A DNA stretch of 64,000 nt. Source: an uncultured SAR116 cluster alpha proteobacterium. GTDB taxonomy: Bacteria; Pseudomonadota; Alphaproteobacteria; Puniceispirillales; Marisalimonadaceae. How positions within the stretch are numbered: position 1 is the first letter of the stretch; every line of letters begins with the position of its first letter. The stretch covers positions 1-64,000 of the forward strand of contig CACBXG010000004.1 of NCBI GenBank assembly GCA_902543145.1, written 5' to 3'. Below the pieces are notes generated by a model. It did no database searches and was not told where the DNA came from. It was given only the letters and a program-made list of their open reading frames with translations. A program made the translations under genes and the position numbers. Below, in pieces: positions 1 to 64,000 of this stretch.

Positions 1-1
1 C

Positions 2-46
2 GAGAGATTAAAAATATTCATTAAAGAATTTAGGAGTAAAATATGA
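2..46 (+). CDS. Possible 3' tail of an upstream gene (partial)
   Basis: One frame is open from the window edge to a TGA at 44-46 that overlaps the next start codon as ATGA. The other two forward frames stop within the first 25 bases. The 14-residue tail is basic (ERLKIFIKEFRSKI). The overlap suggests the helicase block starts further left and that the gene at 43 is translationally coupled to it. The fragment is too short to identify. Confidence 0.35.
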   Translation, partial: ERLKIFIKEFRSKI

Positions 47-516
47 CAAATAAAAATTCCCTAGAAACAATAACAGTAGACATTACTGAAATTGAAAAAA
101 TTCAATCCTTATTATTAAAAACAAATTATGAACTTAATGAAATTTGGACACCAGACCAAGGAAATGAAGTTCAAGTATGGACTAATAAAGAATTAAAAAA
201 AACAATTCATGTTAATATTACCGAAGATAATCCCATAGAAGATAATACAACAAAAGTTGTAAATGAGCTTATCGACTTGTGGGTTGAACTGAGAGCAATA
301 AGAAATGCAGTTGAAGATTACGAAGATGATTATACTTACAAAACAGTAAGAGAGCTATCTGCTTACGAAAAATATAACTCTAAAGTCGAAGAATTTGAGG
401 AAGAATGGAAAGATGATGATAATCATTTAAAGAAAATATTTAAAGAAAATATAGATCCGTCTGTTCTAGCGTTTTTAGATCTAGACGAAGACGACAAATT
501 ATTATTAACTAATTAA
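43..516 (+). CDS. Small acidic protein of unknown function
   Basis: A 157-residue soluble, strongly acidic protein with no signal peptide or membrane segment. The C-terminal half is rich in Glu and Asp (EEFEEEWKDDD near residues 116-126) and is predicted by eye to be helical. The start is supported by AGGAG six bases upstream. It precedes the UvrD-type helicase by only 13 bp, so the two are very likely co-transcribed. I do not recognise the family. An acidic partner or inhibitor of a DNA-acting enzyme is a possible role, but this is inference from charge and position only. Confidence 0.7.
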   Translation: MTNKNSLETITVDITEIEKIQSLLLKTNYELNEIWTPDQGNEVQVWTNKELKKTIHVNITEDNPIEDNTTKVVNELIDLWVELRAIRNAVEDYEDDYTYKTVRELSAYEKYNSKVEEFEEEWKDDDNHLKKIFKENIDPSVLAFLDLDEDDKLLLTN

Positions 517-529
517 TAAGGGGATTATT

Positions 530-2797
530 ATGTTAAATAAAGAACAGTTAGAAGCGTCTGAAATAAAAGACGAAAGAGTGTTAGTTTTAGCTGGTCCCGG
601 AACAGGTAAAACAACAACCTTAGTTAGTCGTTATAAGTATCTTATTAATCAAGGAATAAAACCTGAAGAAATCATATGCTGCACTTTTTCTAAAAAAGCT
701 ACTGATGAAATTAAATCAAGGATAGAAAAAGAATTAAAACTTGATGTAAAAAATTTACCCATTGGAACTTTTCATGCTCTAGCAAACAGAGCTCTAAAAA
801 AATTAGCAAACACTATTAATATTAACGTTCCAAAGGAAGTACTTAGTGAAAAAGAACGAAGAGATATTATAACTAATTTAAAAAACGAAAATCCTAAAAT
901 ACTTGATGAATTAAAGTATTTGGATCAACTTCCAAGTAATGTGCTTCAATACTTAGATCAAGTAAGAGAACAACTACTTGACCCTGAAGATGCAGCCATA
1001 GAAGCATCTGAAAAAGGTGATCCTATTATCATAGCATATGCTGATATGTATAAGTTGTATGAGGAATATCTTTCTCAAAATGGCTTAGTGGATTATACAA
1101 GAATGATCCAATATGCTTATAAAGCATTCGCTGCTGATGCAGAAAAAGATAAATCTTATATAAGTCAATTTAAACATATTTTAATCGACGAATATCAAGA
1201 TATAAATTTTGCCCAAAAATCTATGGTAGATCAATTGTTAAAAGGTGGTTCATCCTTATGGGTTGTTGGAGACGACGATCAAGCAATTTATGGCTGGAGA
1301 GGCAGTAATGTAAAATTCATATTAGAGTTTGAAGACAACTATATTGATGCCAAAAAAGTAATTTTAAATACTAACTATAGATCTGAAAACAAGATTGTTA
1401 TTGCAGCAAACAACTTAGCCAAACGATTTGTTGAAAGGCATCCCAAAAATATAATATCTTTTGGTAATGATGAAGGTGAAGTATCTGTCTTTAAAAATAA
1501 AGATGAAGATCAAGAAGCTTCAAAGATACTAGATTTAATTAATAATAGATCTAAAGAAAAGCAGTATAAAGACATTGCTATTCTTGCTCGAACCAATACT
1601 CTGCCAAAAGCAGTTGTTAAAGAGCTAAGTAGTTCAAATATACCAATGGTTCTAAAAAATAATGTAAATTTATTTAATGATTCATCTACTAAAGATTTAC
1701 TAACTGCTGTTGCAATTGCGAGCGATATCAAACCTCAAATAGGCTGGGATAAAAAAATCAGTCCTAAGTTGTACGGATTTTCAAAGAAATTATTAGAAGA
1801 AAATAATTGGCAAACCAAAATAAAATCTCTGTCAACTAGTGTTAAAAATCAACTATCACCAAAATTAAAAGAGAGCGAGAAGAAAAGTAAAGAAAAAGAA
1901 ATTGAGAATTGCCAAAGCTATCTTGCCCGATATGAGAATGCTTCTAAGGCTTTCCAAGTAATAAGTACTTTGTTTAACCAACCAAAGGATGGAAATGGTG
2001 TGTACATTGGAACTATTCATGGAGCAAAGGGATTAGAATGGGAAACTGTAATTATCATGGGTTGTGAAGATGACAAATTACCTCATTCATTAAATAGTGA
2101 TGTGTGGGAGATAGAAGAAGAAAGAAGAGTTGCATACGTTGGAATAACAAGGCCAAAAACAAATCTTTTCTTAACTTGGTCTGAATCAAGAGATGGGACA
2201 GATAAACTACCATCGCCTTATCTAAGTGAAATACTTGATAAAAAAGCTGATGAGAAAGTTGCAACGAAAGAAAAAGTTTCTAGATATACACCTATGATAG
2301 AAGACTGGAGTATTCAAGCTAAAGAACATCAGAAAAAAATAGAAAGACTAAGACTTGTTCAAATTCATAGAGAAAAAAAGAGAAGAGAAGAATTTATTGC
2401 AGAAAAACAAAGAAGAGCAGAGTTGATTGCTGAAAACCGAAGGGCAATAAATACCTCTATTGCAGATGGCATGGGGCAGGGTAGTGGCTGGATAAAAGAT
2501 ACTGGTAATGGGTTTTTATTAGAGGTAGGTTACAGCGCGATAAAGGGCGGACCTTCAGAAAAAGAAAGACATGATATACTATCAAAAGTATTTAGTGGTC
2601 AAATTGAAATGCCCGACACATTAAAACAAGAAGTAGCTAAAACATGGGGTAAACCTAACTCTATTGAACGCCTTAAAAAAATGAGAAATACTATTAACGT
2701 TGCTCTAGGTGCTCAAAAAGCAAAAACAAATTCTTCACAACAAGCTATTGAAAAATGGGAAAGAGATTTAAATCATATTGATAATATTTTAAAATAG
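530..2797 (+). CDS. UvrD/Rep-type superfamily 1 DNA helicase with extra C-terminal module
   Basis: ATP-dependent 3'-5' DNA helicase family. Visible motifs in order: the N-terminal LNKEQ element (residues 2-6), Walker A GPGTGKT (22-28), DEYQD Walker B (220-224), the motif III stretch DDDQAIYGWRG shortly after, motif V IHGAKGLEW (from about 496) and motif VI YVGITR (536-541). All catalytic motifs look intact. After the helicase core comes a charged coiled-coil stretch (about 600-650, rich in KRREE) and a conserved-looking C-terminal module (about 655-755) with a GYS..GGPSEKER pattern and a later WG.P.S..RL pattern, which I cannot name. The usual PcrA/UvrD tail is absent. An RBS GGGG lies 7 bases upstream of the ATG. 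As first helicase of a four-gene block ending in a GIY-YIG protein, a role in defence or element maintenance is inferred. Confidence 0.88.
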   Translation: MLNKEQLEASEIKDERVLVLAGPGTGKTTTLVSRYKYLINQGIKPEEIICCTFSKKATDEIKSRIEKELKLDVKNLPIGTFHALANRALKKLANTININVPKEVLSEKERRDIITNLKNENPKILDELKYLDQLPSNVLQYLDQVREQLLDPEDAAIEASEKGDPIIIAYADMYKLYEEYLSQNGLVDYTRMIQYAYKAFAADAEKDKSYISQFKHILIDEYQDINFAQKSMVDQLLKGGSSLWVVGDDDQAIYGWRGSNVKFILEFEDNYIDAKKVILNTNYRSENKIVIAANNLAKRFVERHPKNIISFGNDEGEVSVFKNKDEDQEASKILDLINNRSKEKQYKDIAILARTNTLPKAVVKELSSSNIPMVLKNNVNLFNDSSTKDLLTAVAIASDIKPQIGWDKKISPKLYGFSKKLLEENNWQTKIKSLSTSVKNQLSPKLKESEKKSKEKEIENCQSYLARYENASKAFQVISTLFNQPKDGNGVYIGTIHGAKGLEWETVIIMGCEDDKLPHSLNSDVWEIEEERRVAYVGITRPKTNLFLTWSESRDGTDKLPSPYLSEILDKKADEKVATKEKVSRYTPMIEDWSIQAKEHQKKIERLRLVQIHREKKRREEFIAEKQRRAELIAENRRAINTSIADGMGQGSGWIKDTGNGFLLEVGYSAIKGGPSEKERHDILSKVFSGQIEMPDTLKQEVAKTWGKPNSIERLKKMRNTINVALGAQKAKTNSSQQAIEKWERDLNHIDNILK

Positions 2798-2828
2798 CTG
2801 GAATGAAAAATATACTTTTAATGGAGAA

Positions 2829-4427
2829 ATGAAAAAAGTGGATCATATTAAACACATAGCTGAAAATGTGATTAAAACATTTGATAAAGTATCGAGTTTA
2901 ATTAAGTCTCAGACTTCAGAAAATAAATCAATTGATGCTACTAACATTGCATCCATGAATACTTTTACCAGTGCAAGGGCTCTAGAAAATATTAAAGATA
3001 TAAATATTTTCAATAATTCTCAAATTAAGAAATTCTCAGAAGAACCAGCAGTTGCAAGAATACTTTGTGAAGACGAGAACGGTAAGCAGAAATTATATTA
3101 TATTTCTAGAGCAACTCCAATATCTGGCTTAAATGATGAAAAAACAAAATTTGCTAGTTATGGTTCACCAGTTGGTGCTTTAGCTGCACGCAATGTTGGA
3201 AGTGAATTTTTATTACCAAATGGTGAATACCTTGAAGTTATAGAAAAATCAATGCTTAAACCTAGTAGAAATCTTGATGGCTGGGACTCAATAAACACTT
3301 TTATATCATCGAACAAATTTAAAGATATAACTGTAAAATCCCTGAAAGTATTTTTAAAGAACAATGAAAACAATCAAGACTTCGAAATAGAAGATAAACT
3401 TAGTAAAATTCTTGCAGTAGAAAATGATACGTCAAATATATATGAAGGAAAAAAAAGAGATATAATTGAAAGAATGGGTTTAAGAGATCAACCAATTCTA
3501 GATGAATATCAAGACGAAATTTTTAGAATGCCTATTAATAAAAAGCTAATTATTTTAGGACCACCCGGCACTGGGAAAACAACTACTTTAATCAAACGTT
3601 TAGGACAAAAATTAAATAACCAAAATTTAGATGAATCAGAAAAAAATATAATTAGAAATGCTAGTATTTATAATGATGAAATGCATTTTGATAGTTGGAT
3701 GATGTTTACACCGACAACATTATTAAAACAATATTTAAAAGAAGCATTTTCAAGAGAAAACGTGCCAGCATCTGATCTTCGAATAAAAACTTGGGATGAT
3801 CATAGGAGGGAACTTGCTCGATCAATATTTTCAATTTTAAAAACTGCAAACGGTGGTTTGTTTATTCTTAATAATTCAAACATTATAACATCACATGCCA
3901 TATCAAATCCGTTGACTTGGTTCAAAGAATTTCATAACTGGCAAAAAAATAATTTCTTTTTAAATCTTAAAAAATCTATTCTTATTTTAAATCAAGATGA
4001 AGATTCTAGTATAAATAGTATTGTACAGAATCTTGTAAAAATTTTAGAAAATATTGAGGATGTTAATATTGTTGAAGTTTTTGGAGAAATTGCAGCAAAA
4101 CAAGATAAACTTCGAGAGATTGATAATGATTTAAAATCTTCAATAAATAAAATAATTAACTTATTTTTTAATACTCAGTTAAATAATGATGATGATTTTT
4201 TGAATAAAATTGCTAATTTTTTAGATACTTTTGTCGAGTTAGCTGAAGATGAGGATAATGAAATCGATGATGAAGAAATGGAAGAAGAATTAGAAAACGA
4301 ACAATTAATTATTCCTTCTCATCAAAGATTAACTAACGCCAAAAATACTCTAGAGCGTGTTATTAAAGCAGAAGCACGTGCTGTAGTAAGTAAACGTACC
4401 TTAAGTAAAAAACTCAAAAAATTTTAA
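2829..4427 (+). CDS. SF1 helicase, N-terminal half (broken by frameshift)
   Basis: The 532-residue product has an N-terminal region of unknown function (1-230), a Walker A GPPGTGKT (244-251) followed by TTTLIKRL, and a very acidic segment (about 475-495). It lacks Walker B and motifs III-VI. It stops at 4425 just after an A6 run (4416-4421). The reading frame one base ahead is open from 4405 without a stop and continues into the next gene, which holds the missing motifs. The two are therefore halves of one helicase of roughly 897 residues, separated by a one-base shift. The homopolymer makes either a real mutation or a sequence error plausible. GGAG lies close upstream of the ATG, and the gene follows the UvrD-type helicase by 31 bp. 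Confidence 0.75.
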   Translation: MKKVDHIKHIAENVIKTFDKVSSLIKSQTSENKSIDATNIASMNTFTSARALENIKDINIFNNSQIKKFSEEPAVARILCEDENGKQKLYYISRATPISGLNDEKTKFASYGSPVGALAARNVGSEFLLPNGEYLEVIEKSMLKPSRNLDGWDSINTFISSNKFKDITVKSLKVFLKNNENNQDFEIEDKLSKILAVENDTSNIYEGKKRDIIERMGLRDQPILDEYQDEIFRMPINKKLIILGPPGTGKTTTLIKRLGQKLNNQNLDESEKNIIRNASIYNDEMHFDSWMMFTPTTLLKQYLKEAFSRENVPASDLRIKTWDDHRRELARSIFSILKTANGGLFILNNSNIITSHAISNPLTWFKEFHNWQKNNFFLNLKKSILILNQDEDSSINSIVQNLVKILENIEDVNIVEVFGEIAAKQDKLREIDNDLKSSINKIINLFFNTQLNNDDDFLNKIANFLDTFVELAEDEDNEIDDEEMEEELENEQLIIPSHQRLTNAKNTLERVIKAEARAVVSKRTLSKKLKKF

Positions 4428-4584
4428 AATTATAGAATGGTTAAATTCTCGTAACTTAGATCAAAACTCAAAAATCAACCTTGGAAACTTACTTCAAAAA
4501 CAATCAGATCTTAGAAAATTAATCAATCCGTTAAGTAAATATTTAAACAGAATTCCAGCCAGATATAAAATCTACAGAAGTGAT

Positions 4585-5526
4585 ATGAAAAATAATTCCA
4601 GTTGGTATATAAATGATTTTAAAAATGAAAATATAAATGATCTTGAAATTGATATTATAATTTTATCAATACTAAAATCTTATAATCAGTTTATTGAAAG
4701 ACAAGATATCTTCAATAAGATTGATGAACCTGTTTGGTCACCACTTAAAAAGATTTTAACTCTATATAAAAATCAAGTTTTAATTGATGAAGCTACTGAT
4801 TTTTCATCTGTGCAATTAGCATGTATGTCAGCATTATCAAATCCAAAAATTAAATCTGTTTTTTTATGCGGGGATCTAAATCAACGTCTAACTAATTGGG
4901 GAATTAAAACAACTGATGAATTAGAAAAAATTTTTTCAAAGTTAGAAATTAAGAAATTAGACATTCCTTATAGACAAAGTAAACAACTACATGATTTCTC
5001 TAACCAAATAATTAAAAATATGGATGAAAATTTTGTTCCAATAAAAACTCATAGTGAAGATTTGTTCGAAGGTGTCTCACCTTCATTAATAACAAATGCT
5101 ATTACAAAAGAACAAGAAGTAGATTGGTTGGCAGAAAGAATTAAAGAAATAGAAAATTTTGTAGGAAAAATTCCTTCAACAGCAGTTTTTGTTAATTCAG
5201 AAGATCAAGTTCAAGTAATAGGTGAATTACTAGGTAAAGCTTTAGAAAAATATAACATTAATGTTGTGCCTTGTTTTATGGGGCAAACAACTGGACAGGA
5301 CAATGATGTGAGAGTTTTTGATATTCAACATATAAAAGGGCTTGAATTTGAATCAGTTTTTTTTGTTTCTATAGATGATTTATTTATTAAAAATCCTGAG
5401 CTTTTTGATAAGTACTTATATGTTGGTGTAACTAGAGCCGCAAATTACTTTGGATGTACATGCAAGAGAGAATTACCTAAAAAGATTGAATATCTAGAAC
5501 CATTTTTTGAATCAGATTGGAGATGA
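4585..5526 (+). CDS. SF1 helicase, C-terminal half (frameshift-separated)
   Basis: Carries the rest of the helicase begun at 2829: Walker B DEATD (68-72), motif III GDLNQR (96-101), motif IV PYRQS (128-132), motif V QHIKGLEFE (248-256) and motif VI YVGVTRA (279-285). The ATG at 4585 is just the first Met. The same frame is open back to 4405 and encodes helicase-like sequence there (for example KIIEWLNSRNL), with no RBS before the ATG. It is probably not an independent gene. Without the Walker A in the other half it cannot hydrolyse ATP alone. The C-terminus overlaps the next gene by 20 bp. Confidence 0.75.
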   Translation: MKNNSSWYINDFKNENINDLEIDIIILSILKSYNQFIERQDIFNKIDEPVWSPLKKILTLYKNQVLIDEATDFSSVQLACMSALSNPKIKSVFLCGDLNQRLTNWGIKTTDELEKIFSKLEIKKLDIPYRQSKQLHDFSNQIIKNMDENFVPIKTHSEDLFEGVSPSLITNAITKEQEVDWLAERIKEIENFVGKIPSTAVFVNSEDQVQVIGELLGKALEKYNINVVPCFMGQTTGQDNDVRVFDIQHIKGLEFESVFFVSIDDLFIKNPELFDKYLYVGVTRAANYFGCTCKRELPKKIEYLEPFFESDWR

Positions 5527-6112
5527 TTTAATACAAGATTTAGATTTTACAAAAGATCGTCCTTTAATAAAATTTTCCAATGAAATGTTATATGAGTTAT
5601 CAATTTTATGTTTTACTAATAGCAGACTAGATTTAGAAATAGCAACATTAATTTATGAAGAGCTTAAGTTACGAAAAAGTTCAAGTTCAAAAAAATTATT
5701 ATCTGATATTGTGTTAAAATTTTCGTTAATAAATCATGAACCTATTATATGGTTAAATAATGCGAGATTAATAATAAAACAAATAAGAAAAATTGATAAT
5801 AAATCAAAAAATTTAAACTCTATTTATGTAATTCTTCGAGATGGGTACTCTAATCAAAACCTAAGGTATGGAGTTTATGTAGGTGAAACTTCAAAGTCAC
5901 CAGAAGAAAGATTTTCACAACACAAATCAGGAATAAAATCTGCGAGAGGCATACCCAAATATGGCATCCAAATTTTACAAAGCTTATGGCCTTATGGAAA
6001 AGTGAATAGCACCAAAAAATTATGCTATGAAACTAAATTAAATTTAACTTTAAAAAAGGTTATACCAAAAGTCTCAGGTAATTTTGACCTAAAGTTATGG
6101 AACAAATGTTGA
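5507..6112 (+). CDS. GIY-YIG endonuclease-domain protein
   Basis: A 201-residue protein with a helical N-terminal part (1-95) and a GIY-YIG-like nuclease domain (about 104-190). The domain has IYVIL at 106-110 and YGVYVGETS at 121-129 in place of GIY and YIG, the conserved Arg in EERFSQH (Arg135), and a Glu in CYETKL (Glu175) at the position of the metal-binding residue. GIY-YIG domains cut DNA in homing endonucleases, UvrC, some restriction enzymes and T4 Endo II. The start is uncertain: the only long option is a TTG at 5507 overlapping the helicase stop by 20 bp with no clear RBS, so it may depend on coupling or be a shifted C-terminal extension of the helicase. Last gene of the block, convergent with the next one. 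Confidence 0.65.
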   Translation: MNQIGDDLIQDLDFTKDRPLIKFSNEMLYELSILCFTNSRLDLEIATLIYEELKLRKSSSSKKLLSDIVLKFSLINHEPIIWLNNARLIIKQIRKIDNKSKNLNSIYVILRDGYSNQNLRYGVYVGETSKSPEERFSQHKSGIKSARGIPKYGIQILQSLWPYGKVNSTKKLCYETKLNLTLKKVIPKVSGNFDLKLWNKC

Positions 6113-6126
6113 ATTTGTTAAAAATA

Positions 6127-7164
6127 TTAGTTAAATATATTTCCTTGCTTATTAGCTATTATAATTTTTAATTTTCTCATTAATTCTGGGATTTTTCCAT
6201 CTTTACCGTACGATCTTATTTCTTTATTAAAATTTTTTGTAATGTCTTTATAAGGTTCCACTTTTTCTATAAATTGATCAATTCTATTGGTAAAAAATTT
6301 GTTCAATTTATTAGCACGTGATTTTGGAATATTATCAATAAATGAATATGGTATGATCTTGTTAAAATATGGTTTCATATCTAACAATATTGACGACATT
6401 AATATAGCTACTTCAATCTTAATAAGAATGTTAGAGGCACGATTAGTAGCAAGTTTAGACAAATATGGCAAATGACAGGTAACATAAGGTTCAAAAGAAT
6501 CCAAAAATATATGACTAATGTCTTGTTGATCAGAATTAATTTGATTTGAAGATAAATAAGTCCTTACGCACAAACTATTTTTATGGAGGTGACATATAAA
6601 TAAACCATTTTTTGAAGGAACTGGTATGATATAATAATTATTGTTATAAAATAGATTTTTATCTTCGTTATCTAGAAATTTAAAATATGATTGTATAACT
6701 ATAGAAAAAACACATAGGTATTTTAATTCTTCTTTAATGACTTCATATGCAATATCAAATTCCTTCATATTTTTGTTGGCATGTCTTTCAAAAATTCTCT
6801 CAAAAGCATGCATACTGATTTCAAAGCCACCTGCGTAACTAGTATCAAAATCAAAAGGATTTTTAGAAAAATGAATAATAGAACTAAATAAATTTTCTTC
6901 ATCCCATTCTTTTTCATCGTTGTACTTGGATGCAACTAAAAAAGTAATTCCAAAACAAGGGTTTTTACGGGTACCAAATTCTGTTTTATGAAGAGCAAAT
7001 TTTTTTGTGCTTTCAAAGTATGAATTAACTTTTTTCCAAGATCTATTAGAAAAATTATAATTTTTAAATTCAGTGAAAAAATAATCTAGTGTTTGATTTA
7101 CTATTTGATCAGATCGGAAAATAAACTGCTTAGCTAAGCCTTTTTTTAATTGTTGTTGTTCCAT
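6127..7164 (-). CDS. Protein of unknown function with an HAxxRxxxR motif
   Basis: A 345-residue soluble protein transcribed against both neighbours and ending 14 bp from the GIY-YIG gene. There is no signal peptide or membrane helix. The most structured-looking feature is MHAFERIFER in the first half, followed by a helix and then beta-like hydrophobic strands (YYIIPV, GLFICHLH). A His-Ala-x-x-Arg-x-x-x-Arg pattern of this kind occurs in DUF4258 and similar small RNase-fold proteins, but the match is too short to assign. The C-terminal third is helical and basic. It shares a 195-bp divergent promoter region with the ARPP-1 operon. Function unknown. Confidence 0.7.
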   Translation of the reverse strand: MEQQQLKKGLAKQFIFRSDQIVNQTLDYFFTEFKNYNFSNRSWKKVNSYFESTKKFALHKTEFGTRKNPCFGITFLVASKYNDEKEWDEENLFSSIIHFSKNPFDFDTSYAGGFEISMHAFERIFERHANKNMKEFDIAYEVIKEELKYLCVFSIVIQSYFKFLDNEDKNLFYNNNYYIIPVPSKNGLFICHLHKNSLCVRTYLSSNQINSDQQDISHIFLDSFEPYVTCHLPYLSKLATNRASNILIKIEVAILMSSILLDMKPYFNKIIPYSFIDNIPKSRANKLNKFFTNRIDQFIEKVEPYKDITKNFNKEIRSYGKDGKIPELMRKLKIIIANKQGNIFN

Positions 7165-7359
7165 TAAATTATTTTAATAGAATATTTTTATCCAAGTAAA
7201 GTTTTGTAAATTTAAAAGAATATATAAAGTATATAATCATAAAATTGATTCACAGAATTTTTATAATTATACCAATAAACATCTCTTAATTTCCAATTGT
7301 CATATTTTTCTTATTTCAGCGTTTATGTAATAGATCGCTAAAAAAAGGAGAAGAAATTT

Positions 7360-8244
7360 ATGACAATTCTAAACATTCAATTTGATGATGTTCATTTTTT
7401 AAATGATGTAAAATTTGGAAGTATAAAATTTCAGCCATTAAAATTCTTATTTAAGAATAAACCCTCAAACTTAAAATCAATGGACCAACTTTTTGAAGAA
7501 GAGCTAGTGTCAGTTGAAGAAATTGGAATTGATGGTCGTGTAGAAGAAGTAAATGTTAAAAATTTTAGTAAAGATTTTCTATTTGTTCCTGACGGTGAAG
7601 CAATTGTAGGAGCAAAACAAAATAGAATAGCTGAAAGATCAGTAATTATTGCACCATACTTTTCCCAAAAGATACCTGTAAAATGTGTTGAACAATATAG
7701 ATGGAATTATGAAGAAGGTACAGAATTTGCAAAAAGTGATTTTGTACTTCATCCAAAAGCTAGGGAGGAAAAAGCAGAGCTACTTAAGAAAGGCGAAAAT
7801 AGCAAAATACAAAATGCAGTTTGGAATAACATAAGCAATTTGTCTGAAAAACATGAAGTTAGTTGTATGTCAATGGATTTAGGCGACATACTTCATAGTT
7901 CCAAAAAATATTATGACTTTGATTATTTCGATAGAATAAAAGATACAAACTTTAACGCTTACATAGTTTCTGGTGCTGGTAGAACATACATAGAGTTTTT
8001 TTATGATGATGAAGTATGTAAAAGACATGTCAAAAAATCGATTAAAGGTTGGATGGCAGATGCTGACGATTTGACAAGGACCGTTGATATCAATAAAGAA
8101 GAAGTCGTTAAATCATTTATCAAAAGTGAGTGGAAAGAAGAAGACTCTATTTCTATCGAGCAGGCGTTTAGTTCTGATTTGAAGAACAGTGGAAGATGTA
8201 TTTTTTTAGCTCAAAATTTAATTCATGCTTATTATTATGTTTAA
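7360..8244 (+). CDS. ARPP-1 family domain protein
   Basis: A 294-residue cytosolic protein. The family signature is clear: DGE (78-80), GAKQNR (84-89) and CVEQYRW (109-115), which is the ARPP-1 pattern (ARG and Rhodanese-Phosphatase superfamily Associated Protein). From memory, this family is found next to ADP-ribosylglycohydrolases and rhodanese-phosphatases and is thought to be linked to ADP-ribose or NAD-related conflict systems; no biochemical activity is established as far as I know. The start has a strong RBS (AAAAGGAG). It is the first gene of a tight three-gene operon with an ECF-sigma-like and a coiled-coil protein. No glycohydrolase or rhodanese is in the window, so its partnership here is different. 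Confidence 0.72.
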   Translation: MTILNIQFDDVHFLNDVKFGSIKFQPLKFLFKNKPSNLKSMDQLFEEELVSVEEIGIDGRVEEVNVKNFSKDFLFVPDGEAIVGAKQNRIAERSVIIAPYFSQKIPVKCVEQYRWNYEEGTEFAKSDFVLHPKAREEKAELLKKGENSKIQNAVWNNISNLSEKHEVSCMSMDLGDILHSSKKYYDFDYFDRIKDTNFNAYIVSGAGRTYIEFFYDDEVCKRHVKKSIKGWMADADDLTRTVDINKEEVVKSFIKSEWKEEDSISIEQAFSSDLKNSGRCIFLAQNLIHAYYYV

Positions 8245-8256
8245 GGAGAGTTCTTG

Positions 8257-8751
8257 ATGTGCGAAGGATGCGAAGAAATAATTAATGAAAAAAAACCTGT
8301 CATAAGACAGGCCGCTTTTAAGTATAAAAATGATTTTGTTGGAGCAAATGAATTAATCTCAATAATTAATGTTAAGTTTTTTAGTTGGAAAAGAAAACAA
8401 GAAGGACCTATTCAGGTAAATAACAGCTTTTTTCATAAGATTGCTCATAATGCTGCGATTGATGAAATAAAAGAATATGAAGTAAGTATTGATAGTCCAG
8501 ACCATAAATCATTAGTTGAAAAAATACATTTTCATGATCCTTCTTCCTTTGTATTAGCGCAAAGAATAATGAAGGATTGCTCTCCAGAAGAAAAAGACGC
8601 TCTCATGTCAATAGTTAATAGGGAAGATCCCGAGGAATTTGCAAATAGATACAATATTAATTATGCAAATGCAGTTCAAAAAAGAAGACGAATAGTCAAA
8701 AAAATTAAAGACAGACTATTTTCAAAAAACTTGGAGAGAAGTCATGGATAA
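8257..8751 (+). CDS. ECF sigma factor-like / sigma-70 domain protein
   Basis: A 164-residue protein. Residues about 58-80 (FFHKIAHNAAIDEIKEY) match the region 2 pattern of ECF sigma factors (F..IA.N.AID.IR). Residues about 107-155 (SPEEKDAL through an EEFANRYNINYANAVQKRRR helix-turn-helix) match region 4. The product starts with a Cys pair (MCEGCEE) that could bind a metal or redox ligand. I chose the ATG at 8257 over a TTG at 8254 because AAGGAGAG ends six bases before it. It lies 12 bp after the ARPP-1 gene and overlaps the next gene by 8 bp. No obvious anti-sigma factor with a membrane segment is adjacent, and the soluble neighbours could play that part. Divergence from typical sigma factors leaves a DNA-binding regulator as the alternative. 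Confidence 0.6.
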   Translation: MCEGCEEIINEKKPVIRQAAFKYKNDFVGANELISIINVKFFSWKRKQEGPIQVNNSFFHKIAHNAAIDEIKEYEVSIDSPDHKSLVEKIHFHDPSSFVLAQRIMKDCSPEEKDALMSIVNREDPEEFANRYNINYANAVQKRRRIVKKIKDRLFSKNLERSHG

Positions 8752-9466
8752 GAACTTAATCACATTATATGAACTTCAGTTATATGTTAAATCATGGGGT
8801 AACAGTAATAATGACAGGGTTAAAATATTTTTAGAAAATGTTTTTCAAATGGGGATTTCATCAAGATACGATGATATTTTTCCAATGACAGAATTTGAAT
8901 ATGGTGATTTGTTAATATTGGACCAAGAATTTATCTATGATGAATATATAAAATTTTTAGAAAAAAATGAGATTTTTGACGATGTTCTTTTTTACATCGC
9001 AGAGAACGAATATCAAAATTTCTATGAACAAATTAAATATGCTTTCAAACCATTAGAAGATATAACAAAACACTTTAAAACTAGAAAAAAATTAATTGAA
9101 GAAGAAATAGAAAGGAAAAGACAAGAAGAAATCGAACAAAAAAAACGTGAAGAATTAATGAAAAAATTACGCGAAGAAATTCAAAACGAAAGTGAAAATG
9201 AAGAATACAAATCAACATCATTTAAAAGAGAAATAAATGCAAGTGAGAGTATAGAAATGTCGCAGATGATTGATTTAAATTCATTTTTCCCAAGTGGTGA
9301 TATTTATACCCCACCTGAAACATTTGAAGAAAAATTACAAAGGCAAATGGGGGTTAATATCAACAAAGATTTACAAGCAAATATTTATGCTCGTATTAGA
9401 ATAGAAGAGCATCTAAAAGAAATTAATAAATTAAAATCAACACTTACAAATATTTTTTCAAATTAG
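8744..9466 (+). CDS. Coiled-coil protein of unknown function
   Basis: A 240-residue protein with an acidic, Tyr/Phe-rich N-terminal domain (1-110), a long charged coiled coil (about 115-165, runs of E, K and R) and a short C-terminal helical tail. No signal peptide, membrane helix or known catalytic motif is visible. The ATG overlaps the stop of the sigma-like gene by 8 bp, so translation is almost certainly coupled and the proteins probably work together. The coiled coil suggests oligomerisation or binding of the sigma-like protein. Unrecognised family. Confidence 0.72.
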   Translation: MDKNLITLYELQLYVKSWGNSNNDRVKIFLENVFQMGISSRYDDIFPMTEFEYGDLLILDQEFIYDEYIKFLEKNEIFDDVLFYIAENEYQNFYEQIKYAFKPLEDITKHFKTRKKLIEEEIERKRQEEIEQKKREELMKKLREEIQNESENEEYKSTSFKREINASESIEMSQMIDLNSFFPSGDIYTPPETFEEKLQRQMGVNINKDLQANIYARIRIEEHLKEINKLKSTLTNIFSN

Positions 9467-9553
9467 TTTGCATTAATAATCATGCTTAATGTTTTAATAA
9501 AACCACACTAAATTTATCATTAATTGGCCATAATTTAGTTTTACATTAAATTT

Positions 9554-10075
9554 ATGAAATTATTTATATATATTTTTTATATTGTTCTTTTCAGTTTTCT
9601 TACTTCATATAGTCTAGGAAAAGATAAATATAACTTTGATTTAAAAATTATATCTGACGATTATTCTATAAAAAATCATATTGAAGACAGTATTTTTAAA
9701 AATTTAAAAAAATTTAAAAATATTGAAATAAATAAAAATTTAGATTTTAGAGATGGCACTCCTTCTGTCATATTATATATTTATGGAAAAAAACACACTA
9801 ATAGCAACATAAATAATAAGATAATAACATTTACAATTGCCCATACCTCTAACACTGAATTTATGAACTTAATGGGTGAAGTTTTTGGTGATGATAAATT
9901 CAATGAAAGTTCACAGAGAATGAAAGAGATTACGAGTGATCTTTTAATCAACAAAAAAGCGATCTTGAAATATTTGAATGTGGCTTCTATTGATAACATT
10001 AAACAAATTGATGAAGCTACCGAACAAATCCTTTTTAGTTTGTCAAAAAGAATAAAAAATTACTATCTTCAATGA
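9554..10075 (+). CDS. Secreted protein of unknown function
   Basis: A 173-residue protein with an N-terminal hydrophobic signal segment (about 4-22) followed by a small-residue region, so probably exported to the periplasm. The mature part is Lys/Asn-rich, with alternating beta-like strands (VILYIYG, IITFTIAH) and C-terminal helices. There is no lipobox and no known motif. Its own intergenic region of 87 bp precedes it, and it is followed by a second secreted orphan on the same strand. Not recognised. Confidence 0.6.
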   Translation: MKLFIYIFYIVLFSFLTSYSLGKDKYNFDLKIISDDYSIKNHIEDSIFKNLKKFKNIEINKNLDFRDGTPSVILYIYGKKHTNSNINNKIITFTIAHTSNTEFMNLMGEVFGDDKFNESSQRMKEITSDLLINKKAILKYLNVASIDNIKQIDEATEQILFSLSKRIKNYYLQ

Positions 10076-10206
10076 TCATAGTAGCTGAATTTTAAAATAA
10101 TACACATTTTACGCTTAACTATATGATTTTAACAATAATTTTTATATTATATATTTCAGGATTTATAATAAATTGACATAATTTAAATTAATTGCAATTC
10201 TAAATA

Positions 10207-11109
10207 ATGTTTAAAATTTTAACATATTTCCTTTTCATTATAATTTTTTTAATAAAGAATATATACGCATCTGACTCGAAGTTTTTAAATGTTAGTCAAT
10301 TATTAGTTAAAAATTATGGATGGGAAACTCATGAAATTGGTCCTTTTGGACAGTTTTACACACTTACTCTTGATTCAAAAGGAGATTCAATTTTAGATCT
10401 TCATCAAATTATCAAACGTAAGTTTGGGGGTAATAAATCAACAAAAATATGCGAAATTTTTTTGATAGGAAGAAAACTTATCATCAAAAATGAACACCTA
10501 ATTAAAACTAATTACTCTCAAGAAAAAGCCAAAAAAGCTAGAAGAGAATATGTTTTATATGGAAAAAACTTATCTGAAAAAGAGTGGATGTTATCTGATC
10601 AATTTAATTGGTTAACAGTTATCGCAGAAGGAACTAATTCTTCATCACCAACTCAAGAAATTTTTAACAAAGTTTTAACTGTGGTTGATTGTGATAATTT
10701 TAATGTATTTGTAAAATATAAAAACAATAAAATTAAGTTCCCAAATAGAATTTTAATAAATCCAGAATATTTATTTCTAGATATGGTGAACGTTACTTCA
10801 AAAAATTCAGGAAAAATTAAGGATATTTTTAAAGAGATGAAATCTCTAGTTGATAAAAATATAAAAAACATTAAGAAGGGCTCAAATTATCTAATAAAAG
10901 TTGGATTTTGGACAAATAGTAAAGAAAAACTTTTTTTTGAAAAATTAGCTAAATCAGTAAAGCCAGATAATTTAATGTTAGCTGGTGATATTTGTGAGTT
11001 AAAGGGTACCGAAGTATGTGGCAAACTTCTTGTTTCTTTAGATAAGGCTGAGGATCCAAATCAATGGTTAACAGATCTGTCCAACATGATAAAACAAAAT
11101 AAGAAATAA
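10207..11109 (+). CDS. Secreted protein of unknown function
   Basis: A 300-residue protein with a typical signal peptide (hydrophobic residues about 4-18, a YAS-type cleavage site near residue 22). The mature protein is basic and mixed alpha/beta, with two pairs of Cys in the C-terminal part (for example DICELKG..VCGKLL) that could form disulfides in the periplasm. No family recognised. It follows the other exported orphan after 131 bp of A+T-rich sequence and may have its own promoter. Confidence 0.62.
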   Translation: MFKILTYFLFIIIFLIKNIYASDSKFLNVSQLLVKNYGWETHEIGPFGQFYTLTLDSKGDSILDLHQIIKRKFGGNKSTKICEIFLIGRKLIIKNEHLIKTNYSQEKAKKARREYVLYGKNLSEKEWMLSDQFNWLTVIAEGTNSSSPTQEIFNKVLTVVDCDNFNVFVKYKNNKIKFPNRILINPEYLFLDMVNVTSKNSGKIKDIFKEMKSLVDKNIKNIKKGSNYLIKVGFWTNSKEKLFFEKLAKSVKPDNLMLAGDICELKGTEVCGKLLVSLDKAEDPNQWLTDLSNMIKQNKK

Positions 11110-11193
11110 TTATAAGAATTACCTTATATTAAATTAAGTAAAAATTTTAACAATAAAAATAATTAAATATTATTTTCAATAACCTGTTTACAA

Positions 11194-12342
11194 TTAATTT
11201 TGATTTATGTTCCTTACTTTTTCACACAAATAACCTATTGGTTCAAACATTGGCTTATATTTTGGAAGATCCGCTTTAATTTCAAAAATTCTTTCTTTAC
11301 ATTCATTTTCTGTTTTGTAGGGGCCCCTTGTATCCGCTAAATTTTCGCAATTATTTGGAATAGTTTCTTTTCCTTTTAAGCAAACCATCAGATTTGCCTC
11401 ATAAAATTTCTTTTCGGTTTTCTTTATTTTTCTGTATGGATTTAGAATATCTATATTAGCAGTTCGTAAAAAATTAGAGACTTTTTTTTCAGTAATTAAA
11501 TAGCCATTTGGACTATAATGTTTCTCAGTTTGGAGTGTTGCGCCTAACACTGACTCACCTTCTTTTCTTTTTTGTTGGCTTACAACAATTTTACCATTTT
11601 CAAAAATAGCAAACCCATTTCTTCCGTGATAACTTTTATTATGACTTAAATGACAATAGTTATTTTTTATTCTTGGAACAAAAATGTCGAGTACCTGTAT
11701 ATATCCGTCTGCGACAGTGACATTGTATCTTAATAGAAGCTCTTTTTTACCATTATTGTTAATGTCTTTGAAAATTGGTTCATAAAAATATTGAATAGGG
11801 CCGTTTATATCAAAAGTGTCACAAGGTTGATGTAATCGATCAGATTTATGGATTTTCCCAATCCTAACTTTTGCACTATGCATCCCTACAGTATAAGCGA
11901 TTTCTTTTTCCTTTCCTCTTGCAAGAATATACCAAGTTTCTATGTAAGGTTTCCCCCATACTGATACATACTGGTTTTGGCTTCCGTTAATTTTTACAAG
12001 AATATTATCATCATCATCATTCTTATTAGACCCCCATTGATGAAGTGTTCTTGTAAAAAAGAATTGTAAGAATTCATTTGAATATTCACCATCAAGAAAA
12101 GATGTTGGTGTCTGTTTGGTTTTTCTATCATAAATAGTATTTATTGCATTTGTTATGTTTGCATTTTCACTACCTAAATATTTAGCTATTAGATAATCTG
12201 ATTTATGAAAATTGGATTTTTTATATTCTATAGATGATTGCGATAATAAACTTTCAAGATTTGAAGGGGAGGCATTAGCAGCGGGAACTGCTAATGCAAC
12301 TAGGAGGTTTATAAATGAAACACAAAATACTTTTAGGTTCAT
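11194..12342 (-). CDS. Secreted protein with an FG-GAP/EF-type calcium-loop-like repeat, unknown function
   Basis: A 382-residue protein with a clear signal peptide ending around ANASPS (residue about 25). In the middle is DINNNGKKELLLRY, the Asp/Asn-rich loop followed by a hydrophobic strand seen in FG-GAP/VCBS-type calcium-binding repeats, preceded by strands such as YVSVWG and TWYILARG. The C-terminal 60 residues contain four Cys spaced like a small disulfide-bonded domain. It probably acts in the periplasm or at the surface. Transcribed leftwards, convergent with the previous secreted gene. No enzymatic motif seen. Confidence 0.65.
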   Translation of the reverse strand: MNLKVFCVSFINLLVALAVPAANASPSNLESLLSQSSIEYKKSNFHKSDYLIAKYLGSENANITNAINTIYDRKTKQTPTSFLDGEYSNEFLQFFFTRTLHQWGSNKNDDDDNILVKINGSQNQYVSVWGKPYIETWYILARGKEKEIAYTVGMHSAKVRIGKIHKSDRLHQPCDTFDINGPIQYFYEPIFKDINNNGKKELLLRYNVTVADGYIQVLDIFVPRIKNNYCHLSHNKSYHGRNGFAIFENGKIVVSQQKRKEGESVLGATLQTEKHYSPNGYLITEKKVSNFLRTANIDILNPYRKIKKTEKKFYEANLMVCLKGKETIPNNCENLADTRGPYKTENECKERIFEIKADLPKYKPMFEPIGYLCEKVRNINQN

Positions 12343-12425
12343 AATTACATTTATAAGCCTAATTTAGACTTGATTATGCATGAAATAAGGTAAGTTCGTG
12401 GCAAATAGTAAAATTACAATATCTA

Positions 12426-12929
12426 TTAATAAGGATAAGAAAAGTTTCCAGACATGTATTCTGATGAATTAGTAAGAAATAAAAAAATTGGGAATAGGTA
12501 AGGGGTCAAGTCTTGCGCGATTGGTTCAATTAAAGGAAATAGTGGAAAATATATTTTTGTTTTGCATAAAATTAATGCAAGAGGAATAAAACCTAAAAAA
12601 GCTATAATTGGGAACAAAATTACAGAAATATTAAGAGTGTATTTTTTACGTTTAAATTCGGGTGAAGTAATTTTTGATGATATTATGTAAACACGAACTG
12701 CATTTATTATGCACCAAAATATCATCAAGAAAGCAATTCCTAAAGTTGAATAAAATAACATAGCACCCATGTACGACAAAGTTATTGATCTATCTTGTTC
12801 AATCATGAGGATATCAACAAATTCTGCCGTGAAATTAAGGCATATTATATAAGCACAAACTAATGGTAAAACTCCATAGTACCAAAACCATCTATCCAGT
12901 TTATCTATAATCAACATTTGATCAGTCAT
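12426..12929 (-). CDS. Multi-pass membrane protein of unknown function
   Basis: A 167-residue integral membrane protein with about four hydrophobic segments (roughly residues 15-37, 52-78, 98-122 and 128-152). The loop between the second and third segments is basic (SPEFKRKKYT), suggesting a cytoplasmic side. No family recognised. It lies 84 bp upstream of the FG-GAP-like secreted gene on the same strand, so the two may be co-expressed. Confidence 0.6.
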   Translation of the reverse strand: MTDQMLIIDKLDRWFWYYGVLPLVCAYIICLNFTAEFVDILMIEQDRSITLSYMGAMLFYSTLGIAFLMIFWCIINAVRVYIISSKITSPEFKRKKYTLNISVILFPIIAFLGFIPLALILCKTKIYFPLFPLIEPIAQDLTPYLFPIFLFLTNSSEYMSGNFSYPY

Positions 12930-13013
12930 AATATAAATACTATCATGAACAAGAGATTTTTAAAAAGTCTTAGTAATGGAAGATGGCTATAAGATTGTTG
13001 GGAATATTATAAT

Positions 13014-13418
13014 ATGAGAAGTCAATTTGAGAGTTTGTTTACAAGCAAAGACATTATACGTGCTAAATATCCAAACGGCTGGGTAGGGTGGTTAAATGAT
13101 AAAATGTCCGATGATGACGATGGTCGTTTAACACGTTTTACAACAATGGATGGAAGATATATGTATTGCATAGTTGAAAGACTAATTGATTATGGATTCA
13201 AACCACCTGAGTTAATTGATGATACAATCTATTTTCATGACTTTTATTTAAATGTTTATGAATACCTTGATTATGCAAAATATGACTATTCAAAATATAT
13301 GATTAAAACCCCATATTGGCTTAATATTCAGTCTCAACCAAAGAAAACTATTAAAGACATCTATGAGTCAGGTTTAGATTTTTATGAGTATAACGGATTG
13401 GATTATTCAATAAATTAA
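13014..13418 (+). CDS. Hypothetical protein, Tyr/Asp-rich
   Basis: A 134-residue soluble protein with unusually many aromatic and acidic residues (for example YEYLDYAKYDYSKY). No signal peptide or known motif. The start is preceded only by a weak purine stretch. It reads rightwards from a short divergent region shared with the membrane protein. Likely a real small cargo gene given its length in this A+T-rich DNA, but unrecognised. Confidence 0.5.
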   Translation: MRSQFESLFTSKDIIRAKYPNGWVGWLNDKMSDDDDGRLTRFTTMDGRYMYCIVERLIDYGFKPPELIDDTIYFHDFYLNVYEYLDYAKYDYSKYMIKTPYWLNIQSQPKKTIKDIYESGLDFYEYNGLDYSIN

Positions 13419-13500
13419 TTTTAGTCAAAATCATTTAAGCTTTACCTGTATGTATTATTTTGATTAAGTATTAATATCAAAAATTAAACAGGATTTCATA

Positions 13501-13683
13501 ATGGCAGATAAACCATATGGTGATTATTGGGACAGATCTGATTTACTTGAAGAAGTAAAATCATTATATCAAAAACTTCATGGTACCAGACCAGAGGTTG
13601 GTTTGTACGATGATTTAGAAATTAAATCCTTAAACGAAGAACTAGCGGATTTAAGAGGGGAAATTATAAAGAAAAATTTATAA
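13501..13683 (+). CDS. Small hypothetical protein
   Basis: A 60-residue charged helical protein with a plausible RBS (AGGA eight bases before the ATG). Leu-rich heptad-like spacing (LLEEVKSLYQKL, then LNEELADLRGEI) suggests a small coiled coil. The 3' end overlaps the convergent membrane-anchored gene by 20 bp. Not recognised. Confidence 0.45.
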   Translation: MADKPYGDYWDRSDLLEEVKSLYQKLHGTRPEVGLYDDLEIKSLNEELADLRGEIIKKNL

Positions 13684-14356
13684 GTGACTTGTTTTCTTTG
13701 AACCAAATATAATTAAAGGCATCATTCTCGTTTTCAAAAAACTCAAAATATTTCAACGGCACTATACTTAATCCTACATTATTTAAATTAAATAAACCAA
13801 ACAACCCTATAGTACACGGGTTTAACCCAGTCATTGAACCAGTTTTAGAGTAACTACATGATTTAACTAAATACGAACTTTTGCATTCCGTTTGAATATT
13901 AGGAGCATGTAATTGGCATATCTGCGATTTAACGGCACCTAAAAGACGAAAGGTCTTTTCATATGTTTCTGAATTATTAATTTCAGCTTTTATACATTTT
14001 TTTATTGGTTGAATTAATGAATACATATGATCTCCATATCCAATTAAAACTTTTTTTTCTTTATAGTCTATAATCTCTTTTCCAAAGTATTCTCCGGGAT
14101 TTAACCTGAAGTTTTCATAGTCAGAAATATAAAAATTTCTAGAATAATCAGATAACCAATTACCTGACATAGTCTCTACTTTAAAACACGGATATGTAAG
14201 ATTTTTCCATTCATCAGTAATTTTTATTTCATTATATTTTGGAATGTCTAAAAACAAAGGATATGGAACTTTGTTTAAATAAGGGAGCCCAAATATTAAA
14301 ACGATTAATAAAATAATAATTTTTTTATAAAGTTTGTTATATAGAAACGAAAACAT
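13664..14356 (-). CDS. Membrane-anchored protein of unknown function
   Basis: A 230-residue protein with one N-terminal membrane segment (about 11-26, IIILLIVLIFGLPYL after a Lys-rich start) and a large extracytoplasmic part containing several Cys (FKVET, KSQICQLHAP, SCSYSKTGS), compatible with disulfides. It starts one base after the stop of a 69-residue membrane protein, so the pair is an operon. Unrecognised. Confidence 0.6.
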   Translation of the reverse strand: MFSFLYNKLYKKIIILLIVLIFGLPYLNKVPYPLFLDIPKYNEIKITDEWKNLTYPCFKVETMSGNWLSDYSRNFYISDYENFRLNPGEYFGKEIIDYKEKKVLIGYGDHMYSLIQPIKKCIKAEINNSETYEKTFRLLGAVKSQICQLHAPNIQTECKSSYLVKSCSYSKTGSMTGLNPCTIGLFGLFNLNNVGLSIVPLKYFEFFENENDAFNYIWFKENKSLINFSL

Positions 14357-14357
14357 T

Positions 14358-14567
14358 TCAGCTTCTATTTTTCATCATTTGTTCATTTTTAATTCTTAGT
14401 CTTACAACCTCAGCGAATAATATAAGACTCAATAAAGGCCAAATTATACAAAAAATCCAAACATTAATTTCTTCGTAAGTAATGCCAAGTATATTTGCTA
14501 AATCTACAAGTAAAACTACACAAAAATTAAAGACTATATCAATCCATTCAATACCACTATTAGCCAA
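14358..14567 (-). CDS. Small membrane protein
   Basis: A 69-residue protein with one or two hydrophobic segments (about 8-28 and 37-57) and a basic C-terminus (RLRIKNEQMMKNRS), expected in the inner membrane. Its stop abuts the start of the next membrane-anchored gene, suggesting a two-component membrane unit. A 14-bp perfect palindrome lies about 50 bp upstream of its start. Function unknown. Confidence 0.5.
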   Translation of the reverse strand: MANSGIEWIDIVFNFCVVLLVDLANILGITYEEINVWIFCIIWPLLSLILFAEVVRLRIKNEQMMKNRS

Positions 14568-14617
14568 ATCATCTATCCAAAATTTAACAATTTATTTTAA
14601 ACTTAAACTAATAGTGA

Positions 14618-14631
14618 TTTTAGGCCTAAAA
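14618..14631. promoter_or_regulatory. Perfect 14-bp palindrome, candidate operator
   Basis: TTTTAGGCCTAAAA reads identically on both strands. It lies in the 114-bp gap between the integrase stop and the start of the small membrane gene, 50 to 64 bp upstream of that start. Perfect symmetry with a GC-rich centre in A+T-rich DNA fits a dimeric repressor site. No regulator is assigned. Confidence 0.3.
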
Positions 14632-14681
14632 AAGGCTTAATAATGATTATTTGTGGGTATTTGTTCTCAAAACGCTAATAC

Positions 14682-15908
14682 TCAATTTATGTTTTTTAAA
14701 GACTTAACCTCTGCAGATTCAATTAAATTTCCGTTTAAAAATAAATCCCACTCATTCATTATTTTATGTCTTTTATTTAATAAATTTGTTCTTAAATAAG
14801 CACTCTCTGTTTTATTATTATTCTGATGTGACAAGCATAATTCTATAGCCCTTCTAGAAAAATTATGCTGTTCTTCTGCCCAATCTCTGAAAGCGGATCT
14901 AAATCCATGAACAACTGATAATTTATGAATTTCTGGGTAGTTTTCTTTTAAAAATTGAAGCATTGCGTTATTAGAAATATGGGTATTAGGCTTTATGCCG
15001 GGAAAAACATAAACTTCATCTGAATAGGGACGGATTTTTTCCAAAACATTAATTGAACTCTGATTTAAAGTTACTGTATGTGCAACTCTAGTTTTAATTC
15101 TATCCTCTGGAATATTCCACACTTTAAAATCTAGATTAAATTCATCCCATCTTGCTCCAATAACCTCACTTGTCCTTGAGGCAGTAAGAATTAAAAAAAG
15201 TAGCGACATACCAGAAAATAAGTTTGAGTTTTTTAATTGGTTTATAAAACTAGGAAGTTTTTCATAGGGAAGTGAGCGATGATGTTTCACTTTTTTAATT
15301 GTTGCGGATTTAGGCAGTAGATATACTAAATTATCATTTAAAGTTGCAGGGTTAGGGAAGTCTCTATACTTCAATGCAATCGACCATGATAGTATTTTTT
15401 CAATTCTTTGTCTTACTCTTGAAGCTGTTTCGTGTTTAATGCTCCAAATTGGTTTAAGAATATTTAAAATATGATTGTTAGTGATATGATATACAGGTAA
15501 TTTACCAATTTTTGGAAATACATATTTCTCTAGGGTAGATGTCCATTGCTTAGCGTGTTTTTTATTAGTCCATTGAACCTGATGAGTTTGAATGTACTCA
15601 GATGCTGCAATTTTAAATGTCATAGATTCTTTTTTAATTCTATCAATTTTAATAGTATTTTTTTCTAAAATAGGATCAATATCCTTAAGGATTAAAATTT
15701 TATTTTGGTCTCTTTTCTTTCTTGCTTCAGCCAAAGAAATATCAGGAAAAGACCCTAATCCCATGTCTTTTGTTTTGCCATACCATCTGTATCTGTAAAT
15801 CCATTGTTTATTACCAGATTTTGTAACTCTTAATCTAAGACCATCATAGTCAGTATATATACCCGGTTTTTTTAAATTTTTTATGATAATAGATGTAAAT
15901 TTTTTCAT
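14682..15908 (-). CDS. P4-type tyrosine integrase
   Basis: A 408-residue site-specific recombinase of the island. An N-terminal DUF4102-type arm-binding domain (about 1-85, with GLRLRVTKSG and KDMGLGSFPDISLAEAR) is followed by a SAM-like core-binding domain (about 97-190) and the catalytic domain. The catalytic residues are Arg245 (TASRTSEV), His334 and Arg337 (HGFRS), His361 (LSHQ) and the nucleophile Tyr371 (SAYLR), so the enzyme looks active. It lies 151 bp from the 3' end of tRNA-Ser and reads away from it. A duplicated AAAAAGAGGG lies just upstream and the nearer copy supplies the RBS. It should excise and integrate the island at the tRNA 3' end. Confidence 0.93.
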   Translation of the reverse strand: MKKFTSIIIKNLKKPGIYTDYDGLRLRVTKSGNKQWIYRYRWYGKTKDMGLGSFPDISLAEARKKRDQNKILILKDIDPILEKNTIKIDRIKKESMTFKIAASEYIQTHQVQWTNKKHAKQWTSTLEKYVFPKIGKLPVYHITNNHILNILKPIWSIKHETASRVRQRIEKILSWSIALKYRDFPNPATLNDNLVYLLPKSATIKKVKHHRSLPYEKLPSFINQLKNSNLFSGMSLLFLILTASRTSEVIGARWDEFNLDFKVWNIPEDRIKTRVAHTVTLNQSSINVLEKIRPYSDEVYVFPGIKPNTHISNNAMLQFLKENYPEIHKLSVVHGFRSAFRDWAEEQHNFSRRAIELCLSHQNNNKTESAYLRTNLLNKRHKIMNEWDLFLNGNLIESAEVKSLKNIN

Positions 15909-15917
15909 CTCATCTGT

Positions 15918-15939
15918 CCCTCTTTTTATCCCTCTTTTT
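15918..15939 (-). repeat. Duplicated 10-bp direct repeat upstream of integrase
   Basis: CCCTCTTTTT occurs at 15918-15927 and 15930-15939 with a 2-bp spacer. On the gene strand this reads AAAAAGAGGG twice, the proximal copy lying about nine bases from the integrase ATG and acting as its Shine-Dalgarno. The second copy may be a duplicated RBS or a binding site for the integrase or an excisionase. Confidence 0.4.
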
Positions 15940-16022
15940 GTGAGTTTTGGGAATGCTAATAAGATTATAACAATTTACATGAATCGACGCAAGTCATTGA
16001 AATATATATATTTTTAGTATAT

Positions 16023-16051
16023 ATTATTTTACATTATTTTACATTATTTAC
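16023..16051. repeat. 10-bp direct repeats next to the tRNA 3' end
   Basis: ATTATTTTAC is present exactly at 16023-16032 and 16033-16042, followed by ATTATTTAC (one T short) at 16043-16051. The 10-bp period is close to one helical turn, so the same DNA face is repeated. The repeats end nine bases from the encoded CCA of tRNA-Ser, inside the attachment-site region, where tyrosine integrases place arm-type sites. Chance low-complexity expansion is the alternative. Confidence 0.45.
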
Positions 16052-16059
16052 TATAATAA

Positions 16060-16088
16060 TGGCGGAGGGAGGGGGATTCGAACCCCCG
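16060..16088. other. Probable attachment site (tRNA-Ser 3' end)
   Basis: The 3' part of the tRNA-Ser gene (CCA, acceptor strand and T-arm) is the usual crossover region for P4-type integrases. The orientation of the tRNA and the position of the integrase place this as the integrase-proximal junction. The core cannot be delimited without the second copy, which was not found in the window. Confidence 0.4.
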
Positions 16089-16151
16089 AAAGGGATTGCT
16101 CCCTTTAACGATTTAGCAAACCGGCGCCTTCAGCCACTCAGCCACCCCTCC
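16060..16151 (-). tRNA. tRNA-Ser(GCT)
   Basis: On the minus strand the sequence folds as a class II tRNA: acceptor stem GGAGGGG paired with TCCCTCC (one G-T), a D-arm, an anticodon loop TTGCTAA giving anticodon GCT (reads AGC/AGU serine codons), a long variable arm (AAAGGGAGCAATCCCTTT), a T-arm GGGGGTTCGAATCCCCC, discriminator G and an encoded CCA. The length is 92 bases including CCA. It is the integration target of the island. Confidence 0.95.
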
Positions 16152-16202
16152 GCGGGCTCGTTCAATGTCTTAAGTGTCCTACTTCACGCTGTATGCTCTC
16201 TC

Positions 16203-16231
16203 GTAATACAAAATGACAAAAATTATTTCAA
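16203..16231 (-). promoter_or_regulatory. Candidate sigma-70 promoter for tRNA-Ser
   Basis: On the minus strand TTGAAA (16226-16231) and TATTAC (16203-16208) are separated by exactly 17 bases, a good -35/-10 pair. The expected start is around 16196, about 45 bases before the mature tRNA 5' end. Identified by eye only. Confidence 0.4.
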
Positions 16232-16298
16232 GTTTTATTAATGTATTATAGAAAATAAAATTTTTTATGATAAATATAGATTCATTTAGAGGTAATGC

Positions 16299-17243
16299 AT
16301 GGATCTAATATCTGGAATGAGAGTTTTTGTTTCTATAGCCGATAATGGTTCACTTGCAAAAGCTGGTAGAGAGTTAGATTTATCTCCTTCTGTGGTTTCA
16401 AAACATATTTCTGCATTAGAAGACAGATTAGGAGCAAGATTACTTTATAGAACCACAAGATCTGTATCACTTACCGAGGTTGGTCTAGCTTATCTTGATA
16501 GAGCTAGAAGAATTATTGGTGATGTAGATGAAGCTGAAGCAGCTGTTTCAAGTGCTACCAATGCACCAAGAGGGCATCTTCGTATCACTGCTCCAGGAAC
16601 ATTTTCTTATAGGCATATAGCTCCACATCTTCCCTTATTTAGAGAACGCTTTCCTGAGGTAGAAATAGAAATGATTATTTCGGATGAGGTTGTTGACTTA
16701 GTTGATAATAATATTGATTTGGGTATCAGAATTGCAATCATGAAGGACTCATCACTTATTGCAAGAAAACTGGCTCCAAATCCAAGAACTTTGTTTGCTT
16801 CTCCAGAATATATAAAAAAACATGGAAAACCAATTCATCCAGACGACATATTAAACCATGATATTATTTCATTTAGGAGTGGAAGTCCTTATAATGAATG
16901 GCATTTTTTAGTAGACGGTAAAATCAAATTGATACACGCAAAAGGAAAGTTACAGTTCAATCACGGTGATGCAATTCTTAGGTCAGCAATTAATGGTGGT
17001 GGATTAGCAATGTTATCTAGATTTGTTGTTGGAAGACACTTAGCTGCAGGCACATTAGTATCAATATTAGATGAATACGTGCAAGAGGATGTTCCAATCT
17101 ATGCTGTTTACCCAAGTGGAAAACATTTATCTCCTAAAGTAAGGGCTTTTTTAGATTTTTTAATAGAAATTTATGGACCTATACCTTATTGGGATGAAGC
17201 TGGTGATCATACTTCAGATGCAGCAAAGCGTACTATAATTTAA
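16299..17243 (+). CDS. LysR-family transcriptional regulator
   Basis: A 314-residue regulator. A winged helix-turn-helix occupies residues 1-60 (MRVFVSIADNGSLAKAGREL, SPSVVSKHISALEDRLG), followed by a linker helix and a periplasmic-binding-like effector domain (about 90-295). Close in style to the CrgA/DmlR-type LysR group that often controls oxidoreductase or aromatic-acid genes. The RBS AGAGGT lies 6 bases before the ATG. It is the first gene right of the island and the next gene is convergent one base away, so its target is not obvious from context. Confidence 0.9.
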   Translation: MDLISGMRVFVSIADNGSLAKAGRELDLSPSVVSKHISALEDRLGARLLYRTTRSVSLTEVGLAYLDRARRIIGDVDEAEAAVSSATNAPRGHLRITAPGTFSYRHIAPHLPLFRERFPEVEIEMIISDEVVDLVDNNIDLGIRIAIMKDSSLIARKLAPNPRTLFASPEYIKKHGKPIHPDDILNHDIISFRSGSPYNEWHFLVDGKIKLIHAKGKLQFNHGDAILRSAINGGGLAMLSRFVVGRHLAAGTLVSILDEYVQEDVPIYAVYPSGKHLSPKVRAFLDFLIEIYGPIPYWDEAGDHTSDAAKRTII

Positions 17244-17244
17244 T

Positions 17245-18429
17245 CTAAACATTCTGACCTGCAACATAGCCACTTGACCAGGCCCATTGAAAATTATGTC
17301 CTCCTAAATGTCCAGTGACATCAACAACTTCTCCGATGAAATATAATCCTGAGTATTTTTTACATTCCATTGTTGCTGAATTAATTTCATTTGTGTCTAT
17401 ACCACCTAATGTAACTTCTGCAGTTCTGTAACCTTCAGTGCCAGTTGGCAAAACATTTAATTTATTTATAAAATTAGAAATTTTGTTTAGTGTGCTATTC
17501 GATGCTTCTCCTATTTTTTGGTTTGTATTCAATAAACTAGTAATAGCCATTGCTAATTTATTTGGAAGAAAATCTGATAAAACATTTGAAATGTTTTGTT
17601 TTGGTGTTTTCATTCTTCTTTCTTTTAAAGTTTTGTCCATTGAATTTAATGGTAATAGGTTTACTTCAATACTCCTATCAGGTTTCCAGTAAGAAGAAAT
17701 TTGTAAAATTGAAGGTCCACTAATACCCCTGTGGGTAAAGATTAAACCTTCATTAAAAATTGTTTTATTGATTTTAACTGAAGCTTCAATTGAAACACCT
17801 GCTAGTGATTTGCAAAACTCTAATATATCGTCCTTAAAAGTTAATGGGACAAGAGCAGGATAGAGGTTAGTAACTTTTAAGTTAAACTGATTAGCAATCT
17901 TATATCCATAATCAGAAGCTCCTATTTTGGGTATTGACAATCCACCTGTAGCGATAACAAGAGATGAGCATATGAATTTCCCTTTGTTTTCTGTTTCTAA
18001 TATATATAAATTTTCTTCGCGAATTACTGATTTGATTTCTGTATTTAAACTAATCTCAACTTTTTGAATTTCACATTCAGTAATTAACATTCCAATAATA
18101 TCTTTTGCAGAATGATCACAAAAAAGTTGACCAAATTTTTTTTCATGAAATTTAATTTTATGTTTTTTTACTAAATCTATGAAATCATTTTGCGTATATT
18201 TTGAAAAAGCAGATTTACAAAAATGTTTGTTGTTTGATAAGAAATTTTCACTATTGCTGTATAAATTTGTGAAATTGCATCTTCCTCCTCCAGAAATTCT
18301 AATTTTTTCTGCAATCTTGGAGGAATGTTCTATTATGAGGACCTTTTTATTTCTTTTTCCGGCTTCGATTGCACACATTAGACCAGCTGCACCTGCTCCA
18401 ATTACAATAACCTCAAAATTTCTATTCAT
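17245..18429 (-). CDS. BaiN/HI0933-type FAD-dependent oxidoreductase
   Basis: A 394-residue flavoprotein. The N-terminal Rossmann motif GAGAAGLMCAIEAGKR (about 12-27) binds FAD, ISGGGRCNFTN (about 46-56) is the signature of the HI0933/YhiN/BaiN family, and a C-terminal FAD segment reads GEVVDVTGHLGGHNFQWAW. Family members are NAD(P)H-linked flavin reductases of poorly known substrate. Divergent from the DEAD-box helicase, convergent with LysR. Confidence 0.88.
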   Translation of the reverse strand: MNRNFEVIVIGAGAAGLMCAIEAGKRNKKVLIIEHSSKIAEKIRISGGGRCNFTNLYSNSENFLSNNKHFCKSAFSKYTQNDFIDLVKKHKIKFHEKKFGQLFCDHSAKDIIGMLITECEIQKVEISLNTEIKSVIREENLYILETENKGKFICSSLVIATGGLSIPKIGASDYGYKIANQFNLKVTNLYPALVPLTFKDDILEFCKSLAGVSIEASVKINKTIFNEGLIFTHRGISGPSILQISSYWKPDRSIEVNLLPLNSMDKTLKERRMKTPKQNISNVLSDFLPNKLAMAITSLLNTNQKIGEASNSTLNKISNFINKLNVLPTGTEGYRTAEVTLGGIDTNEINSATMECKKYSGLYFIGEVVDVTGHLGGHNFQWAWSSGYVAGQNV

Positions 18430-18587
18430 TCTAAATTATTTCTTTATTATTTATTTTAATTGCTAACATAAATAAAGTTTCTAATGCTTTACTTTATTGA
18501 TATTGAAGACTAAAACAACTAACTAGTTAATTTTAAAGAAATATAGAATGTATTTCTTACAATGTCTCTTAATTCTGAAAGTTTATC

Positions 18588-20444
18588 ATGTTGAAAAATT
18601 CTGGAATTCCTGATGCTATAGCCGAAGCCATGACTCAAAGAGGTTATGAAAAATTAACGCCTGTTCAAGAAGAAATTATAAAAAAAAATTATTCAGGATT
18701 AGATTTATTAGTTTCTGCACAAACTGGATCAGGTAAAACAATAGCCTTTGGTTTTTCAATAGTAGAAAACATACTTGGTAAAGATACTTATTTTAAAAAA
18801 TCAAAACTACCTCAAGCACTTATTATTGTTCCTACTCGAGAATTAGCTTTGCAAGTTAAAAATGAATTAACTTGGTTCCTGGAAAGTTGTAATGCAAAGA
18901 TTATTTCTTGTGTTGGAGGAATGGATATACGTGCTGAAAAAAGAAACTTAGAGATGAAGCCTAACATTGTTGTAGGCACTCCTGGAAGATTAAGAGATCA
19001 TATAGAAGGTCAAAAATTAAAATTACAGGATATTAAAACTGTTGTTCTTGACGAAGCTGATGAGATGTTAGACATGGGTTTCAAAGAAGATTTAGAAGCT
19101 ATTTTGGATACAACACCTGAAAAAAAACAGACTTTAATGTTTTCAGCAACTGTTCCAAAACCCATTGCTAAACTTGCAAAAGATTATCAAAAAGATGCTG
19201 TTAGAATAACTATTGGTAAATCTAATGCACAACATGTTGATATTGAATATAAAGCATTCAAAATTGTATCAAGTGATCAAGAAAATGCTATTATTAATAC
19301 TCTTCGATATTACGAAGCTACAAATTCTATAATTTTTTGTGCTACTAGAATGGCTGTAAATCATATGACTAGTCGTTTAACAAACAGAGGTATTTCTGCA
19401 GTAGCTCTTTCAGGTGAATTAAGCCAAAACGAAAGAAATATGGCCTTACAAGCAATGAGATCTTCAAAAGCAAGGGTGTGTGTTGCTACAGATGTAGCAG
19501 CTAGGGGACTGGATTTACCAAATCTTGATTTAGTCATTCATGCGGATATACCAAGAACGTCAGATACATTACTTCATAGAAGTGGAAGAACAGGAAGAGC
19601 TGGAAGAAAAGGTGTTTGTGTAATTCTTGTACCTCAAAACAGAAATAGAACTGCTGAACGTTTATTTGGTCAAGCAAATATAAAGCCTCATTGGACTTTG
19701 CCTCCTACTAGAGAAGAAATTTTAATTGAAGATAAAAAAAGAATTCTAGAAAATAAAATTTTTGAAGATCCAATAGAAGCAGAAGAGCAAGATTTTGTAG
19801 ACGAATTAATTTTAAAAAACACAATTAATCAGCTTGCAGTTGCCTACTACAGACTAGTTAGCAAGGATTTATCTGTTCCAGAAGATTTAAAAAATCCTTC
19901 CGATAAAAGAGATAAAAACTTACAAAATTCTTCTTTTACTAAAAGTGTATGGTTTGAGTTGTCGGTTGGGCGAGATGATACAGCTGAACCAAGATGGTTA
20001 GTAGCAATGCTCTGTAAAGCTGGAAATCTCTCAAAAAGAGATATTGGTTCTATTAAAATACAAACAAAAGTCACTTATGTTGAAATTTCAGAACAAACCT
20101 CTAATTCATTGCTTAAGTTTGTAAATGATAAAAAGCCAATAGAACGACATATTATGGTAAAATTATTAAAAAAGCCGCCAAAACTTGATAGAGCAACATT
20201 TCAACCAACACAAAATAAAAAAAGAAGAAGTTCAAAATTATTTTTAAAAGATAACGATGAAGAGGGATTGAATAAACCTAAAAATATTGATTTCAAAGGT
20301 AAAAGAAAATCTGATAGGTGGAAAAAAATAGAAAAAAGATCCAAGCCTGGGAGTGATACTTCTAAACTAAGCAAGGATAAAAAAAATAATAAAAGATCCA
20401 AAAAAATTAGAGTTAAGAACAAAAAATCAAAAATGTCAGATTGA
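18588..20444 (+). CDS. DEAD-box RNA helicase with DbpA RNA-binding domain
   Basis: A 618-residue ATP-dependent RNA helicase. Motifs: the Q-motif region (GYEKLTPVQEE, about 20-30), AQTGSGKT (about 44-51), PTRELA, GTPGR, the Walker B DEAD near 155, SAT, ARGLD and HRSGRTGRAGR. Residues about 455-510 (WFELSVGRDDTAEPRWLVAMLC) match the DbpA/CsdA C-terminal RNA-binding fold that recognises structured rRNA. A long Lys/Arg/Ser tail (about 530-618) is probably disordered and RNA-binding. A role in ribosome assembly or cold adaptation is inferred. The 3' end overlaps the convergent EamA gene by 9 bp. No strong RBS is visible before the ATG at 18588. Confidence 0.92.
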   Translation: MLKNSGIPDAIAEAMTQRGYEKLTPVQEEIIKKNYSGLDLLVSAQTGSGKTIAFGFSIVENILGKDTYFKKSKLPQALIIVPTRELALQVKNELTWFLESCNAKIISCVGGMDIRAEKRNLEMKPNIVVGTPGRLRDHIEGQKLKLQDIKTVVLDEADEMLDMGFKEDLEAILDTTPEKKQTLMFSATVPKPIAKLAKDYQKDAVRITIGKSNAQHVDIEYKAFKIVSSDQENAIINTLRYYEATNSIIFCATRMAVNHMTSRLTNRGISAVALSGELSQNERNMALQAMRSSKARVCVATDVAARGLDLPNLDLVIHADIPRTSDTLLHRSGRTGRAGRKGVCVILVPQNRNRTAERLFGQANIKPHWTLPPTREEILIEDKKRILENKIFEDPIEAEEQDFVDELILKNTINQLAVAYYRLVSKDLSVPEDLKNPSDKRDKNLQNSSFTKSVWFELSVGRDDTAEPRWLVAMLCKAGNLSKRDIGSIKIQTKVTYVEISEQTSNSLLKFVNDKKPIERHIMVKLLKKPPKLDRATFQPTQNKKRRSSKLFLKDNDEEGLNKPKNIDFKGKRKSDRWKKIEKRSKPGSDTSKLSKDKKNNKRSKKIRVKNKKSKMSD

Positions 20445-21338
20445 TTTTGACTCCCTTTTATTTATTAGATAGATGCCAAGACAAGTAAAAAATAAAGATA
20501 AGTAAATTTGTTCATTTATTGGATCATCCATAATTAACCACCCAAATAACACGCCAAATATTGGTGTTAAAAATGCAAACGAACTAGTGCTACTTGCAGA
20601 GTATCTTGACATTATCCATAACCATCCAATAAACCCCATACACATAATTACAATTACTTGAAAAGAAAAAATTAATATTAAATCTAGATTGATATTTCTA
20701 ACGTAATCATTTAACTGCATTGATAAAGGTAATAAAATAATTCCAGAAACAACTAGTTGATATAATAGTTGTGTTTCAGGTGTCGCGTTTGAAAGACGCG
20801 TGGTTTTCAGCATTATCGCTATTGTTGCCCAGCATAGACTTGCCAGTAATGAATATGCATCTCCATAGAATTGTGATGCATCATAACCAGTAGTTGGTTC
20901 ATAAACAGCTAGAAATAATCCTACTAATGCAATTATTAAACCTAATATTTTATTTAAATTGAGTTTATCATTTTCTATTAAAAAATGTGCAGCTAAAGTA
21001 AGCCACACAGGCATTGTATAAAAAATTAATGATACGCGTGTGACTGTTGAGTAGTCTAAGGCTGTAAACAAAAATATAAACTCTATTGCAAATAATATCC
21101 CTGCAATAATGCCAGGTATTAAACTACCGTTATTAATGATAATTTTCTTTTTTAAAATGTAGCAATAAATTAAAATTGGAAAGATTGCAAAAGTGGATCG
21201 TAAGGCTACCTGAAAAACTGGATGCATACCTTCGTTAACTAACTTAACCATAACTTGGTTTAAGCCCAATAAAATTGAAAATATTATTAAAAAAGATGCA
21301 GCTAGAAAATCAACTGGTCTATTTTTTATATTATTCAT
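20436..21338 (-). CDS. EamA/DMT-family transporter
   Basis: A 300-residue membrane protein of about ten hydrophobic helices arranged as two EamA repeats (roughly 10-145 and 155-295), the layout of drug/metabolite transporters that mostly export small metabolites. Substrate cannot be told from sequence. It lies 11 bp downstream of an SDR gene on the same strand, so the two probably form an operon. Confidence 0.88.
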   Translation of the reverse strand: MNNIKNRPVDFLAASFLIIFSILLGLNQVMVKLVNEGMHPVFQVALRSTFAIFPILIYCYILKKKIIINNGSLIPGIIAGILFAIEFIFLFTALDYSTVTRVSLIFYTMPVWLTLAAHFLIENDKLNLNKILGLIIALVGLFLAVYEPTTGYDASQFYGDAYSLLASLCWATIAIMLKTTRLSNATPETQLLYQLVVSGIILLPLSMQLNDYVRNINLDLILIFSFQVIVIMCMGFIGWLWIMSRYSASSTSSFAFLTPIFGVLFGWLIMDDPINEQIYLSLFFTCLGIYLINKRESKSI

Positions 21339-21349
21339 TGTTTAATATT

Positions 21350-22096
21350 TTACGGAAAATAACTTCCACCATTAACATGAATTGTTTGTCCAGTTATAAA
21401 ATCAGAATTAGGTCCACATAAATTAGAAATCATAGTAGCTACTTCAATAGGATAACCTTTTCTTCCAATAGGAGGGTTTGAATGAGACGGATGGACTAAA
21501 CTTCTTCCTGCAGATGCGCCTCTAACGGTATCGATTAATCCTGGCACAACTGTATTAACAGTAATACCTGTCTCAGCATATTCCATTGCTAACGCTCTAG
21601 AAAAACCAACCACTGCTGATTTTGATGTTATAACATGGGCTCTACCAATTGCACTTATATGTGCTGATAATCCTCCAAGATTTACAATTCTTCCCCAATT
21701 ATTTTTTTTCATTTCTGGGATTACTGCCTTACAAGTATGAAATAATGTGTCTAAATTAATAGATAATACAAACCTCCATTGATCAAATGACATATCGTCA
21801 AATTTGTTAAACTCTCGTTGTGATGCATTATTTACTAAAATTGAAACATTGCCTAATTTTGATCCAGCATCTATAAGATGACGTGATGTATCTTCCTTTG
21901 TTAAGTCACCAATGTAAATATCAGCATTTACTCCATTTTTTTTAACAATTTCTAATGTTTCCATAGCACCCTCTTTGTCAGAGTTTGCGTGGACTAAAAC
22001 ATTAAAGCCTAACTTCGAAAGACTATCACAAGTTGCTCTGCCAATATTTTTAGCAGCACCAGTGACTATAGCAACTTTTCCTTTATTTTCTGACAT
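21350..22096 (-). CDS. SDR-family oxidoreductase lacking the catalytic Tyr
   Basis: A 248-residue classical-length SDR with NAD(P) motif TGAAKNIG (12-19), NNAS (89-92) and a C-terminal NGGSYFP. At the active site the usual Tyr-x-x-x-Lys reads VITSK (155-159): Lys159 is kept but Tyr is replaced by Val155. Ser144 is present. The enzyme is thus either a non-standard reductase/dehydratase-like SDR or uses another residue. It is divergent from the thiamine-diphosphate operon, whose SDR is also atypical, and upstream of an EamA exporter. Confidence 0.85.
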   Translation of the reverse strand: MSENKGKVAIVTGAAKNIGRATCDSLSKLGFNVLVHANSDKEGAMETLEIVKKNGVNADIYIGDLTKEDTSRHLIDAGSKLGNVSILVNNASQREFNKFDDMSFDQWRFVLSINLDTLFHTCKAVIPEMKKNNWGRIVNLGGLSAHISAIGRAHVITSKSAVVGFSRALAMEYAETGITVNTVVPGLIDTVRGASAGRSLVHPSHSNPPIGRKGYPIEVATMISNLCGPNSDFITGQTIHVNGGSYFP

Positions 22097-22251
22097 TTAA
22101 AATTATTCCCTATAAGTAAATTGTTAAAATGATTTCTAAAAATTCTACGAAAAAATAGTTACATAATTTTACATACTACACTAATGTATAAACTTGAATT
22201 TTTTTAATTACAATTTAACATTATTCTCATTACAAACAAACGGATTAAACT

Positions 22252-22779
22252 ATGGAGGGTGCGATTAAAGACTGGCGTAATGATATTTATAAAGTTTTCA
22301 AGGAATTAGATATTACAATGGTTTCTCATGTTCCTGATGCTGGACATACACCTCTAATAAATCTCTGTGAAAAAGATAATGAAATTGATGTTGTAACACT
22401 TACAACTGAACAAGATGGAGTTGGTTTGTCTTGTGGCGCATTTGCTGGAGGTAGAAAAAGCGCACTGCTAATGCAGTCAAGTGGTGTAGGCAATTGTATA
22501 AATGCACTTGCTTTACCAAATATTTGTAGAATCCCATTCTTAACTTTAGTTTCTATGAGAGGTGAATGGGGAGAATTTGTTCCATGGCAAGTTCCAATGG
22601 GATTAGGAACACCAAAAGTTTTGGAAGCAATGGACGTTAAAGTTTTTAGAGCTGATTATAAAGAAGAAGTCGGGTCAACAGTAGACGCTGCTGCAAGATT
22701 TGCATTTAATACCAATCGTTCTGCAGCAGTTTTGTTATCTCAAAAAATGATTGGCGCAAAACAATTTAAAAATGGATAA
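22252..22779 (+). CDS. Thiamine-diphosphate decarboxylase, alpha (PYR) subunit
   Basis: A 175-residue protein matching the N-terminal pyrimidine-binding domain of ThDP enzymes of the sulfopyruvate/phosphonopyruvate decarboxylase group. The activating Glu is present (TEQDGVG, Glu53), with SHVPDAGHTPL near the start and the QSSGVGN stretch. The cofactor diphosphate domain is on the next gene, 5 bp downstream, so the enzyme is split into two subunits as in ComDE. The substrate is probably a 2-oxo acid such as sulfopyruvate, but it cannot be fixed by sequence alone. First gene of a four-gene operon. Confidence 0.82.
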   Translation: MEGAIKDWRNDIYKVFKELDITMVSHVPDAGHTPLINLCEKDNEIDVVTLTTEQDGVGLSCGAFAGGRKSALLMQSSGVGNCINALALPNICRIPFLTLVSMRGEWGEFVPWQVPMGLGTPKVLEAMDVKVFRADYKEEVGSTVDAAARFAFNTNRSAAVLLSQKMIGAKQFKNG

Positions 22780-22784
22780 ATATT

Positions 22785-23354
22785 ATGATTGAAAGAAGAC
22801 CTTTTGTTCAAAAAATTTTAAAAAATAGACAATCAAACCTTAGAGTTGTTAGCGGTCTAGGAACTTCAACATGGGATTTAATGTCTGGCGGGGATGATAA
22901 AGCGAATTTTGGTTTTATTGGAGCAATGGGGCAGGCAATACCTTTTGCATTAGGGTTAGCTATGGCACAGCCAGATTTGAGAATTCTTTTGTTTACCGGA
23001 GACGGAGATACTCTAATGAGCCTTGGTTCAATTGCTACAGTCGCAAATCATCCAGTCACGAACCTTACTATTGTGGTTATGGACAATGAATCTTATGTTG
23101 AAACAGGAAGTCAACCTACCGCAACTGCTGGAAAAACAGATCTTGAAATCGTGGCTAAAGGATCAGGGATCTCTAACTCTTATACAATAAAAAATGAAAA
23201 AGATTATGATAGGCTAATAAAAACTATTTATGAAGAAGAAGGTCCTTCACTTGTTGTTGCAAAATGTAAAGCAAAGGCAACACCTTTGGTTTTCCCACAT
23301 TCATTTGATGGATCGGTTTCAATAAATAGATTTATGAGCACTTTTAAATCATAA
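22785..23354 (+). CDS. Thiamine-diphosphate decarboxylase, beta (PP) subunit
   Basis: A 189-residue protein carrying the ThDP/Mg2+ signature from GDG (72-74) to Asn101 (VVMDN), a 30-residue motif of classical spacing, plus GAMGQAIPFALGLAMA. It forms the C-terminal half of the decarboxylase begun by the preceding gene. Its last base is shared with the start of the Gfo/Idh/MocA gene (TAATG), so translation is coupled. Sulfopyruvate-decarboxylase beta subunits are the nearest family I recognise. Confidence 0.82.
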   Translation: MIERRPFVQKILKNRQSNLRVVSGLGTSTWDLMSGGDDKANFGFIGAMGQAIPFALGLAMAQPDLRILLFTGDGDTLMSLGSIATVANHPVTNLTIVVMDNESYVETGSQPTATAGKTDLEIVAKGSGISNSYTIKNEKDYDRLIKTIYEEEGPSLVVAKCKAKATPLVFPHSFDGSVSINRFMSTFKS

Positions 23355-24397
23355 TGCAAAATAATCAAATGATTAATCTTGCCATTATGGGCATAGGAAC
23401 TATTGGTAAGCGCCATTTAATGGCTATCAATACAATAGATAATGTGAAGCTATGTGGAATAGTTGACTTAACTGAAGACGCAAGATCATTTTGTAATTAT
23501 AATAAATTATCAATATTTGATGATCTTAATGAATTAAAAAAATCTACTAAAGTAGATGGTGTTATTATTTCTACACCTACTATTATGCACCATGAAAATG
23601 CAATTTCAGCGCTGAATTTAGGATTAGACGTTTTGATTGAAAAACCTATTTCAGCCACATCATCTAAAGCGGAGCAAATTGAAAAAATTGCACAAATAAA
23701 TAATTGTTCAGTTTTAGTTGGTCATCAAAGAAGATTTAATCCAACAGTGTTAAAAACAAAAGAAATTATTCATGAAAAAAGAATTGGAAAAGTTATTGGG
23801 CTATCTGGAATTTGGGCGCTAAGAAAAGATGAAGAATATTTTTTACCTGAATGGAGAAAAAAAATTAGCGCTGGTCCTGTAATAACTAATCTTATTCACG
23901 ATATTGATTATCTAAGATTTATATTTGGAGAAATTACAGATGTTTCGGCATTCTCATCAAATAATATAAATAATTTTGAAAAAGAAGATATTATTTCTGC
24001 AAATTTGAGATTTGAACAAGGACTTATAGGTAATTTTTTAATAAGTGATAGTGGTACTTCTCCTTGGTCTTGGGAGACTGGGACGGGCGAAAATATAAAT
24101 TTACCTCATCTAAAAGAAAATAATCTAAGAATAGTTGGCACACAAGGTTCATTAGAATTTCCAAATCTTAAGCTCTGGAGTTACAAAAATGAAGGAGATA
24201 ATTGGAAAAGTGAGTTAGAGAGCTTTAATTATGATTTAGATGAAGTCGATCCTTACATTTCCCAAATCAACCATTTCATTGATGTGATTAATAAAAACGT
24301 GGACCCCATTACAAATGCTTCTGATGCGAAAAGAACACTTAAGGTAGCACTTTCAATTCTTGAGTCAGCTAAATTAAATAGTATAGTTAAGATATAA
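23354..24397 (+). CDS. Gfo/Idh/MocA-family NAD(P) oxidoreductase
   Basis: A 347-residue dehydrogenase. The N-terminal Rossmann fold has GIGTIGKRH (about 12-20), and the family hallmark EKPIS (about 96-100) is followed by the catalytic LIHDIDYLR (His-Asp) in the C-terminal domain. Members act on sugars, inositols or their acids. It overlaps the upstream ThDP subunit by one base and is followed by an SDR at 22 bp, so the four genes likely serve one pathway acting on a polyol- or sugar-like substrate and a 2-oxo acid. Confidence 0.88.
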   Translation: MQNNQMINLAIMGIGTIGKRHLMAINTIDNVKLCGIVDLTEDARSFCNYNKLSIFDDLNELKKSTKVDGVIISTPTIMHHENAISALNLGLDVLIEKPISATSSKAEQIEKIAQINNCSVLVGHQRRFNPTVLKTKEIIHEKRIGKVIGLSGIWALRKDEEYFLPEWRKKISAGPVITNLIHDIDYLRFIFGEITDVSAFSSNNINNFEKEDIISANLRFEQGLIGNFLISDSGTSPWSWETGTGENINLPHLKENNLRIVGTQGSLEFPNLKLWSYKNEGDNWKSELESFNYDLDEVDPYISQINHFIDVINKNVDPITNASDAKRTLKVALSILESAKLNSIVKI

Positions 24398-24419
24398 TCA
24401 TAAAATTTGGAGGAATGAC

Positions 24420-25193
24420 ATGTACGATTTAGGCCTAAAAGATAAAGTAATATTAATCACTGGTGGAAGTGATGGTTTGGGTTACGCATCAGCTGAATTA
24501 TTATCATCTGAAGAAGCACATGTTGTAATTTGTGGAAGAAGAGGGGATTATTTAAACGAAAAAGCTAAAATAATTACAGAAAAAACAGGTAATGAAGTTA
24601 TCCCGATTAAAGCAGATGTAAGTATAGCAGAAGATTGTAAAAAACTAGTTGAGGAAACTATCGCTAGGTTTAAGAAAATTGACGTATTAGTAAATAATGC
24701 TGGAGCATCTGCTGCTGCACTTTTTGAGGATGTGACTGATAGAAACTGGGAAGATGATATAAATCTAAAATTAATGTCTACGATAAGAATGTGTCGTTTA
24801 GCAATACATTATATGAAATCAAATAATGGTGGAGTTATAATAAATGCAACAATTGGAGGCGGAAAAGCCCCTAACGCTGGATCATTACCAACTACTGTTA
24901 CTAGAGCTGCTGGTATAAACTTGACAAAATCTCTTGCTAATCAATATGCAAAAGATCAAATAAGAGTTAACACAATATGTATTGGACTAATTAAAAGTGC
25001 TCAATGGGAACGTAGAGCTGGATCAGGAAGTATTGAGGACTTTTATAATGAACTATCAAAAAAAGTTCCTATGGGTATGGTTGGTGAGGAAATTGACTAC
25101 GCCAACCTAGTTGCATTTCTATCTTCTAAAAGAAGTTCATATATTACAGGAACTGCTATAAATTTAGATGGTGGTTTGTGTCCTGTAGTATAG
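24420..25193 (+). CDS. Atypical SDR, catalytic Tyr and Lys replaced
   Basis: A 257-residue SDR with nucleotide-binding GGSDGLG (15-21), NNAG (92-95) and the usual C-terminal LDGG. The YxxxK pair is missing: Thr158 and Arg162 stand at the Tyr and Lys positions (TTVTRAA), and the Ser region reads NATIGGG. The fold is intact but chemistry must differ from standard SDR reductases. The RBS GGAGG is seven bases upstream. It is the last gene of the ThDP/Gfo operon, convergent with the next gene. Confidence 0.85.
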   Translation: MYDLGLKDKVILITGGSDGLGYASAELLSSEEAHVVICGRRGDYLNEKAKIITEKTGNEVIPIKADVSIAEDCKKLVEETIARFKKIDVLVNNAGASAAALFEDVTDRNWEDDINLKLMSTIRMCRLAIHYMKSNNGGVIINATIGGGKAPNAGSLPTTVTRAAGINLTKSLANQYAKDQIRVNTICIGLIKSAQWERRAGSGSIEDFYNELSKKVPMGMVGEEIDYANLVAFLSSKRSSYITGTAINLDGGLCPVV

Positions 25194-25210
25194 ATTTAAA
25201 AGACAGACAA

Positions 25211-26119
25211 TTAACTTTTTTTAATTCTTGGTGGATCAACTTCAGCAAGTTCACAAGCATAATCAAGTAATGCGCTAAAATCTTTTTTAGCAAATTTACC
25301 AGATCTTGCTTGACCATAAACTGCTTGGACTGATGAACCAACTGGTAAACCAACTCTAAAACTATTTGCCGTCTCAATTGCTAACCCCATGTCTTTGTGA
25401 GCAAGATCAATTGTAAACCCTGGTTCAATATCATTTTTAAGTACTTTTGATAAAAAATTAATATGGAACTGTCCATTATTAGCAGTTGTTCCAGCATTTA
25501 CTTCTTTAAATGTATTTAAATCTAAACCAATTTTTTGAGCAAGTGTAAGGGCTTCAGCAGTTATTTGAGCAATACTTAGTATTTGAAAATTATTAACAAC
25601 TTTTGCTCTTATTCCTGACCCAACTTTCCCACATCTTATAATAGTAGTTCCCATTGAATTAAGTAATGGTTCAATTTTTTTAAAAGCTTCCTCGTTATCA
25701 CAACCTACCATAAAAAGAGAATCACCAGAGATTGCGTGACTTACTAACCTGCCAACTGGAGCATCTATAAAATCAATATCTTTTTGTTTGCATATTTTAT
25801 ATATTTCATCTGTACCTGTTGGTGCAATTGTACTCATATCTAATATAATCGATCCAGGCTTAATGTATGACAAAACACCATCAGGGTCTGTAATTACGGA
25901 TTTAACATTTTCTGTAGATGGCAACATTGTTACAATAATTTCTGCATTCTCAACAGTATCTTTAATATTATTTCCTGGAATAGCTCCTGACTTGATGTGG
26001 GGCTGCATCTTTTCTTTTTCTATGTCATAAACAGATAAATTCGTTCCCTTTTTTATAATATTTAGAGCCATTGGTCCTCCCATTGCGCCAAGACCAATAA
26101 AAGCTATCGGTTCACTCAT
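25211..26119 (-). CDS. 3-hydroxyisobutyrate-dehydrogenase-family oxidoreductase
   Basis: A 302-residue beta-hydroxyacid dehydrogenase. GLGAMGGPMALNI (about 8-20) is the NAD(P) motif, PVGR with a following SGDSLFMVG is the substrate loop, the catalytic Lys lies in AKVVNN (about 173-178) and AHKDMGLA is the C-terminal conserved stretch. Relatives include 3-hydroxyisobutyrate, tartronate semialdehyde and 3-sulfolactaldehyde reductases. The nearby ThDP operon makes a C3 hydroxyacid or sulfonate substrate possible, but this is inference. Monocistronic, divergent from zwf. Confidence 0.87.
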   Translation of the reverse strand: MSEPIAFIGLGAMGGPMALNIIKKGTNLSVYDIEKEKMQPHIKSGAIPGNNIKDTVENAEIIVTMLPSTENVKSVITDPDGVLSYIKPGSIILDMSTIAPTGTDEIYKICKQKDIDFIDAPVGRLVSHAISGDSLFMVGCDNEEAFKKIEPLLNSMGTTIIRCGKVGSGIRAKVVNNFQILSIAQITAEALTLAQKIGLDLNTFKEVNAGTTANNGQFHINFLSKVLKNDIEPGFTIDLAHKDMGLAIETANSFRVGLPVGSSVQAVYGQARSGKFAKKDFSALLDYACELAEVDPPRIKKS

Positions 26120-26245
26120 AAAATACTTCTCCCTAACTTATTGCTAATTATTTAATCAACATTAAACTTAAATAATATTAATTTACAATTATTTATAATA
26201 TTTAAGGTATTTATTAATTATTTTAGAGTAAATAAAAGTTGTATC

Positions 26246-27682
26246 ATGATATCAGATAAATCTAACATCGTTCCAAGTGAATTCATAATCGTTGGTGGGA
26301 CAGGAAATCTCTCTAAAAATAAAATATTACCAGCTTTATTTTGGAGATTTTTAGATAAGCAGATTGATGAAAACTCAAATATAATTTTGTGCGATAAAGA
26401 AATAAAATCCAAGGGTGATTTTTTTTCGGCATTAAAATTTAAATGTGATGAAGCTATAAAAAAAGTTATTGATAATGAAAAAATCTGGGATGATTTTCTA
26501 AATATTATAAAATTTGTTGAGCTAGATGTTGTTTCTGGTAATGGTCATCTTGAATTAGTTAAAATTTTAAAAGAAAAATTTGACCCCAATAGACCCATAA
26601 TATTTTACTTAGCAATAGCGTCTAGCTTATTTGGTAATAGTTGTAGGTTCATTAGAGACTCTGGTTTAAATGTTCCTCAAAGTAGGCTAGTAATTGAAAA
26701 ACCAATTGGCAAAAATAAATCAACAGCCATACAAATTAACAATGAAATATCAAGTGTTTTTAAAGAAAGTCAAATTTATAGAATAGATCACTATTTAGGT
26801 AAAGAAACAGTTCAAAATTTGATGGCTTTAAGGTTTGCAAATACATTTTTCGAAAATCAATGGAACAATAAAAATGTAGACAATGTTCAAATTACAGTTT
26901 CTGAGACAGTTGGTGTTGAAGATAGAATTTCTTATTATAATGAATATGGTGCAATAAGAGATATGTTACAAAATCATCTCTTACAACTTGTATGTTTGAT
27001 AGCTATGGAACCGCCTTCATTTTATGAAGCAGATCAACTTAGAGACGAGAAATTAAGAGTTTTAAAAGCTCTCAAACCAATTACAGAAGAAGAAATTCAG
27101 ACAGGCCAATATAGAAGTTTTTCAGATGAATTAGGAGAAAACTCAAATACAGAAACTTTTGTATCTCTAAAAGTTGTAATAAATAATTGGAGATGGGCTG
27201 GAGTTCCATTTTACATCAGAACTGGTAAAAAATTATCTACTAGAGCAAGTGAAATAATTATTACCTTTAAAAATAAACCACATGATATTTTTTCTAAATT
27301 TACAACAGATGCTCATGACGAACCCAATAGACTTATAATAAGAGTACAGCCCGAAGAAGGCCTTAAACTAAAATTAACTTCAAAAGCACCTGGCCCAGGT
27401 GGTATGCGCTTTTTCCCTTCAGAACTCAATTTGTCCTTTGGTGATACTTTTGCTGATAGACTACCCGATGCTTACGAGAGGCTTTTAATGGATGTTGTTA
27501 GAGGTAATCAAACACTTTTTATGAGATCTGATGAAGTGCTGGCTGCTTGGGATTTTATTGATCCAATTGTAGAAATAGCAAAAAATCAAGAAACTCAACT
27601 CTATAGAACTGGTACTATGGGCCCAGAAGATAAAATTTTGGTTTTGGAAGGGCATCAATGGCTTGATCCAAAAGATGAATAA
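26246..27682 (+). CDS. zwf: Glucose-6-phosphate 1-dehydrogenase
   Basis: Oxidises glucose-6-phosphate to 6-phosphogluconolactone with NAD(P)+. The 478-residue length is normal. Visible are the Rossmann GGTGNLSKNKILPALF (about 14-29; the usual Asp of GDLA is Asn here), EKPIGKN, the active-site RIDHYLGKE (about 179-187) and IRTGKKL. First gene of zwf-pgl-edd; its stop overlaps the pgl start (TAATG). The operon is the oxidative entry to the Entner-Doudoroff pathway. Confidence 0.96.
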   Translation: MISDKSNIVPSEFIIVGGTGNLSKNKILPALFWRFLDKQIDENSNIILCDKEIKSKGDFFSALKFKCDEAIKKVIDNEKIWDDFLNIIKFVELDVVSGNGHLELVKILKEKFDPNRPIIFYLAIASSLFGNSCRFIRDSGLNVPQSRLVIEKPIGKNKSTAIQINNEISSVFKESQIYRIDHYLGKETVQNLMALRFANTFFENQWNNKNVDNVQITVSETVGVEDRISYYNEYGAIRDMLQNHLLQLVCLIAMEPPSFYEADQLRDEKLRVLKALKPITEEEIQTGQYRSFSDELGENSNTETFVSLKVVINNWRWAGVPFYIRTGKKLSTRASEIIITFKNKPHDIFSKFTTDAHDEPNRLIIRVQPEEGLKLKLTSKAPGPGGMRFFPSELNLSFGDTFADRLPDAYERLLMDVVRGNQTLFMRSDEVLAAWDFIDPIVEIAKNQETQLYRTGTMGPEDKILVLEGHQWLDPKDE

Positions 27683-28302
27683 TGATGAGTATTGTTAAAT
27701 TAATTTCTAATAGATTAAATTCTTCTATAAAGAATATGGGTTCTGGCAGTTTGGTCGTATGTGGTGGTACTAGCCCAATTAGTATTTATGAAGAATTATC
27801 AAATATTGATATATCCTGGTCGAAAGTTTTTCTAACATTAGTAGATGATAGATTAGTTGGCCCTGATCATAGAGACAGTAACCAAAAATTATTACATAAT
27901 CATTTCATAAAAAATAAAGCTAAAAATATTAATTTCTTTCCTCTTACAGAAAACTTTTTATCAAATACAAAATTCAAAAAACCTTTTGATGTAACTCTAC
28001 TTGGTATGGGTGAAGATGGACATTTTGCTTCTTTGTTTCCTGATATGATAAACCAAAATGAAGCTTTTGATCTAAATGCAAGTCCAAAAATTTTAATAAC
28101 ACCACCTCAAGGTAATCCCTTTATACCAAGAATAACCATGAATTTATCTTTGATAATGGAAAGTTTAAATATAATTTTATTAGTTAAAGGAAAAGCTAAG
28201 CAAAATATTTTTGAGAAAGCTCAAAAAGAAAAGAAATTACCAATTCATCATTTAATTAAAAATAGAAACAGCGATTTCTTTATAGAGAAGGTAAATGACT
28301 AA
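27682..28302 (+). CDS. pgl: 6-phosphogluconolactonase
   Basis: Hydrolyses 6-phosphogluconolactone. A 206-residue protein of the DevB/Pgl family with LVDDRLVG (about 54-61), SNQKLLHNHF and GMGEDGHFASLFP (about 110-122), all family hallmarks. Overlaps zwf by one base and edd by eight, so the three proteins are made together. An alternative ATG lies one codon later. Confidence 0.93.
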   Translation: MMSIVKLISNRLNSSIKNMGSGSLVVCGGTSPISIYEELSNIDISWSKVFLTLVDDRLVGPDHRDSNQKLLHNHFIKNKAKNINFFPLTENFLSNTKFKKPFDVTLLGMGEDGHFASLFPDMINQNEAFDLNASPKILITPPQGNPFIPRITMNLSLIMESLNIILLVKGKAKQNIFEKAQKEKKLPIHHLIKNRNSDFFIEKVND

Positions 28303-30112
28303 ATTAAATAGTAAAATCATTGAAGTGACCAACAGAATAATAGATAGAAGTAAATATTATAGAAAACGATATTTGGATAATGTCGTTGCTATGGAAAATG
28401 ATAATGATAACGATAGAGGTTCAATTGCATGTTCTAACATGGCACATGTGGTAGCTGGCTCACCATCAACAGAAAAAAACTCAATTTTACTTAATACTAA
28501 ACCAAATATCGGCATTGTATCAGCTTATAATGATATGCTTTCTGCTCATAAACCGTTAGAAAATTTTCCAAAAATAATTAAAGCTGCTGCAAATCAATTT
28601 GGAGCAACAGCCCAAATGGCAGGTGGAGTTCCTGCAATGTGTGATGGAATTACCCAGGGAAGACCTGCGATGGAACTATCTCTTATGTCAAGAGATGTAA
28701 TTGCAATGTCAACAGCAGTTTCACTAAGTCACGGGGTTTATGATGCAGCATTATGTTTAGGTGTTTGTGATAAAATTGTACCTGGACTTTTTATTGGAGC
28801 TCTTTCTTTTGGACATTTGCCAATTATTTTCATTCCAGCTGGACCAATGTCATCTGGAATAACTAATGAAGAAAAAGCTAAAGTTAGAAAAGCTTTTGCT
28901 AAAGGTGAGGTATCTAGAGCAGAATTACTAAAAGCAGAAACTTCAGCATACCATGGAGAGGGGACTTGTACTTTTTATGGAACTGCAAATTCTAATCAAA
29001 TGCTGATGGAAATTATGGGCTTACATTTACCTGGTGCCGCTTTTATCCATCCTCATAGTGATTTAAGACATGCATACAATATTGCCGCAACGCAACAAGC
29101 AATTTCAATCTCAAGAAAGAGCAATGATGTAAGGCCAATAGGAAAAACGATAGATGAAAGAAGTTTTGTTAATGCTGTTATCGGCTTGCTTGCAACCGGT
29201 GGATCAACAAATCATACATTACATCTCCCAGCTATGGCCGCAGCTGCAGGCATAAAATTATTGTGGGAAGATTTTGAGGATTTATCAGAAGTTACCCCCT
29301 TATTGGCAAAGGTATACCCAAATGGTAGTGCAGATATAAATCAATTTCATGCAGCTGGTGGAATGAGCTTTATAATTGGAGAACTATTAGATGAAGGTTT
29401 ATTAGATGGATCTGCTAAAACAATTTGGGGCGAAAATTTATTTGATTATATTTCAGAGGCAACTTTAAAAGATGCTAAATTAATTTGGAATAAAGAAAAA
29501 TCAAAATCATATGATGATAATATTTTAAGAACCGTTAAAGATCCACATCAAAAAAATGGTGGATTAAAAATATTGAAAGGTAATCTAGGTAAAGGGGTTA
29601 TTAAAATATCTGCTGTAAAACCTGAGCATTATAATATTACTGCACCTGCTATGGTATTCGATAATCAAGAAGACGTTAAAATAGCCTATAATAAAGGTAT
29701 TCTAAACCGGGATGTAATAGTTGTAGTAAAATTTCAAGGACCAAAAGCTAACGGAATGCCTGAATTACACGCACTTACACCTATTCTTTCTAATATACAA
29801 GATATGGGTTTTAAAGTAGCTTTGATTACTGATGGCAGAATGTCTGGTGCCTCAGGAAAAGTTCCTTCTGCAATCCACATTACACCTGAAGCAATTGACG
29901 GTGGTATAATAGCTAAAATTCAAGATGGAGACGAAATAGAAATTGATGCAAGTAATGGAAAAATTAACGTTAATGAGAATATTTCAAAAAGAAAAATAAC
30001 AACGTCAGAAAAGAATACAAACTTAAATTTTGGTAGAAATTTATTTTCTTTGTTAAGAAGTAATGCAACTGGCGCAGAAAATGGTGCAGGCTTGAATTTA
30101 ATTAATAATTAA
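28295..30112 (+). CDS. edd: 6-phosphogluconate dehydratase (Entner-Doudoroff)
   Basis: Dehydrates 6-phosphogluconate to KDPG. The 605-residue length matches the family. IlvD/Edd signatures: GGVPAMCDGITQG, CLGVCDKIVPG, an iron-sulfur-ligand Cys in GEGTCTFYGTANSNQM (about 225-240) and DGRMSGASGKVP near 510. It completes the zwf-pgl-edd operon; the aldolase (eda) lies about 19 kb away. Ends 10 bp before a convergent gene. Confidence 0.95.
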   Translation: MTKLNSKIIEVTNRIIDRSKYYRKRYLDNVVAMENDNDNDRGSIACSNMAHVVAGSPSTEKNSILLNTKPNIGIVSAYNDMLSAHKPLENFPKIIKAAANQFGATAQMAGGVPAMCDGITQGRPAMELSLMSRDVIAMSTAVSLSHGVYDAALCLGVCDKIVPGLFIGALSFGHLPIIFIPAGPMSSGITNEEKAKVRKAFAKGEVSRAELLKAETSAYHGEGTCTFYGTANSNQMLMEIMGLHLPGAAFIHPHSDLRHAYNIAATQQAISISRKSNDVRPIGKTIDERSFVNAVIGLLATGGSTNHTLHLPAMAAAAGIKLLWEDFEDLSEVTPLLAKVYPNGSADINQFHAAGGMSFIIGELLDEGLLDGSAKTIWGENLFDYISEATLKDAKLIWNKEKSKSYDDNILRTVKDPHQKNGGLKILKGNLGKGVIKISAVKPEHYNITAPAMVFDNQEDVKIAYNKGILNRDVIVVVKFQGPKANGMPELHALTPILSNIQDMGFKVALITDGRMSGASGKVPSAIHITPEAIDGGIIAKIQDGDEIEIDASNGKINVNENISKRKITTSEKNTNLNFGRNLFSLLRSNATGAENGAGLNLINN

Positions 30113-30121
30113 TTTTGGATT

Positions 30122-31360
30122 TTACGAAGCAGATGCAATAGCAGAATGAAGTAAAACGTTTGTACTTGAGTATGCCCATTCAGGTTTTATCTCCTCAGCT
30201 TCATTGTGACTTAAACCATCTATGCAGGGACACATTATCATAGCAGACGGTACAACAGTATTAATCCAACATGCATCATGTCCTGCACCCGAAACTATAT
30301 CTTTGTAAGAATATCCAAATTTTTTAGAACTATCTCTTATGTTATCAAGACAAAGTTTGTCAAAAGCAACTGGGTCAAAACCACCGATTTGTTCCATTTC
30401 AAAGTTAACATTATATTTATTACAAATTTTCTCAGCAAATAACTTTATTTCTTTTTCCATTTTATCAAGTTTTTTTATTTCAGGAGATCTTATGTCTATT
30501 GTAAATGTTGTTTGACCAGCAATCACGTTTCTTGAATTAGGTGAGACTTCAATGTGCCCCACACTACCAAGTGCATTAGGTTGGTTTTTATTTGCTACTT
30601 TATTAACGTTTAAAACAATTTCTGATAATGCTAATGCCGTATCTTTCCTTATGTTCATTGGAGTTGTGCCAGTATGTTGTTCAACTCCGGTAAGTTTTAC
30701 TTCTAACCATTTTAATCCTTGACCATGAGTAACTACCCCAATATCAATATTTTCACTTTCAAGTATTGGACCTTGTTCAATATGAAGTTCATAATAACAA
30801 TGAAATTTTTCTTTACCAACTGGTTCAGTTCCTTTCCATCCAATTTTTTCAAGTTCTTCACCAAAAATATTTCCTTCATAATCAGTTGCTGCTAGCAAAG
30901 TCTTAGTATCATATATACCAGCATAACCGGCTGAAGCCATCATTGCGGGAGGAAAACGTGATCCTTCTTCGTTTGTCCAATTGACAACTAAAATAGGTCT
31001 TTTTGTTTTTATATTTAAATCATTAAGAGTTCTGACAACTTCTAGACCTGCAAGAACACCAAGAACACCATCATACTTTCCACCTGTTGGTTGAGTGTCT
31101 AAGTGGCTACCTATTACTACAGGAAGAGCATTTTTATCTGTTCCGTCTCTTTTAAAAAACATTGAACCAAGTTCATCAACTTTCATTGACATTCCTGCTT
31201 CCGAAGTCCATTTCTGTAAAAGTTTTCTAGCTTCACCATCTTCGAAAGTAACAGTTTGTCTATTATTTCCACCTGCTATGCCGGGACCAATTTTTGCCAT
31301 TTCCATCAAACTATCCCATAATCTATTCTCATTAATTGATATGTTTGTTTCTTTAACCAT
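30122..31360 (-). CDS. Zn-dependent M20 hydrolase, N-carbamoyl-amino-acid hydrolase/allantoate amidohydrolase type
   Basis: A 412-residue metallohydrolase of the M20 hydantoinase/carbamoylase subfamily. Metal ligands are visible: SHLDTQPTGGKYDG (His and Asp), NEEGSRFPP (Glu-Glu), the HIEQGPILE motif of carbamoylases and GAGHDACW (C-terminal His). It cleaves carbamoyl or ureido groups from amino acids or allantoate-like ureides. A fused hydantoinase at 44301 would be a logical partner, although it is 13 kb away. Preceded by GGGA before the ATG. Confidence 0.9.
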   Translation of the reverse strand: MVKETNISINENRLWDSLMEMAKIGPGIAGGNNRQTVTFEDGEARKLLQKWTSEAGMSMKVDELGSMFFKRDGTDKNALPVVIGSHLDTQPTGGKYDGVLGVLAGLEVVRTLNDLNIKTKRPILVVNWTNEEGSRFPPAMMASAGYAGIYDTKTLLAATDYEGNIFGEELEKIGWKGTEPVGKEKFHCYYELHIEQGPILESENIDIGVVTHGQGLKWLEVKLTGVEQHTGTTPMNIRKDTALALSEIVLNVNKVANKNQPNALGSVGHIEVSPNSRNVIAGQTTFTIDIRSPEIKKLDKMEKEIKLFAEKICNKYNVNFEMEQIGGFDPVAFDKLCLDNIRDSSKKFGYSYKDIVSGAGHDACWINTVVPSAMIMCPCIDGLSHNEAEEIKPEWAYSSTNVLLHSAIASAS

Positions 31361-31443
31361 TGGATTTTCCCTTAATTTGAAATCTTTATTAACTTAATAA
31401 ATCGTAATAATATAAAAATTAATCAATTTATTAGGAAATAGAA

Positions 31444-31845
31444 ATGTTTAAATTAGATAATAGAATAGAACAGGATAGTTTTCTAGTTAGAGAATTTAAT
31501 GATTTTCAAATTAGGATAATGGATGTAAGAGAAGTTTTTTGGGTTATTCTAATTCCAACAAAAATCAATTTAATTGAGTTAAGTGACTTAGATATTGAAA
31601 AAAGAAACATCTTAATTAATTTTGCGGTAGAACTAGGTGACTATCTTAAATCTAAAGGAAGATACTATAAGACAAATATTGGTATGTTAGGAAATGTAGT
31701 ATCTCAACTTCATTTACATTTGGTTTTAAGAAAAAAAAGTGACCCAGCTTGGCCTGGTCCTGTTTGGGGATACAACTTTAAAAACAAACTTGATGAAAAA
31801 TCTAAATCAAATAGATCAAATTTAATACTCCAATTTTCAAAATAA
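31444..31845 (+). CDS. HIT-domain protein
   Basis: A 133-residue histidine-triad superfamily protein, likely a nucleotidyl hydrolase. The motif reads QLHLHLVLR (about 95-103), with Gln instead of the first His, followed by the DPAWPGPVWG tail typical of a proteobacterial HIT subgroup. Start at 31444 with a weak GGAAA upstream. Convergent with an EamA gene; a perfect 11-bp inverted repeat lies at the 3' end. Confidence 0.87.
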   Translation: MFKLDNRIEQDSFLVREFNDFQIRIMDVREVFWVILIPTKINLIELSDLDIEKRNILINFAVELGDYLKSKGRYYKTNIGMLGNVVSQLHLHLVLRKKSDPAWPGPVWGYNFKNKLDEKSKSNRSNLILQFSK

Positions 31846-31884
31846 TTTTTCCAAATTTTATTTAAATCAAATTATTTGGAAAAA
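31846..31884. repeat. Perfect 11-bp inverted repeat between convergent genes
   Basis: TTTTTCCAAAT (31846-31856) pairs exactly with ATTTGGAAAAA (31874-31884) across a 17-base loop. It begins right after the HIT stop codon and its right arm lies in the last codons of the opposite EamA gene. The T-tract is 5' of the stem on each strand, not the standard intrinsic-terminator order, so termination or 3'-end protection is only a possibility. Confidence 0.35.
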
Positions 31885-32765
31885 GAAATTTTTATTTGAT
31901 CTACTAAAATATACCAAGCAAGACTAAAAATAACTATAACTCCACCAACTATCATATAGATATTTGGAGTTTCATTTGTGCCAAGCCATACCCAAAATGG
32001 ACCCAGAGAAGTTTCTAAAAGCATTAAAAGTCCAATATTTGAAGCCTGAGTGTACCTAGTTGCAAAAGTTAAGCATGCAAAAGATATTGGAAGGATTATT
32101 AATCCAGATAAAGAAATTGCTATTATATCCCCTTTAAAAAGAAGATCTGGAGATACAATAAATAACCCAATTATGCCATAGCCAAAAGAACTCAATCCAG
32201 TAACAGTCATAGCTGGTATATCAGGTTTGCTTCTCAAAAATACTAAACTCAAGCCTAATGTGGCTGCAGCTCCTATTCCGCATACCGTTCCAATGAAAAC
32301 GCTACCCTGAGGTGCATTTAAAACATTTTCACCATTTGCCACGGAAATTCCAACTCCAATCAATGCAAAAAATGCAGTTATCCATGTCGAAGATGTTGTT
32401 TTTTCTTTAAGAATAAAAATTGAAAATATAGAGGCAAATATTGGAGAAGTTGCTAGACAAAATAAAATTAACGATACTGAAGTTTCAGCAACACCATACG
32501 TGAAAAATATAGAACTTAATATCTGAGATAAAATTATCCAGATACCAACTGTTGAAAAAACTTTTTTAAAGTTTTTTCTATAAATTTCAAAACAGCTAGA
32601 AAATAAGATAAGCATTAATCCCATTTCAAAGCCTCGCCACGTCAGCATTGACCATGCGTCCATTTCAGACCATCTCATAAATAAGGTATCTGGAGATAAA
32701 ACTAATGCACCAATAGTGGCTATTCCAATTCCCTTAAAAAGGTTTCCAGATAAAGAGAAGTTCAA
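31872..32765 (-). CDS. EamA/DMT-family transporter
   Basis: A 297-residue protein with about ten membrane helices in two EamA repeats. Conserved elements include a Trp/Arg-rich first loop (WSMLTWRG) and a second repeat with a Pro in a helix (LILPISFACLT). Exporter of an unknown small metabolite. It follows the alpha/beta hydrolase by 8 bp on the same strand and may export a product of that operon. Confidence 0.88.
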   Translation of the reverse strand: MNFSLSGNLFKGIGIATIGALVLSPDTLFMRWSEMDAWSMLTWRGFEMGLMLILFSSCFEIYRKNFKKVFSTVGIWIILSQILSSIFFTYGVAETSVSLILFCLATSPIFASIFSIFILKEKTTSSTWITAFFALIGVGISVANGENVLNAPQGSVFIGTVCGIGAAATLGLSLVFLRSKPDIPAMTVTGLSSFGYGIIGLFIVSPDLLFKGDIIAISLSGLIILPISFACLTFATRYTQASNIGLLMLLETSLGPFWVWLGTNETPNIYMIVGGVIVIFSLAWYILVDQIKISFSK

Positions 32766-32773
32766 AATAATTC

Positions 32774-33886
32774 CTAAAATAAATTATTATTTTTAAAAAA
32801 ATCTATTAAAGTTTTTGCTACATCAACATGATTTTCTTGTTGAACCCAATGTCCAGCATTCTGGATAATGTGTCTGCCCTTATAATGCAAACATAAATTA
32901 TTTTCCATTATATCTAATGCTCCTGGTTTTTGGTAAATACCCCAGTCTTTTTCACCTGCAATAAAACAAGATGGAACTTCAATCTTTTTACCAGAAAAAA
33001 TTCTTAAATCACTATTAAGATCATTTGAGGTCATGCACCTATACCAGTTTAATGCAGGTTGAAAACTATTTTTTAAAAAGCTGTTGGTATAAACTTCTAA
33101 TTCTTGATCATTTAACCAATTTTCATAACAATTTGACTGTGGATAGTGCGGCATTACACTTTGGACCATATCCTCGTTAAGGTGCATAATGTAATACTCT
33201 GGCATTTTAGCTAAGTTTTCTGCATTCCAAGAATTCAACTTGTAAGGAACGTTCTTTTTCCAGTCTGCACTTTTCATATGATAGTAAGCTCTTAAAAATT
33301 TATGTAATTCCTGTTTTTCTAGGTGCATATGTTTGTTGGCTTCAATTGTAGAATAATACCATTGGTAGTGTTTTCTGGGAGGGTCTAATTTTTCTAATTC
33401 TTTGTGAATAGGATCTTCATACGTCAAACTATTATTTATATTTGGAGTTCCAGCGTATGGAGCACTCATCATAACTACAGATTTAAAGATGTCTGGTCTT
33501 ATTATAGCAGATACTGCAGCAACTGATGAACCTGCATCATGTCCAACTAATAAATCAATTTTATCAAGATTTAAAGAACTCATAAGACTTATTATGTCCG
33601 TGCTTAAGTTCAATAATCGATATTCAGATATGTCGGCATGAAATTCTTTTCCCCCGCCTGAGGTTTGACCATATCCTCTCATATCAGGTGCAATAACTCT
33701 AAAACCTTCAGCAGCTAACAAAGGTATAATTTTTCTCCAACTAAAACTTAATTCGGGAAATCCGTGTAGAAGAAGAGCCGTTGGTTTTTGAGATTTGTTT
33801 GAATTTACCTCTAAATAATGAACATTTAGACCATTTGAGATCTCTACATTATGTGATTTGATTATTGGGTCTAAAAGTTCAATCAT
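32774..33886 (-). CDS. Alpha/beta hydrolase, epoxide-hydrolase-like
   Basis: About 370 residues. The oxyanion segment HGFPELSFSWRK, the nucleophile elbow GHDAGSS with Asp as nucleophile (not Ser), a late acid near GEKDWG and the catalytic His in AGHWVQQE fit the soluble epoxide hydrolase / haloacetate dehalogenase group, where Asp forms an ester intermediate. I take the ATG at 33886; a TTG at 33898 would overlap the upstream stop by 4 bp. It sits between an enolase-superfamily gene and an exporter in one transcription unit. Confidence 0.85.
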   Translation of the reverse strand: MIELLDPIIKSHNVEISNGLNVHYLEVNSNKSQKPTALLLHGFPELSFSWRKIIPLLAAEGFRVIAPDMRGYGQTSGGGKEFHADISEYRLLNLSTDIISLMSSLNLDKIDLLVGHDAGSSVAAVSAIIRPDIFKSVVMMSAPYAGTPNINNSLTYEDPIHKELEKLDPPRKHYQWYYSTIEANKHMHLEKQELHKFLRAYYHMKSADWKKNVPYKLNSWNAENLAKMPEYYIMHLNEDMVQSVMPHYPQSNCYENWLNDQELEVYTNSFLKNSFQPALNWYRCMTSNDLNSDLRIFSGKKIEVPSCFIAGEKDWGIYQKPGALDIMENNLCLHYKGRHIIQNAGHWVQQENHVDVAKTLIDFFKNNNLF

Positions 33887-33894
33887 AATTTGTT

Positions 33895-35049
33895 TCAATT
33901 AGTTTTGTATTTTTTAATAGTTTCTAGATTAACCTCAATTCCTAAACCTTTATCGTCTGGAATATTTATCATGCCATTCACAAGCTCAAAGGGTTTTGAA
34001 AGTAATTTTCTTCTAAAGGGATGACTTGATTGATCATATTCTAAAATAGGCTCTCTAGCAAAAATTGAGAAATGGGTTACTGGAATTGAGGCAATAACTT
34101 GAATAGATGCAGCTTGAGCAATTGCTGAACCCCATACATGAGGATTAACCTCTACACCAAAACTATGTGCTAAATTAATGATGTGTTTTGCACCTGTTAT
34201 ACCGCCACATGACCCAATATCAGGTTGTGCAATGTCAATTGCATTATTTTCGAAAAGTGATTTAAATCCAAATAGAGTATGCTCATTCTCACCTCCTGCA
34301 ATAGGAATGTCTAACTTAGATCTCAATTCTGCATAACCTTTAATATCCTCAGGAACAACTGGTTCTTCATACCAGCGTAATTTATAACTCTGTAAGTTTT
34401 TTCCTAATGTCAGTGCCTCAGATCTTCCATAAGCGTGATTAGTATCAATCATAAGAGTAACATTTTTATTTTTCAGAGCATGACTGATGCTTTCCATACA
34501 CTTCAGGTCGTCGTCTATTCCAAAACCAAGTTTAACCTTCATATGATCAAAACCATTTTCGAAGTGATATAAAGCTTCTTCTGCTAATCTGCTTGCTTCA
34601 CCTTTACCTTTTATTCTGTAAAAACCCGTTGCATAAGGTTTAATTTTTTTTCTAAATGCACCACCTAGCAGTTGGTGTATAGGTTGGTTATAGTATTTAC
34701 CAGCAATGTCCCACAATGCTATGTCAATAGCACTTATGCCAGATACTACAGATCCTTTTCTTCCATAATCTCTTGTAGCATTGTACATTTTGTGCCATAG
34801 GACTTCTATATCCAATGGGGACTGATCTAATAAAATAGGCTTGAGAGCATTTTCAATGACAGCTGCTGAGATTTCGGGAGGTTCTAATCCTTGACAAAAT
34901 GCTTCCCCCCAGCCAACGATACCTTCATTTGTTTTAACTTCAATAATTGTTGCAGATCTTTTCTTTACCCAACCTTGTGAGAAAGCAAAAGGTACATCTA
35001 GATCTGATTTAATGATATGGACGGTTACATCAATTATTTTTATATCCAT
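33895..35049 (-). CDS. Mandelate racemase/muconate lactonizing enzyme-family protein
   Basis: A 384-residue enolase-superfamily enzyme. The catalytic signature of the mandelate racemase subgroup is visible: the Lys in HMKVKLG, metal ligands in IDTNHAYG (Asp), YEEPV (Glu) and GGENEH (Glu), and the His-Asp dyad in AQPDIGSCGG and NPHVWGS. Such enzymes dehydrate or epimerise sugar acids (L-fuconate, galactonate, rhamnonate); the exact substrate is not readable. First gene of an operon with the alpha/beta hydrolase and EamA exporter. Confidence 0.9.
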   Translation of the reverse strand: MDIKIIDVTVHIIKSDLDVPFAFSQGWVKKRSATIIEVKTNEGIVGWGEAFCQGLEPPEISAAVIENALKPILLDQSPLDIEVLWHKMYNATRDYGRKGSVVSGISAIDIALWDIAGKYYNQPIHQLLGGAFRKKIKPYATGFYRIKGKGEASRLAEEALYHFENGFDHMKVKLGFGIDDDLKCMESISHALKNKNVTLMIDTNHAYGRSEALTLGKNLQSYKLRWYEEPVVPEDIKGYAELRSKLDIPIAGGENEHTLFGFKSLFENNAIDIAQPDIGSCGGITGAKHIINLAHSFGVEVNPHVWGSAIAQAASIQVIASIPVTHFSIFAREPILEYDQSSHPFRRKLLSKPFELVNGMINIPDDKGLGIEVNLETIKKYKTN

Positions 35050-35085
35050 TTAATGTCTCCGTGAATCTCTTCGTTCAAGTTGAAT

Positions 35086-35625
35086 TTATTTAGCCTTAAT
35101 TCTTCCTTTTAATGTAATTGGCAATTGGCATAACATAAATACTCCCACTAAGGGTGATAATACAAACACTTTAATAAAAACCCAATCATCTGTTTCAAGA
35201 TTTCTCCATGTAAGTTCATTTACAATTGTTAGAAATAAAAAAAATAAACCCCATCTTAAACTTAATTTATACCAAGTTTCATCATTTAAAAAAAACTGAG
35301 AACCAAAAAATTGTTTCATCATTGCTTTTCCATTTAAAATTCCAATTAATAAAACTGCACTAAAAAATCCATTAAAAATAGTCGGTTTAATTTTAACAAA
35401 TGTTTCGTCATTAAATAAATAAGCAAACATCGTTATAAGACTAGACATAAAAATAGCAAAAATTTGAAATTTTGAAATACGCCTTTCAATAAGGTAGAAT
35501 GTAATAATTACAAACAAGCTTAATATTAACGAAATTATTGCCGCTACTATTAAATTATAATATTGGGCACTTATAAAAAAGCCGGAAATTGGAATAATTT
35601 CAAAAAAGAATGCACTTAGTCTCAT
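35086..35625 (-). CDS. yciB: Inner-membrane-spanning protein YciB (septation protein A)
   Basis: A 179-residue polytopic membrane protein with about five hydrophobic segments. The family stretch KPTIFNG..FSAVLL is followed by a W.LSLRWG..F....VNE..W...TDDWV pattern, which is diagnostic of YciB/IspZ. YciB is linked to envelope integrity and septation. It follows the chalcone-isomerase-like gene by 14 bp on the same strand. Confidence 0.9.
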   Translation of the reverse strand: MRLSAFFFEIIPISGFFISAQYYNLIVAAIISLILSLFVIITFYLIERRISKFQIFAIFMSSLITMFAYLFNDETFVKIKPTIFNGFFSAVLLIGILNGKAMMKQFFGSQFFLNDETWYKLSLRWGLFFLFLTIVNELTWRNLETDDWVFIKVFVLSPLVGVFMLCQLPITLKGRIKAK

Positions 35626-35639
35626 AAATATTTATCCTT

Positions 35640-36182
35640 TTATCTTCCTAAAAGTTTTTTTGTAAAACTAGGATTTTGACTATCTTCTCGTAACCAGATA
35701 TTAAAAAAATAATTAATAAACTTTTCATCATTCGATTTAAATACCTCTTCACCTTCAAAGTAAAGATAAGCTTGTTTTTTTCTTTTTATACCTACAAAAA
35801 CACTGTTAATTTTAGTTTTCTTAAAAGTTTTATTAAATATTTGTCTAAGGCTATTTAAGTATTCTTCTTTAAATTCTGCCTGTTTTTTAAACTCATTTAT
35901 TGTCTCATTAACTAATCTTTCTTTTTTTATGACTTTATTATATTTGAGAACTAGGACAAATTCATCATTTTTAAATTTACCCGACTTAGTAACTAAAGTT
36001 GCATCATAAATATTCCAAATAAGAAAACTATAGTTTGCCTTACCTACTATTTTATACTCGGGTAGATACTTTGTTATTATTTTATGGGTTTCAGTATTAA
36101 AATGTTTTTTAGGTGCATCTGCAATTAACATATTAATATTAAAAAAAAATAAAATAATTATAACTAAATGTTTTTTAAACAT
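35640..36182 (-). CDS. Chalcone-isomerase-like periplasmic protein
   Basis: A 180-residue protein with a signal peptide (hydrophobic residues about 5-21, ending before ADAPKK). The mature part has the pattern of the bacterial chalcone_isomerase-like family (YKIVGKANYSFLIWNIYDATLV near the start, then LRLVNETINEF-type helix and a C-terminal FFNIWLREDSQNP). No plant-type isomerase activity is implied. It starts 6 bp after the DUF3833 lipoprotein gene, and these two families commonly travel together. Confidence 0.82.
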   Translation of the reverse strand: MFKKHLVIIILFFFNINMLIADAPKKHFNTETHKIITKYLPEYKIVGKANYSFLIWNIYDATLVTKSGKFKNDEFVLVLKYNKVIKKERLVNETINEFKKQAEFKEEYLNSLRQIFNKTFKKTKINSVFVGIKRKKQAYLYFEGEEVFKSNDEKFINYFFNIWLREDSQNPSFTKKLLGR

Positions 36183-36188
36183 TTAGAT

Positions 36189-36791
36189 TTACCATTTATT
36201 TAAATTTAAAGATCCAATGCTGTTCATAGCATTGCCTCTTAAAAATACTAATGTAACTGATCCAATATTAATACCAAATTTACTTACGTAAGCTCTATTA
36301 ATTGCTAGATCTTCACTTTGTTTATAGATCCAATCGTTAAAGTGAACTTTAATATTTGAACCTTTGATATTTAGATAAATATCATAAGACCAATTAAGTG
36401 TATTACCCGAAACAGATCCAGAGGCTTCACCTTCGATATCATCAGCTTGTCCTTGATATATGACTTTATTTTTATCAGTGATTTTTTTTATTTTCCAAAT
36501 ACGATTTGCTTGTTCACCATCATCATATAAAAAATCTTCGTCAAGAGTTAAGGTATTATTCTCTATCTTCCCAGTAATGTTAACTCTAAATTGTCTTTTT
36601 AAATTCCCAAATCTATCTTCAAAAATGCCATAAGCTATAGTTTTACCTTCAAAAAAAGAAAACAAATCTAGTTTAGGAGTATTATTTTCAAATTGTTTCA
36701 TATCAATTTTACTACAAGAACTTAAGAATAATATAAATATAAATATAAAAAAAACTTTTAATTTATATACAGGTTGACTAACAGAAAACAA
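36189..36791 (-). CDS. DUF3833-family lipoprotein
   Basis: A 200-residue protein. The N-terminal hydrophobic stretch ends in a lipobox-like LSSCS (Cys about residue 26), so it is predicted to be lipid-anchored. The rest matches DUF3833 (FFEGKTIAYGIFEDRFGNLKR, then FLYDDGE..NRIWKI). The start is a TTG at 36791: GGAG lies six bases upstream and no in-frame ATG exists before the signal peptide. First gene of the DUF3833 / chalcone-isomerase-like / yciB group. Confidence 0.83.
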   Translation of the reverse strand: MFSVSQPVYKLKVFFIFIFILFLSSCSKIDMKQFENNTPKLDLFSFFEGKTIAYGIFEDRFGNLKRQFRVNITGKIENNTLTLDEDFLYDDGEQANRIWKIKKITDKNKVIYQGQADDIEGEASGSVSGNTLNWSYDIYLNIKGSNIKVHFNDWIYKQSEDLAINRAYVSKFGINIGSVTLVFLRGNAMNSIGSLNLNKW

Positions 36792-36845
36792 TTTTTACTC
36801 CACAATTTATTTGCCTTATATAAGAGTTTTTTTTCTAAATTCAAT

Positions 36846-37880
36846 TTATACGACAGATTTTTCAGTCTCTCTTTTTAAAGACAATTCAAAAGCATTTGCA
36901 AAAATTTCGTAAGATTTAATACGATGATTTTCGTTGTGACACCAAGTTAAAATAGCAATCTCATCAATATTATTTTCTTCTACTAGTTTAGAAATTTTAT
37001 CCTTTGTTATATTTGCGTTTCCTACCAATGAGTTTTGATACATATTTTGATATTGTTCAGTCCAACCATTATCATTGATTATACTCAAGGCATTATCAGG
37101 ATCAGTAATAGATCCAAGTTGACCATAATTTCTTCCAATCTTCCATGCAGCTCTAGATGCAAATAAATATCTGGCTTCTTCATTTGTATTTGCAGTTAAG
37201 GCCCACATACATACATTAACTAAAGGTTTAGGGAATTTTTTTGACGGACGAAATTCAGATCTATAAATATCTAAAGCTTCTTTCAGTCCTTGTCCATCTG
37301 TAATGAAATGTGCAAAACAATATGGAATACCCAAGTAAGCTGCTAACTGAGCACCGTAATTAGATGTTCCAAGCATCCAAATTTCTGGAATAGTATCTGA
37401 AATAGGCTGAGCGATTAAATGTCTAAATGGATGACCTTCGATTAACTTTTCGTTTGAAACCCATGCTATTAGATCCCTTACATGACTTGGAAAATGTTCA
37501 CTATCACTCCTGCTGTTTGGATTTAATGCTAATGCAGTTCTTCCATCAGAACCTGGTGCTCTTCCCAAACCTAAATCAATTCTGTTAGGGGCTATTGCTT
37601 CTAAAACTCTAAATTGTTCTGCAACTTTAAGTGGTGAATAATGAGGTAACATTATGCCTGCGCTTCCAATCCTTATTGAAGATGTGTTACATGCTATGGC
37701 TGCCATCAATATTTCAGGTGCAGTCCCAATAATTGTAGGATGGTTATGGTGTTCTGAAACCCAAAATCTTTTGTAACCAAGTTTTTCGGCTTTTATAGCT
37801 AAATTTATACTATCTTGTATTGTTACTGACTGTGGCTTTCCTTCAACTGAAACTGATTGTTCAAGAATTGAAACTTTCAT
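36846..37880 (-). CDS. Luciferase-like (LLM class) flavin-dependent monooxygenase
   Basis: A 344-residue TIM-barrel flavoprotein of the MsnO8/bacterial-luciferase-like class. Visible: LGYKRFWVSEHHNHPTIIGTAPEIL (about 33-57, split here as SEHHNHP), GSAGIMLPHYSPLKVAEQFR and LGLGRAPGSDGRT. These enzymes use reduced FMN and O2. The substrate is unknown. It starts 22 bp before the downstream end of the amidohydrolase gene region and is co-directional with it, suggesting an operon. Confidence 0.9.
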   Translation of the reverse strand: MKVSILEQSVSVEGKPQSVTIQDSINLAIKAEKLGYKRFWVSEHHNHPTIIGTAPEILMAAIACNTSSIRIGSAGIMLPHYSPLKVAEQFRVLEAIAPNRIDLGLGRAPGSDGRTALALNPNSRSDSEHFPSHVRDLIAWVSNEKLIEGHPFRHLIAQPISDTIPEIWMLGTSNYGAQLAAYLGIPYCFAHFITDGQGLKEALDIYRSEFRPSKKFPKPLVNVCMWALTANTNEEARYLFASRAAWKIGRNYGQLGSITDPDNALSIINDNGWTEQYQNMYQNSLVGNANITKDKISKLVEENNIDEIAILTWCHNENHRIKSYEIFANAFELSLKRETEKSVV

Positions 37881-37902
37881 AGAATTTGCCTAAATATAAT
37901 TA

Positions 37903-38946
37903 TCATAATCTTATCTTATATGTTTTTGCAGCATTTTCATAAAACAATTTATTTTTTTCATTATCTGACATGTTTTCTGAAATTATTTTGAACGCATTCC
38001 ATAATGAACCATAACTGCAAGAGCCTTTATCAACTGGAAAGTTACTTTCAAACATACACCTTTCAACGCCAAACATATCAATTGTTTCATAAATCCATGA
38101 CTTCCATATATCAGCTAATTGAGAGGAGTTTGGTGGATTTTGATTTAAATGAAATTTTGCACCATTAACTTCCATACCTAATCCACCTAATTTTACTTTG
38201 ATGTTTGGTAATCTTGATAATCTCATCATAGCCGTTCGCCACTCTCTATGAGTTAAGGCTTGCTTTCCTTCATATTCACCAAGATGAATGGGTCCTCCAA
38301 TATGATTAAGAATAATGTTAAGTTCTGGTAGTGTCCTGGCTATTTTTTCCATTTCACTTAGTTGTGTGTGATATATCCAAAAATCAATTGAAAGTCCTGC
38401 GTCTTGCAAGCATCTTGCACCTTCAACAAATTTTGGATGTGACATTAGGGATAAATCAGAATTTACAGCACCAGATTTAATTCTAGGGTCTGAATGTGCT
38501 GCTAAAAGCATTCTTATGCCTTTTAGTCGACCTTCACTAATTTCTAAACCTTTTTGTAGAACTGGTTTCAATTTGTTTCCAAAAGTTAGATCAAGAGATC
38601 CAACTATAGATGCATTTACCTTAACTTTATTATCCGGTATTAGATCAGCTCTTTTGCCTTCATTTGTAGCAAATTCAATTTCACTGAGAGTTCTGAATTC
38701 TTCAAGGCCATCTTGTAAATATATCTTTGTGTTAGTTGAACTCATAATATAAACAGTTGCCTTTATATTATGACCTGAAGTCTCAATGTCCTCCAATAAT
38801 TCTTCCACGTAATATTTTCCAAATCCAACATCCCAAAGATGATGATGTGGATCAATAATATTCAGATCAGGAAGTAAAGGCTGTTCTTTTAATTTATTTA
38901 ACCAGTTTGGTCTCACATCAAGGTGAGGTGATTTGATTTTTTTCAT
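37903..38946 (-). CDS. Amidohydrolase-2-family metal-dependent hydrolase
   Basis: A 347-residue TIM-barrel hydrolase. The metal motif HxH reads DPHHHLWD (about 36-43), followed by a mid-chain LNHIGGP and a late Asp in ESNFPVDKGSCSYG, as in lactonases of the L-fuconolactonase and 2-pyrone-4,6-dicarboxylate lactonase group. A sugar-lactone or cyclic-diacid substrate is likely. Upstream of the LLM monooxygenase in one unit and divergent from the TauD operon. Confidence 0.87.
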   Translation of the reverse strand: MKKIKSPHLDVRPNWLNKLKEQPLLPDLNIIDPHHHLWDVGFGKYYVEELLEDIETSGHNIKATVYIMSSTNTKIYLQDGLEEFRTLSEIEFATNEGKRADLIPDNKVKVNASIVGSLDLTFGNKLKPVLQKGLEISEGRLKGIRMLLAAHSDPRIKSGAVNSDLSLMSHPKFVEGARCLQDAGLSIDFWIYHTQLSEMEKIARTLPELNIILNHIGGPIHLGEYEGKQALTHREWRTAMMRLSRLPNIKVKLGGLGMEVNGAKFHLNQNPPNSSQLADIWKSWIYETIDMFGVERCMFESNFPVDKGSCSYGSLWNAFKIISENMSDNEKNKLFYENAAKTYKIRL

Positions 38947-39077
38947 CTAAATTTCTCTGTAGAAATTGAAAATAATTTATTTTTTATTTATAATTTAAAT
39001 TATTTAACACTAACTTAATAAGTGCAAATAAAATTTGAATGTTTTCCTAGTACTACCTTAAGGAGCCTAAATATATT

Positions 39078-39941
39078 ATGAAAATTAATAATAATCAGAA
39101 TATTGATTTTAAGACAATTAAAGTAAATCCTATTGCAGGTGCGCTTGGAGCTCAGATAGATAATATTGATTTATCTGAAAATCTGCCTGATGAAATTATA
39201 TCTGAAATCTATGATGCACTGTTAGCTTATCAAGTGATATTTTTTAGAGACCAAAAGTTTAGTCCAGACACTCAAAAAGCATTCGCAGAAAGAATTGGAA
39301 AGCCAATAGTTTATCCTTTTGTAAAAAGTTTAGAAAATTTTCCTGAGATAACACCAATTTTGAAAAAGGAAACTGACACAAACAATTTTGGTGGAATTTG
39401 GCATAGTGATACTACCTATCAAGAAGAACCTCCCATGGGAACAATGCTGTATGGTATCGAAACACCTGATTATGGTGGAGATACAGAGTGGTCCAATCAA
39501 TACATGGCTTATGAAAGTTTATCTGAGGGTATGAAAAAATTTTTAGATACTCTTGAAGCAGTAAATATTTCAGGTAAATCACGAGTTGCTAAAACCAGAT
39601 CGGATATTATGAAACATGCATCAGTTGGTCTAAAAGGAGACGAATTAAAAGCTATTCATCCAGTAGTAAGAACACACCCAGAAACTAAAAGAAAATCTTT
39701 ATATGTTAATGAAGCTCATACGACCAATTTTATTGGCATGACGGAGGAAGAAAGTACACCAATATTAGAGTACTTATACAAGCATCAAATCAAATCAGAA
39801 TTTACTTGTAGATTTCAATGGAAACCCGGGTCTGTGGCAATTTGGGATAATAGATGTACAATGCATAATCCTATAAATGATTACCATGGACAAAGACGAT
39901 TAATGCATAGAATTACTTTTGCAGGAGATAAACCGTCATAA
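39078..39941 (+). CDS. TauD/TfdA-family 2-oxoglutarate dioxygenase
   Basis: A 287-residue Fe(II)/2-oxoglutarate dioxygenase. Iron ligands are WHSDTTY (His and Asp) and a distal His in TMHNPIND; the 2-oxoglutarate Arg lies in RRLMHRITF. The family oxidises taurine, 2,4-D and related acids. AAGGAG lies 12 bases upstream of the ATG. First gene of an operon with a cupin and a DsbA-like isomerase. Confidence 0.92.
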   Translation: MKINNNQNIDFKTIKVNPIAGALGAQIDNIDLSENLPDEIISEIYDALLAYQVIFFRDQKFSPDTQKAFAERIGKPIVYPFVKSLENFPEITPILKKETDTNNFGGIWHSDTTYQEEPPMGTMLYGIETPDYGGDTEWSNQYMAYESLSEGMKKFLDTLEAVNISGKSRVAKTRSDIMKHASVGLKGDELKAIHPVVRTHPETKRKSLYVNEAHTTNFIGMTEEESTPILEYLYKHQIKSEFTCRFQWKPGSVAIWDNRCTMHNPINDYHGQRRLMHRITFAGDKPS

Positions 39942-39961
39942 GCAAAAAAGTGGAGAAAAAG

Positions 39962-40330
39962 TTGTCGCAAAAAAAATATTTTAATAACATAAATGACTTA
40001 GATTCAGGAATAAAAAGAGAACTTGCAGAAGGAGTTTCTACAAGAATTTTTTGTGGTGAACAAGCTATGCTATCTCTTGTTGACATTGAGCCAAATGCTA
40101 AAGGTAAAATTCACTCACATCCAGAAGAGCAATGGGGACTTTTGATTGAAGGTTCTGGAATTAGAATTCAAGGTGGCGAAGAAATAGAAATTAAAAAGGG
40201 TGACTTTTGGCAGACGCCTGGCGGGGTTGAACATGGTATTATAGCTGGTCCAGAAGGAGCAAAAATCCTTGATGTTTTTAGCCCTCCTAGAGAAAATTAC
40301 AAATCTGCTGGTTCTGGTTTCGGTTCATAA
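39962..40330 (+). CDS. Cupin-domain protein
   Basis: A single-domain cupin of about 122 residues. The two cupin motifs are IHSHPEEQWGLLIEG (metal-binding His, His, Glu) and GDFWQTPGGVEHGI (distal His). A metal-dependent isomerase or dioxygenase-like role is possible. I prefer the TTG at 39962 (GGAG six bases upstream) over a GTG at 39950. The gene follows TauD directly and its stop overlaps the next start by one base. Confidence 0.85.
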   Translation: MSQKKYFNNINDLDSGIKRELAEGVSTRIFCGEQAMLSLVDIEPNAKGKIHSHPEEQWGLLIEGSGIRIQGGEEIEIKKGDFWQTPGGVEHGIIAGPEGAKILDVFSPPRENYKSAGSGFGS

Positions 40331-40932
40331 TGATTTCAATTGATTATTTTATGAGTCATGGAAGTCCTTGGACATTTCTTGGACATGGTCGTTTAGGGGA
40401 ATTAATAAAAAAATTCAATGTTAATTTAAATATGTATCCAGTAAACTATGGGGAGATTTTCCCAATTTCAGGAGGTCTTCCTGTTTCAAAGAGACCACCT
40501 CAAAGACAAAATTTGAGATTACAAGAATTGAAGAGATGGTCTAAATTTTTAAATATAAAATTAAACCCACAACCAAAATTTTTTCCATCAAAATCTGTTC
40601 TTCCGTCATTAATAATCATAGCTGGAAAAATTCAAAAAATAGAAAATTATTTTGAGCTTGCCGATAATATTATGAATAGTTTGTGGGTAAGAAATCAAGA
40701 TGTAGACAATGAAGATGTGCTTATAAACATTTTGAACCTTATGAACTTAAATTCAAAAAAAATTATTTCGTTTGCTAAAAGCGAAGAATGTAAAAAAATT
40801 TTTGAAGAATATACCCAATTAGCGATTAAAAAAAATGTTTTCGGAGCTCCAACATATATTATAAGTGATCAAATTTATTGGGGACAAGATAGGTTAGATT
40901 TTGTTGAAAGACACTTAATAAGTCTGAATTGA
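40330..40932 (+). CDS. 2-hydroxychromene-2-carboxylate isomerase-like (DsbA/kappa-GST family)
   Basis: A 200-residue thioredoxin-fold protein. HGSPWTFLGH near the N-terminus replaces the DsbA CxxC with the Ser-Pro of HCCA isomerases, and the C-terminal FGAPTYIISDQIYWGQDRL is typical of the family. These enzymes use glutathione in aromatic-acid breakdown. It is coupled to the cupin and TauD genes, so the three may act on one aromatic or sulfonated compound. Confidence 0.87.
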   Translation: MISIDYFMSHGSPWTFLGHGRLGELIKKFNVNLNMYPVNYGEIFPISGGLPVSKRPPQRQNLRLQELKRWSKFLNIKLNPQPKFFPSKSVLPSLIIIAGKIQKIENYFELADNIMNSLWVRNQDVDNEDVLINILNLMNLNSKKIISFAKSEECKKIFEEYTQLAIKKNVFGAPTYIISDQIYWGQDRLDFVERHLISLN

Positions 40933-40994
40933 ACTAATAAGTATTGTTTTTAAAAAATTATTTGAGTAATATGCAAAAAAATTAAGGATATGTT

Positions 40995-42236
40995 ATGGAT
41001 ACAAGTATTGATATAGATCAAAAAAATGTAGTTGATCTTAAATCAAAGTCAAAGGTTAAACCCAATTTCAATTGGGAAGATCCTCTCTTATTAGATTCTT
41101 TGATTTCTGAAGAAGAAGCTCTAATTAAATCAACTGCTCATGAATACGCTCAAGCTAAACTTTTACCAAGAGTAGAGGAAGCGTTTTTAGAAGAAAAAAC
41201 AGATAAAAATATCTTTAAGGAAATGGGAGAACTTGGTTTATTGGGAATTACTATCCCTGAAAAATATGGTTGTGCTGGTGCTTCATACGTATCCTATGGA
41301 CTAGTAGCTAAAGAGGTAGAAAGAGTTGACTCAGGTTATAGATCAATGATGTCTGTTCAATCCTCTCTAGTGATGCATCCAATTTACACTTACGGCAGCG
41401 AAGAACAAAGACAAAAGTATTTGCCAGGCTTGGCTTCAGGCGATCTTATTGGTTGTTTTGGATTGACTGAACCAGATGCTGGATCAGATCCTAGCTCTAT
41501 GAAAACTACAGCTACAAAAGTTAAGGGTGGCTACTCAATATCTGGTTCAAAAATGTGGATATCTAATTCTCCAATAGCTAATGTTTTTGTTGTTTGGGCT
41601 AAGTCTAAAGAACATGGTGACGCCATAAAAGGATTTATACTTGAAAAAGGGATGAATGGCTTAAGTGCGCCAAAAATAAAAGGAAAATTATCATTAAGAG
41701 CGTCTATAACTGGTGAAATTGTTATGGACAATGTTTTTGTTCCAGACGAAAATCTAATGCCAAATATAACTGGCCTAAAAGGACCATTTGGCTGTTTGAA
41801 TAGAGCAAGATATGGCATAGCCTGGGGAGTTATGGGAGCTGCTGAAGACTGTTGGCACAGAGCTCGCCAGTACACATTAGATAGAAAACAATTTGGTAGA
41901 CCATTGGCAGCTACGCAGCTAATTCAGAAAAAACTAGCTGATATGCAGACTGAAATTACATTAGGTTTAGGTGCAGCACTTCAAGTTGGAAGATTATTTG
42001 ATCAAGGTAATTTAGCGCCTGAAGCCATTTCACTCATTAAAAGAAATAACTGTGGAAAAGCTCTAGAAATTGCAAGACTTTCAAGAGATATGCATGGTGG
42101 GAACGGTATTCATGCTGAATATCAGGTGATGCGACATTTGATGAATCTGGAGACTGTTAATACCTACGAAGGTACACATGATGTTCACGCATTAATCCTT
42201 GGTCGAGCGCAAACCGGTATTCAAGCGTTTTTTTAA
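40995..42236 (+). CDS. gcdH: Glutaryl-CoA dehydrogenase
   Basis: A 413-residue acyl-CoA dehydrogenase. [15 protein letters not shown] is the FAD/substrate loop, RFGRPLA-type RKQFGRPL is the signature, and [18 protein letters not shown] near the C-terminus carries the catalytic Glu in the glutaryl-CoA dehydrogenase context. It oxidises and decarboxylates glutaryl-CoA to crotonyl-CoA (lysine and aromatic breakdown). It follows the TauD operon after 62 bp with GGA-type RBS. Confidence 0.93.
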
Positions 42237-42245
42237 ATACAGGTA

Positions 42246-42446
42246 TTAGTTATTATAACTAAATTGATCTTTAATATTGTCTATTGGAATTGTTTTTAGT
42301 ACGTGAAATTTCGTGTCTTCGAATTCTATTTCCATACTTATTTTAACATAAGGAACTTCATCTTTATCAAAATAACTAATTATTTTTGCATTTGATCCAG
42401 TTTTTAAGCAGATTAATGGATTATTAATTTTATTATAATTACTCAT
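42246..42446 (-). CDS. Small hypothetical protein
   Basis: A 66-residue protein that fills the 315-bp gap between gcdH and the cyclase gene. Strand-like pattern (NAKIISYFDKDEVPYVKISMEIEF) resembles a small beta-barrel or PilZ-like fragment, but no family is recognised. The RBS is weak. Probably real because it occupies the gap neatly and has a balanced composition. Confidence 0.45.
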   Translation of the reverse strand: MSNYNKINNPLICLKTGSNAKIISYFDKDEVPYVKISMEIEFEDTKFHVLKTIPIDNIKDQFSYNN

Positions 42447-42550
42447 AAAGTTTTACTTCAATTATTAAAAAAAAATCGTAACATAGTAATGTAATGTCAT
42501 ATTAATTATGATTCACGAAATGAGATTAAATTATAATTTAGTAAAGTTTT

Positions 42551-44293
42551 ATGTCTGAAGTTAAAAGAAGATTAGCAACTATATTAGCAACTGACTGTGT
42601 TGATTTCAGTAAGCATATGGAATCACAAGAAGAAAAAACACTAAGCAGTTTAAAAGAATGTAGAGATATTATTGATCCAATAATAAACAAATTTTCTGGG
42701 AGAATTTTCCATACCGCTGGTGACTCAATAATAGCTGAATTTGATAGTCCCGTGGGGGCAACAAAAGCAGCTGTTGAATTTCAGAAATCCATAAAAGATA
42801 GAAATTTAATTGAGGATATAAATCCTAAATTATCGTGGAGAGTAGGTGTTCATTTAGACGATATTATTATTGAAGGTGATAACATTTATGGGAATGGTGT
42901 CAATATAGCTGCTCGTCTCGAGGGTCAATCACCAGTTGGAGAAATTTTAATTTCAGATGTAGTAAGGCAGCAAATACATAACAAAATTGATGAGACCATT
43001 TATCCTTTAGGTAAAATTGAGTTGAAAAATATTTCAAATAATTTCGAAGTTTTTTCCTTACTTGGTGATGGTAAAAGTAAAATAAAAAATGTCTCAAATA
43101 AAAATCTTAATAAAAAACCAAAATTTGCAATTTTACCTTTTGCGAATACTAGTAAAGATGAAGATAGTGGTTTCTTAGTTGATGGTATTGTTGAGGATTT
43201 AATTACAGAATTTTCTATGATGCGTGAGTTCGAGATACTTTCAAGACAAACAACTGTTAATTTTAAAGATGAAAATCAAGACATAAAAGAATTTTCGAAG
43301 AAATTCGATTTAGATTTTATTGTGACAGGAGGCATCCGTGCTTCTGGTAAAAGAGTGAGAATAAGCATCGAATTAAGTGATGCAAAAGATGATAGTATTA
43401 TCTGGAGTAACAAATATGACAGGGTTCTTGAGGATATTTTTGATTTACAAGATGAAATAGTTAGAAAAATTTCAATTGCCCTACTTGGAGAGATTGAAAT
43501 TAGTTCGTTGCAAAGATCGAAAAGAAAGCCAACAGAAAATATAAGTTCATATGAATATTTATTAAGAGGGAAAGAAAATCATCATAAATTTACAAAAGAA
43601 GCTTGTCAGGAAGCATTAAAAAACTTCGACAAAGCCATTGAAGCAGACGCAAATAATGCTCAGGCCTATGCTTGGAAATGTTGTACTTTAGGCCAGGCAA
43701 TGTTTAGAGGTTTTTCAGATCAAAATCCTGAAGAAATTTTTACAGAAGCTAAACAAAATATAGATAAAGCTCTAGAATTAAATGAGAATGATTTTGAGTG
43801 TCATAGAATGTTATCCGCAGTTTACTTAAGTAATCATGATTATGTTTTAGCTGAGGATCATGGAAGAAAGGCATTCAATATGGTTCCAAACGATCCAAGA
43901 GTACTATCTGGATATGGTGAAGTTTTAGTAAGAACAGGAAAGGTTGATAAAGGTTTAGAATTACTTAATAAAGCATATGAGCTTGATCCTATTCCGCAAG
44001 GTCAGTCATCTTCAGATAACAGAGTAAAAGACTTAATTCTTGGTTATTTTTTTGCCGAGGATTATAATAAAGTAGTTGAATTAAGTTTTGATATTAGTGT
44101 AATGGACGCAAGATCTATTGCGTTAATACTATATTCTAGGTCGCAACTAAAACAGGATTTAGAAATGAGTAAAGAATATAAAGTTTTAAAGAGTGAATAT
44201 AAAGAAACCGATTGGCCCCAAACTGTAGATAGATTTCATATACAAAGTGAAGATACAAGAAAAAATTTATTAGAATTTATAAAGGGTGTATAA
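42551..44293 (+). CDS. Class III adenylate/guanylate cyclase with TolB-like domain and TPRs
   Basis: A 580-residue signalling protein. An N-terminal cyclase homology domain (about 8-175) has the metal Asp residues Asp15 (ATDCVDFS) and Asp58 (TAGDSIIAEF) and the GNGVNIAARLEG segment, so it may be active. It is followed by a TolB-like beta domain (about 195-320, FAILPFANTSKDEDSG and VTGGIRASGKRVRI) and TPR-like helices (about 340-560). This architecture is common in alphaproteobacteria; the substrate nucleotide and signal are unknown. No membrane segment is seen. Confidence 0.9.
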   Translation: MSEVKRRLATILATDCVDFSKHMESQEEKTLSSLKECRDIIDPIINKFSGRIFHTAGDSIIAEFDSPVGATKAAVEFQKSIKDRNLIEDINPKLSWRVGVHLDDIIIEGDNIYGNGVNIAARLEGQSPVGEILISDVVRQQIHNKIDETIYPLGKIELKNISNNFEVFSLLGDGKSKIKNVSNKNLNKKPKFAILPFANTSKDEDSGFLVDGIVEDLITEFSMMREFEILSRQTTVNFKDENQDIKEFSKKFDLDFIVTGGIRASGKRVRISIELSDAKDDSIIWSNKYDRVLEDIFDLQDEIVRKISIALLGEIEISSLQRSKRKPTENISSYEYLLRGKENHHKFTKEACQEALKNFDKAIEADANNAQAYAWKCCTLGQAMFRGFSDQNPEEIFTEAKQNIDKALELNENDFECHRMLSAVYLSNHDYVLAEDHGRKAFNMVPNDPRVLSGYGEVLVRTGKVDKGLELLNKAYELDPIPQGQSSSDNRVKDLILGYFFAEDYNKVVELSFDISVMDARSIALILYSRSQLKQDLEMSKEYKVLKSEYKETDWPQTVDRFHIQSEDTRKNLLEFIKGV

Positions 44294-44300
44294 TTTAAAT

Positions 44301-47300
44301 TTATTTTTTTCCAAATCCTCCACCACCCGGAGTTTCCATAACAAAAAGATCATTAATTTTTACTTGACAACTATCGTTGCCAGAAAGACTAATTATACTT
44401 CCATTTGCTTTTTCAAGCCATTCTCTACCACAGTCTCCTGGACAACCTCCATTTAAACCAAAAGGCTTTATTTTTCGATGTGAACATAATGTTGTAACAG
44501 TCATAGGCTCTAAAAATCTTAATTTTCTGGTAACACCGTCACCTCCATTGAATTTACCCTTACCACCTGAATTTTTTCTAATTGAAAATTCTTCAAGTCT
44601 TACTGGAAAACGAGTTTCTAATACTTCGGGATCAGTGCTTCTGGTATTGGTCATATGAGTTTGAATAGCTGATGTGCCATGAAAATTTGGACCAGCACCA
44701 GTTCCTCCGCAAATGGTTTCATAATTTTGTATTTTTTCATTCCCCCAGATAAAATTATTCATCGTTGCTTGGCTGCCAGCAATCACTCCAAGTGCTCCAA
44801 ATAACGCGTTACATGTCAATTGGCTCACTTCTGTATTGCCTGCTATCACCGCAGAAGGATACTTTGCATTTATCATTGAATTATTTGGTATAATTATCTG
44901 AATTGGTTTGAAGCAACCTTCATTAAGTGGAATATTATTTCCAACTAGAGTTCTGAATACATATAATATTACTGCATAGCATACAGCCATTGGGGCATTG
45001 TAATTGAAAGGGTTTTTAGGGGCTGTGCCTGTAAAATCAATTATAGCTTCACGATTTTCTTGATCAATTTTTACATTAACTCTAATGAACTCACCATTAT
45101 CAAGTTCATACTCATATTCACCTTGTTTTAAATTAACTATGGCATTACGTATACTTTCTTCTGCATTATCTTGTACATGATTCATATAGGCGTGCACAGT
45201 TTCAATACCATATTGGTCAATCATTGAATTAATTTCATTAATACCTGTTTTGTTTGCTGCAACTTGAGCTGCAAGATCTGCCATATTATGTTCAACATTT
45301 CGACATGGATACTTACCTGACGATAAGATTTTTCTCATTTCTTTCTCACGAAATATACCTTTGTCAAATAACTTAAAATTATCAATCAAGACACCTTCTT
45401 CTTCAATATGCTTTGAGTCTGGTGGACCAGAACCTGGCGTTTTACCTCCTATGTCGGCATGATGACCACGAGAAGCAACAAAAAATATAATTTCTTTTCC
45501 ATTTTTATCAAAAACTGGAGTTATCACCGTTACATCAGGAAGATGAGTTCCACCATTAAATGGGGCGTTAAGTACAAAAACATCATCTGGATAAATATTA
45601 TCTTTGTTTAACCTAACTACTGTTTTTATTGCCTCTGACATAGATCCTAAATGAACTGGAACATGAGGGGCATTGGCAACTAAAGATCCTTCATTATTAA
45701 AAAGAGCACATGAAAAATCTAATCTTTCTTTTATATTCACTGAATAAGCAGTGTTTGCTAATGTTGCTCCCATTTGTTCTGCAATATTCATAAAAAGATT
45801 GTTAAATACTTCTAGCATCACAACATCTACAGATGTTCCTATTCCTTTTTGAAGTTTCTTTTCTTCTACTCTAGATAAGATCAAATTATAATGCTTATCT
45901 AAAGTCCCTGACCAACCATAATCAATTATGTTAGTACCTGTTGCTTCTACAATGATAGCTGGACCTGAAATATTCTGTCCAATTATTAATTCATCCCTTT
46001 TATAGATTGGTGTATTAATTTCTGAGCCATTTACATACATTTTTTTGAATGCAATAGGATTTGCCTTTGTAGTTGATGTGTTAGGACTTAAAAAATTATA
46101 ATTTTCTTTTTTTTTACCTACTGCTTCAACAGTTAGCATTTCAATAAATATTTCTCTATCTTCAACAAAAAAACCAAAGCGTTTTTTATGTTCTTGTTCA
46201 AAAGATTTTCTCATATTTTCAGGTGTATCAAATTTGATTTCTAAATTTTGATGTGAACCTTTATAATGCAAAAAAGCATTTTTTAAGAGAAGAATTGAAG
46301 CATCAGAAATATCTTGATTATTTAGATCTTTTTTTGCTTGTGAAGACAAGATTTCAATTAAGTTTTCAGCGTCTAAAATATTTGTGATATTTTTTTCAAA
46401 ATGACCTTCCCTAATACTTCTAATTTCAGCAAGGCCCATTCCGTAGGCTGATAAAACTCCAGCATATGGATGTATCATAACATTTGAAATACCAAGAGAA
46501 TCAGCAACATTACATGCATGTTGCCCGCCTGCACCTCCAAAGCAATTCAACATATAATTTGTTACATCATAACCTTTTTGAATTGATATTTTTTTTATTG
46601 CATTAGCCATATTTTCGACAGCTATTTTTAAAAAACCTTCAGCCATTTTAAAAATATCCATTATAGGTTCATTTTTTTCTTTAGAAATTATATTTGACAA
46701 ATCAATAAACTTTTTCTTTACAATTTCAAAATTTAAAGGTTGATCACCAGTTTTCCCAAAAACTTTTGGGAAAAAATCTGGATTTAATTTACCTAATAAG
46801 ACATTGCAATCAGTTACAGTTAAAGGTCCACCTCTACCATATGATGCTGGGCCAGGAATTGCTCCAGCGCTCTCTGGACCTACTTGAAATCTACCATCTT
46901 TATAAGAAAGAATTGAGCCACCACCTGCTGCCACAGTGTTAATCTGCATCATAGGAGCTCTAATTCTTACACCTGCTAATTCAGTTTCAAAAGATCTTTC
47001 AAACTCACCAGCAAAATGGCATACATCTGTAGAGGTTCCGCCCATATCAAATCCAATTAATTTATTAAATCCTGCTTGCTTTCCGGTTTGTGTCATACTC
47101 ACAACCCCTCCAGCTGGGCCAGATAATAAAGCATCTTTACCTTGGAAAAGATTTGCGTCTGTTAGGCCTCCATTGGATTGCATAAACATTAATTGAGTAG
47201 ATTTAGTATCTTTAAGTTCCTCTGAAACTTGATTTACGTACCGTCTAAGAATTGGAGATAAATAAGCATCAACTACGGTAGTATCACCTCTACCAACTAA

Positions 47301-47894
47301 TTTAATTAGTGGAGATACTTTATGACTTACTGAAATTTGATTAAAATTTTCTTCTTTTGCAATTTGTTCAATTTTATTTTCATGATCTGGATTTATATAT
47401 GAATGCATAAAAGCAATAGCTACACTGTTTATACCATCCGATTTTGCTTTGATTAGTGAATTACGTACTTCCTCCTCATTTAATTTAGTAACTACTTTAC
47501 CTTTCTCGTTTAATCTTTCTGATACTTCTACTACTCTTTCGTACAACAACTCTGGTAATTTGATATTTAGATCAAACAAAAGAGGTCTATTTTGATAACC
47601 AATTCTTAATAAGTCTCCAAAGCCTTTTGTAATAAGCAGTAGAGTTCTGTCACCTTTTCTTTCAAGTAGGGCATTAGTTGCAACGGTTGTACCCATTTTT
47701 ACTGAAGAAATAATATCTGTAGGAATTTTGTCTTCTTTTTTGAGCTCAAGAATTCTTTTTATACCTTCAACTGCAGCATCTTTGTAAGCATCAGAGTTCT
47801 CAGATAAAAGCTTATCAATTATTATTTTGCCATCAGGTTTTTTTGCTACTATATCGGTGAATGTACCACCTCTATCTATCCAAAATTGCCACAT
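44301..47894 (-). CDS. Fused hydantoinase/5-oxoprolinase (HyuA + HyuB)
   Basis: A 1197-residue ATP-dependent cyclic-amide hydrolase. The N-terminal half (about 1-680) has the HyuA features [11 protein letters not shown] (5-17), a second ATPase loop [11 protein letters not shown] and GGAGGQHAC; the C-terminal half (about 690-1197) is HyuB, with [14 protein letters not shown] and [11 protein letters not shown]. Both halves are fused as in eukaryotic-type 5-oxoprolinases. It hydrolyses 5-oxoproline or hydantoin-like compounds. The M20 carbamoylase at 30122 could complete a hydantoin route. Convergent with the cyclase gene. Confidence 0.93.
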
Positions 47895-47927
47895 ATTATT
47901 CTGCCATTATTATGTTTATAAGTAAGA

Positions 47928-48899
47928 TTATTTTTTTAAATCGTCTTCAATATACGTTTTGATTATCTCATCAAAATTTGTTTCTGCCTTGAAACCTAGT
48001 TCAATAGATCTTTTTGTATCAAAATCTCTTGCCCATCCACTCACTATTTTTTGGATTGTTGGATCTGGTTGATGTTTAATAAGTTTTACAACATCACTGC
48101 CAGCAACTCTCTCTAATGCGTCTATTTGTTCTTGAACGGTTACAGATAAACCAGGCATGTTTAATGTTATTCTATCATTTAATTTTGATGTATCAATTTC
48201 TGTAGCATGAACTAGAAAACCTGCAGCAGCTCTTGGTGTTGCATGCCAATGTCTAACATCAGGATTAACGGGGAGAATTGCTTCTTGACCATTTAAAGGC
48301 TCACGTATAATTCCAGAAAAGAAACCTGAAGCTGCAAGATTAGGTTTGCCAGGTCTTACACAAATAGTTGGTAATCTTATTGATACACCATCAATCATTT
48401 TCTTTCTTGAGTAATCTGCCAACAATAATTCAGATATAGCTTTTTGGGCTCCATAAGATGTAAGAGGAGTTGTAAAAAAATCATCGGGTATCTTATCTGG
48501 GAATGGGGCGCCAAAAACTGCTATTGAGCTTGTAAAAACTAATCTTGGGCAATAATTTTCTCCTTGATGTCTTATTGCTTCAAATAAACCCCAGCTTCCT
48601 TTTGCATTTATATCCCAACCTAAATCAAATTCCTGTTCAGCTTGTCCTGAAACTATAGCAGCCAAATGAAAAATTATATCTGGCTTAGATAAAATAAGAT
48701 TTTTACTGACATCTATATCTGAAATATCACCTGACTTTGATTGTATTGGAATATTAGTATTATTAGGATAGGGGGCTTCTATAATATCAAACAATGTGAT
48801 TTCACTGATTTTTTGATTATTTAATTTTTCTTTTTTTAATAAGAGATTAAGCAGTTTTTGCCCAATCATCCCAGCTCCACCCATTATTAAAATTTTCAT
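47928..48899 (-). CDS. denD: D-erythronate dehydrogenase
   Basis: A 323-residue extended SDR/epimerase-family enzyme. GGAGMIGQ (about 7-14) binds NAD, and the specific stretches HLAAIVSGQAEQEF, SSIAVFGAPFPDKIPDDFF, YGAQK and RPGKPNLAASGFFSG match DenD closely. DenD oxidises D-erythronate to the 2-keto acid, the first step of tetronate breakdown. Later steps usually need OtnI, OtnK and OtnC; an OtnC-like gene begins at 63511. It is 33 bp upstream of the fused hydantoinase on the same strand. Confidence 0.9.
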   Translation of the reverse strand: MKILIMGGAGMIGQKLLNLLLKKEKLNNQKISEITLFDIIEAPYPNNTNIPIQSKSGDISDIDVSKNLILSKPDIIFHLAAIVSGQAEQEFDLGWDINAKGSWGLFEAIRHQGENYCPRLVFTSSIAVFGAPFPDKIPDDFFTTPLTSYGAQKAISELLLADYSRKKMIDGVSIRLPTICVRPGKPNLAASGFFSGIIREPLNGQEAILPVNPDVRHWHATPRAAAGFLVHATEIDTSKLNDRITLNMPGLSVTVQEQIDALERVAGSDVVKLIKHQPDPTIQKIVSGWARDFDTKRSIELGFKAETNFDEIIKTYIEDDLKK

Positions 48900-48993
48900 A
48901 AAACCCTCTTTATTAATTTATTGATTGAAGAATTTTGAATAACAACATATTAAAATAGAAAGTAAAAATAAAAAATAAATTTTTGATAAATTG

Positions 48994-49614
48994 ATGCATA
49001 ATTATATTAAATCTACTCTTTCAATGTCTCCTGTTATGCCTGTATTGACAATCAATAATATTGATAATGTTGAATATTTATTTGAGGCTCTAATAAACGG
49101 AAATCTTAAGGTAGTTGAAATCACTTTAAGAACGGATTGTGCCCTAAAAGCAATAGATATTGTGTCTAAAAAATTTCCTTCTTTGGAAATTGGAGCAGGT
49201 ACAGTTTTAAGCAATGAAGATTTAAATTCCGTAAAAGATGCTGGAGCGAAATTTGCTGTTAGTCCTGGCTCTACAATTTCCCTTGCAACACATGCCCTAG
49301 AAAAAGAATTTCCATTCCTGCCGGGAGTTTCAAATTCTAGTGATATTATGAATTTAATGAATTTAGATTATAAATTTTTCAAATTTTTTCCAGCACAAGC
49401 CGCAGGTGGTCTTGAATATCTTAAATCTTTAAGTGGGCCATTTCCTGAAATTTTGTTTTGCCCAACAGGTGGTATTAACCAAAATAATGCTCATGAATGG
49501 CTTAGTCAAAAGAATGTAATATGTGTAGGCGGTAGTTGGATAATTCCACCTGGAAGCAGAGATTACAAAGAAATTACAAAAAGAGCTTTGTTAGCAAGTA
49601 GTTTGTCAAAATAA
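48994..49614 (+). CDS. eda: KDPG/KHG aldolase
   Basis: Splits 2-keto-3-deoxy-6-phosphogluconate to pyruvate and glyceraldehyde-3-phosphate. A 206-residue class I aldolase with SPVMPVLTI near the start, VVEITLRT (Glu), AGTVLSN and the Schiff-base Lys in FKFFPAQAAGG. I take ATG 48994; a TTG lies one codon earlier. It is divergent from denD. Together with edd (28295) and KDG kinase (57299) it completes the Entner-Doudoroff lower branch in the window. Confidence 0.92.
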   Translation: MHNYIKSTLSMSPVMPVLTINNIDNVEYLFEALINGNLKVVEITLRTDCALKAIDIVSKKFPSLEIGAGTVLSNEDLNSVKDAGAKFAVSPGSTISLATHALEKEFPFLPGVSNSSDIMNLMNLDYKFFKFFPAQAAGGLEYLKSLSGPFPEILFCPTGGINQNNAHEWLSQKNVICVGGSWIIPPGSRDYKEITKRALLASSLSK

Positions 49615-49727
49615 TTTCCTGTTTGTTCTAAATCAATAATAAATAAATTTTTTGTAAAATATTTCGATTTGTCTATCATTATGTTTAAGAATTAGTTTTA
49701 TGTGTTTTTAAAAACTTGGGGGAAGCA

Positions 49728-50288
49728 ATGACTGAATATTCAATTGAGGATTATGTAACTGAAATTCGTTTAGTTGTAAAAGAAGAGACTGACGAGGGAA
49801 AGATAATCGATAGAATAAAACCATTATCAAAAAAAATAGCAGCAAACAAAAGTTGGGTTAAGCCAGAATATTTTAATGTAGATAAAGAACAGGGATTTGG
49901 ATTGCATTTACTGCACGAAGAAAAAGATCATAGTTTAGCTGTTTTTGCAATTGCGTGGGCTCCTGGAGAGGGACTTGCGCCACATAATCACAAAACATGG
50001 GCTGTTGTTGCCGGTATTCAAGGACAAGAACATGAAACTACTTACAAAAGAATAGATGATGGAACTACAGACGGTTTTGCGGATCTAGTAAAAACAAATG
50101 AAGAGACTATATACGCAGGAGATGCTACTTGTTGTTTGCCTGAAGACATACATAGTGTATGGAATAATGGTCGTGAGATAGCTCTTTCTATACATACATA
50201 TGGAAAACACCTCAATCATACAGGAAGGTCAATTTTTGACATTAATCAAAAAACTGAAACTCCCTGCATAGTTAAGGTTCAAAATTAA
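49728..50288 (+). CDS. Cysteine-dioxygenase-family thiol dioxygenase
   Basis: About 186 residues, cupin fold. PHNHKTWAVVAG holds two iron His ligands, DIHSVWNNG the third, and the C-terminal SIHTYGKHLNHTGRS is characteristic of bacterial cysteine / 3-mercaptopropionate dioxygenases. It oxidises a small thiol to a sulfinate. The ATG at 49728 has GGGGGAAG upstream; a TTG at 49716 is less likely. Monocistronic, between eda and the sugar-acid operon. Confidence 0.87.
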   Translation: MTEYSIEDYVTEIRLVVKEETDEGKIIDRIKPLSKKIAANKSWVKPEYFNVDKEQGFGLHLLHEEKDHSLAVFAIAWAPGEGLAPHNHKTWAVVAGIQGQEHETTYKRIDDGTTDGFADLVKTNEETIYAGDATCCLPEDIHSVWNNGREIALSIHTYGKHLNHTGRSIFDINQKTETPCIVKVQN

Positions 50289-50325
50289 TTAAGTTTTATA
50301 CGAAAAGTTCTAACTTAAAATCCAA

Positions 50326-51168
50326 TTAACCTTGGAAACATGTTTGATTTTGTTCACCCAAACCTTCTATACCCAACTTCATTTTATCGCCCGCTTTTAA
50401 AAAAACAGGTGGTTTCATTCCACCACCAACTCCAGGTGGAGTACCCGTAGCAATAATATCCCCAGGATTTAAACTCATAAATTGTGATAAATAATATACA
50501 ATGTATTTTGCAGAGAATATCATGGTTTTTGTAGAACCATCTTGCATTCTTTTACCATTAACATCTAGATACATTTTTAGGTTCTGAACGTCAGACACTT
50601 CATCTTTAGTAACTAAATATGGTCCAGTTGGTCCAAAAGTGTCACAAGATTTCCCTTTAGTCCACTGTCCTTCTTTTTTTAGTTGAAATTCTCTTTCTGA
50701 AACATCATTAACTACGCAATATCCAGCGATATGTTCCTCTGCATCTTCTTCATTAATATATTTAGCTTTTTTTCCAATTATGATGCCAAGTTCAACTTCC
50801 CAGTCAGTTTCATTAGAATTTCTTGGTATTTCAACATTATCATTTGGACCTACTACAGCAGATGTTGCCTTTGAAAATAATATTGGTTCACTTGGTACAG
50901 GCATTCCAGTTTCTGCAGCGTGATCTGAATAATTTAATCCAATACAAAGAAATTTTCCAATATTACCAACACATGCTCCCAATCTTGTATTTTCAGGAAT
51001 AATTGGTAAAGACGAAACATCAATCATAGAAATTTTATTCAAGCCTTCTTCACTAATATTGTCACCATTGATATCCGTAATATGATTAGATAAATCTCTT
51101 ATTTTACCATCCTGGCCAAGAATACCAGGCTTTTCTTTTCCAATTTCTCCGTAGCGTAATAATTTCAT
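50326..51168 (-). CDS. Fumarylacetoacetate-hydrolase-family protein
   Basis: A 280-residue FAH-fold hydrolase/lyase. Metal motifs: GLNYSDHAAETGMP, DWEVELGIIIGKKA (Glu-x-Glu) and GTPPGVGGGMKPP. Members split acylpyruvates such as 2,4-diketo-3-deoxy sugar acids or ureidoglycolate. It is third in the UxaA / SDR / FAH operon, which fits cleavage of the 2,4-diketo acid made by the SDR to pyruvate plus a hydroxy acid. The exact substrate is inferred. Confidence 0.9.
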   Translation of the reverse strand: MKLLRYGEIGKEKPGILGQDGKIRDLSNHITDINGDNISEEGLNKISMIDVSSLPIIPENTRLGACVGNIGKFLCIGLNYSDHAAETGMPVPSEPILFSKATSAVVGPNDNVEIPRNSNETDWEVELGIIIGKKAKYINEEDAEEHIAGYCVVNDVSEREFQLKKEGQWTKGKSCDTFGPTGPYLVTKDEVSDVQNLKMYLDVNGKRMQDGSTKTMIFSAKYIVYYLSQFMSLNPGDIIATGTPPGVGGGMKPPVFLKAGDKMKLGIEGLGEQNQTCFQG

Positions 51169-51218
51169 TTTACTTCCTTTCTTTAATTAAAATAATTAAA
51201 AATTTTATTATTGATTTA

Positions 51219-51953
51219 TTACATACATATTCCACCATCAATTATATGGAATTGACCTGTAGTAAAAGCTGATGCATCACTAGCCAGATAAACTGCAAGA
51301 TTAGCGACTTCTTCTGCCTCACCAAATCTTCCCATTGGTTGCCTTGCAACAAACTGTTTCTTGGCTAATTCATAATCTTCCATATCTAAAAGTCTTTGCT
51401 CTAATGATGGACTTTGAATTGTTCCTGGACAAATGGCATTACATCTAATCCCATGGCTGATATAATCAGCTGCTATCGATTTAGTTATTCCCAATACTGC
51501 AGCTTTAGACGCTGAATATATAAATCTATTTGGTATTCCTTTTGTTGAAGATGATACTGATGCAATATTAATTATAGATCCACCACCTTTATTAATCATA
51601 ACAGGAAGAATCTCCTTTATCATATGATACATAGATTTACTATTTAGGTTAAACGCTAAATCCCAATCATCATCTGTAGATTCTAAAATTGTTCCATTAT
51701 GAACTATACCTGCACAGTTAAAAAGAATATCTGGAGCTTTTATCGAGCTAACTAATTTTTTTATTTTATTATAATCTGTTACATCAAGAATATGAGTTTC
51801 GTTAACTACATCCTTTAACAAAGATAAACTTTTGTGATTAATATCTGTGGCAATTACATATGCTCCTGCTTCTGTGAAAGCTTCAGCCGTTGCTTTACCA
51901 ATTCCCTGTCCAGAAGCAGTTAAAAGTGCGGTCTTATTTTTTAGATTAATCAT
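51219..51953 (-). CDS. SDR, 2-keto-3-deoxy-L-fuconate dehydrogenase-like
   Basis: A 244-residue SDR with TASGQGIGKA (about 12-21), NCAG, the full catalytic Tyr-Lys in YSASKAA and NAICPGTIQSPSLEQRL, which resembles KDF dehydrogenases. Such enzymes oxidise C4 of 2-keto-3-deoxy sugar acids using NAD+. It is second in a tight operon between a UxaA-type dehydratase (10 bp away) and an FAH hydrolase, the expected order for a non-phosphorylative route. Confidence 0.87.
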   Translation of the reverse strand: MINLKNKTALLTASGQGIGKATAEAFTEAGAYVIATDINHKSLSLLKDVVNETHILDVTDYNKIKKLVSSIKAPDILFNCAGIVHNGTILESTDDDWDLAFNLNSKSMYHMIKEILPVMINKGGGSIINIASVSSSTKGIPNRFIYSASKAAVLGITKSIAADYISHGIRCNAICPGTIQSPSLEQRLLDMEDYELAKKQFVARQPMGRFGEAEEVANLAVYLASDASAFTTGQFHIIDGGICM

Positions 51954-51962
51954 AATAACTCC

Positions 51963-53486
51963 TTACATAGTTGCTCCAATTTGCCAAGGAACAAACTCCA
52001 AGTCACCAAGACCTTGAATTTCAGATTTAGATTTTTCGCCAGATGCCACACGTACAATTAAATCAAATATTTCTTGTCCGACATCCTCAATGCTTTTGTT
52101 ATCTGAAATTACTTTTCCAGCATTTACATCCATGTCCTCAATCATATTATTATACATTTCGGTGTTCGTAGCTATTTTAATTGAAGGTGAGGGTTTACAA
52201 CCAAAACATGAACCTCTTCCTGTAGTAAAAGTTACGACATTACAACCGCTAGCAATTTGACCCGTAACTGATGCTGGATCATATCCAGGGCTATCCATAA
52301 ATAAAAAACCCTTTTTCTCTGCTTGCTGTGCATATAGGAGAACATCATTTAAGGGTGTGGTTCCTCCTTTTGCAGCTGCACCTAGAGACTTTTCTAATAT
52401 TGTAGTTAATCCACCTGCTTTATTACCTGGGGAAGGGTTATTATTTAAACTTCCCTTATTTCTTGTTACATAATCTTCCCACCATAGAATTCTATCGACA
52501 AGTTTTTTGCCTACTTCAGGAGAAATGGCTCTTCTTGTTAGCATGTGTTCTGCACCATAAATTTCTGGTGTTTCTGCCAAAATTGCAGTGCCACCATTTT
52601 TTACAATTAAATCTGCAGCATGACCAAGTGAAGGGTTTGAGGTTATACCAGACCATGCATCGGATCCTCCACACTGAAGAGCAACACTTAAATGTTCGAC
52701 GGATTGATCAGTTCGCTCAATGGAATTAACTTTAGGTAGCATATCATCAATACATTTTATTCCAGCTTTAATTGTTTTTCTAAGACCTCCCATGTCTTGT
52801 AAGGTCATAGTTTTAAAAAATGGATTTTCGTTTAAGTTGAAAGCATCCATTAAAAACTTGATTTGATTTGCCTCACATCCTAATCCAATTAGTAATATAC
52901 CAGCTAAATTTGGATGTTGAATATACCCTAAAAGGACTCTTTGAAGAGCGTCAAAACCGTCTCCTGAATCTGCCATTCCACACCCTGTGCCATGAGTAAA
53001 TGAAACTACTCCATCAACATTTAGGTACTTAGATAATTTTTCTTTATTAAACGCTTCTGCAATATTTTTTGCAGCTGTTGCAGAACAATTTACAGAAGTT
53101 AGTATGCCAATATAATTTCTTGTCCCAACCTTTCCGTTTTGTCTTTTATATCCTTTGAAAGTAGCTCTTTTTTCAGGTTCAATTATGTTGGGTAATTTAA
53201 CAGATGTTGAAAACTCATAATCATGATCAGTTGATTGAAAATTTGTATTTTCAACATGTACATGTTCACCTGGTAAAATATCTTTGCTAGCAATACCTAT
53301 TAATTGGTCATACTTAATTATTTTCTCACCTTTTACTATTTTTTTTAAGGCTATTTTATGACCTTTAGGAATAATGTTTTTACTCGCAAGATCTTGAGTT
53401 ATTTCACCAGCATTTATTTCTCTTAATGCAGTAGCAACATTGTCATTTTCATTAAGTTTAACTGTTAAGTTTTCAACATTATTCAT
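51963..53486 (-). CDS. UxaA/altronate-dehydratase-family hydro-lyase
   Basis: A 507-residue iron-dependent dehydratase with an N-terminal SAF domain (about 5-85, NDNVATALREINAGE, PGEHVHVEN) and the UxaA catalytic part (GTGCGMADSG, GLGCEANQ, CFGCKPSPS). The full-length SAF plus catalytic form is typical of altronate and galactarate dehydratases. I take ATG 53486 (GGGAG nine bases upstream) over a TTG ten codons earlier. Being in an operon with an SDR and an FAH hydrolase suggests a sugar acid other than altronate, such as a 6-deoxy acid. Confidence 0.9.
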   Translation of the reverse strand: MNNVENLTVKLNENDNVATALREINAGEITQDLASKNIIPKGHKIALKKIVKGEKIIKYDQLIGIASKDILPGEHVHVENTNFQSTDHDYEFSTSVKLPNIIEPEKRATFKGYKRQNGKVGTRNYIGILTSVNCSATAAKNIAEAFNKEKLSKYLNVDGVVSFTHGTGCGMADSGDGFDALQRVLLGYIQHPNLAGILLIGLGCEANQIKFLMDAFNLNENPFFKTMTLQDMGGLRKTIKAGIKCIDDMLPKVNSIERTDQSVEHLSVALQCGGSDAWSGITSNPSLGHAADLIVKNGGTAILAETPEIYGAEHMLTRRAISPEVGKKLVDRILWWEDYVTRNKGSLNNNPSPGNKAGGLTTILEKSLGAAAKGGTTPLNDVLLYAQQAEKKGFLFMDSPGYDPASVTGQIASGCNVVTFTTGRGSCFGCKPSPSIKIATNTEMYNNMIEDMDVNAGKVISDNKSIEDVGQEIFDLIVRVASGEKSKSEIQGLGDLEFVPWQIGATM

Positions 53487-53661
53487 TTTTATTATCTCCC
53501 AACTAATAAAAAGCAAAAAAACTGAAATTATCTTTTGATTTTTTTTAAATCAAGTATGATTGTTAAATTGATCTTAAAATATATTAAGTTCTATTAATAC
53601 TATTTTTAAAATAATTTATAAACTCTATTTGTTGTTTTTAAATTTTACTTGGGAGAAAATC

Positions 53662-55443
53662 ATGTCAGCTAAAAATTTTAATCCAAAATACAGAAGTCAA
53701 CAGTGGTTTGATAATCCAACTAACCCTGGCATGACGGCATTGTATTTAGAGAGATCTATGAATTTTGGGCTGACACCAGACGAATTAAGATCTGGAAAAC
53801 CAATTATTGGAATAGCACAAACTGGATCGGATATATCCCCATGTAATAGGGTTCATCTTAAACTGGCAGAAAGAGTAAGAGAAGGAATTAGAACAGCAGG
53901 TGGTATTGCTTTTGAGTTTCCTGTTCATCCCATTCAAGAAACATTAAAGAGACCTACCGCTGCTGTTGATAGAAATTTAGCATATTTAGGATTAGTTGAA
54001 ATTCTTCATGGTTATCCTATTGATGGTGTTGTCCTAATGACCGGTTGTGACAAAACAACTCCAGCTTGTTTAATGGCAGCTGCTACTGTAGATCTGCCAG
54101 CTATTGTACTAAACGGAGGTCCAATGCTGGATGGATGGCATAATGGAAAGCTTGCTGGTTCGGGAACAGCTGTTTGGGATAGTAGAGTTGAGTTAGCAGC
54201 TGGCAGAATAGATTATGAACAATTCATTGATATTGTTACTAGCTCAGCTCCTTCTGACGGTCATTGTAACACTATGGGAACTGCATCTACAATGAATTCA
54301 CTAGCTGAAGCTCTTGGAATGAGCTTAACTGGAAATGCTAATATTCCAGCACCTTACAGAGAAAGAGGGCAAATGGCATATAAGACAGGTTTAAGAATTG
54401 TAGATATGGTTAAGGATGATTTAACTCCTTCTATAATTATGACTAGAGAGTCTTTTGAGAATGCAATCATTGTAAATTCTGCTATTGGTGGATCAACTAA
54501 CGCTCAATGGCATATTACTGCAATAGCAAGGCATGTTGGTGTAGAATTAGAAACTGCTGCATGGCAAAATGTTGGTTATGACATTCCTTTGATGGCTAAT
54601 ATACAACCGGCAGGCGAGTACCTATGTGAGAGCTATCACAGAGCAGGTGGGACAGCTGCTATAATGTCAGAGCTCCTTGAAAATTCAAAGCTTTATGGGG
54701 ATGTAATGACCGTCACAGGAAAAAAAATGTCTGAAAATTTGAAAGGAATCAAAATTAAGGACGAAAAAGTCATTACCCCTTTTAAAAAACCTATGAAACA
54801 AAAAGCAGGCTTTATAGTACTTAAAGGAAATCTATTTGACTCTGCAATAATGAAAACCTCAGTTATTTCAAAAGAATTCAAAGATAAATTTTTATCACGT
54901 CCAGGAAAAGAAGGTGTTCTAGAAGGTAGAGTTATTGTCTTTGAAGGATCTGAAGATTATCATGACAGGCTTAATGACAAAAGTTTAAATATGGATGAAA
55001 ATTCTATATTAGTTATTAGAGGTGCAGGACCTGTTGGCTGGCCTGGATCAGCTGAAGTCGTAAATATGCAACCATCAGATGAATTAATTAAGCAAGGAAT
55101 AACAGAATTACCATGCATAGGTGATGGAAGACAATCAGGAACCTCAGGAAGTCCATCAATACTTAATGCTTCACCTGAGAGTGCGACTGGAGGCGGATTA
55201 GCTTGGTTGAGGACAGGTGACACTGTCGTAATTGATTTGAATAATTATACAGCTAACATGCTTGTAAGTGATGAAGAGATTAAGCTCAGGAAAAAAGATG
55301 GTGTACCGCCTTATCCTGAAAGTCAAACTCCTTGGCAAGAAATTCAAAGAAATTTAGTAGGTGAACTTTCTGACGGAGCTGTACTAGAGAATGCTATCAA
55401 ATTTCAGAAGGTAAGAAAAAAATTACCAAGGGATAATCATTAA
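53662..55443 (+). CDS. xylD: IlvD/Edd-family pentonate dehydratase, xylonate-dehydratase-like
   Basis: About 593 residues, closely matching Caulobacter-type XylD ([64 protein letters not shown] and a C-terminal end KKLPRDNH). It dehydrates D-xylonate or a related pentonate to a 2-keto-3-deoxy acid using an iron-sulfur cluster. The ATG at 53662 with GGGAG upstream is preferred to a TTG at 53629. It is divergent from the UxaA operon and followed by an LtnD-like gene. Confidence 0.9.
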
Positions 55444-55447
55444 AATA

Positions 55448-56341
55448 ATGACAGAAAATAAAAATATTCTAGTAATTGGTCTAGGCTCAATGGGTTATGG
55501 GATAGCAAAATCGCTCTTGCGCGCAGGGTATAAGGTTTATGGTCAAGATAAAAACCCAGACCAACAAAAAAAATTTTTTCAAGATGGAGGTTTTGAAGGT
55601 AAGGTTCCATACGACCAATTAGAAGCAGTAGTAATAGTTGTCTTAAATGAAAAGCAAACTCGAGAGATTATTTTTGGTAAGGAGGGGATTTCCAATAAAT
55701 TAAAAAATAACACATTGATAATGGTATGCACTACTGTTTCTCCAGATTTTGCAAAAGAAATGGATAACAAGTGTGCTAAAGAAGGACTTTTATATCTAGA
55801 TGCACCTATCTCTGGTGGATCAAAAAAATCATTAGAAGGCAAATTGTCTTATATGATTTCTGGAAGTCAAAAAGCTCTGCAAAAAGCCAAGCCACTCTTA
55901 GATTCAACCTCTGAAAAGGTTTTTAAATTTGGCCAATCTGTCGGAGCTGGGTCTGCAATGAAGGCAGTTAATCAAATGCTCGCAGGTATTCATATTTCAG
56001 CAATGGCAGAAGCAATAACATTTGGAATAACTCAAGGCATAGACCCTAAGAAATTTTTAGAGGTTATCTCTGAATGTGCCGGAACATCCTGGATGCTTGA
56101 GAATAGAGCTCCACATATTATAAATGATGATTATTCACCAAAATCATCGATAAATATATGGCCAAAAGATCTAGGGATTGTTCTAGATATAGCAAAAAAA
56201 TCAAATTTTTCTGCACCTTTAACTGCAACAGCAATGCAACAATTTCTTGCAGCTGCTGGTATTGGTTTGGGGCACGAAGATGATGCTGCTGTAGCTAAAA
56301 TTTATGCTCGTAATGCAGGTATCGAATTAACTAAGTATTAA
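55448..56341 (+). CDS. ltnD: L-threonate dehydrogenase-like (HIBADH family)
   Basis: A 297-residue beta-hydroxyacid dehydrogenase. GLGSMGYGIAKSL is the NAD motif, the catalytic Lys lies in SAMKAVNQMLAG, and AGTSWMLENRAP and WPKDLGIVLDIA with a GHEDDAAV tail are characteristic of LtnD rather than of 3-hydroxyisobutyrate dehydrogenase. It would oxidise L-threonate to 2-oxo-tetronate. It follows the xylD-like gene by 4 bp, so the two are co-transcribed. Confidence 0.83.
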   Translation: MTENKNILVIGLGSMGYGIAKSLLRAGYKVYGQDKNPDQQKKFFQDGGFEGKVPYDQLEAVVIVVLNEKQTREIIFGKEGISNKLKNNTLIMVCTTVSPDFAKEMDNKCAKEGLLYLDAPISGGSKKSLEGKLSYMISGSQKALQKAKPLLDSTSEKVFKFGQSVGAGSAMKAVNQMLAGIHISAMAEAITFGITQGIDPKKFLEVISECAGTSWMLENRAPHIINDDYSPKSSINIWPKDLGIVLDIAKKSNFSAPLTATAMQQFLAAAGIGLGHEDDAAVAKIYARNAGIELTKY

Positions 56342-56349
56342 ATATATTC

Positions 56350-57285
56350 CTAATTTACTTCTGAAATTAGAGATTTTCCTTCGAAGTAATTTATTATGTT
56401 ATCAAATACAAGCTGACCCATTGCATTTCTTGTCTCAACTGTGCCAGACGCAATATGAGGTAACAAAACTGTATTTTTCAGTTTCATCAATTTTTCAGGG
56501 ATATTTGGTTCATTTGTATAAACATCTAATCCGGCAGCCAATATCAAATTATTCTCTAGACAATGTATTAATTCATCTTGATCGATAACCGATCCCCTAG
56601 CCACATTGATAAGTACGCCATTTTCTCCAAGATTATTTAGAACATCTTTATTAATTAACTTTTCTGTTTCTTTTCCACCAGGTGTAATTATACAAAGTGT
56701 ATCAACTTCTTTTGCTAATTCTTTCAAATCGCTGTAGAATCTATACTTTACATCTTTTTTATTTCTTGAATGATACGAAATTTCACAATTAAATGCTTCT
56801 GCCCTTTTAGCTATAGCTTTACCAATTCTTCCCATTCCAACTATTCCTAGCTTGGTTCCTGTAAACTTTTTAGTTAGTGGAAAATCACCCTCAATCCATT
56901 TGTTGTTTCTTGCAAAACTGTCAGCCTCAACGATTTTTTTGTAAACACATAGCATTAATGCGATAGCTGTATCAGCTACCTCATCATTAAGAACTTCTGG
57001 TGTATTGGTGACTTTTATTGCTAAACTTTTAGCAAAATTAACATCAATAGCATCATACCCTACACCATAACACGCTATAATTTTTAAATTAGGCATACTT
57101 TTCATTAAATCAGGGGTAATTTTATAACCTCCCATGACTGCTATTGCGTCAATATCTTCTCTAACTTCAAATAAATAATTATCTTCATCTTTTTGTTTCC
57201 ATAACTTATGTGTGTTAAAGTTTTGATCAGCAAGCGAAACAAAATATTCTGGCATTTCGGTCATTATTAGTAAGTTTTTTTTCAT
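56350..57285 (-). CDS. D-isomer-specific 2-hydroxyacid dehydrogenase (glyoxylate/hydroxypyruvate reductase-like)
   Basis: A 311-residue dehydrogenase. GMGRIGKAIAKRAE (NAD binding, about 152-165), NVARGSVIDQ (catalytic Arg), YTNEP (Glu) and LLPHIAS (His) are all present. It reduces glyoxylate or hydroxypyruvate or a similar 2-oxo acid. It starts 13 bp after the KDG-kinase gene, so a two-gene operon. Confidence 0.9.
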   Translation of the reverse strand: MKKNLLIMTEMPEYFVSLADQNFNTHKLWKQKDEDNYLFEVREDIDAIAVMGGYKITPDLMKSMPNLKIIACYGVGYDAIDVNFAKSLAIKVTNTPEVLNDEVADTAIALMLCVYKKIVEADSFARNNKWIEGDFPLTKKFTGTKLGIVGMGRIGKAIAKRAEAFNCEISYHSRNKKDVKYRFYSDLKELAKEVDTLCIITPGGKETEKLINKDVLNNLGENGVLINVARGSVIDQDELIHCLENNLILAAGLDVYTNEPNIPEKLMKLKNTVLLPHIASGTVETRNAMGQLVFDNIINYFEGKSLISEVN

Positions 57286-57298
57286 TCAAAATATCCCT

Positions 57299-58234
57299 TT
57301 ATATACTTAATTTAGGCATCTGATTTTTTTTGATAATCGCCCCTTTATATTTGATGACTTCTCTGGTGACAGCATGAGATTTTAATATAATTTCTTCAAT
57401 GCTAGTATTTTTACCATTGTTCATCAATGCCAAGAATGAGCCGTTGAAAGCATCTCCTGCAGCAGTTGTATCTACAACCTCACCATGCGGAACAGTAATG
57501 GATTTTATATCTTGATCAAGGTTTTTAAATATGATTGAATTTTTATATCTCAATAAAATCAGATTTTTTTCATTATTCAATAGATTAAAGATTTCATTTG
57601 GTGTTTTAATCTTAAATAGATCTTTAACATCATCATAAGAGACAAAATTAATATTTACATAATTATTAATTTCTATAAATAGTGATTGAGATCTATTTTT
57701 GTCATAATGTAGTTGATGTCTAAAATTAAAATCAAAAGCACAAACATCAGCTGTAGCTCCAACCTTAATTAGTTGTTGTTTTTGATTTTCATCAAGTATG
57801 CCAGCAGAAATACCGGAGTAATAAAAAATATCTGAGTTGCTTATATTATCTAAGAGATGCTTTCCTTTTAATCCAAAAAAAATATTTTTAGATGGTGATT
57901 GATCTCTCCAATAGGAAAAGCTTCGTTCTCCTTTTTCATTGATTTCAATAGAATATAATCCTGGCGGATTTTTTCCATCTGTCCTAATAAGATCACAATT
58001 AAGTTTTTCAATTTTGAATCTCTCGATCATTTTCTTAGAAAAACTATCTTTTGAAAGAGCTGTGCAGTAAAAAGTATTGGTTTCCTTATTTGTTAATCGT
58101 GAAAAATAAACTGCAGAATTATAAGTATCACCTCCAAAATTAATCTCCATCAGTGAATTTGAATTTCCTAAAGAGGATATATCACCGTTTAGCTCAATCA
58201 TGCATTCCCCTAAAAAGATAGCTTTTTTCTGCAT
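57299..58234 (-). CDS. kdgK: 2-keto-3-deoxygluconate kinase (PfkB family)
   Basis: A 311-residue sugar kinase. The N-terminal GECMIELNG and NFGGDTYNSAVY stretches are typical of KdgK, SYWRDQSPSKNIF fits its substrate region, and DTTAAGDAFNGSFLA carries the catalytic Asp and anion hole of the PfkB family. It phosphorylates 2-keto-3-deoxygluconate to KDPG, which Eda (48994) cleaves. Divergent from the GlcD-like pair. Confidence 0.88.
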   Translation of the reverse strand: MQKKAIFLGECMIELNGDISSLGNSNSLMEINFGGDTYNSAVYFSRLTNKETNTFYCTALSKDSFSKKMIERFKIEKLNCDLIRTDGKNPPGLYSIEINEKGERSFSYWRDQSPSKNIFFGLKGKHLLDNISNSDIFYYSGISAGILDENQKQQLIKVGATADVCAFDFNFRHQLHYDKNRSQSLFIEINNYVNINFVSYDDVKDLFKIKTPNEIFNLLNNEKNLILLRYKNSIIFKNLDQDIKSITVPHGEVVDTTAAGDAFNGSFLALMNNGKNTSIEEIILKSHAVTREVIKYKGAIIKKNQMPKLSI

Positions 58235-58359
58235 TTCATAAGTATCCTTAAGATATAAATTTTATGGTTACTATAATTATTAAAATGTAATAATTTACTC
58301 AATCTTTATTTTAAAATATATTTATTGTAGAGTAACTTAGGAAAATATGAGGTTTATTG

Positions 58360-59772
58360 GTGACAATCTTAGATATAAACAACAACTCATTTTATAATAA
58401 ATTTGATTATAATGTTGAAAAAGCTATAGAGGCATTGAAAAAAGAATTTGGTCAACAATTTTCAATATCTAAATCCGTTCGTGAACAACATACTAGCACA
58501 ACTACAGTTCATACACCCGAACTACCTGATGGTGTTGTTTTTGCATATAGTAAGGAAGATGTTCAAAAAACTGTAAAAATTTGTCACGAACATGGTTGCC
58601 CAATTATCCCCTTTGGTGCAGGTTCTTCTCTGGAGGGGCACCTAAATGCCAATTTTGGTGGGATCTCAATAGATATGAACAATCTCAATAATATTATAGA
58701 AGTTCACCCTGAAGATTCTACTGTTGTAGTACAACCTGGTGTAACAAGAGAACAACTTAATACATATCTAAGAGATACAGGTTTATTTTTTCCTATTGAT
58801 CCTGGTGCGAATGCTTCAATTGGTGGAATGACATCTACACGAGCTTCTGGAACAAATGCTGTTCGTTATGGTACAATGAAAGACAATGTTTTATCTCTTG
58901 AAGTTGTTATGCCAAATGGTGAGATAATAAAAACTGCCAGTAGAGCAAGAAAAACTTCAGCTGGATATGATTTAACAAGATTAATTGTTGGTTCTGAAGG
59001 AACTTTGGGTGTAATTACTGAAATTACTCTTAAACTTTATGGTATACCTGAGGAAATTGGAGCTGGCAGGTGCACGTTCCCTTCTGTTAAAGATGCAACT
59101 GATGCAGTTATCATGACGATACAAGCTGGTATACCAGTAGCTAGAATTGAACTATTAGACATTGCACAAGTTAAAGCAGTTAATAATTATTCTAAATTGA
59201 GTTTACCAGAATCACCCTTGTTGCTTTTAGAGTTTCATGGAAGCAAATCTTCTGTTAAGGAGCAGTCAGAATTATTTAACGAGATTTCTAAAGATTTTGG
59301 AGGGAATAATTTTGAGTGGAATGCTAATATTGAAGAAAGAAATAAATTATGGAAAGCCAGGCATGATGTCTATTATGCTGTAAAAGCATGTAGACCAGAG
59401 GCAGATTATATTGCAACAGACGTGTGTGTACCTATTTCAAGACTCTCGGAATGCATTACAGAAACCATTGAAGATATGGAGCAAAATAAATTATTTGGTC
59501 CTATTGTTGGTCATGTTGGAGACGGTAATTTTCATGTTCAACTAATGATTGATCCCAAAGACCAGAATGAAATTGATGTTGCGAATGGTTTCTTAGAAAG
59601 ATTAGCTCATAGAGCAATTAGTATGGATGGCACATGTACTGGTGAACATGGTGTAGGGCAGGGTAAAAAACAGTATCTAATTGAGGAGCTAGGTTCTGCG
59701 GTAAATTTTATGAAATTAATTAAGGAAGAATTAGACCCCAAAGGTATTATGAATCCCGGAAAAATTTTGTAG
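58360..59772 (+). CDS. GlcD-type FAD-linked oxidase, first tandem copy
   Basis: A 470-residue FAD-binding (PCMH-type) D-2-hydroxyacid oxidase/dehydrogenase. PIIPFGAGSSLEGH and PGANASIGGMTSTRASGTNAVRYG form the FAD site, the C-terminal oxidase domain has the metal-binding GHVGDGNFH and TGEHGVGQGK. It looks like a one-component enzyme of the D-lactate dehydrogenase kind; no glcE or glcF is nearby. I choose the GTG at 58360 because GAGGT ends six bases upstream; a TTG at 58357 is the alternative. The next gene is a close paralogue. Confidence 0.9.
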   Translation: MTILDINNNSFYNKFDYNVEKAIEALKKEFGQQFSISKSVREQHTSTTTVHTPELPDGVVFAYSKEDVQKTVKICHEHGCPIIPFGAGSSLEGHLNANFGGISIDMNNLNNIIEVHPEDSTVVVQPGVTREQLNTYLRDTGLFFPIDPGANASIGGMTSTRASGTNAVRYGTMKDNVLSLEVVMPNGEIIKTASRARKTSAGYDLTRLIVGSEGTLGVITEITLKLYGIPEEIGAGRCTFPSVKDATDAVIMTIQAGIPVARIELLDIAQVKAVNNYSKLSLPESPLLLLEFHGSKSSVKEQSELFNEISKDFGGNNFEWNANIEERNKLWKARHDVYYAVKACRPEADYIATDVCVPISRLSECITETIEDMEQNKLFGPIVGHVGDGNFHVQLMIDPKDQNEIDVANGFLERLAHRAISMDGTCTGEHGVGQGKKQYLIEELGSAVNFMKLIKEELDPKGIMNPGKIL

Positions 59773-59804
59773 AAATAAAATCGAATATTTTAGAGGCATT
59801 AAAT

Positions 59805-61217
59805 ATGGATGGTAATACTTCAATTTGGTCTTCGGATAATTATGATCCTGTAAGTATCAAGTTATGTGTAAAAAAGTTAAAAGAAGAATTTGGACAGCAA
59901 TTTTCAGATAGCCAGAGTATTTTAGAACAACACACTCATACAATGACAATACACGAATCTGAATTACCAAATGGTGTTGTATTTGTTGAAACAAAAGAGG
60001 ATGTTCAAAAAGTTGTAAATATCTGTAAAGAATATAAGTGCCCAATTATACCATTTGGTGTTGGTTCTTCCTTCGAAGGGCATCTCAATGCACCTTTTGG
60101 TGGAATTTCTATTGATATGAATAATATGAACAAAATATTGAAGGTATATCAAGATGACCTTCTAGTTGTTGTTCAACCAGGTGTAACGAGAGAGCAGCTT
60201 AATACATACCTAAGAGACACAGGTTTATTTTTTCCAATTGATCCAGGGGCAAATGCCTCAATAGGTGGAATGACTGCTACACGAGCCTCAGGAACAAATG
60301 CAGTTCGGTATGGTACAATGAAAGACAATGTCATAGCTTTGGAAGTTGTTACACCAGACGGTCAGATAATTAAAACAGCAAATAAGGCAAGGAAAAGTTC
60401 TGCCGGATATGACTTAACAAGGCTAATGGTTGGTTCTGAAGGGACTTTGGGTATAACGACAGAAATTACTCTCAAACTCTATGGTATCCCAGAAGTTATA
60501 GCTGGTGGAAGAGTAAGTTTCCCAACAGTAAAAAATGCAACTGATGCGGTTATTATGACTATTCAAGCTGGTATCCCTGTTGCTAGAATAGAATTTATGG
60601 ATACAGCACAGGTAAAGGCTGTTAATAATTACTCCAAAACAAATCTTCCTGAAGCTCCATTGTTGTTGGTAGAATTTCATGGAAGTCAATCATCTGTTGA
60701 TGAACAGTCGGAGTTATTTGGAGAGATATCATCTGATTTTGGAGGTAAAGATTTTGAATGGACTTCTAACAATGAGGACAGAAATAAATTATGGAAAGCA
60801 AGGCATGATGCGTATTGGTCATGTAGAGCTGTAAGGCCAGAGGCAGAACTTTATTCTACGGATGTCTGCGTACCTATTTCAAAATTATCGGATTGCATCA
60901 CAGAAACTATTGAGGATATGGAACAAAATGAATTAATAGGTCCAATAGTAAGTCACGCAGGAGATGGAAATTTTCACGTTGCACTCTTAATTGATAAAAA
61001 TAACAAAAATGAGTTAGATAAGTTAGATGAATTTTTAGTAAGAATATCTGAGAGAGCTATAAGAATGGATGGCACATGCACAGGTGAACATGGAGTTGGC
61101 CAAGGTAAAAGAAAATATATGCTTAAAGAGTTAGGTAATGCTGTAAATGTTATGAAAAGTGTAAAAGAAGCTTTTGATCCTCATAAAATAATGAACCCAG
61201 GAAAACTTTTCCTATAA
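59805..61217 (+). CDS. GlcD-type FAD-linked oxidase, second tandem copy
   Basis: A 470-residue paralogue of the preceding gene; by eye most residues are identical over the full length, so they arose by tandem duplication. FAD motifs (PIIPFGVGSSFEGH, GANASIGGMTATRAS) and TGEHGVGQGK are kept. Substrate-region residues differ: DAYWSCRAVRPEAELYSTDV here against DVYYAVKACRPEADYIATDV, and SHAGDGNFH against GHVGDGNFH. Different 2-hydroxyacid substrates are therefore likely. GAGG precedes the ATG and the gap to the first copy is 32 bp. Confidence 0.9.
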   Translation: MDGNTSIWSSDNYDPVSIKLCVKKLKEEFGQQFSDSQSILEQHTHTMTIHESELPNGVVFVETKEDVQKVVNICKEYKCPIIPFGVGSSFEGHLNAPFGGISIDMNNMNKILKVYQDDLLVVVQPGVTREQLNTYLRDTGLFFPIDPGANASIGGMTATRASGTNAVRYGTMKDNVIALEVVTPDGQIIKTANKARKSSAGYDLTRLMVGSEGTLGITTEITLKLYGIPEVIAGGRVSFPTVKNATDAVIMTIQAGIPVARIEFMDTAQVKAVNNYSKTNLPEAPLLLVEFHGSQSSVDEQSELFGEISSDFGGKDFEWTSNNEDRNKLWKARHDAYWSCRAVRPEAELYSTDVCVPISKLSDCITETIEDMEQNELIGPIVSHAGDGNFHVALLIDKNNKNELDKLDEFLVRISERAIRMDGTCTGEHGVGQGKRKYMLKELGNAVNVMKSVKEAFDPHKIMNPGKLFL

Positions 61218-61300
61218 TATTGCATTAACATCATTCATAGTATGGTTAACAGGTTATTTTTCATTAAGTTCAAGGTGTAGAGAAACTTCTACAAGTTCAG

Positions 61301-61903
61301 ATGATTACATACATAATTATTAGTTTTTTAATGATGGTTACTCCTGGCCCAGGTGTATTATCATTAGCTGGTGTTGGTGCAGGCTTTGGTTGGAAAGTTG
61401 GTATGATGTACCTCATTGGTTTATTTTTTGGAACTAATGGAGTTGCACTATTAGTAGTTTTAGGCTTTAAACAATTTTTATTTGAGATTGATGGTGTTGA
61501 AATTACTTTCTTGCTTCTTTCTTTATCTTATTTATCTTTTCTATCTTGGCGAATAGCTACGTCTGACAACAAAACTGGGTTTAAGCAGAGTTTTAAAGCA
61601 CCTAGATTGTATGAAGGTATTTTTTTACAATTTGTTAATCCTAAAGCTTATGTTGTGCAAGGTCATTTGTTTGTAGTTTTATCTCTGGGACTGGCATCAT
61701 TCAATATTGAAATTATTGTAAAATTTATCATTGTTAATTCTATTTGGATACCAATACATTTATTATGGCTTTGGTTAGGAATAAGTTTAAAAAAATGGTC
61801 ATTAGGTGTTAATAAACAAATTTGGGTAAATAGGGGAATGGGCTTGGCTTTGTTTGCAGTTGTTGTCCTTTCTGCTTTCATGGAATTAAATTCAGAGATA
61901 TAA
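61301..61903 (+). CDS. LysE-family translocator
   Basis: A 200-residue membrane protein with about six hydrophobic segments. The N-terminal MMVTPGPGVLSLAGVGAGFGWK is the LysE/RhtB signature and a later FVNPKAYVV matches the NPK loop. The family exports amino acids or similar small molecules. It follows the GlcD pair by 83 bp. Confidence 0.9.
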   Translation: MITYIIISFLMMVTPGPGVLSLAGVGAGFGWKVGMMYLIGLFFGTNGVALLVVLGFKQFLFEIDGVEITFLLLSLSYLSFLSWRIATSDNKTGFKQSFKAPRLYEGIFLQFVNPKAYVVQGHLFVVLSLGLASFNIEIIVKFIIVNSIWIPIHLLWLWLGISLKKWSLGVNKQIWVNRGMGLALFAVVVLSAFMELNSEI

Positions 61904-62135
61904 AATGATCAAATATTAATCACCTACTAATTTGGCTATTTTTTTTGCTCAAATTTTTGGCAAATATATTCTTTGTTTTTTGGTTAATAAAATAGATCAC
62001 GACTTATTTAACGATTCGACATACAAAAATTAAATGTTCAATGAACTCCCCCGTTTAATTGTACTCAAACTAATACATTCCTCCCTAGTGATTAGTTTAA
62101 ATTAGGTGCAGAGGATCTCCTTAAAATCCTCACCA
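61904..62135. other. Non-coding 232-bp gap between LysE and SDR genes
   Basis: The longest gap in the window apart from the frameshift region. It lies between convergent genes and is A+T-rich. I see no ORF with a start, no tRNA and no repeat of note except a hairpin near its right end. Confidence 0.5.
62111..62131 (-). terminator. Hairpin downstream of SDR gene
   Basis: GAGGAT (62111-62116) pairs exactly with ATCCTC (62126-62131) over a 9-base loop, just past the stop of the minus-strand SDR. No U-run follows, so it is a weak terminator candidate. Confidence 0.3.
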
Positions 62136-62870
62136 TTAATATGTTGCTCTACCTCCTGATATGTCAAAAACTCCAGCTGTAGTAAAACTATTCTCCCTAC
62201 TACCTAAGAAAGCAATTAAAGAAGCAATCTCATCAACGGTTACGAACCGTTTTCTTGGTATTTTAGACAGCATGTAATCAATAAATTCTTGTGATACTTG
62301 ATCAAGTATTCTTGTTTTTGCCGTTGCAGGAGTAATACAATTAACTGCAATATCTTGATCAGCCGTTTCTTTTCCAAGAGATTTAGTTAATCCAATAACA
62401 GCAGCCTTTGATGCTGAGTAAGCAGGAGCATTAGGGTTGCCTTCTTTTCCGGCAATAGATGCTATATTAATAATCCTACCATATCCGTTTTCTCGCATAG
62501 TTTTAACAACATATTTGTTGCAATAAAACACACCATTAACATTTACGTTGAAAACTTTTGACCACTCTTCAACTGGATAGTCCCATGTTGAAAAGGTCGG
62601 ACCTGCTATACCTGCACTACATACTAATATGTCAATTTTTTTTAGCTGGTTAATTGTTTCAGCCGTAGCTTGTTCTACAACTTTATTATCAGTTTGATCA
62701 ACTTCTAAAAAATGGCAATTAAGATCTTTTGCAGCGTCCATACCCAACTTTTTATCAACATCCCAAATCATAACTTCACAGCCATCATTAATAAATCTTT
62801 TTGCAGTTGCTAGTCCAATCCCTTGAGCTCCACCAGTAATAATTGCAGTTTGTCCATTAAAATTAGCCAT
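62136..62870 (-). CDS. FabG-like SDR-family oxidoreductase
   Basis: About 244 residues with GGAQGIGLAT (about 11-20), CSAG, the catalytic YSASK and a C-terminal FDISGGRATY. The ending is typical of a sugar-acid or alcohol dehydrogenase SDR group. I choose ATG 62870 with AGGGGG upstream rather than a GTG two codons earlier. Divergent from the DUF2938 gene; a substrate in the neighbouring sugar-acid pathways is inferred. Confidence 0.87.
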   Translation of the reverse strand: MANFNGQTAIITGGAQGIGLATAKRFINDGCEVMIWDVDKKLGMDAAKDLNCHFLEVDQTDNKVVEQATAETINQLKKIDILVCSAGIAGPTFSTWDYPVEEWSKVFNVNVNGVFYCNKYVVKTMRENGYGRIINIASIAGKEGNPNAPAYSASKAAVIGLTKSLGKETADQDIAVNCITPATAKTRILDQVSQEFIDYMLSKIPRKRFVTVDEIASLIAFLGSRENSFTTAGVFDISGGRATY

Positions 62871-63005
62871 AAACACCCCCTGTATTTGATTTGGTTGAAT
62901 TATAAGAATATATTAACAATAGATATATTTCATATAAACACTTATAGTGTTTTATATCGTTCAACTATCCAATGCTAGAAAAATTTTAACAATAGAGGAA
63001 GTTTG

Positions 63006-63482
63006 ATGGAAATATTTCACATAGTCATTATTGGAATTGTATCTTGTCTTGCAATGGATATGTGGCAGAGGCTACTTAAATTATTATATGATATAAATCC
63101 TTCTGATTGGGGTGTGGTTGGAAGATGGTTTTTATTAGTAATGTCTAGAGGAAAAATTTATAATCCTACTATCGATGAAGAAGATCCAATTAAAAATGAA
63201 TTAATAATTGGCTGGATGGTTCATTATTCCGTTGCAATTATGTATTCAGTATTTTTTTTTATTTCATTAGAATATGAAATATGTAGTGCATCTCTTATGA
63301 ATGGCATTATTTTTGGTTTGATAAGTGTAATTGTTCCTTGGTTTTTTTTTATGCCAGCTTTAGGTAAAGGTTTATTAGGAACAAAGACACCGTCACCACT
63401 TATGGCTTGTTCATTAGCAGTTGGAAGTCATATTGCTATAGGTGCACCTATCGGTGGATTTTATCAGATATTTGGTTACTAA
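63006..63482 (+). CDS. DUF2938-family membrane protein
   Basis: A 158-residue protein with about four membrane segments. CLAMDMWQRLLKLL near the start, GWMVHYSVAIMYSVFF in the middle and MPALGKGLLGTKTPSP near the end match DUF2938. Function unknown. ATG 63006 has GAGGA upstream; a TTG sits one codon earlier. Followed by the aldolase gene after 28 bp. Confidence 0.83.
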   Translation: MEIFHIVIIGIVSCLAMDMWQRLLKLLYDINPSDWGVVGRWFLLVMSRGKIYNPTIDEEDPIKNELIIGWMVHYSVAIMYSVFFFISLEYEICSASLMNGIIFGLISVIVPWFFFMPALGKGLLGTKTPSPLMACSLAVGSHIAIGAPIGGFYQIFGY

Positions 63483-63510
63483 ATTAAGATATACGTATTG
63501 AGTATAAAAA

Positions 63511-64000
63511 ATGAATGAAAATAAATTAAGAGAGCAAATATGTTTATTAGCAACTTCTATCTTTGATAGAGGATTAACACATGGTTCAACGGGAAATATT
63601 TCAGTACGTTTGGATGATAATAATATATTAGTAACTCCGTCTGGATCCTCTTTTGGAAGACTGGATCCTAACCAAATAGTAAAAGTTTCAAAATCTGGTG
63701 AAATTACTGGTTCTACAACACCTACTAAAGAGTTGCCACTTCATCAGGCTTTTTATGAAACAAGAGGCATGAAATCTGGCGCAGTAGTACACCTTCATTC
63801 TACGTATTCAGTCGCTTTATCAATGATGCCTGGAATTAATGAAGATAATGTTTTACCCTCATATACACCTTACTCTGTCATGTTATTAGGAAAGGTAAAA
63901 TTACTTCCTTTTTTCGTGCCAGGAGATCCTGCAATGGGTGATGCAATTAAAGGTCTTGCTGGAAAAAGATCTGCCGTTCTTCTTGCTAATCATGGTCCTG
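63511..64000 (+). CDS. otnC: Class II aldolase/adducin-family protein, OtnC-like (partial, cut by window end)
   Basis: The first 163 codons are present. GLTHGSTGNISVRLDDNNI and TPSGSSFGRLDP form the N-terminal part, GAVVHLHSTYSVALS carries metal-binding His residues (HLHS) and LLANHGP is the next His. This pattern matches OtnC/YgbL, 3-oxo-tetronate 4-phosphate decarboxylase, rather than plain fuculose aldolase. It would be the last step of tetronate breakdown with DenD and LtnD. The 3' end lies outside the window. Confidence 0.82.
   Translation, partial: MNENKLREQICLLATSIFDRGLTHGSTGNISVRLDDNNILVTPSGSSFGRLDPNQIVKVSKSGEITGSTTPTKELPLHQAFYETRGMKSGAVVHLHSTYSVALSMMPGINEDNVLPSYTPYSVMLLGKVKLLPFFVPGDPAMGDAIKGLAGKRSAVLLANHGP

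Follow-up and report, generated by a model that had tools for sequence, protein, structure and literature searches.

Gabija, which comprises the OLD nuclease GajA and the UvrD-like helicase GajB, is a system in which, as in the locus analysed here, a UvrD-like helicase occurs with a nuclease. UvrD-like helicase domains are likewise present in a defence system composed of a helicase and a DUF2290 protein (PMC10952713), and a GIY-YIG nuclease is likewise employed in phage defence (PMC12923530) by PD-T4-3 / CMoRE, i.e. single-protein GIY-YIG type IV restriction, with CMoRE having an N-terminal GIY-YIG domain and a C-terminal sensor domain.

The window, i.e. the whole 64,000-nucleotide stretch of DNA analysed, derives from an uncultured SAR116 cluster alphaproteobacterium (genome G000, contig C4) and begins with genes for a small acidic protein (A), a PcrA/UvrD-like helicase (B), a second helicase, broken here (C), and a GIY-YIG-like protein (D). 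No model in PADLOC, NCBIfam or Pfam names the A-B-C-D set, in agreement with the first-pass annotation, which had placed it with no known system. A combination of a GIY-YIG protein and a UvrD-type helicase with this make-up was not found in the literature at the level of titles and the starts of abstracts, with subscription papers mostly outside that coverage.

Comparison with Gabija shows that B matches many of the PADLOC GajB models (best 277 bits), a generic SF1A similarity for which the PcrA model scores higher, but that it differs in its C-terminal module and in its partner. The OLD-TOPRIM domain (PF20469) was found in none of the nine genomes with A-B, which are incomplete, and in four of 14 control genomes; none of the window proteins A-H has an OLD match in PADLOC or Pfam. 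Identity with Gabija was rejected because the OLD-TOPRIM partner was not found in the nine A-B genomes. In the helicase-DUF2290 system the partner protein is small; A has no match to DUF2290 (PF10053), which was detected in none of the nine genomes and in no control genome. D is unlike CMoRE in that its GIY-YIG-like part is C-terminal, in that it has no PADLOC match and in that a helicase core lies upstream. The intact homologue of C resembles plasmid UvrD-like helicases of ~890 residues that are annotated as 'ATP-binding domain-containing protein', whereas the C of the window is broken.

Layout of the locus and its island

The features of the window that are considered here are as follows.

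43..516, + strand: A, small acidic protein of 157 residues, pI 4.34, with no convincing family
530..2797, + strand: B, PcrA/UvrD-like SF1A helicase of 755 residues (Pfam, PDB profile)
2450..2797, + strand: unnamed C-terminal module of B, ~115 residues, with no significant Pfam match
2829..4427, + strand: first half of C, with its own N-terminal domain and Walker A motif; stop after a frame change
4405..4427, + strand: A-rich stretch of the frame change in C, where two stop-to-stop frames overlap
4585..5526, + strand: second half of C, with the remaining helicase motifs; frame open back to 4405
5507..6112, + strand: D, GIY-YIG-like protein of 201 residues, basic, pI 9.61
14682..15908, − strand: tyrosine-type integrase of the island (Pfam Phage_integrase and Arm-DNA-bind_3)
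16060..16151, − strand: tRNA-Ser(GCT), likely island boundary

A, B, the two frames of C and D form five open reading frames in one direction. D has a TTG start, which is its first start codon and lies inside the end of the second half of C, giving an overlap of 20 bases. Nothing upstream of A is visible because the window starts at the contig start. The first-pass annotation had described a four-gene unit in an integrase/tRNA-Ser island, with an acidic small protein, a UvrD-type helicase carrying an extra C-terminal module, a second large SF1 helicase and a GIY-YIG endonuclease-like protein. The small acidic protein, the helicase with its module and the integrase with its tRNA-Ser are all borne out, as is the common direction of the frames. 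The idea of a single four-gene system does not survive, as there are five frames, C is broken and the full set occurs in one of the nine A-B genomes, i.e. that of the window, the only one in which C and D occur together; nor is the second large helicase one intact gene, since it lies in two frames in the window and an intact homologue, of 897 residues, is present in one other genome, G023.

The sequence of three genomes diverges just past the 3' end of tRNA-Ser(GCT), and the boundary of the island likely lies just beyond that end. The same tRNA is at the island in the window, in G022 and in G023 (in G023 on the contig carrying C), and a tRNA-Ser(GGA) is present in G043 beside a relative of the window integrase with 38% identity. 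Integrases of three kinds occur in seven of the nine A-B genomes, with the window type in G003, G004, G022 and G023 (67.9-87.4% identity) and a different kind in G065; the 17-kb stretch of G026 and the 14-kb stretch of G015 yielded none. The island integrase of G003 (L013 8849-10069) is divided between two open reading frames in different frames and so looks broken in that genome.

With respect to the proteins of the core, A has no convincing family among the Pfam, PADLOC and NCBIfam models; its fold model has a pLDDT of 63 and no PDB match reaches an E-value of 0.001 or better, so that no fold is assigned to it. B gives Pfam scores of 225 bits for UvrD-helicase and 133 bits for UvrD_C, and its best PDB-profile match is PcrA (278 bits, profile positions 2-393); in NCBIfam it scores 323 bits with PcrA (cut-off 911) and 284 bits with Rep, both below the cut-offs. 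Matches to B were found in 2978 plasmid and 150 phage records, but in none of them is 80% of the query covered at a single site. The last ~115 residues of B form a separate module, which also occurs in small separate proteins in three of 298 other Pseudomonadota genomes (L028, L029, L030), and it is perhaps a widespread uncharacterised domain. PDB-profile matches of the module were weak and mostly to myoglobin (best E 0.048), and were taken as chance.

Recurrence of A-B and the genes found with it

Our sample comprised 101 mutually related, incomplete genomes, in which B orthologues were defined by at least 58% identity; the other matches, mostly at ~30% identity over part of B, are general UvrD/PcrA-type helicases. 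By this definition B is present in nine of the 101 genomes, i.e. that of the window and eight others at 58-93% identity, and the distribution of A-B is sporadic. A is directly upstream of B in all nine, with a spacing of 12-14 bases in seven and of 0 and 77 bases in the other two, and its sequence diverges to 30% identity, yet it stays before B. The genes are under purifying selection: dN/dS values for the window versus three relatives are 0.07-0.12 for A and 0.07-0.09 for B, and those for D of the window versus its relatives are 0.19-0.21, with higher values elsewhere (0.57 for D in L011 versus L013, and ~0.47 for A and X, a protein described below, in L012 versus L016).

Recurrence in unrelated genomes, which the first-pass annotation had put forward as a check, was not seen for A. 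A scan of genome contigs for A gave nine loci, all from SAR116, and no relative beyond that group, using two peptide patterns with which distant relatives can be missed; among 385 genomes of the class only the window's own contains A. Nor did pattern scans of IMG/VR with A, D, X or the B module reveal any relative. One A homologue with 38% identity lies on a 7-kb contig of AG-343-K16 (L024 605-1114) without B beside it, and is followed by a protein that is DnaJ-like by eye.

The gene standing behind B varies between genomes. D follows B directly in G003 and G004, with gaps of 4 and 6 bases, and X follows it directly in G022; in the window B is followed by C and then D, and in G023 by C, with D not found there and the order of B and C derived from two contigs. 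In G015, a convergent DrmD-like helicase gene and a second unnamed gene stand between B and D, and in G026 the same two convergent genes follow B up to the contig end. X precedes A in G065, where neither D, C nor X is behind B, and in G043 the contig ends inside B. Contig ends thus limit the view downstream of B in three of the nine genomes, i.e. inside B in G043 and G023, and behind the DrmD-like gene in G026. Where a partner adjoins B, it is 4 or 6 bases away or overlaps by 23 bases. The variable gene behind B and the constancy of A-B lead us to take A-B as the stable unit and its partner as exchangeable. The figures for co-occurrence with A-B by chance (D, 3e-5; X, 0.007; C, 0.007) assume independent genomes, which these are not.

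D is present in four of the 101 genomes, all of which have A-B; in each it shares the strand of B and lies downstream of it, and in two it is the next gene. Its assignment to the GIY-YIG proteins, made in the first-pass annotation, holds at the level of residues and falls short of the Pfam cut-off: Y107, Y124, G126, R135 and E175 are invariant in all four homologues and are, by our assignment by eye, presumably the GIY-YIG motif residues (Y, YxG, R, E), whereas the Pfam GIY-YIG score of the window D, 20.8 bits, is under the curated cut-off of 22.6. The GIY-YIG family matches three of the four homologues at E-values up to 0.1 (best 4.2e-4). The fold model of D has pLDDT values below 50 over residues 118-201, the GIY half. 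Neither D nor X has a match in plasmids or a significant one in the PDB. A second small protein that is GIY-YIG-like by eye is encoded near A-B-D in G004 (L011 5207-5713) and G003 (L013 6655-7161), the L011 copy of which has no PADLOC match.

X is present at full length in two of the 101 genomes, G022 and G065, both with A-B, and the two copies are 40% identical. RNVISH in one copy aligns with RNETSH in the other, and we take this RNxxxH motif to be HEPN-like (R-x4-6-H). No family match was obtained for X with Pfam and PADLOC (both copies) or NCBIfam (one copy). Their C-terminal domain is found in addition in three other genomes of the order, G008, G050 and G059, which lack A-B; there it is joined to a different N-terminal part (L057, L058, L059).

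C is found in two of the 101 genomes and is not found in seven of the nine with A-B. In the window it is split into 2829-4427 and 4405/4585-5526, two frames that overlap only over 4405-4427, whereas the homologue in G023 is in one frame. The first half is 70% identical to the G023 copy and the region 4405-5520 is 83% identical, with dN/dS values of 0.19 and 0.14 for the first and second halves, respectively. Since both halves still look constrained, the frame change is recent, an assembly error or tolerated; as G023 codes C in one frame, a programmed frameshift is no more likely than a recent mutation or an error of assembly.

The intact C of G023 matches 10 of 72,556 plasmid records and one of 298 other genomes of the phylum, and shares 31.9-43.3% identity with nine plasmid proteins over 99-100% of its length. 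Eight of the 10 matching plasmid regions were viewed (all except H23 and H30). The C relatives lie amid restriction-modification (RM) genes in Aeromonas, Raoultella and Vibrio plasmids; in a Croceicoccus plasmid the relative overlaps an HNH gene, in a Sphingomonas plasmid it abuts a PLD-type restriction endonuclease gene, in an Aminobacter plasmid it follows a PD-(D/E)XK gene, and in Rhizobium and Caulobacter it lies amid plasmid genes. No relative of A, B or D was found by tblastn in these eight regions. The C family gives weak generic matches only with PADLOC (27.9 bits at best). C is most readily understood as an accessory helicase that was added to the A-B island. A 345-residue protein without family, encoded at 6127-7164 on the − strand of the window, is 56% identical to the product of the gene adjoining intact C in G023 (L037 2749-3771), and its position beside C is common to both genomes.

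A Cas4-like PD-(D/E)XK protein is encoded upstream of A in G026 and G023 (L009 8550-9320 and L014 2360-3133, respectively; 34.7 bits with Pfam PDDEXK_1 for the L009 copy), and is a possible further partner of A-B. An 86-residue frame upstream of A in G026 was considered as a piece of X, but the longer stop-to-stop frame is unlike X by eye and it was not counted.

Known defence genes lie beside A-B in four of the nine genomes. They are those for BREX PglX, PglZ and BrxL in G023, a type I RM system and a DrmD-like helicase in G026, a C5 methylase, Vsr and a restriction (Mrr-) helicase in G065, and a DrmD-like helicase in G015. None of seven scanned neighbours in the window and none of three in G022 has a PADLOC match, and one of three in G004 has a match, to a protease domain only; the scan of G043 covered the integrase only and G003 was left out. 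The argument from a defence-island setting thus holds in four genomes and says nothing about the window.

A C-terminal tail shared by D and X

The ending DCIFPF, in the versions SEEDCIFPF or SDDDCIFPF, is common to D of G003, D of G004 and X of G022, although D and X, which stand at the same place, have unrelated bodies. The B proteins of G004 and G022 are 98% identical. Among 215 stop-to-stop frames of at least 100 residues at ten loci, these three are the only ones ending in PF, and the back-translated DCIFPF pattern occurs in three of the 101 genomes, exactly at these D and X genes, with no occurrence for the reversed control. At the codon level the DCIFPF of D is separated from that of X by two synonymous changes, a small number which nevertheless fits selection on the protein. 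The tail is absent from the D of the window, the D of G015 and the X of G065.

The C terminus of the single-stranded DNA-binding protein SSB reads DLDDEIPF in the three genomes in which it was read (G000, G003 and G004); no SSB was detected in G022 or G015. DDDIPF, the tip of SSB, is an established docking peptide (PMC5872125, PMC10164576), and DCIFPF is similar to it, with one residue more. Mimicry of SSB by the tail, which this similarity may reflect, is a lead and not a result.

Interpretation, alternatives and further genes of the islands

We propose, at slightly less than an even chance and from sequence comparison, that A-B together with an exchangeable nuclease-like partner may constitute a modular helicase-nuclease system that is mobile and whose role is most likely anti-phage. 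The proposal builds on the observed gene order, recurrence, partner exchange, shared tail and purifying selection, and on the defence genes seen in four of the nine genomes. It retains the helicase-nuclease theme of the first-pass annotation, in the form of A-B plus an exchangeable partner, but not the composition given there, which is that of the window only. Counted against it are, among other points, the known defence genes seen in four of the nine genomes only, the detection of A relatives in SAR116 only, the occurrence of the X C-terminal domain elsewhere without A-B, the tail missing from some partners, and G023, where, as far as the contig ends show, the core is accompanied by C and by neither D nor X.

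A rather unlikely alternative is that A-B serves the mobile element, i.e. in replication, integration or repair of the island, with D, X and C being unrelated passengers of a hot spot. PcrA/Rep-type helicases generally serve element replication, and the integrases in seven of the nine A-B genomes would suit such a role, as would the many neighbours without a defence match, including the ARPP-1 and sigma-like genes described below. Against this alternative are the close placement of the partners against B and the fact that D was not found without A-B among the 101 genomes; the IMG/VR pattern scans, with no relative of A or D, and the G026 and G015 stretches, in which an integrase was not found, also speak against it. 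The plasmid relatives of C, which stand beside an HNH, a PLD-type and a PD-(D/E)XK gene in three of the eight regions viewed, with A, B and D found in none of the eight, raise a different possibility, namely that two systems lie back to back, A-B being one and a separate C-D pair the other, with C working with whichever nuclease adjoins it. The 20-base overlap of D with the end of C in the window is in keeping with such a pair, but in G003 and G004 D adjoins B with no C between them, G023 has C with D not found, and C is broken in the window, such that we consider this arrangement improbable. We regard as very improbable an exchangeable toxin-antitoxin-like set with A as antidote, D or X as toxin and B as a DNA sensor only: the small size and acidity of A (pI 4.34), the basic nature of D (pI 9.61) and the interchangeable partners are as might be expected of such a set, but A goes with B in nine of nine genomes, is tied to neither D nor X, and persists through changes of partner.

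Under our preferred reading, that of a modular helicase-nuclease system, the biochemical steps, the target and the anti-phage role, all of which we infer, might be as follows. As a 3'-5' SF1A motor, B would load onto invader DNA at ends, forks or gaps and move along it, with A as an acidic partner that may restrain B or the effector, or bridge the two. The killing step would come from the exchangeable effector beside the core, i.e. D as a GIY-YIG-like DNA nuclease or X as a putative HEPN-like RNase, and in one subclade the effector tail may dock either on a subunit of the core or at sites that bind the SSB tip. C would be a separate accessory helicase, located between B and D in the window and broken there. 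A more specific form of this reading, which we consider doubtful, sees in A-B the unvarying sensor core of an immune system of marine SAR116 bacteria, as yet undescribed, in which unrelated nuclease effectors are swapped in one slot and, in part of the clade, a tail mimicking the SSB tip recruits effectors to replication forks or to the core. If true, these proposals would give an abundant lineage of the surface ocean a further immune system of the helicase-nuclease kind, and one slot behind an unchanging helicase core would be seen to accept different effectors. The tail common to two unrelated effectors would then be a directly testable docking code, with immune effectors using a mimic of the SSB tip.

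Other genes of these islands were also apparent. The DrmD-like SNF2 helicases (L009 25-4851 and L010 6243-10967) score 729 and 730 bits with PADLOC DrmD; the gene is followed by one for a ~500-residue protein that resembles an ASKHA/actin-type ATPase by eye, both being convergent to A-B, and the L009 copy of the latter protein has no Pfam or NCBIfam match. No other DISARM genes were noticed in the DrmD-like stretches read. In the window, a co-directional block at 7360-9466 encodes an ARPP-1 domain protein (149 bits in Pfam), one whose match to sigma-70 region 2 is weak, and the product of a third gene; relatives of these genes lie upstream of A in G004 (L011 15422-17915), so that the block is another cassette of these islands.
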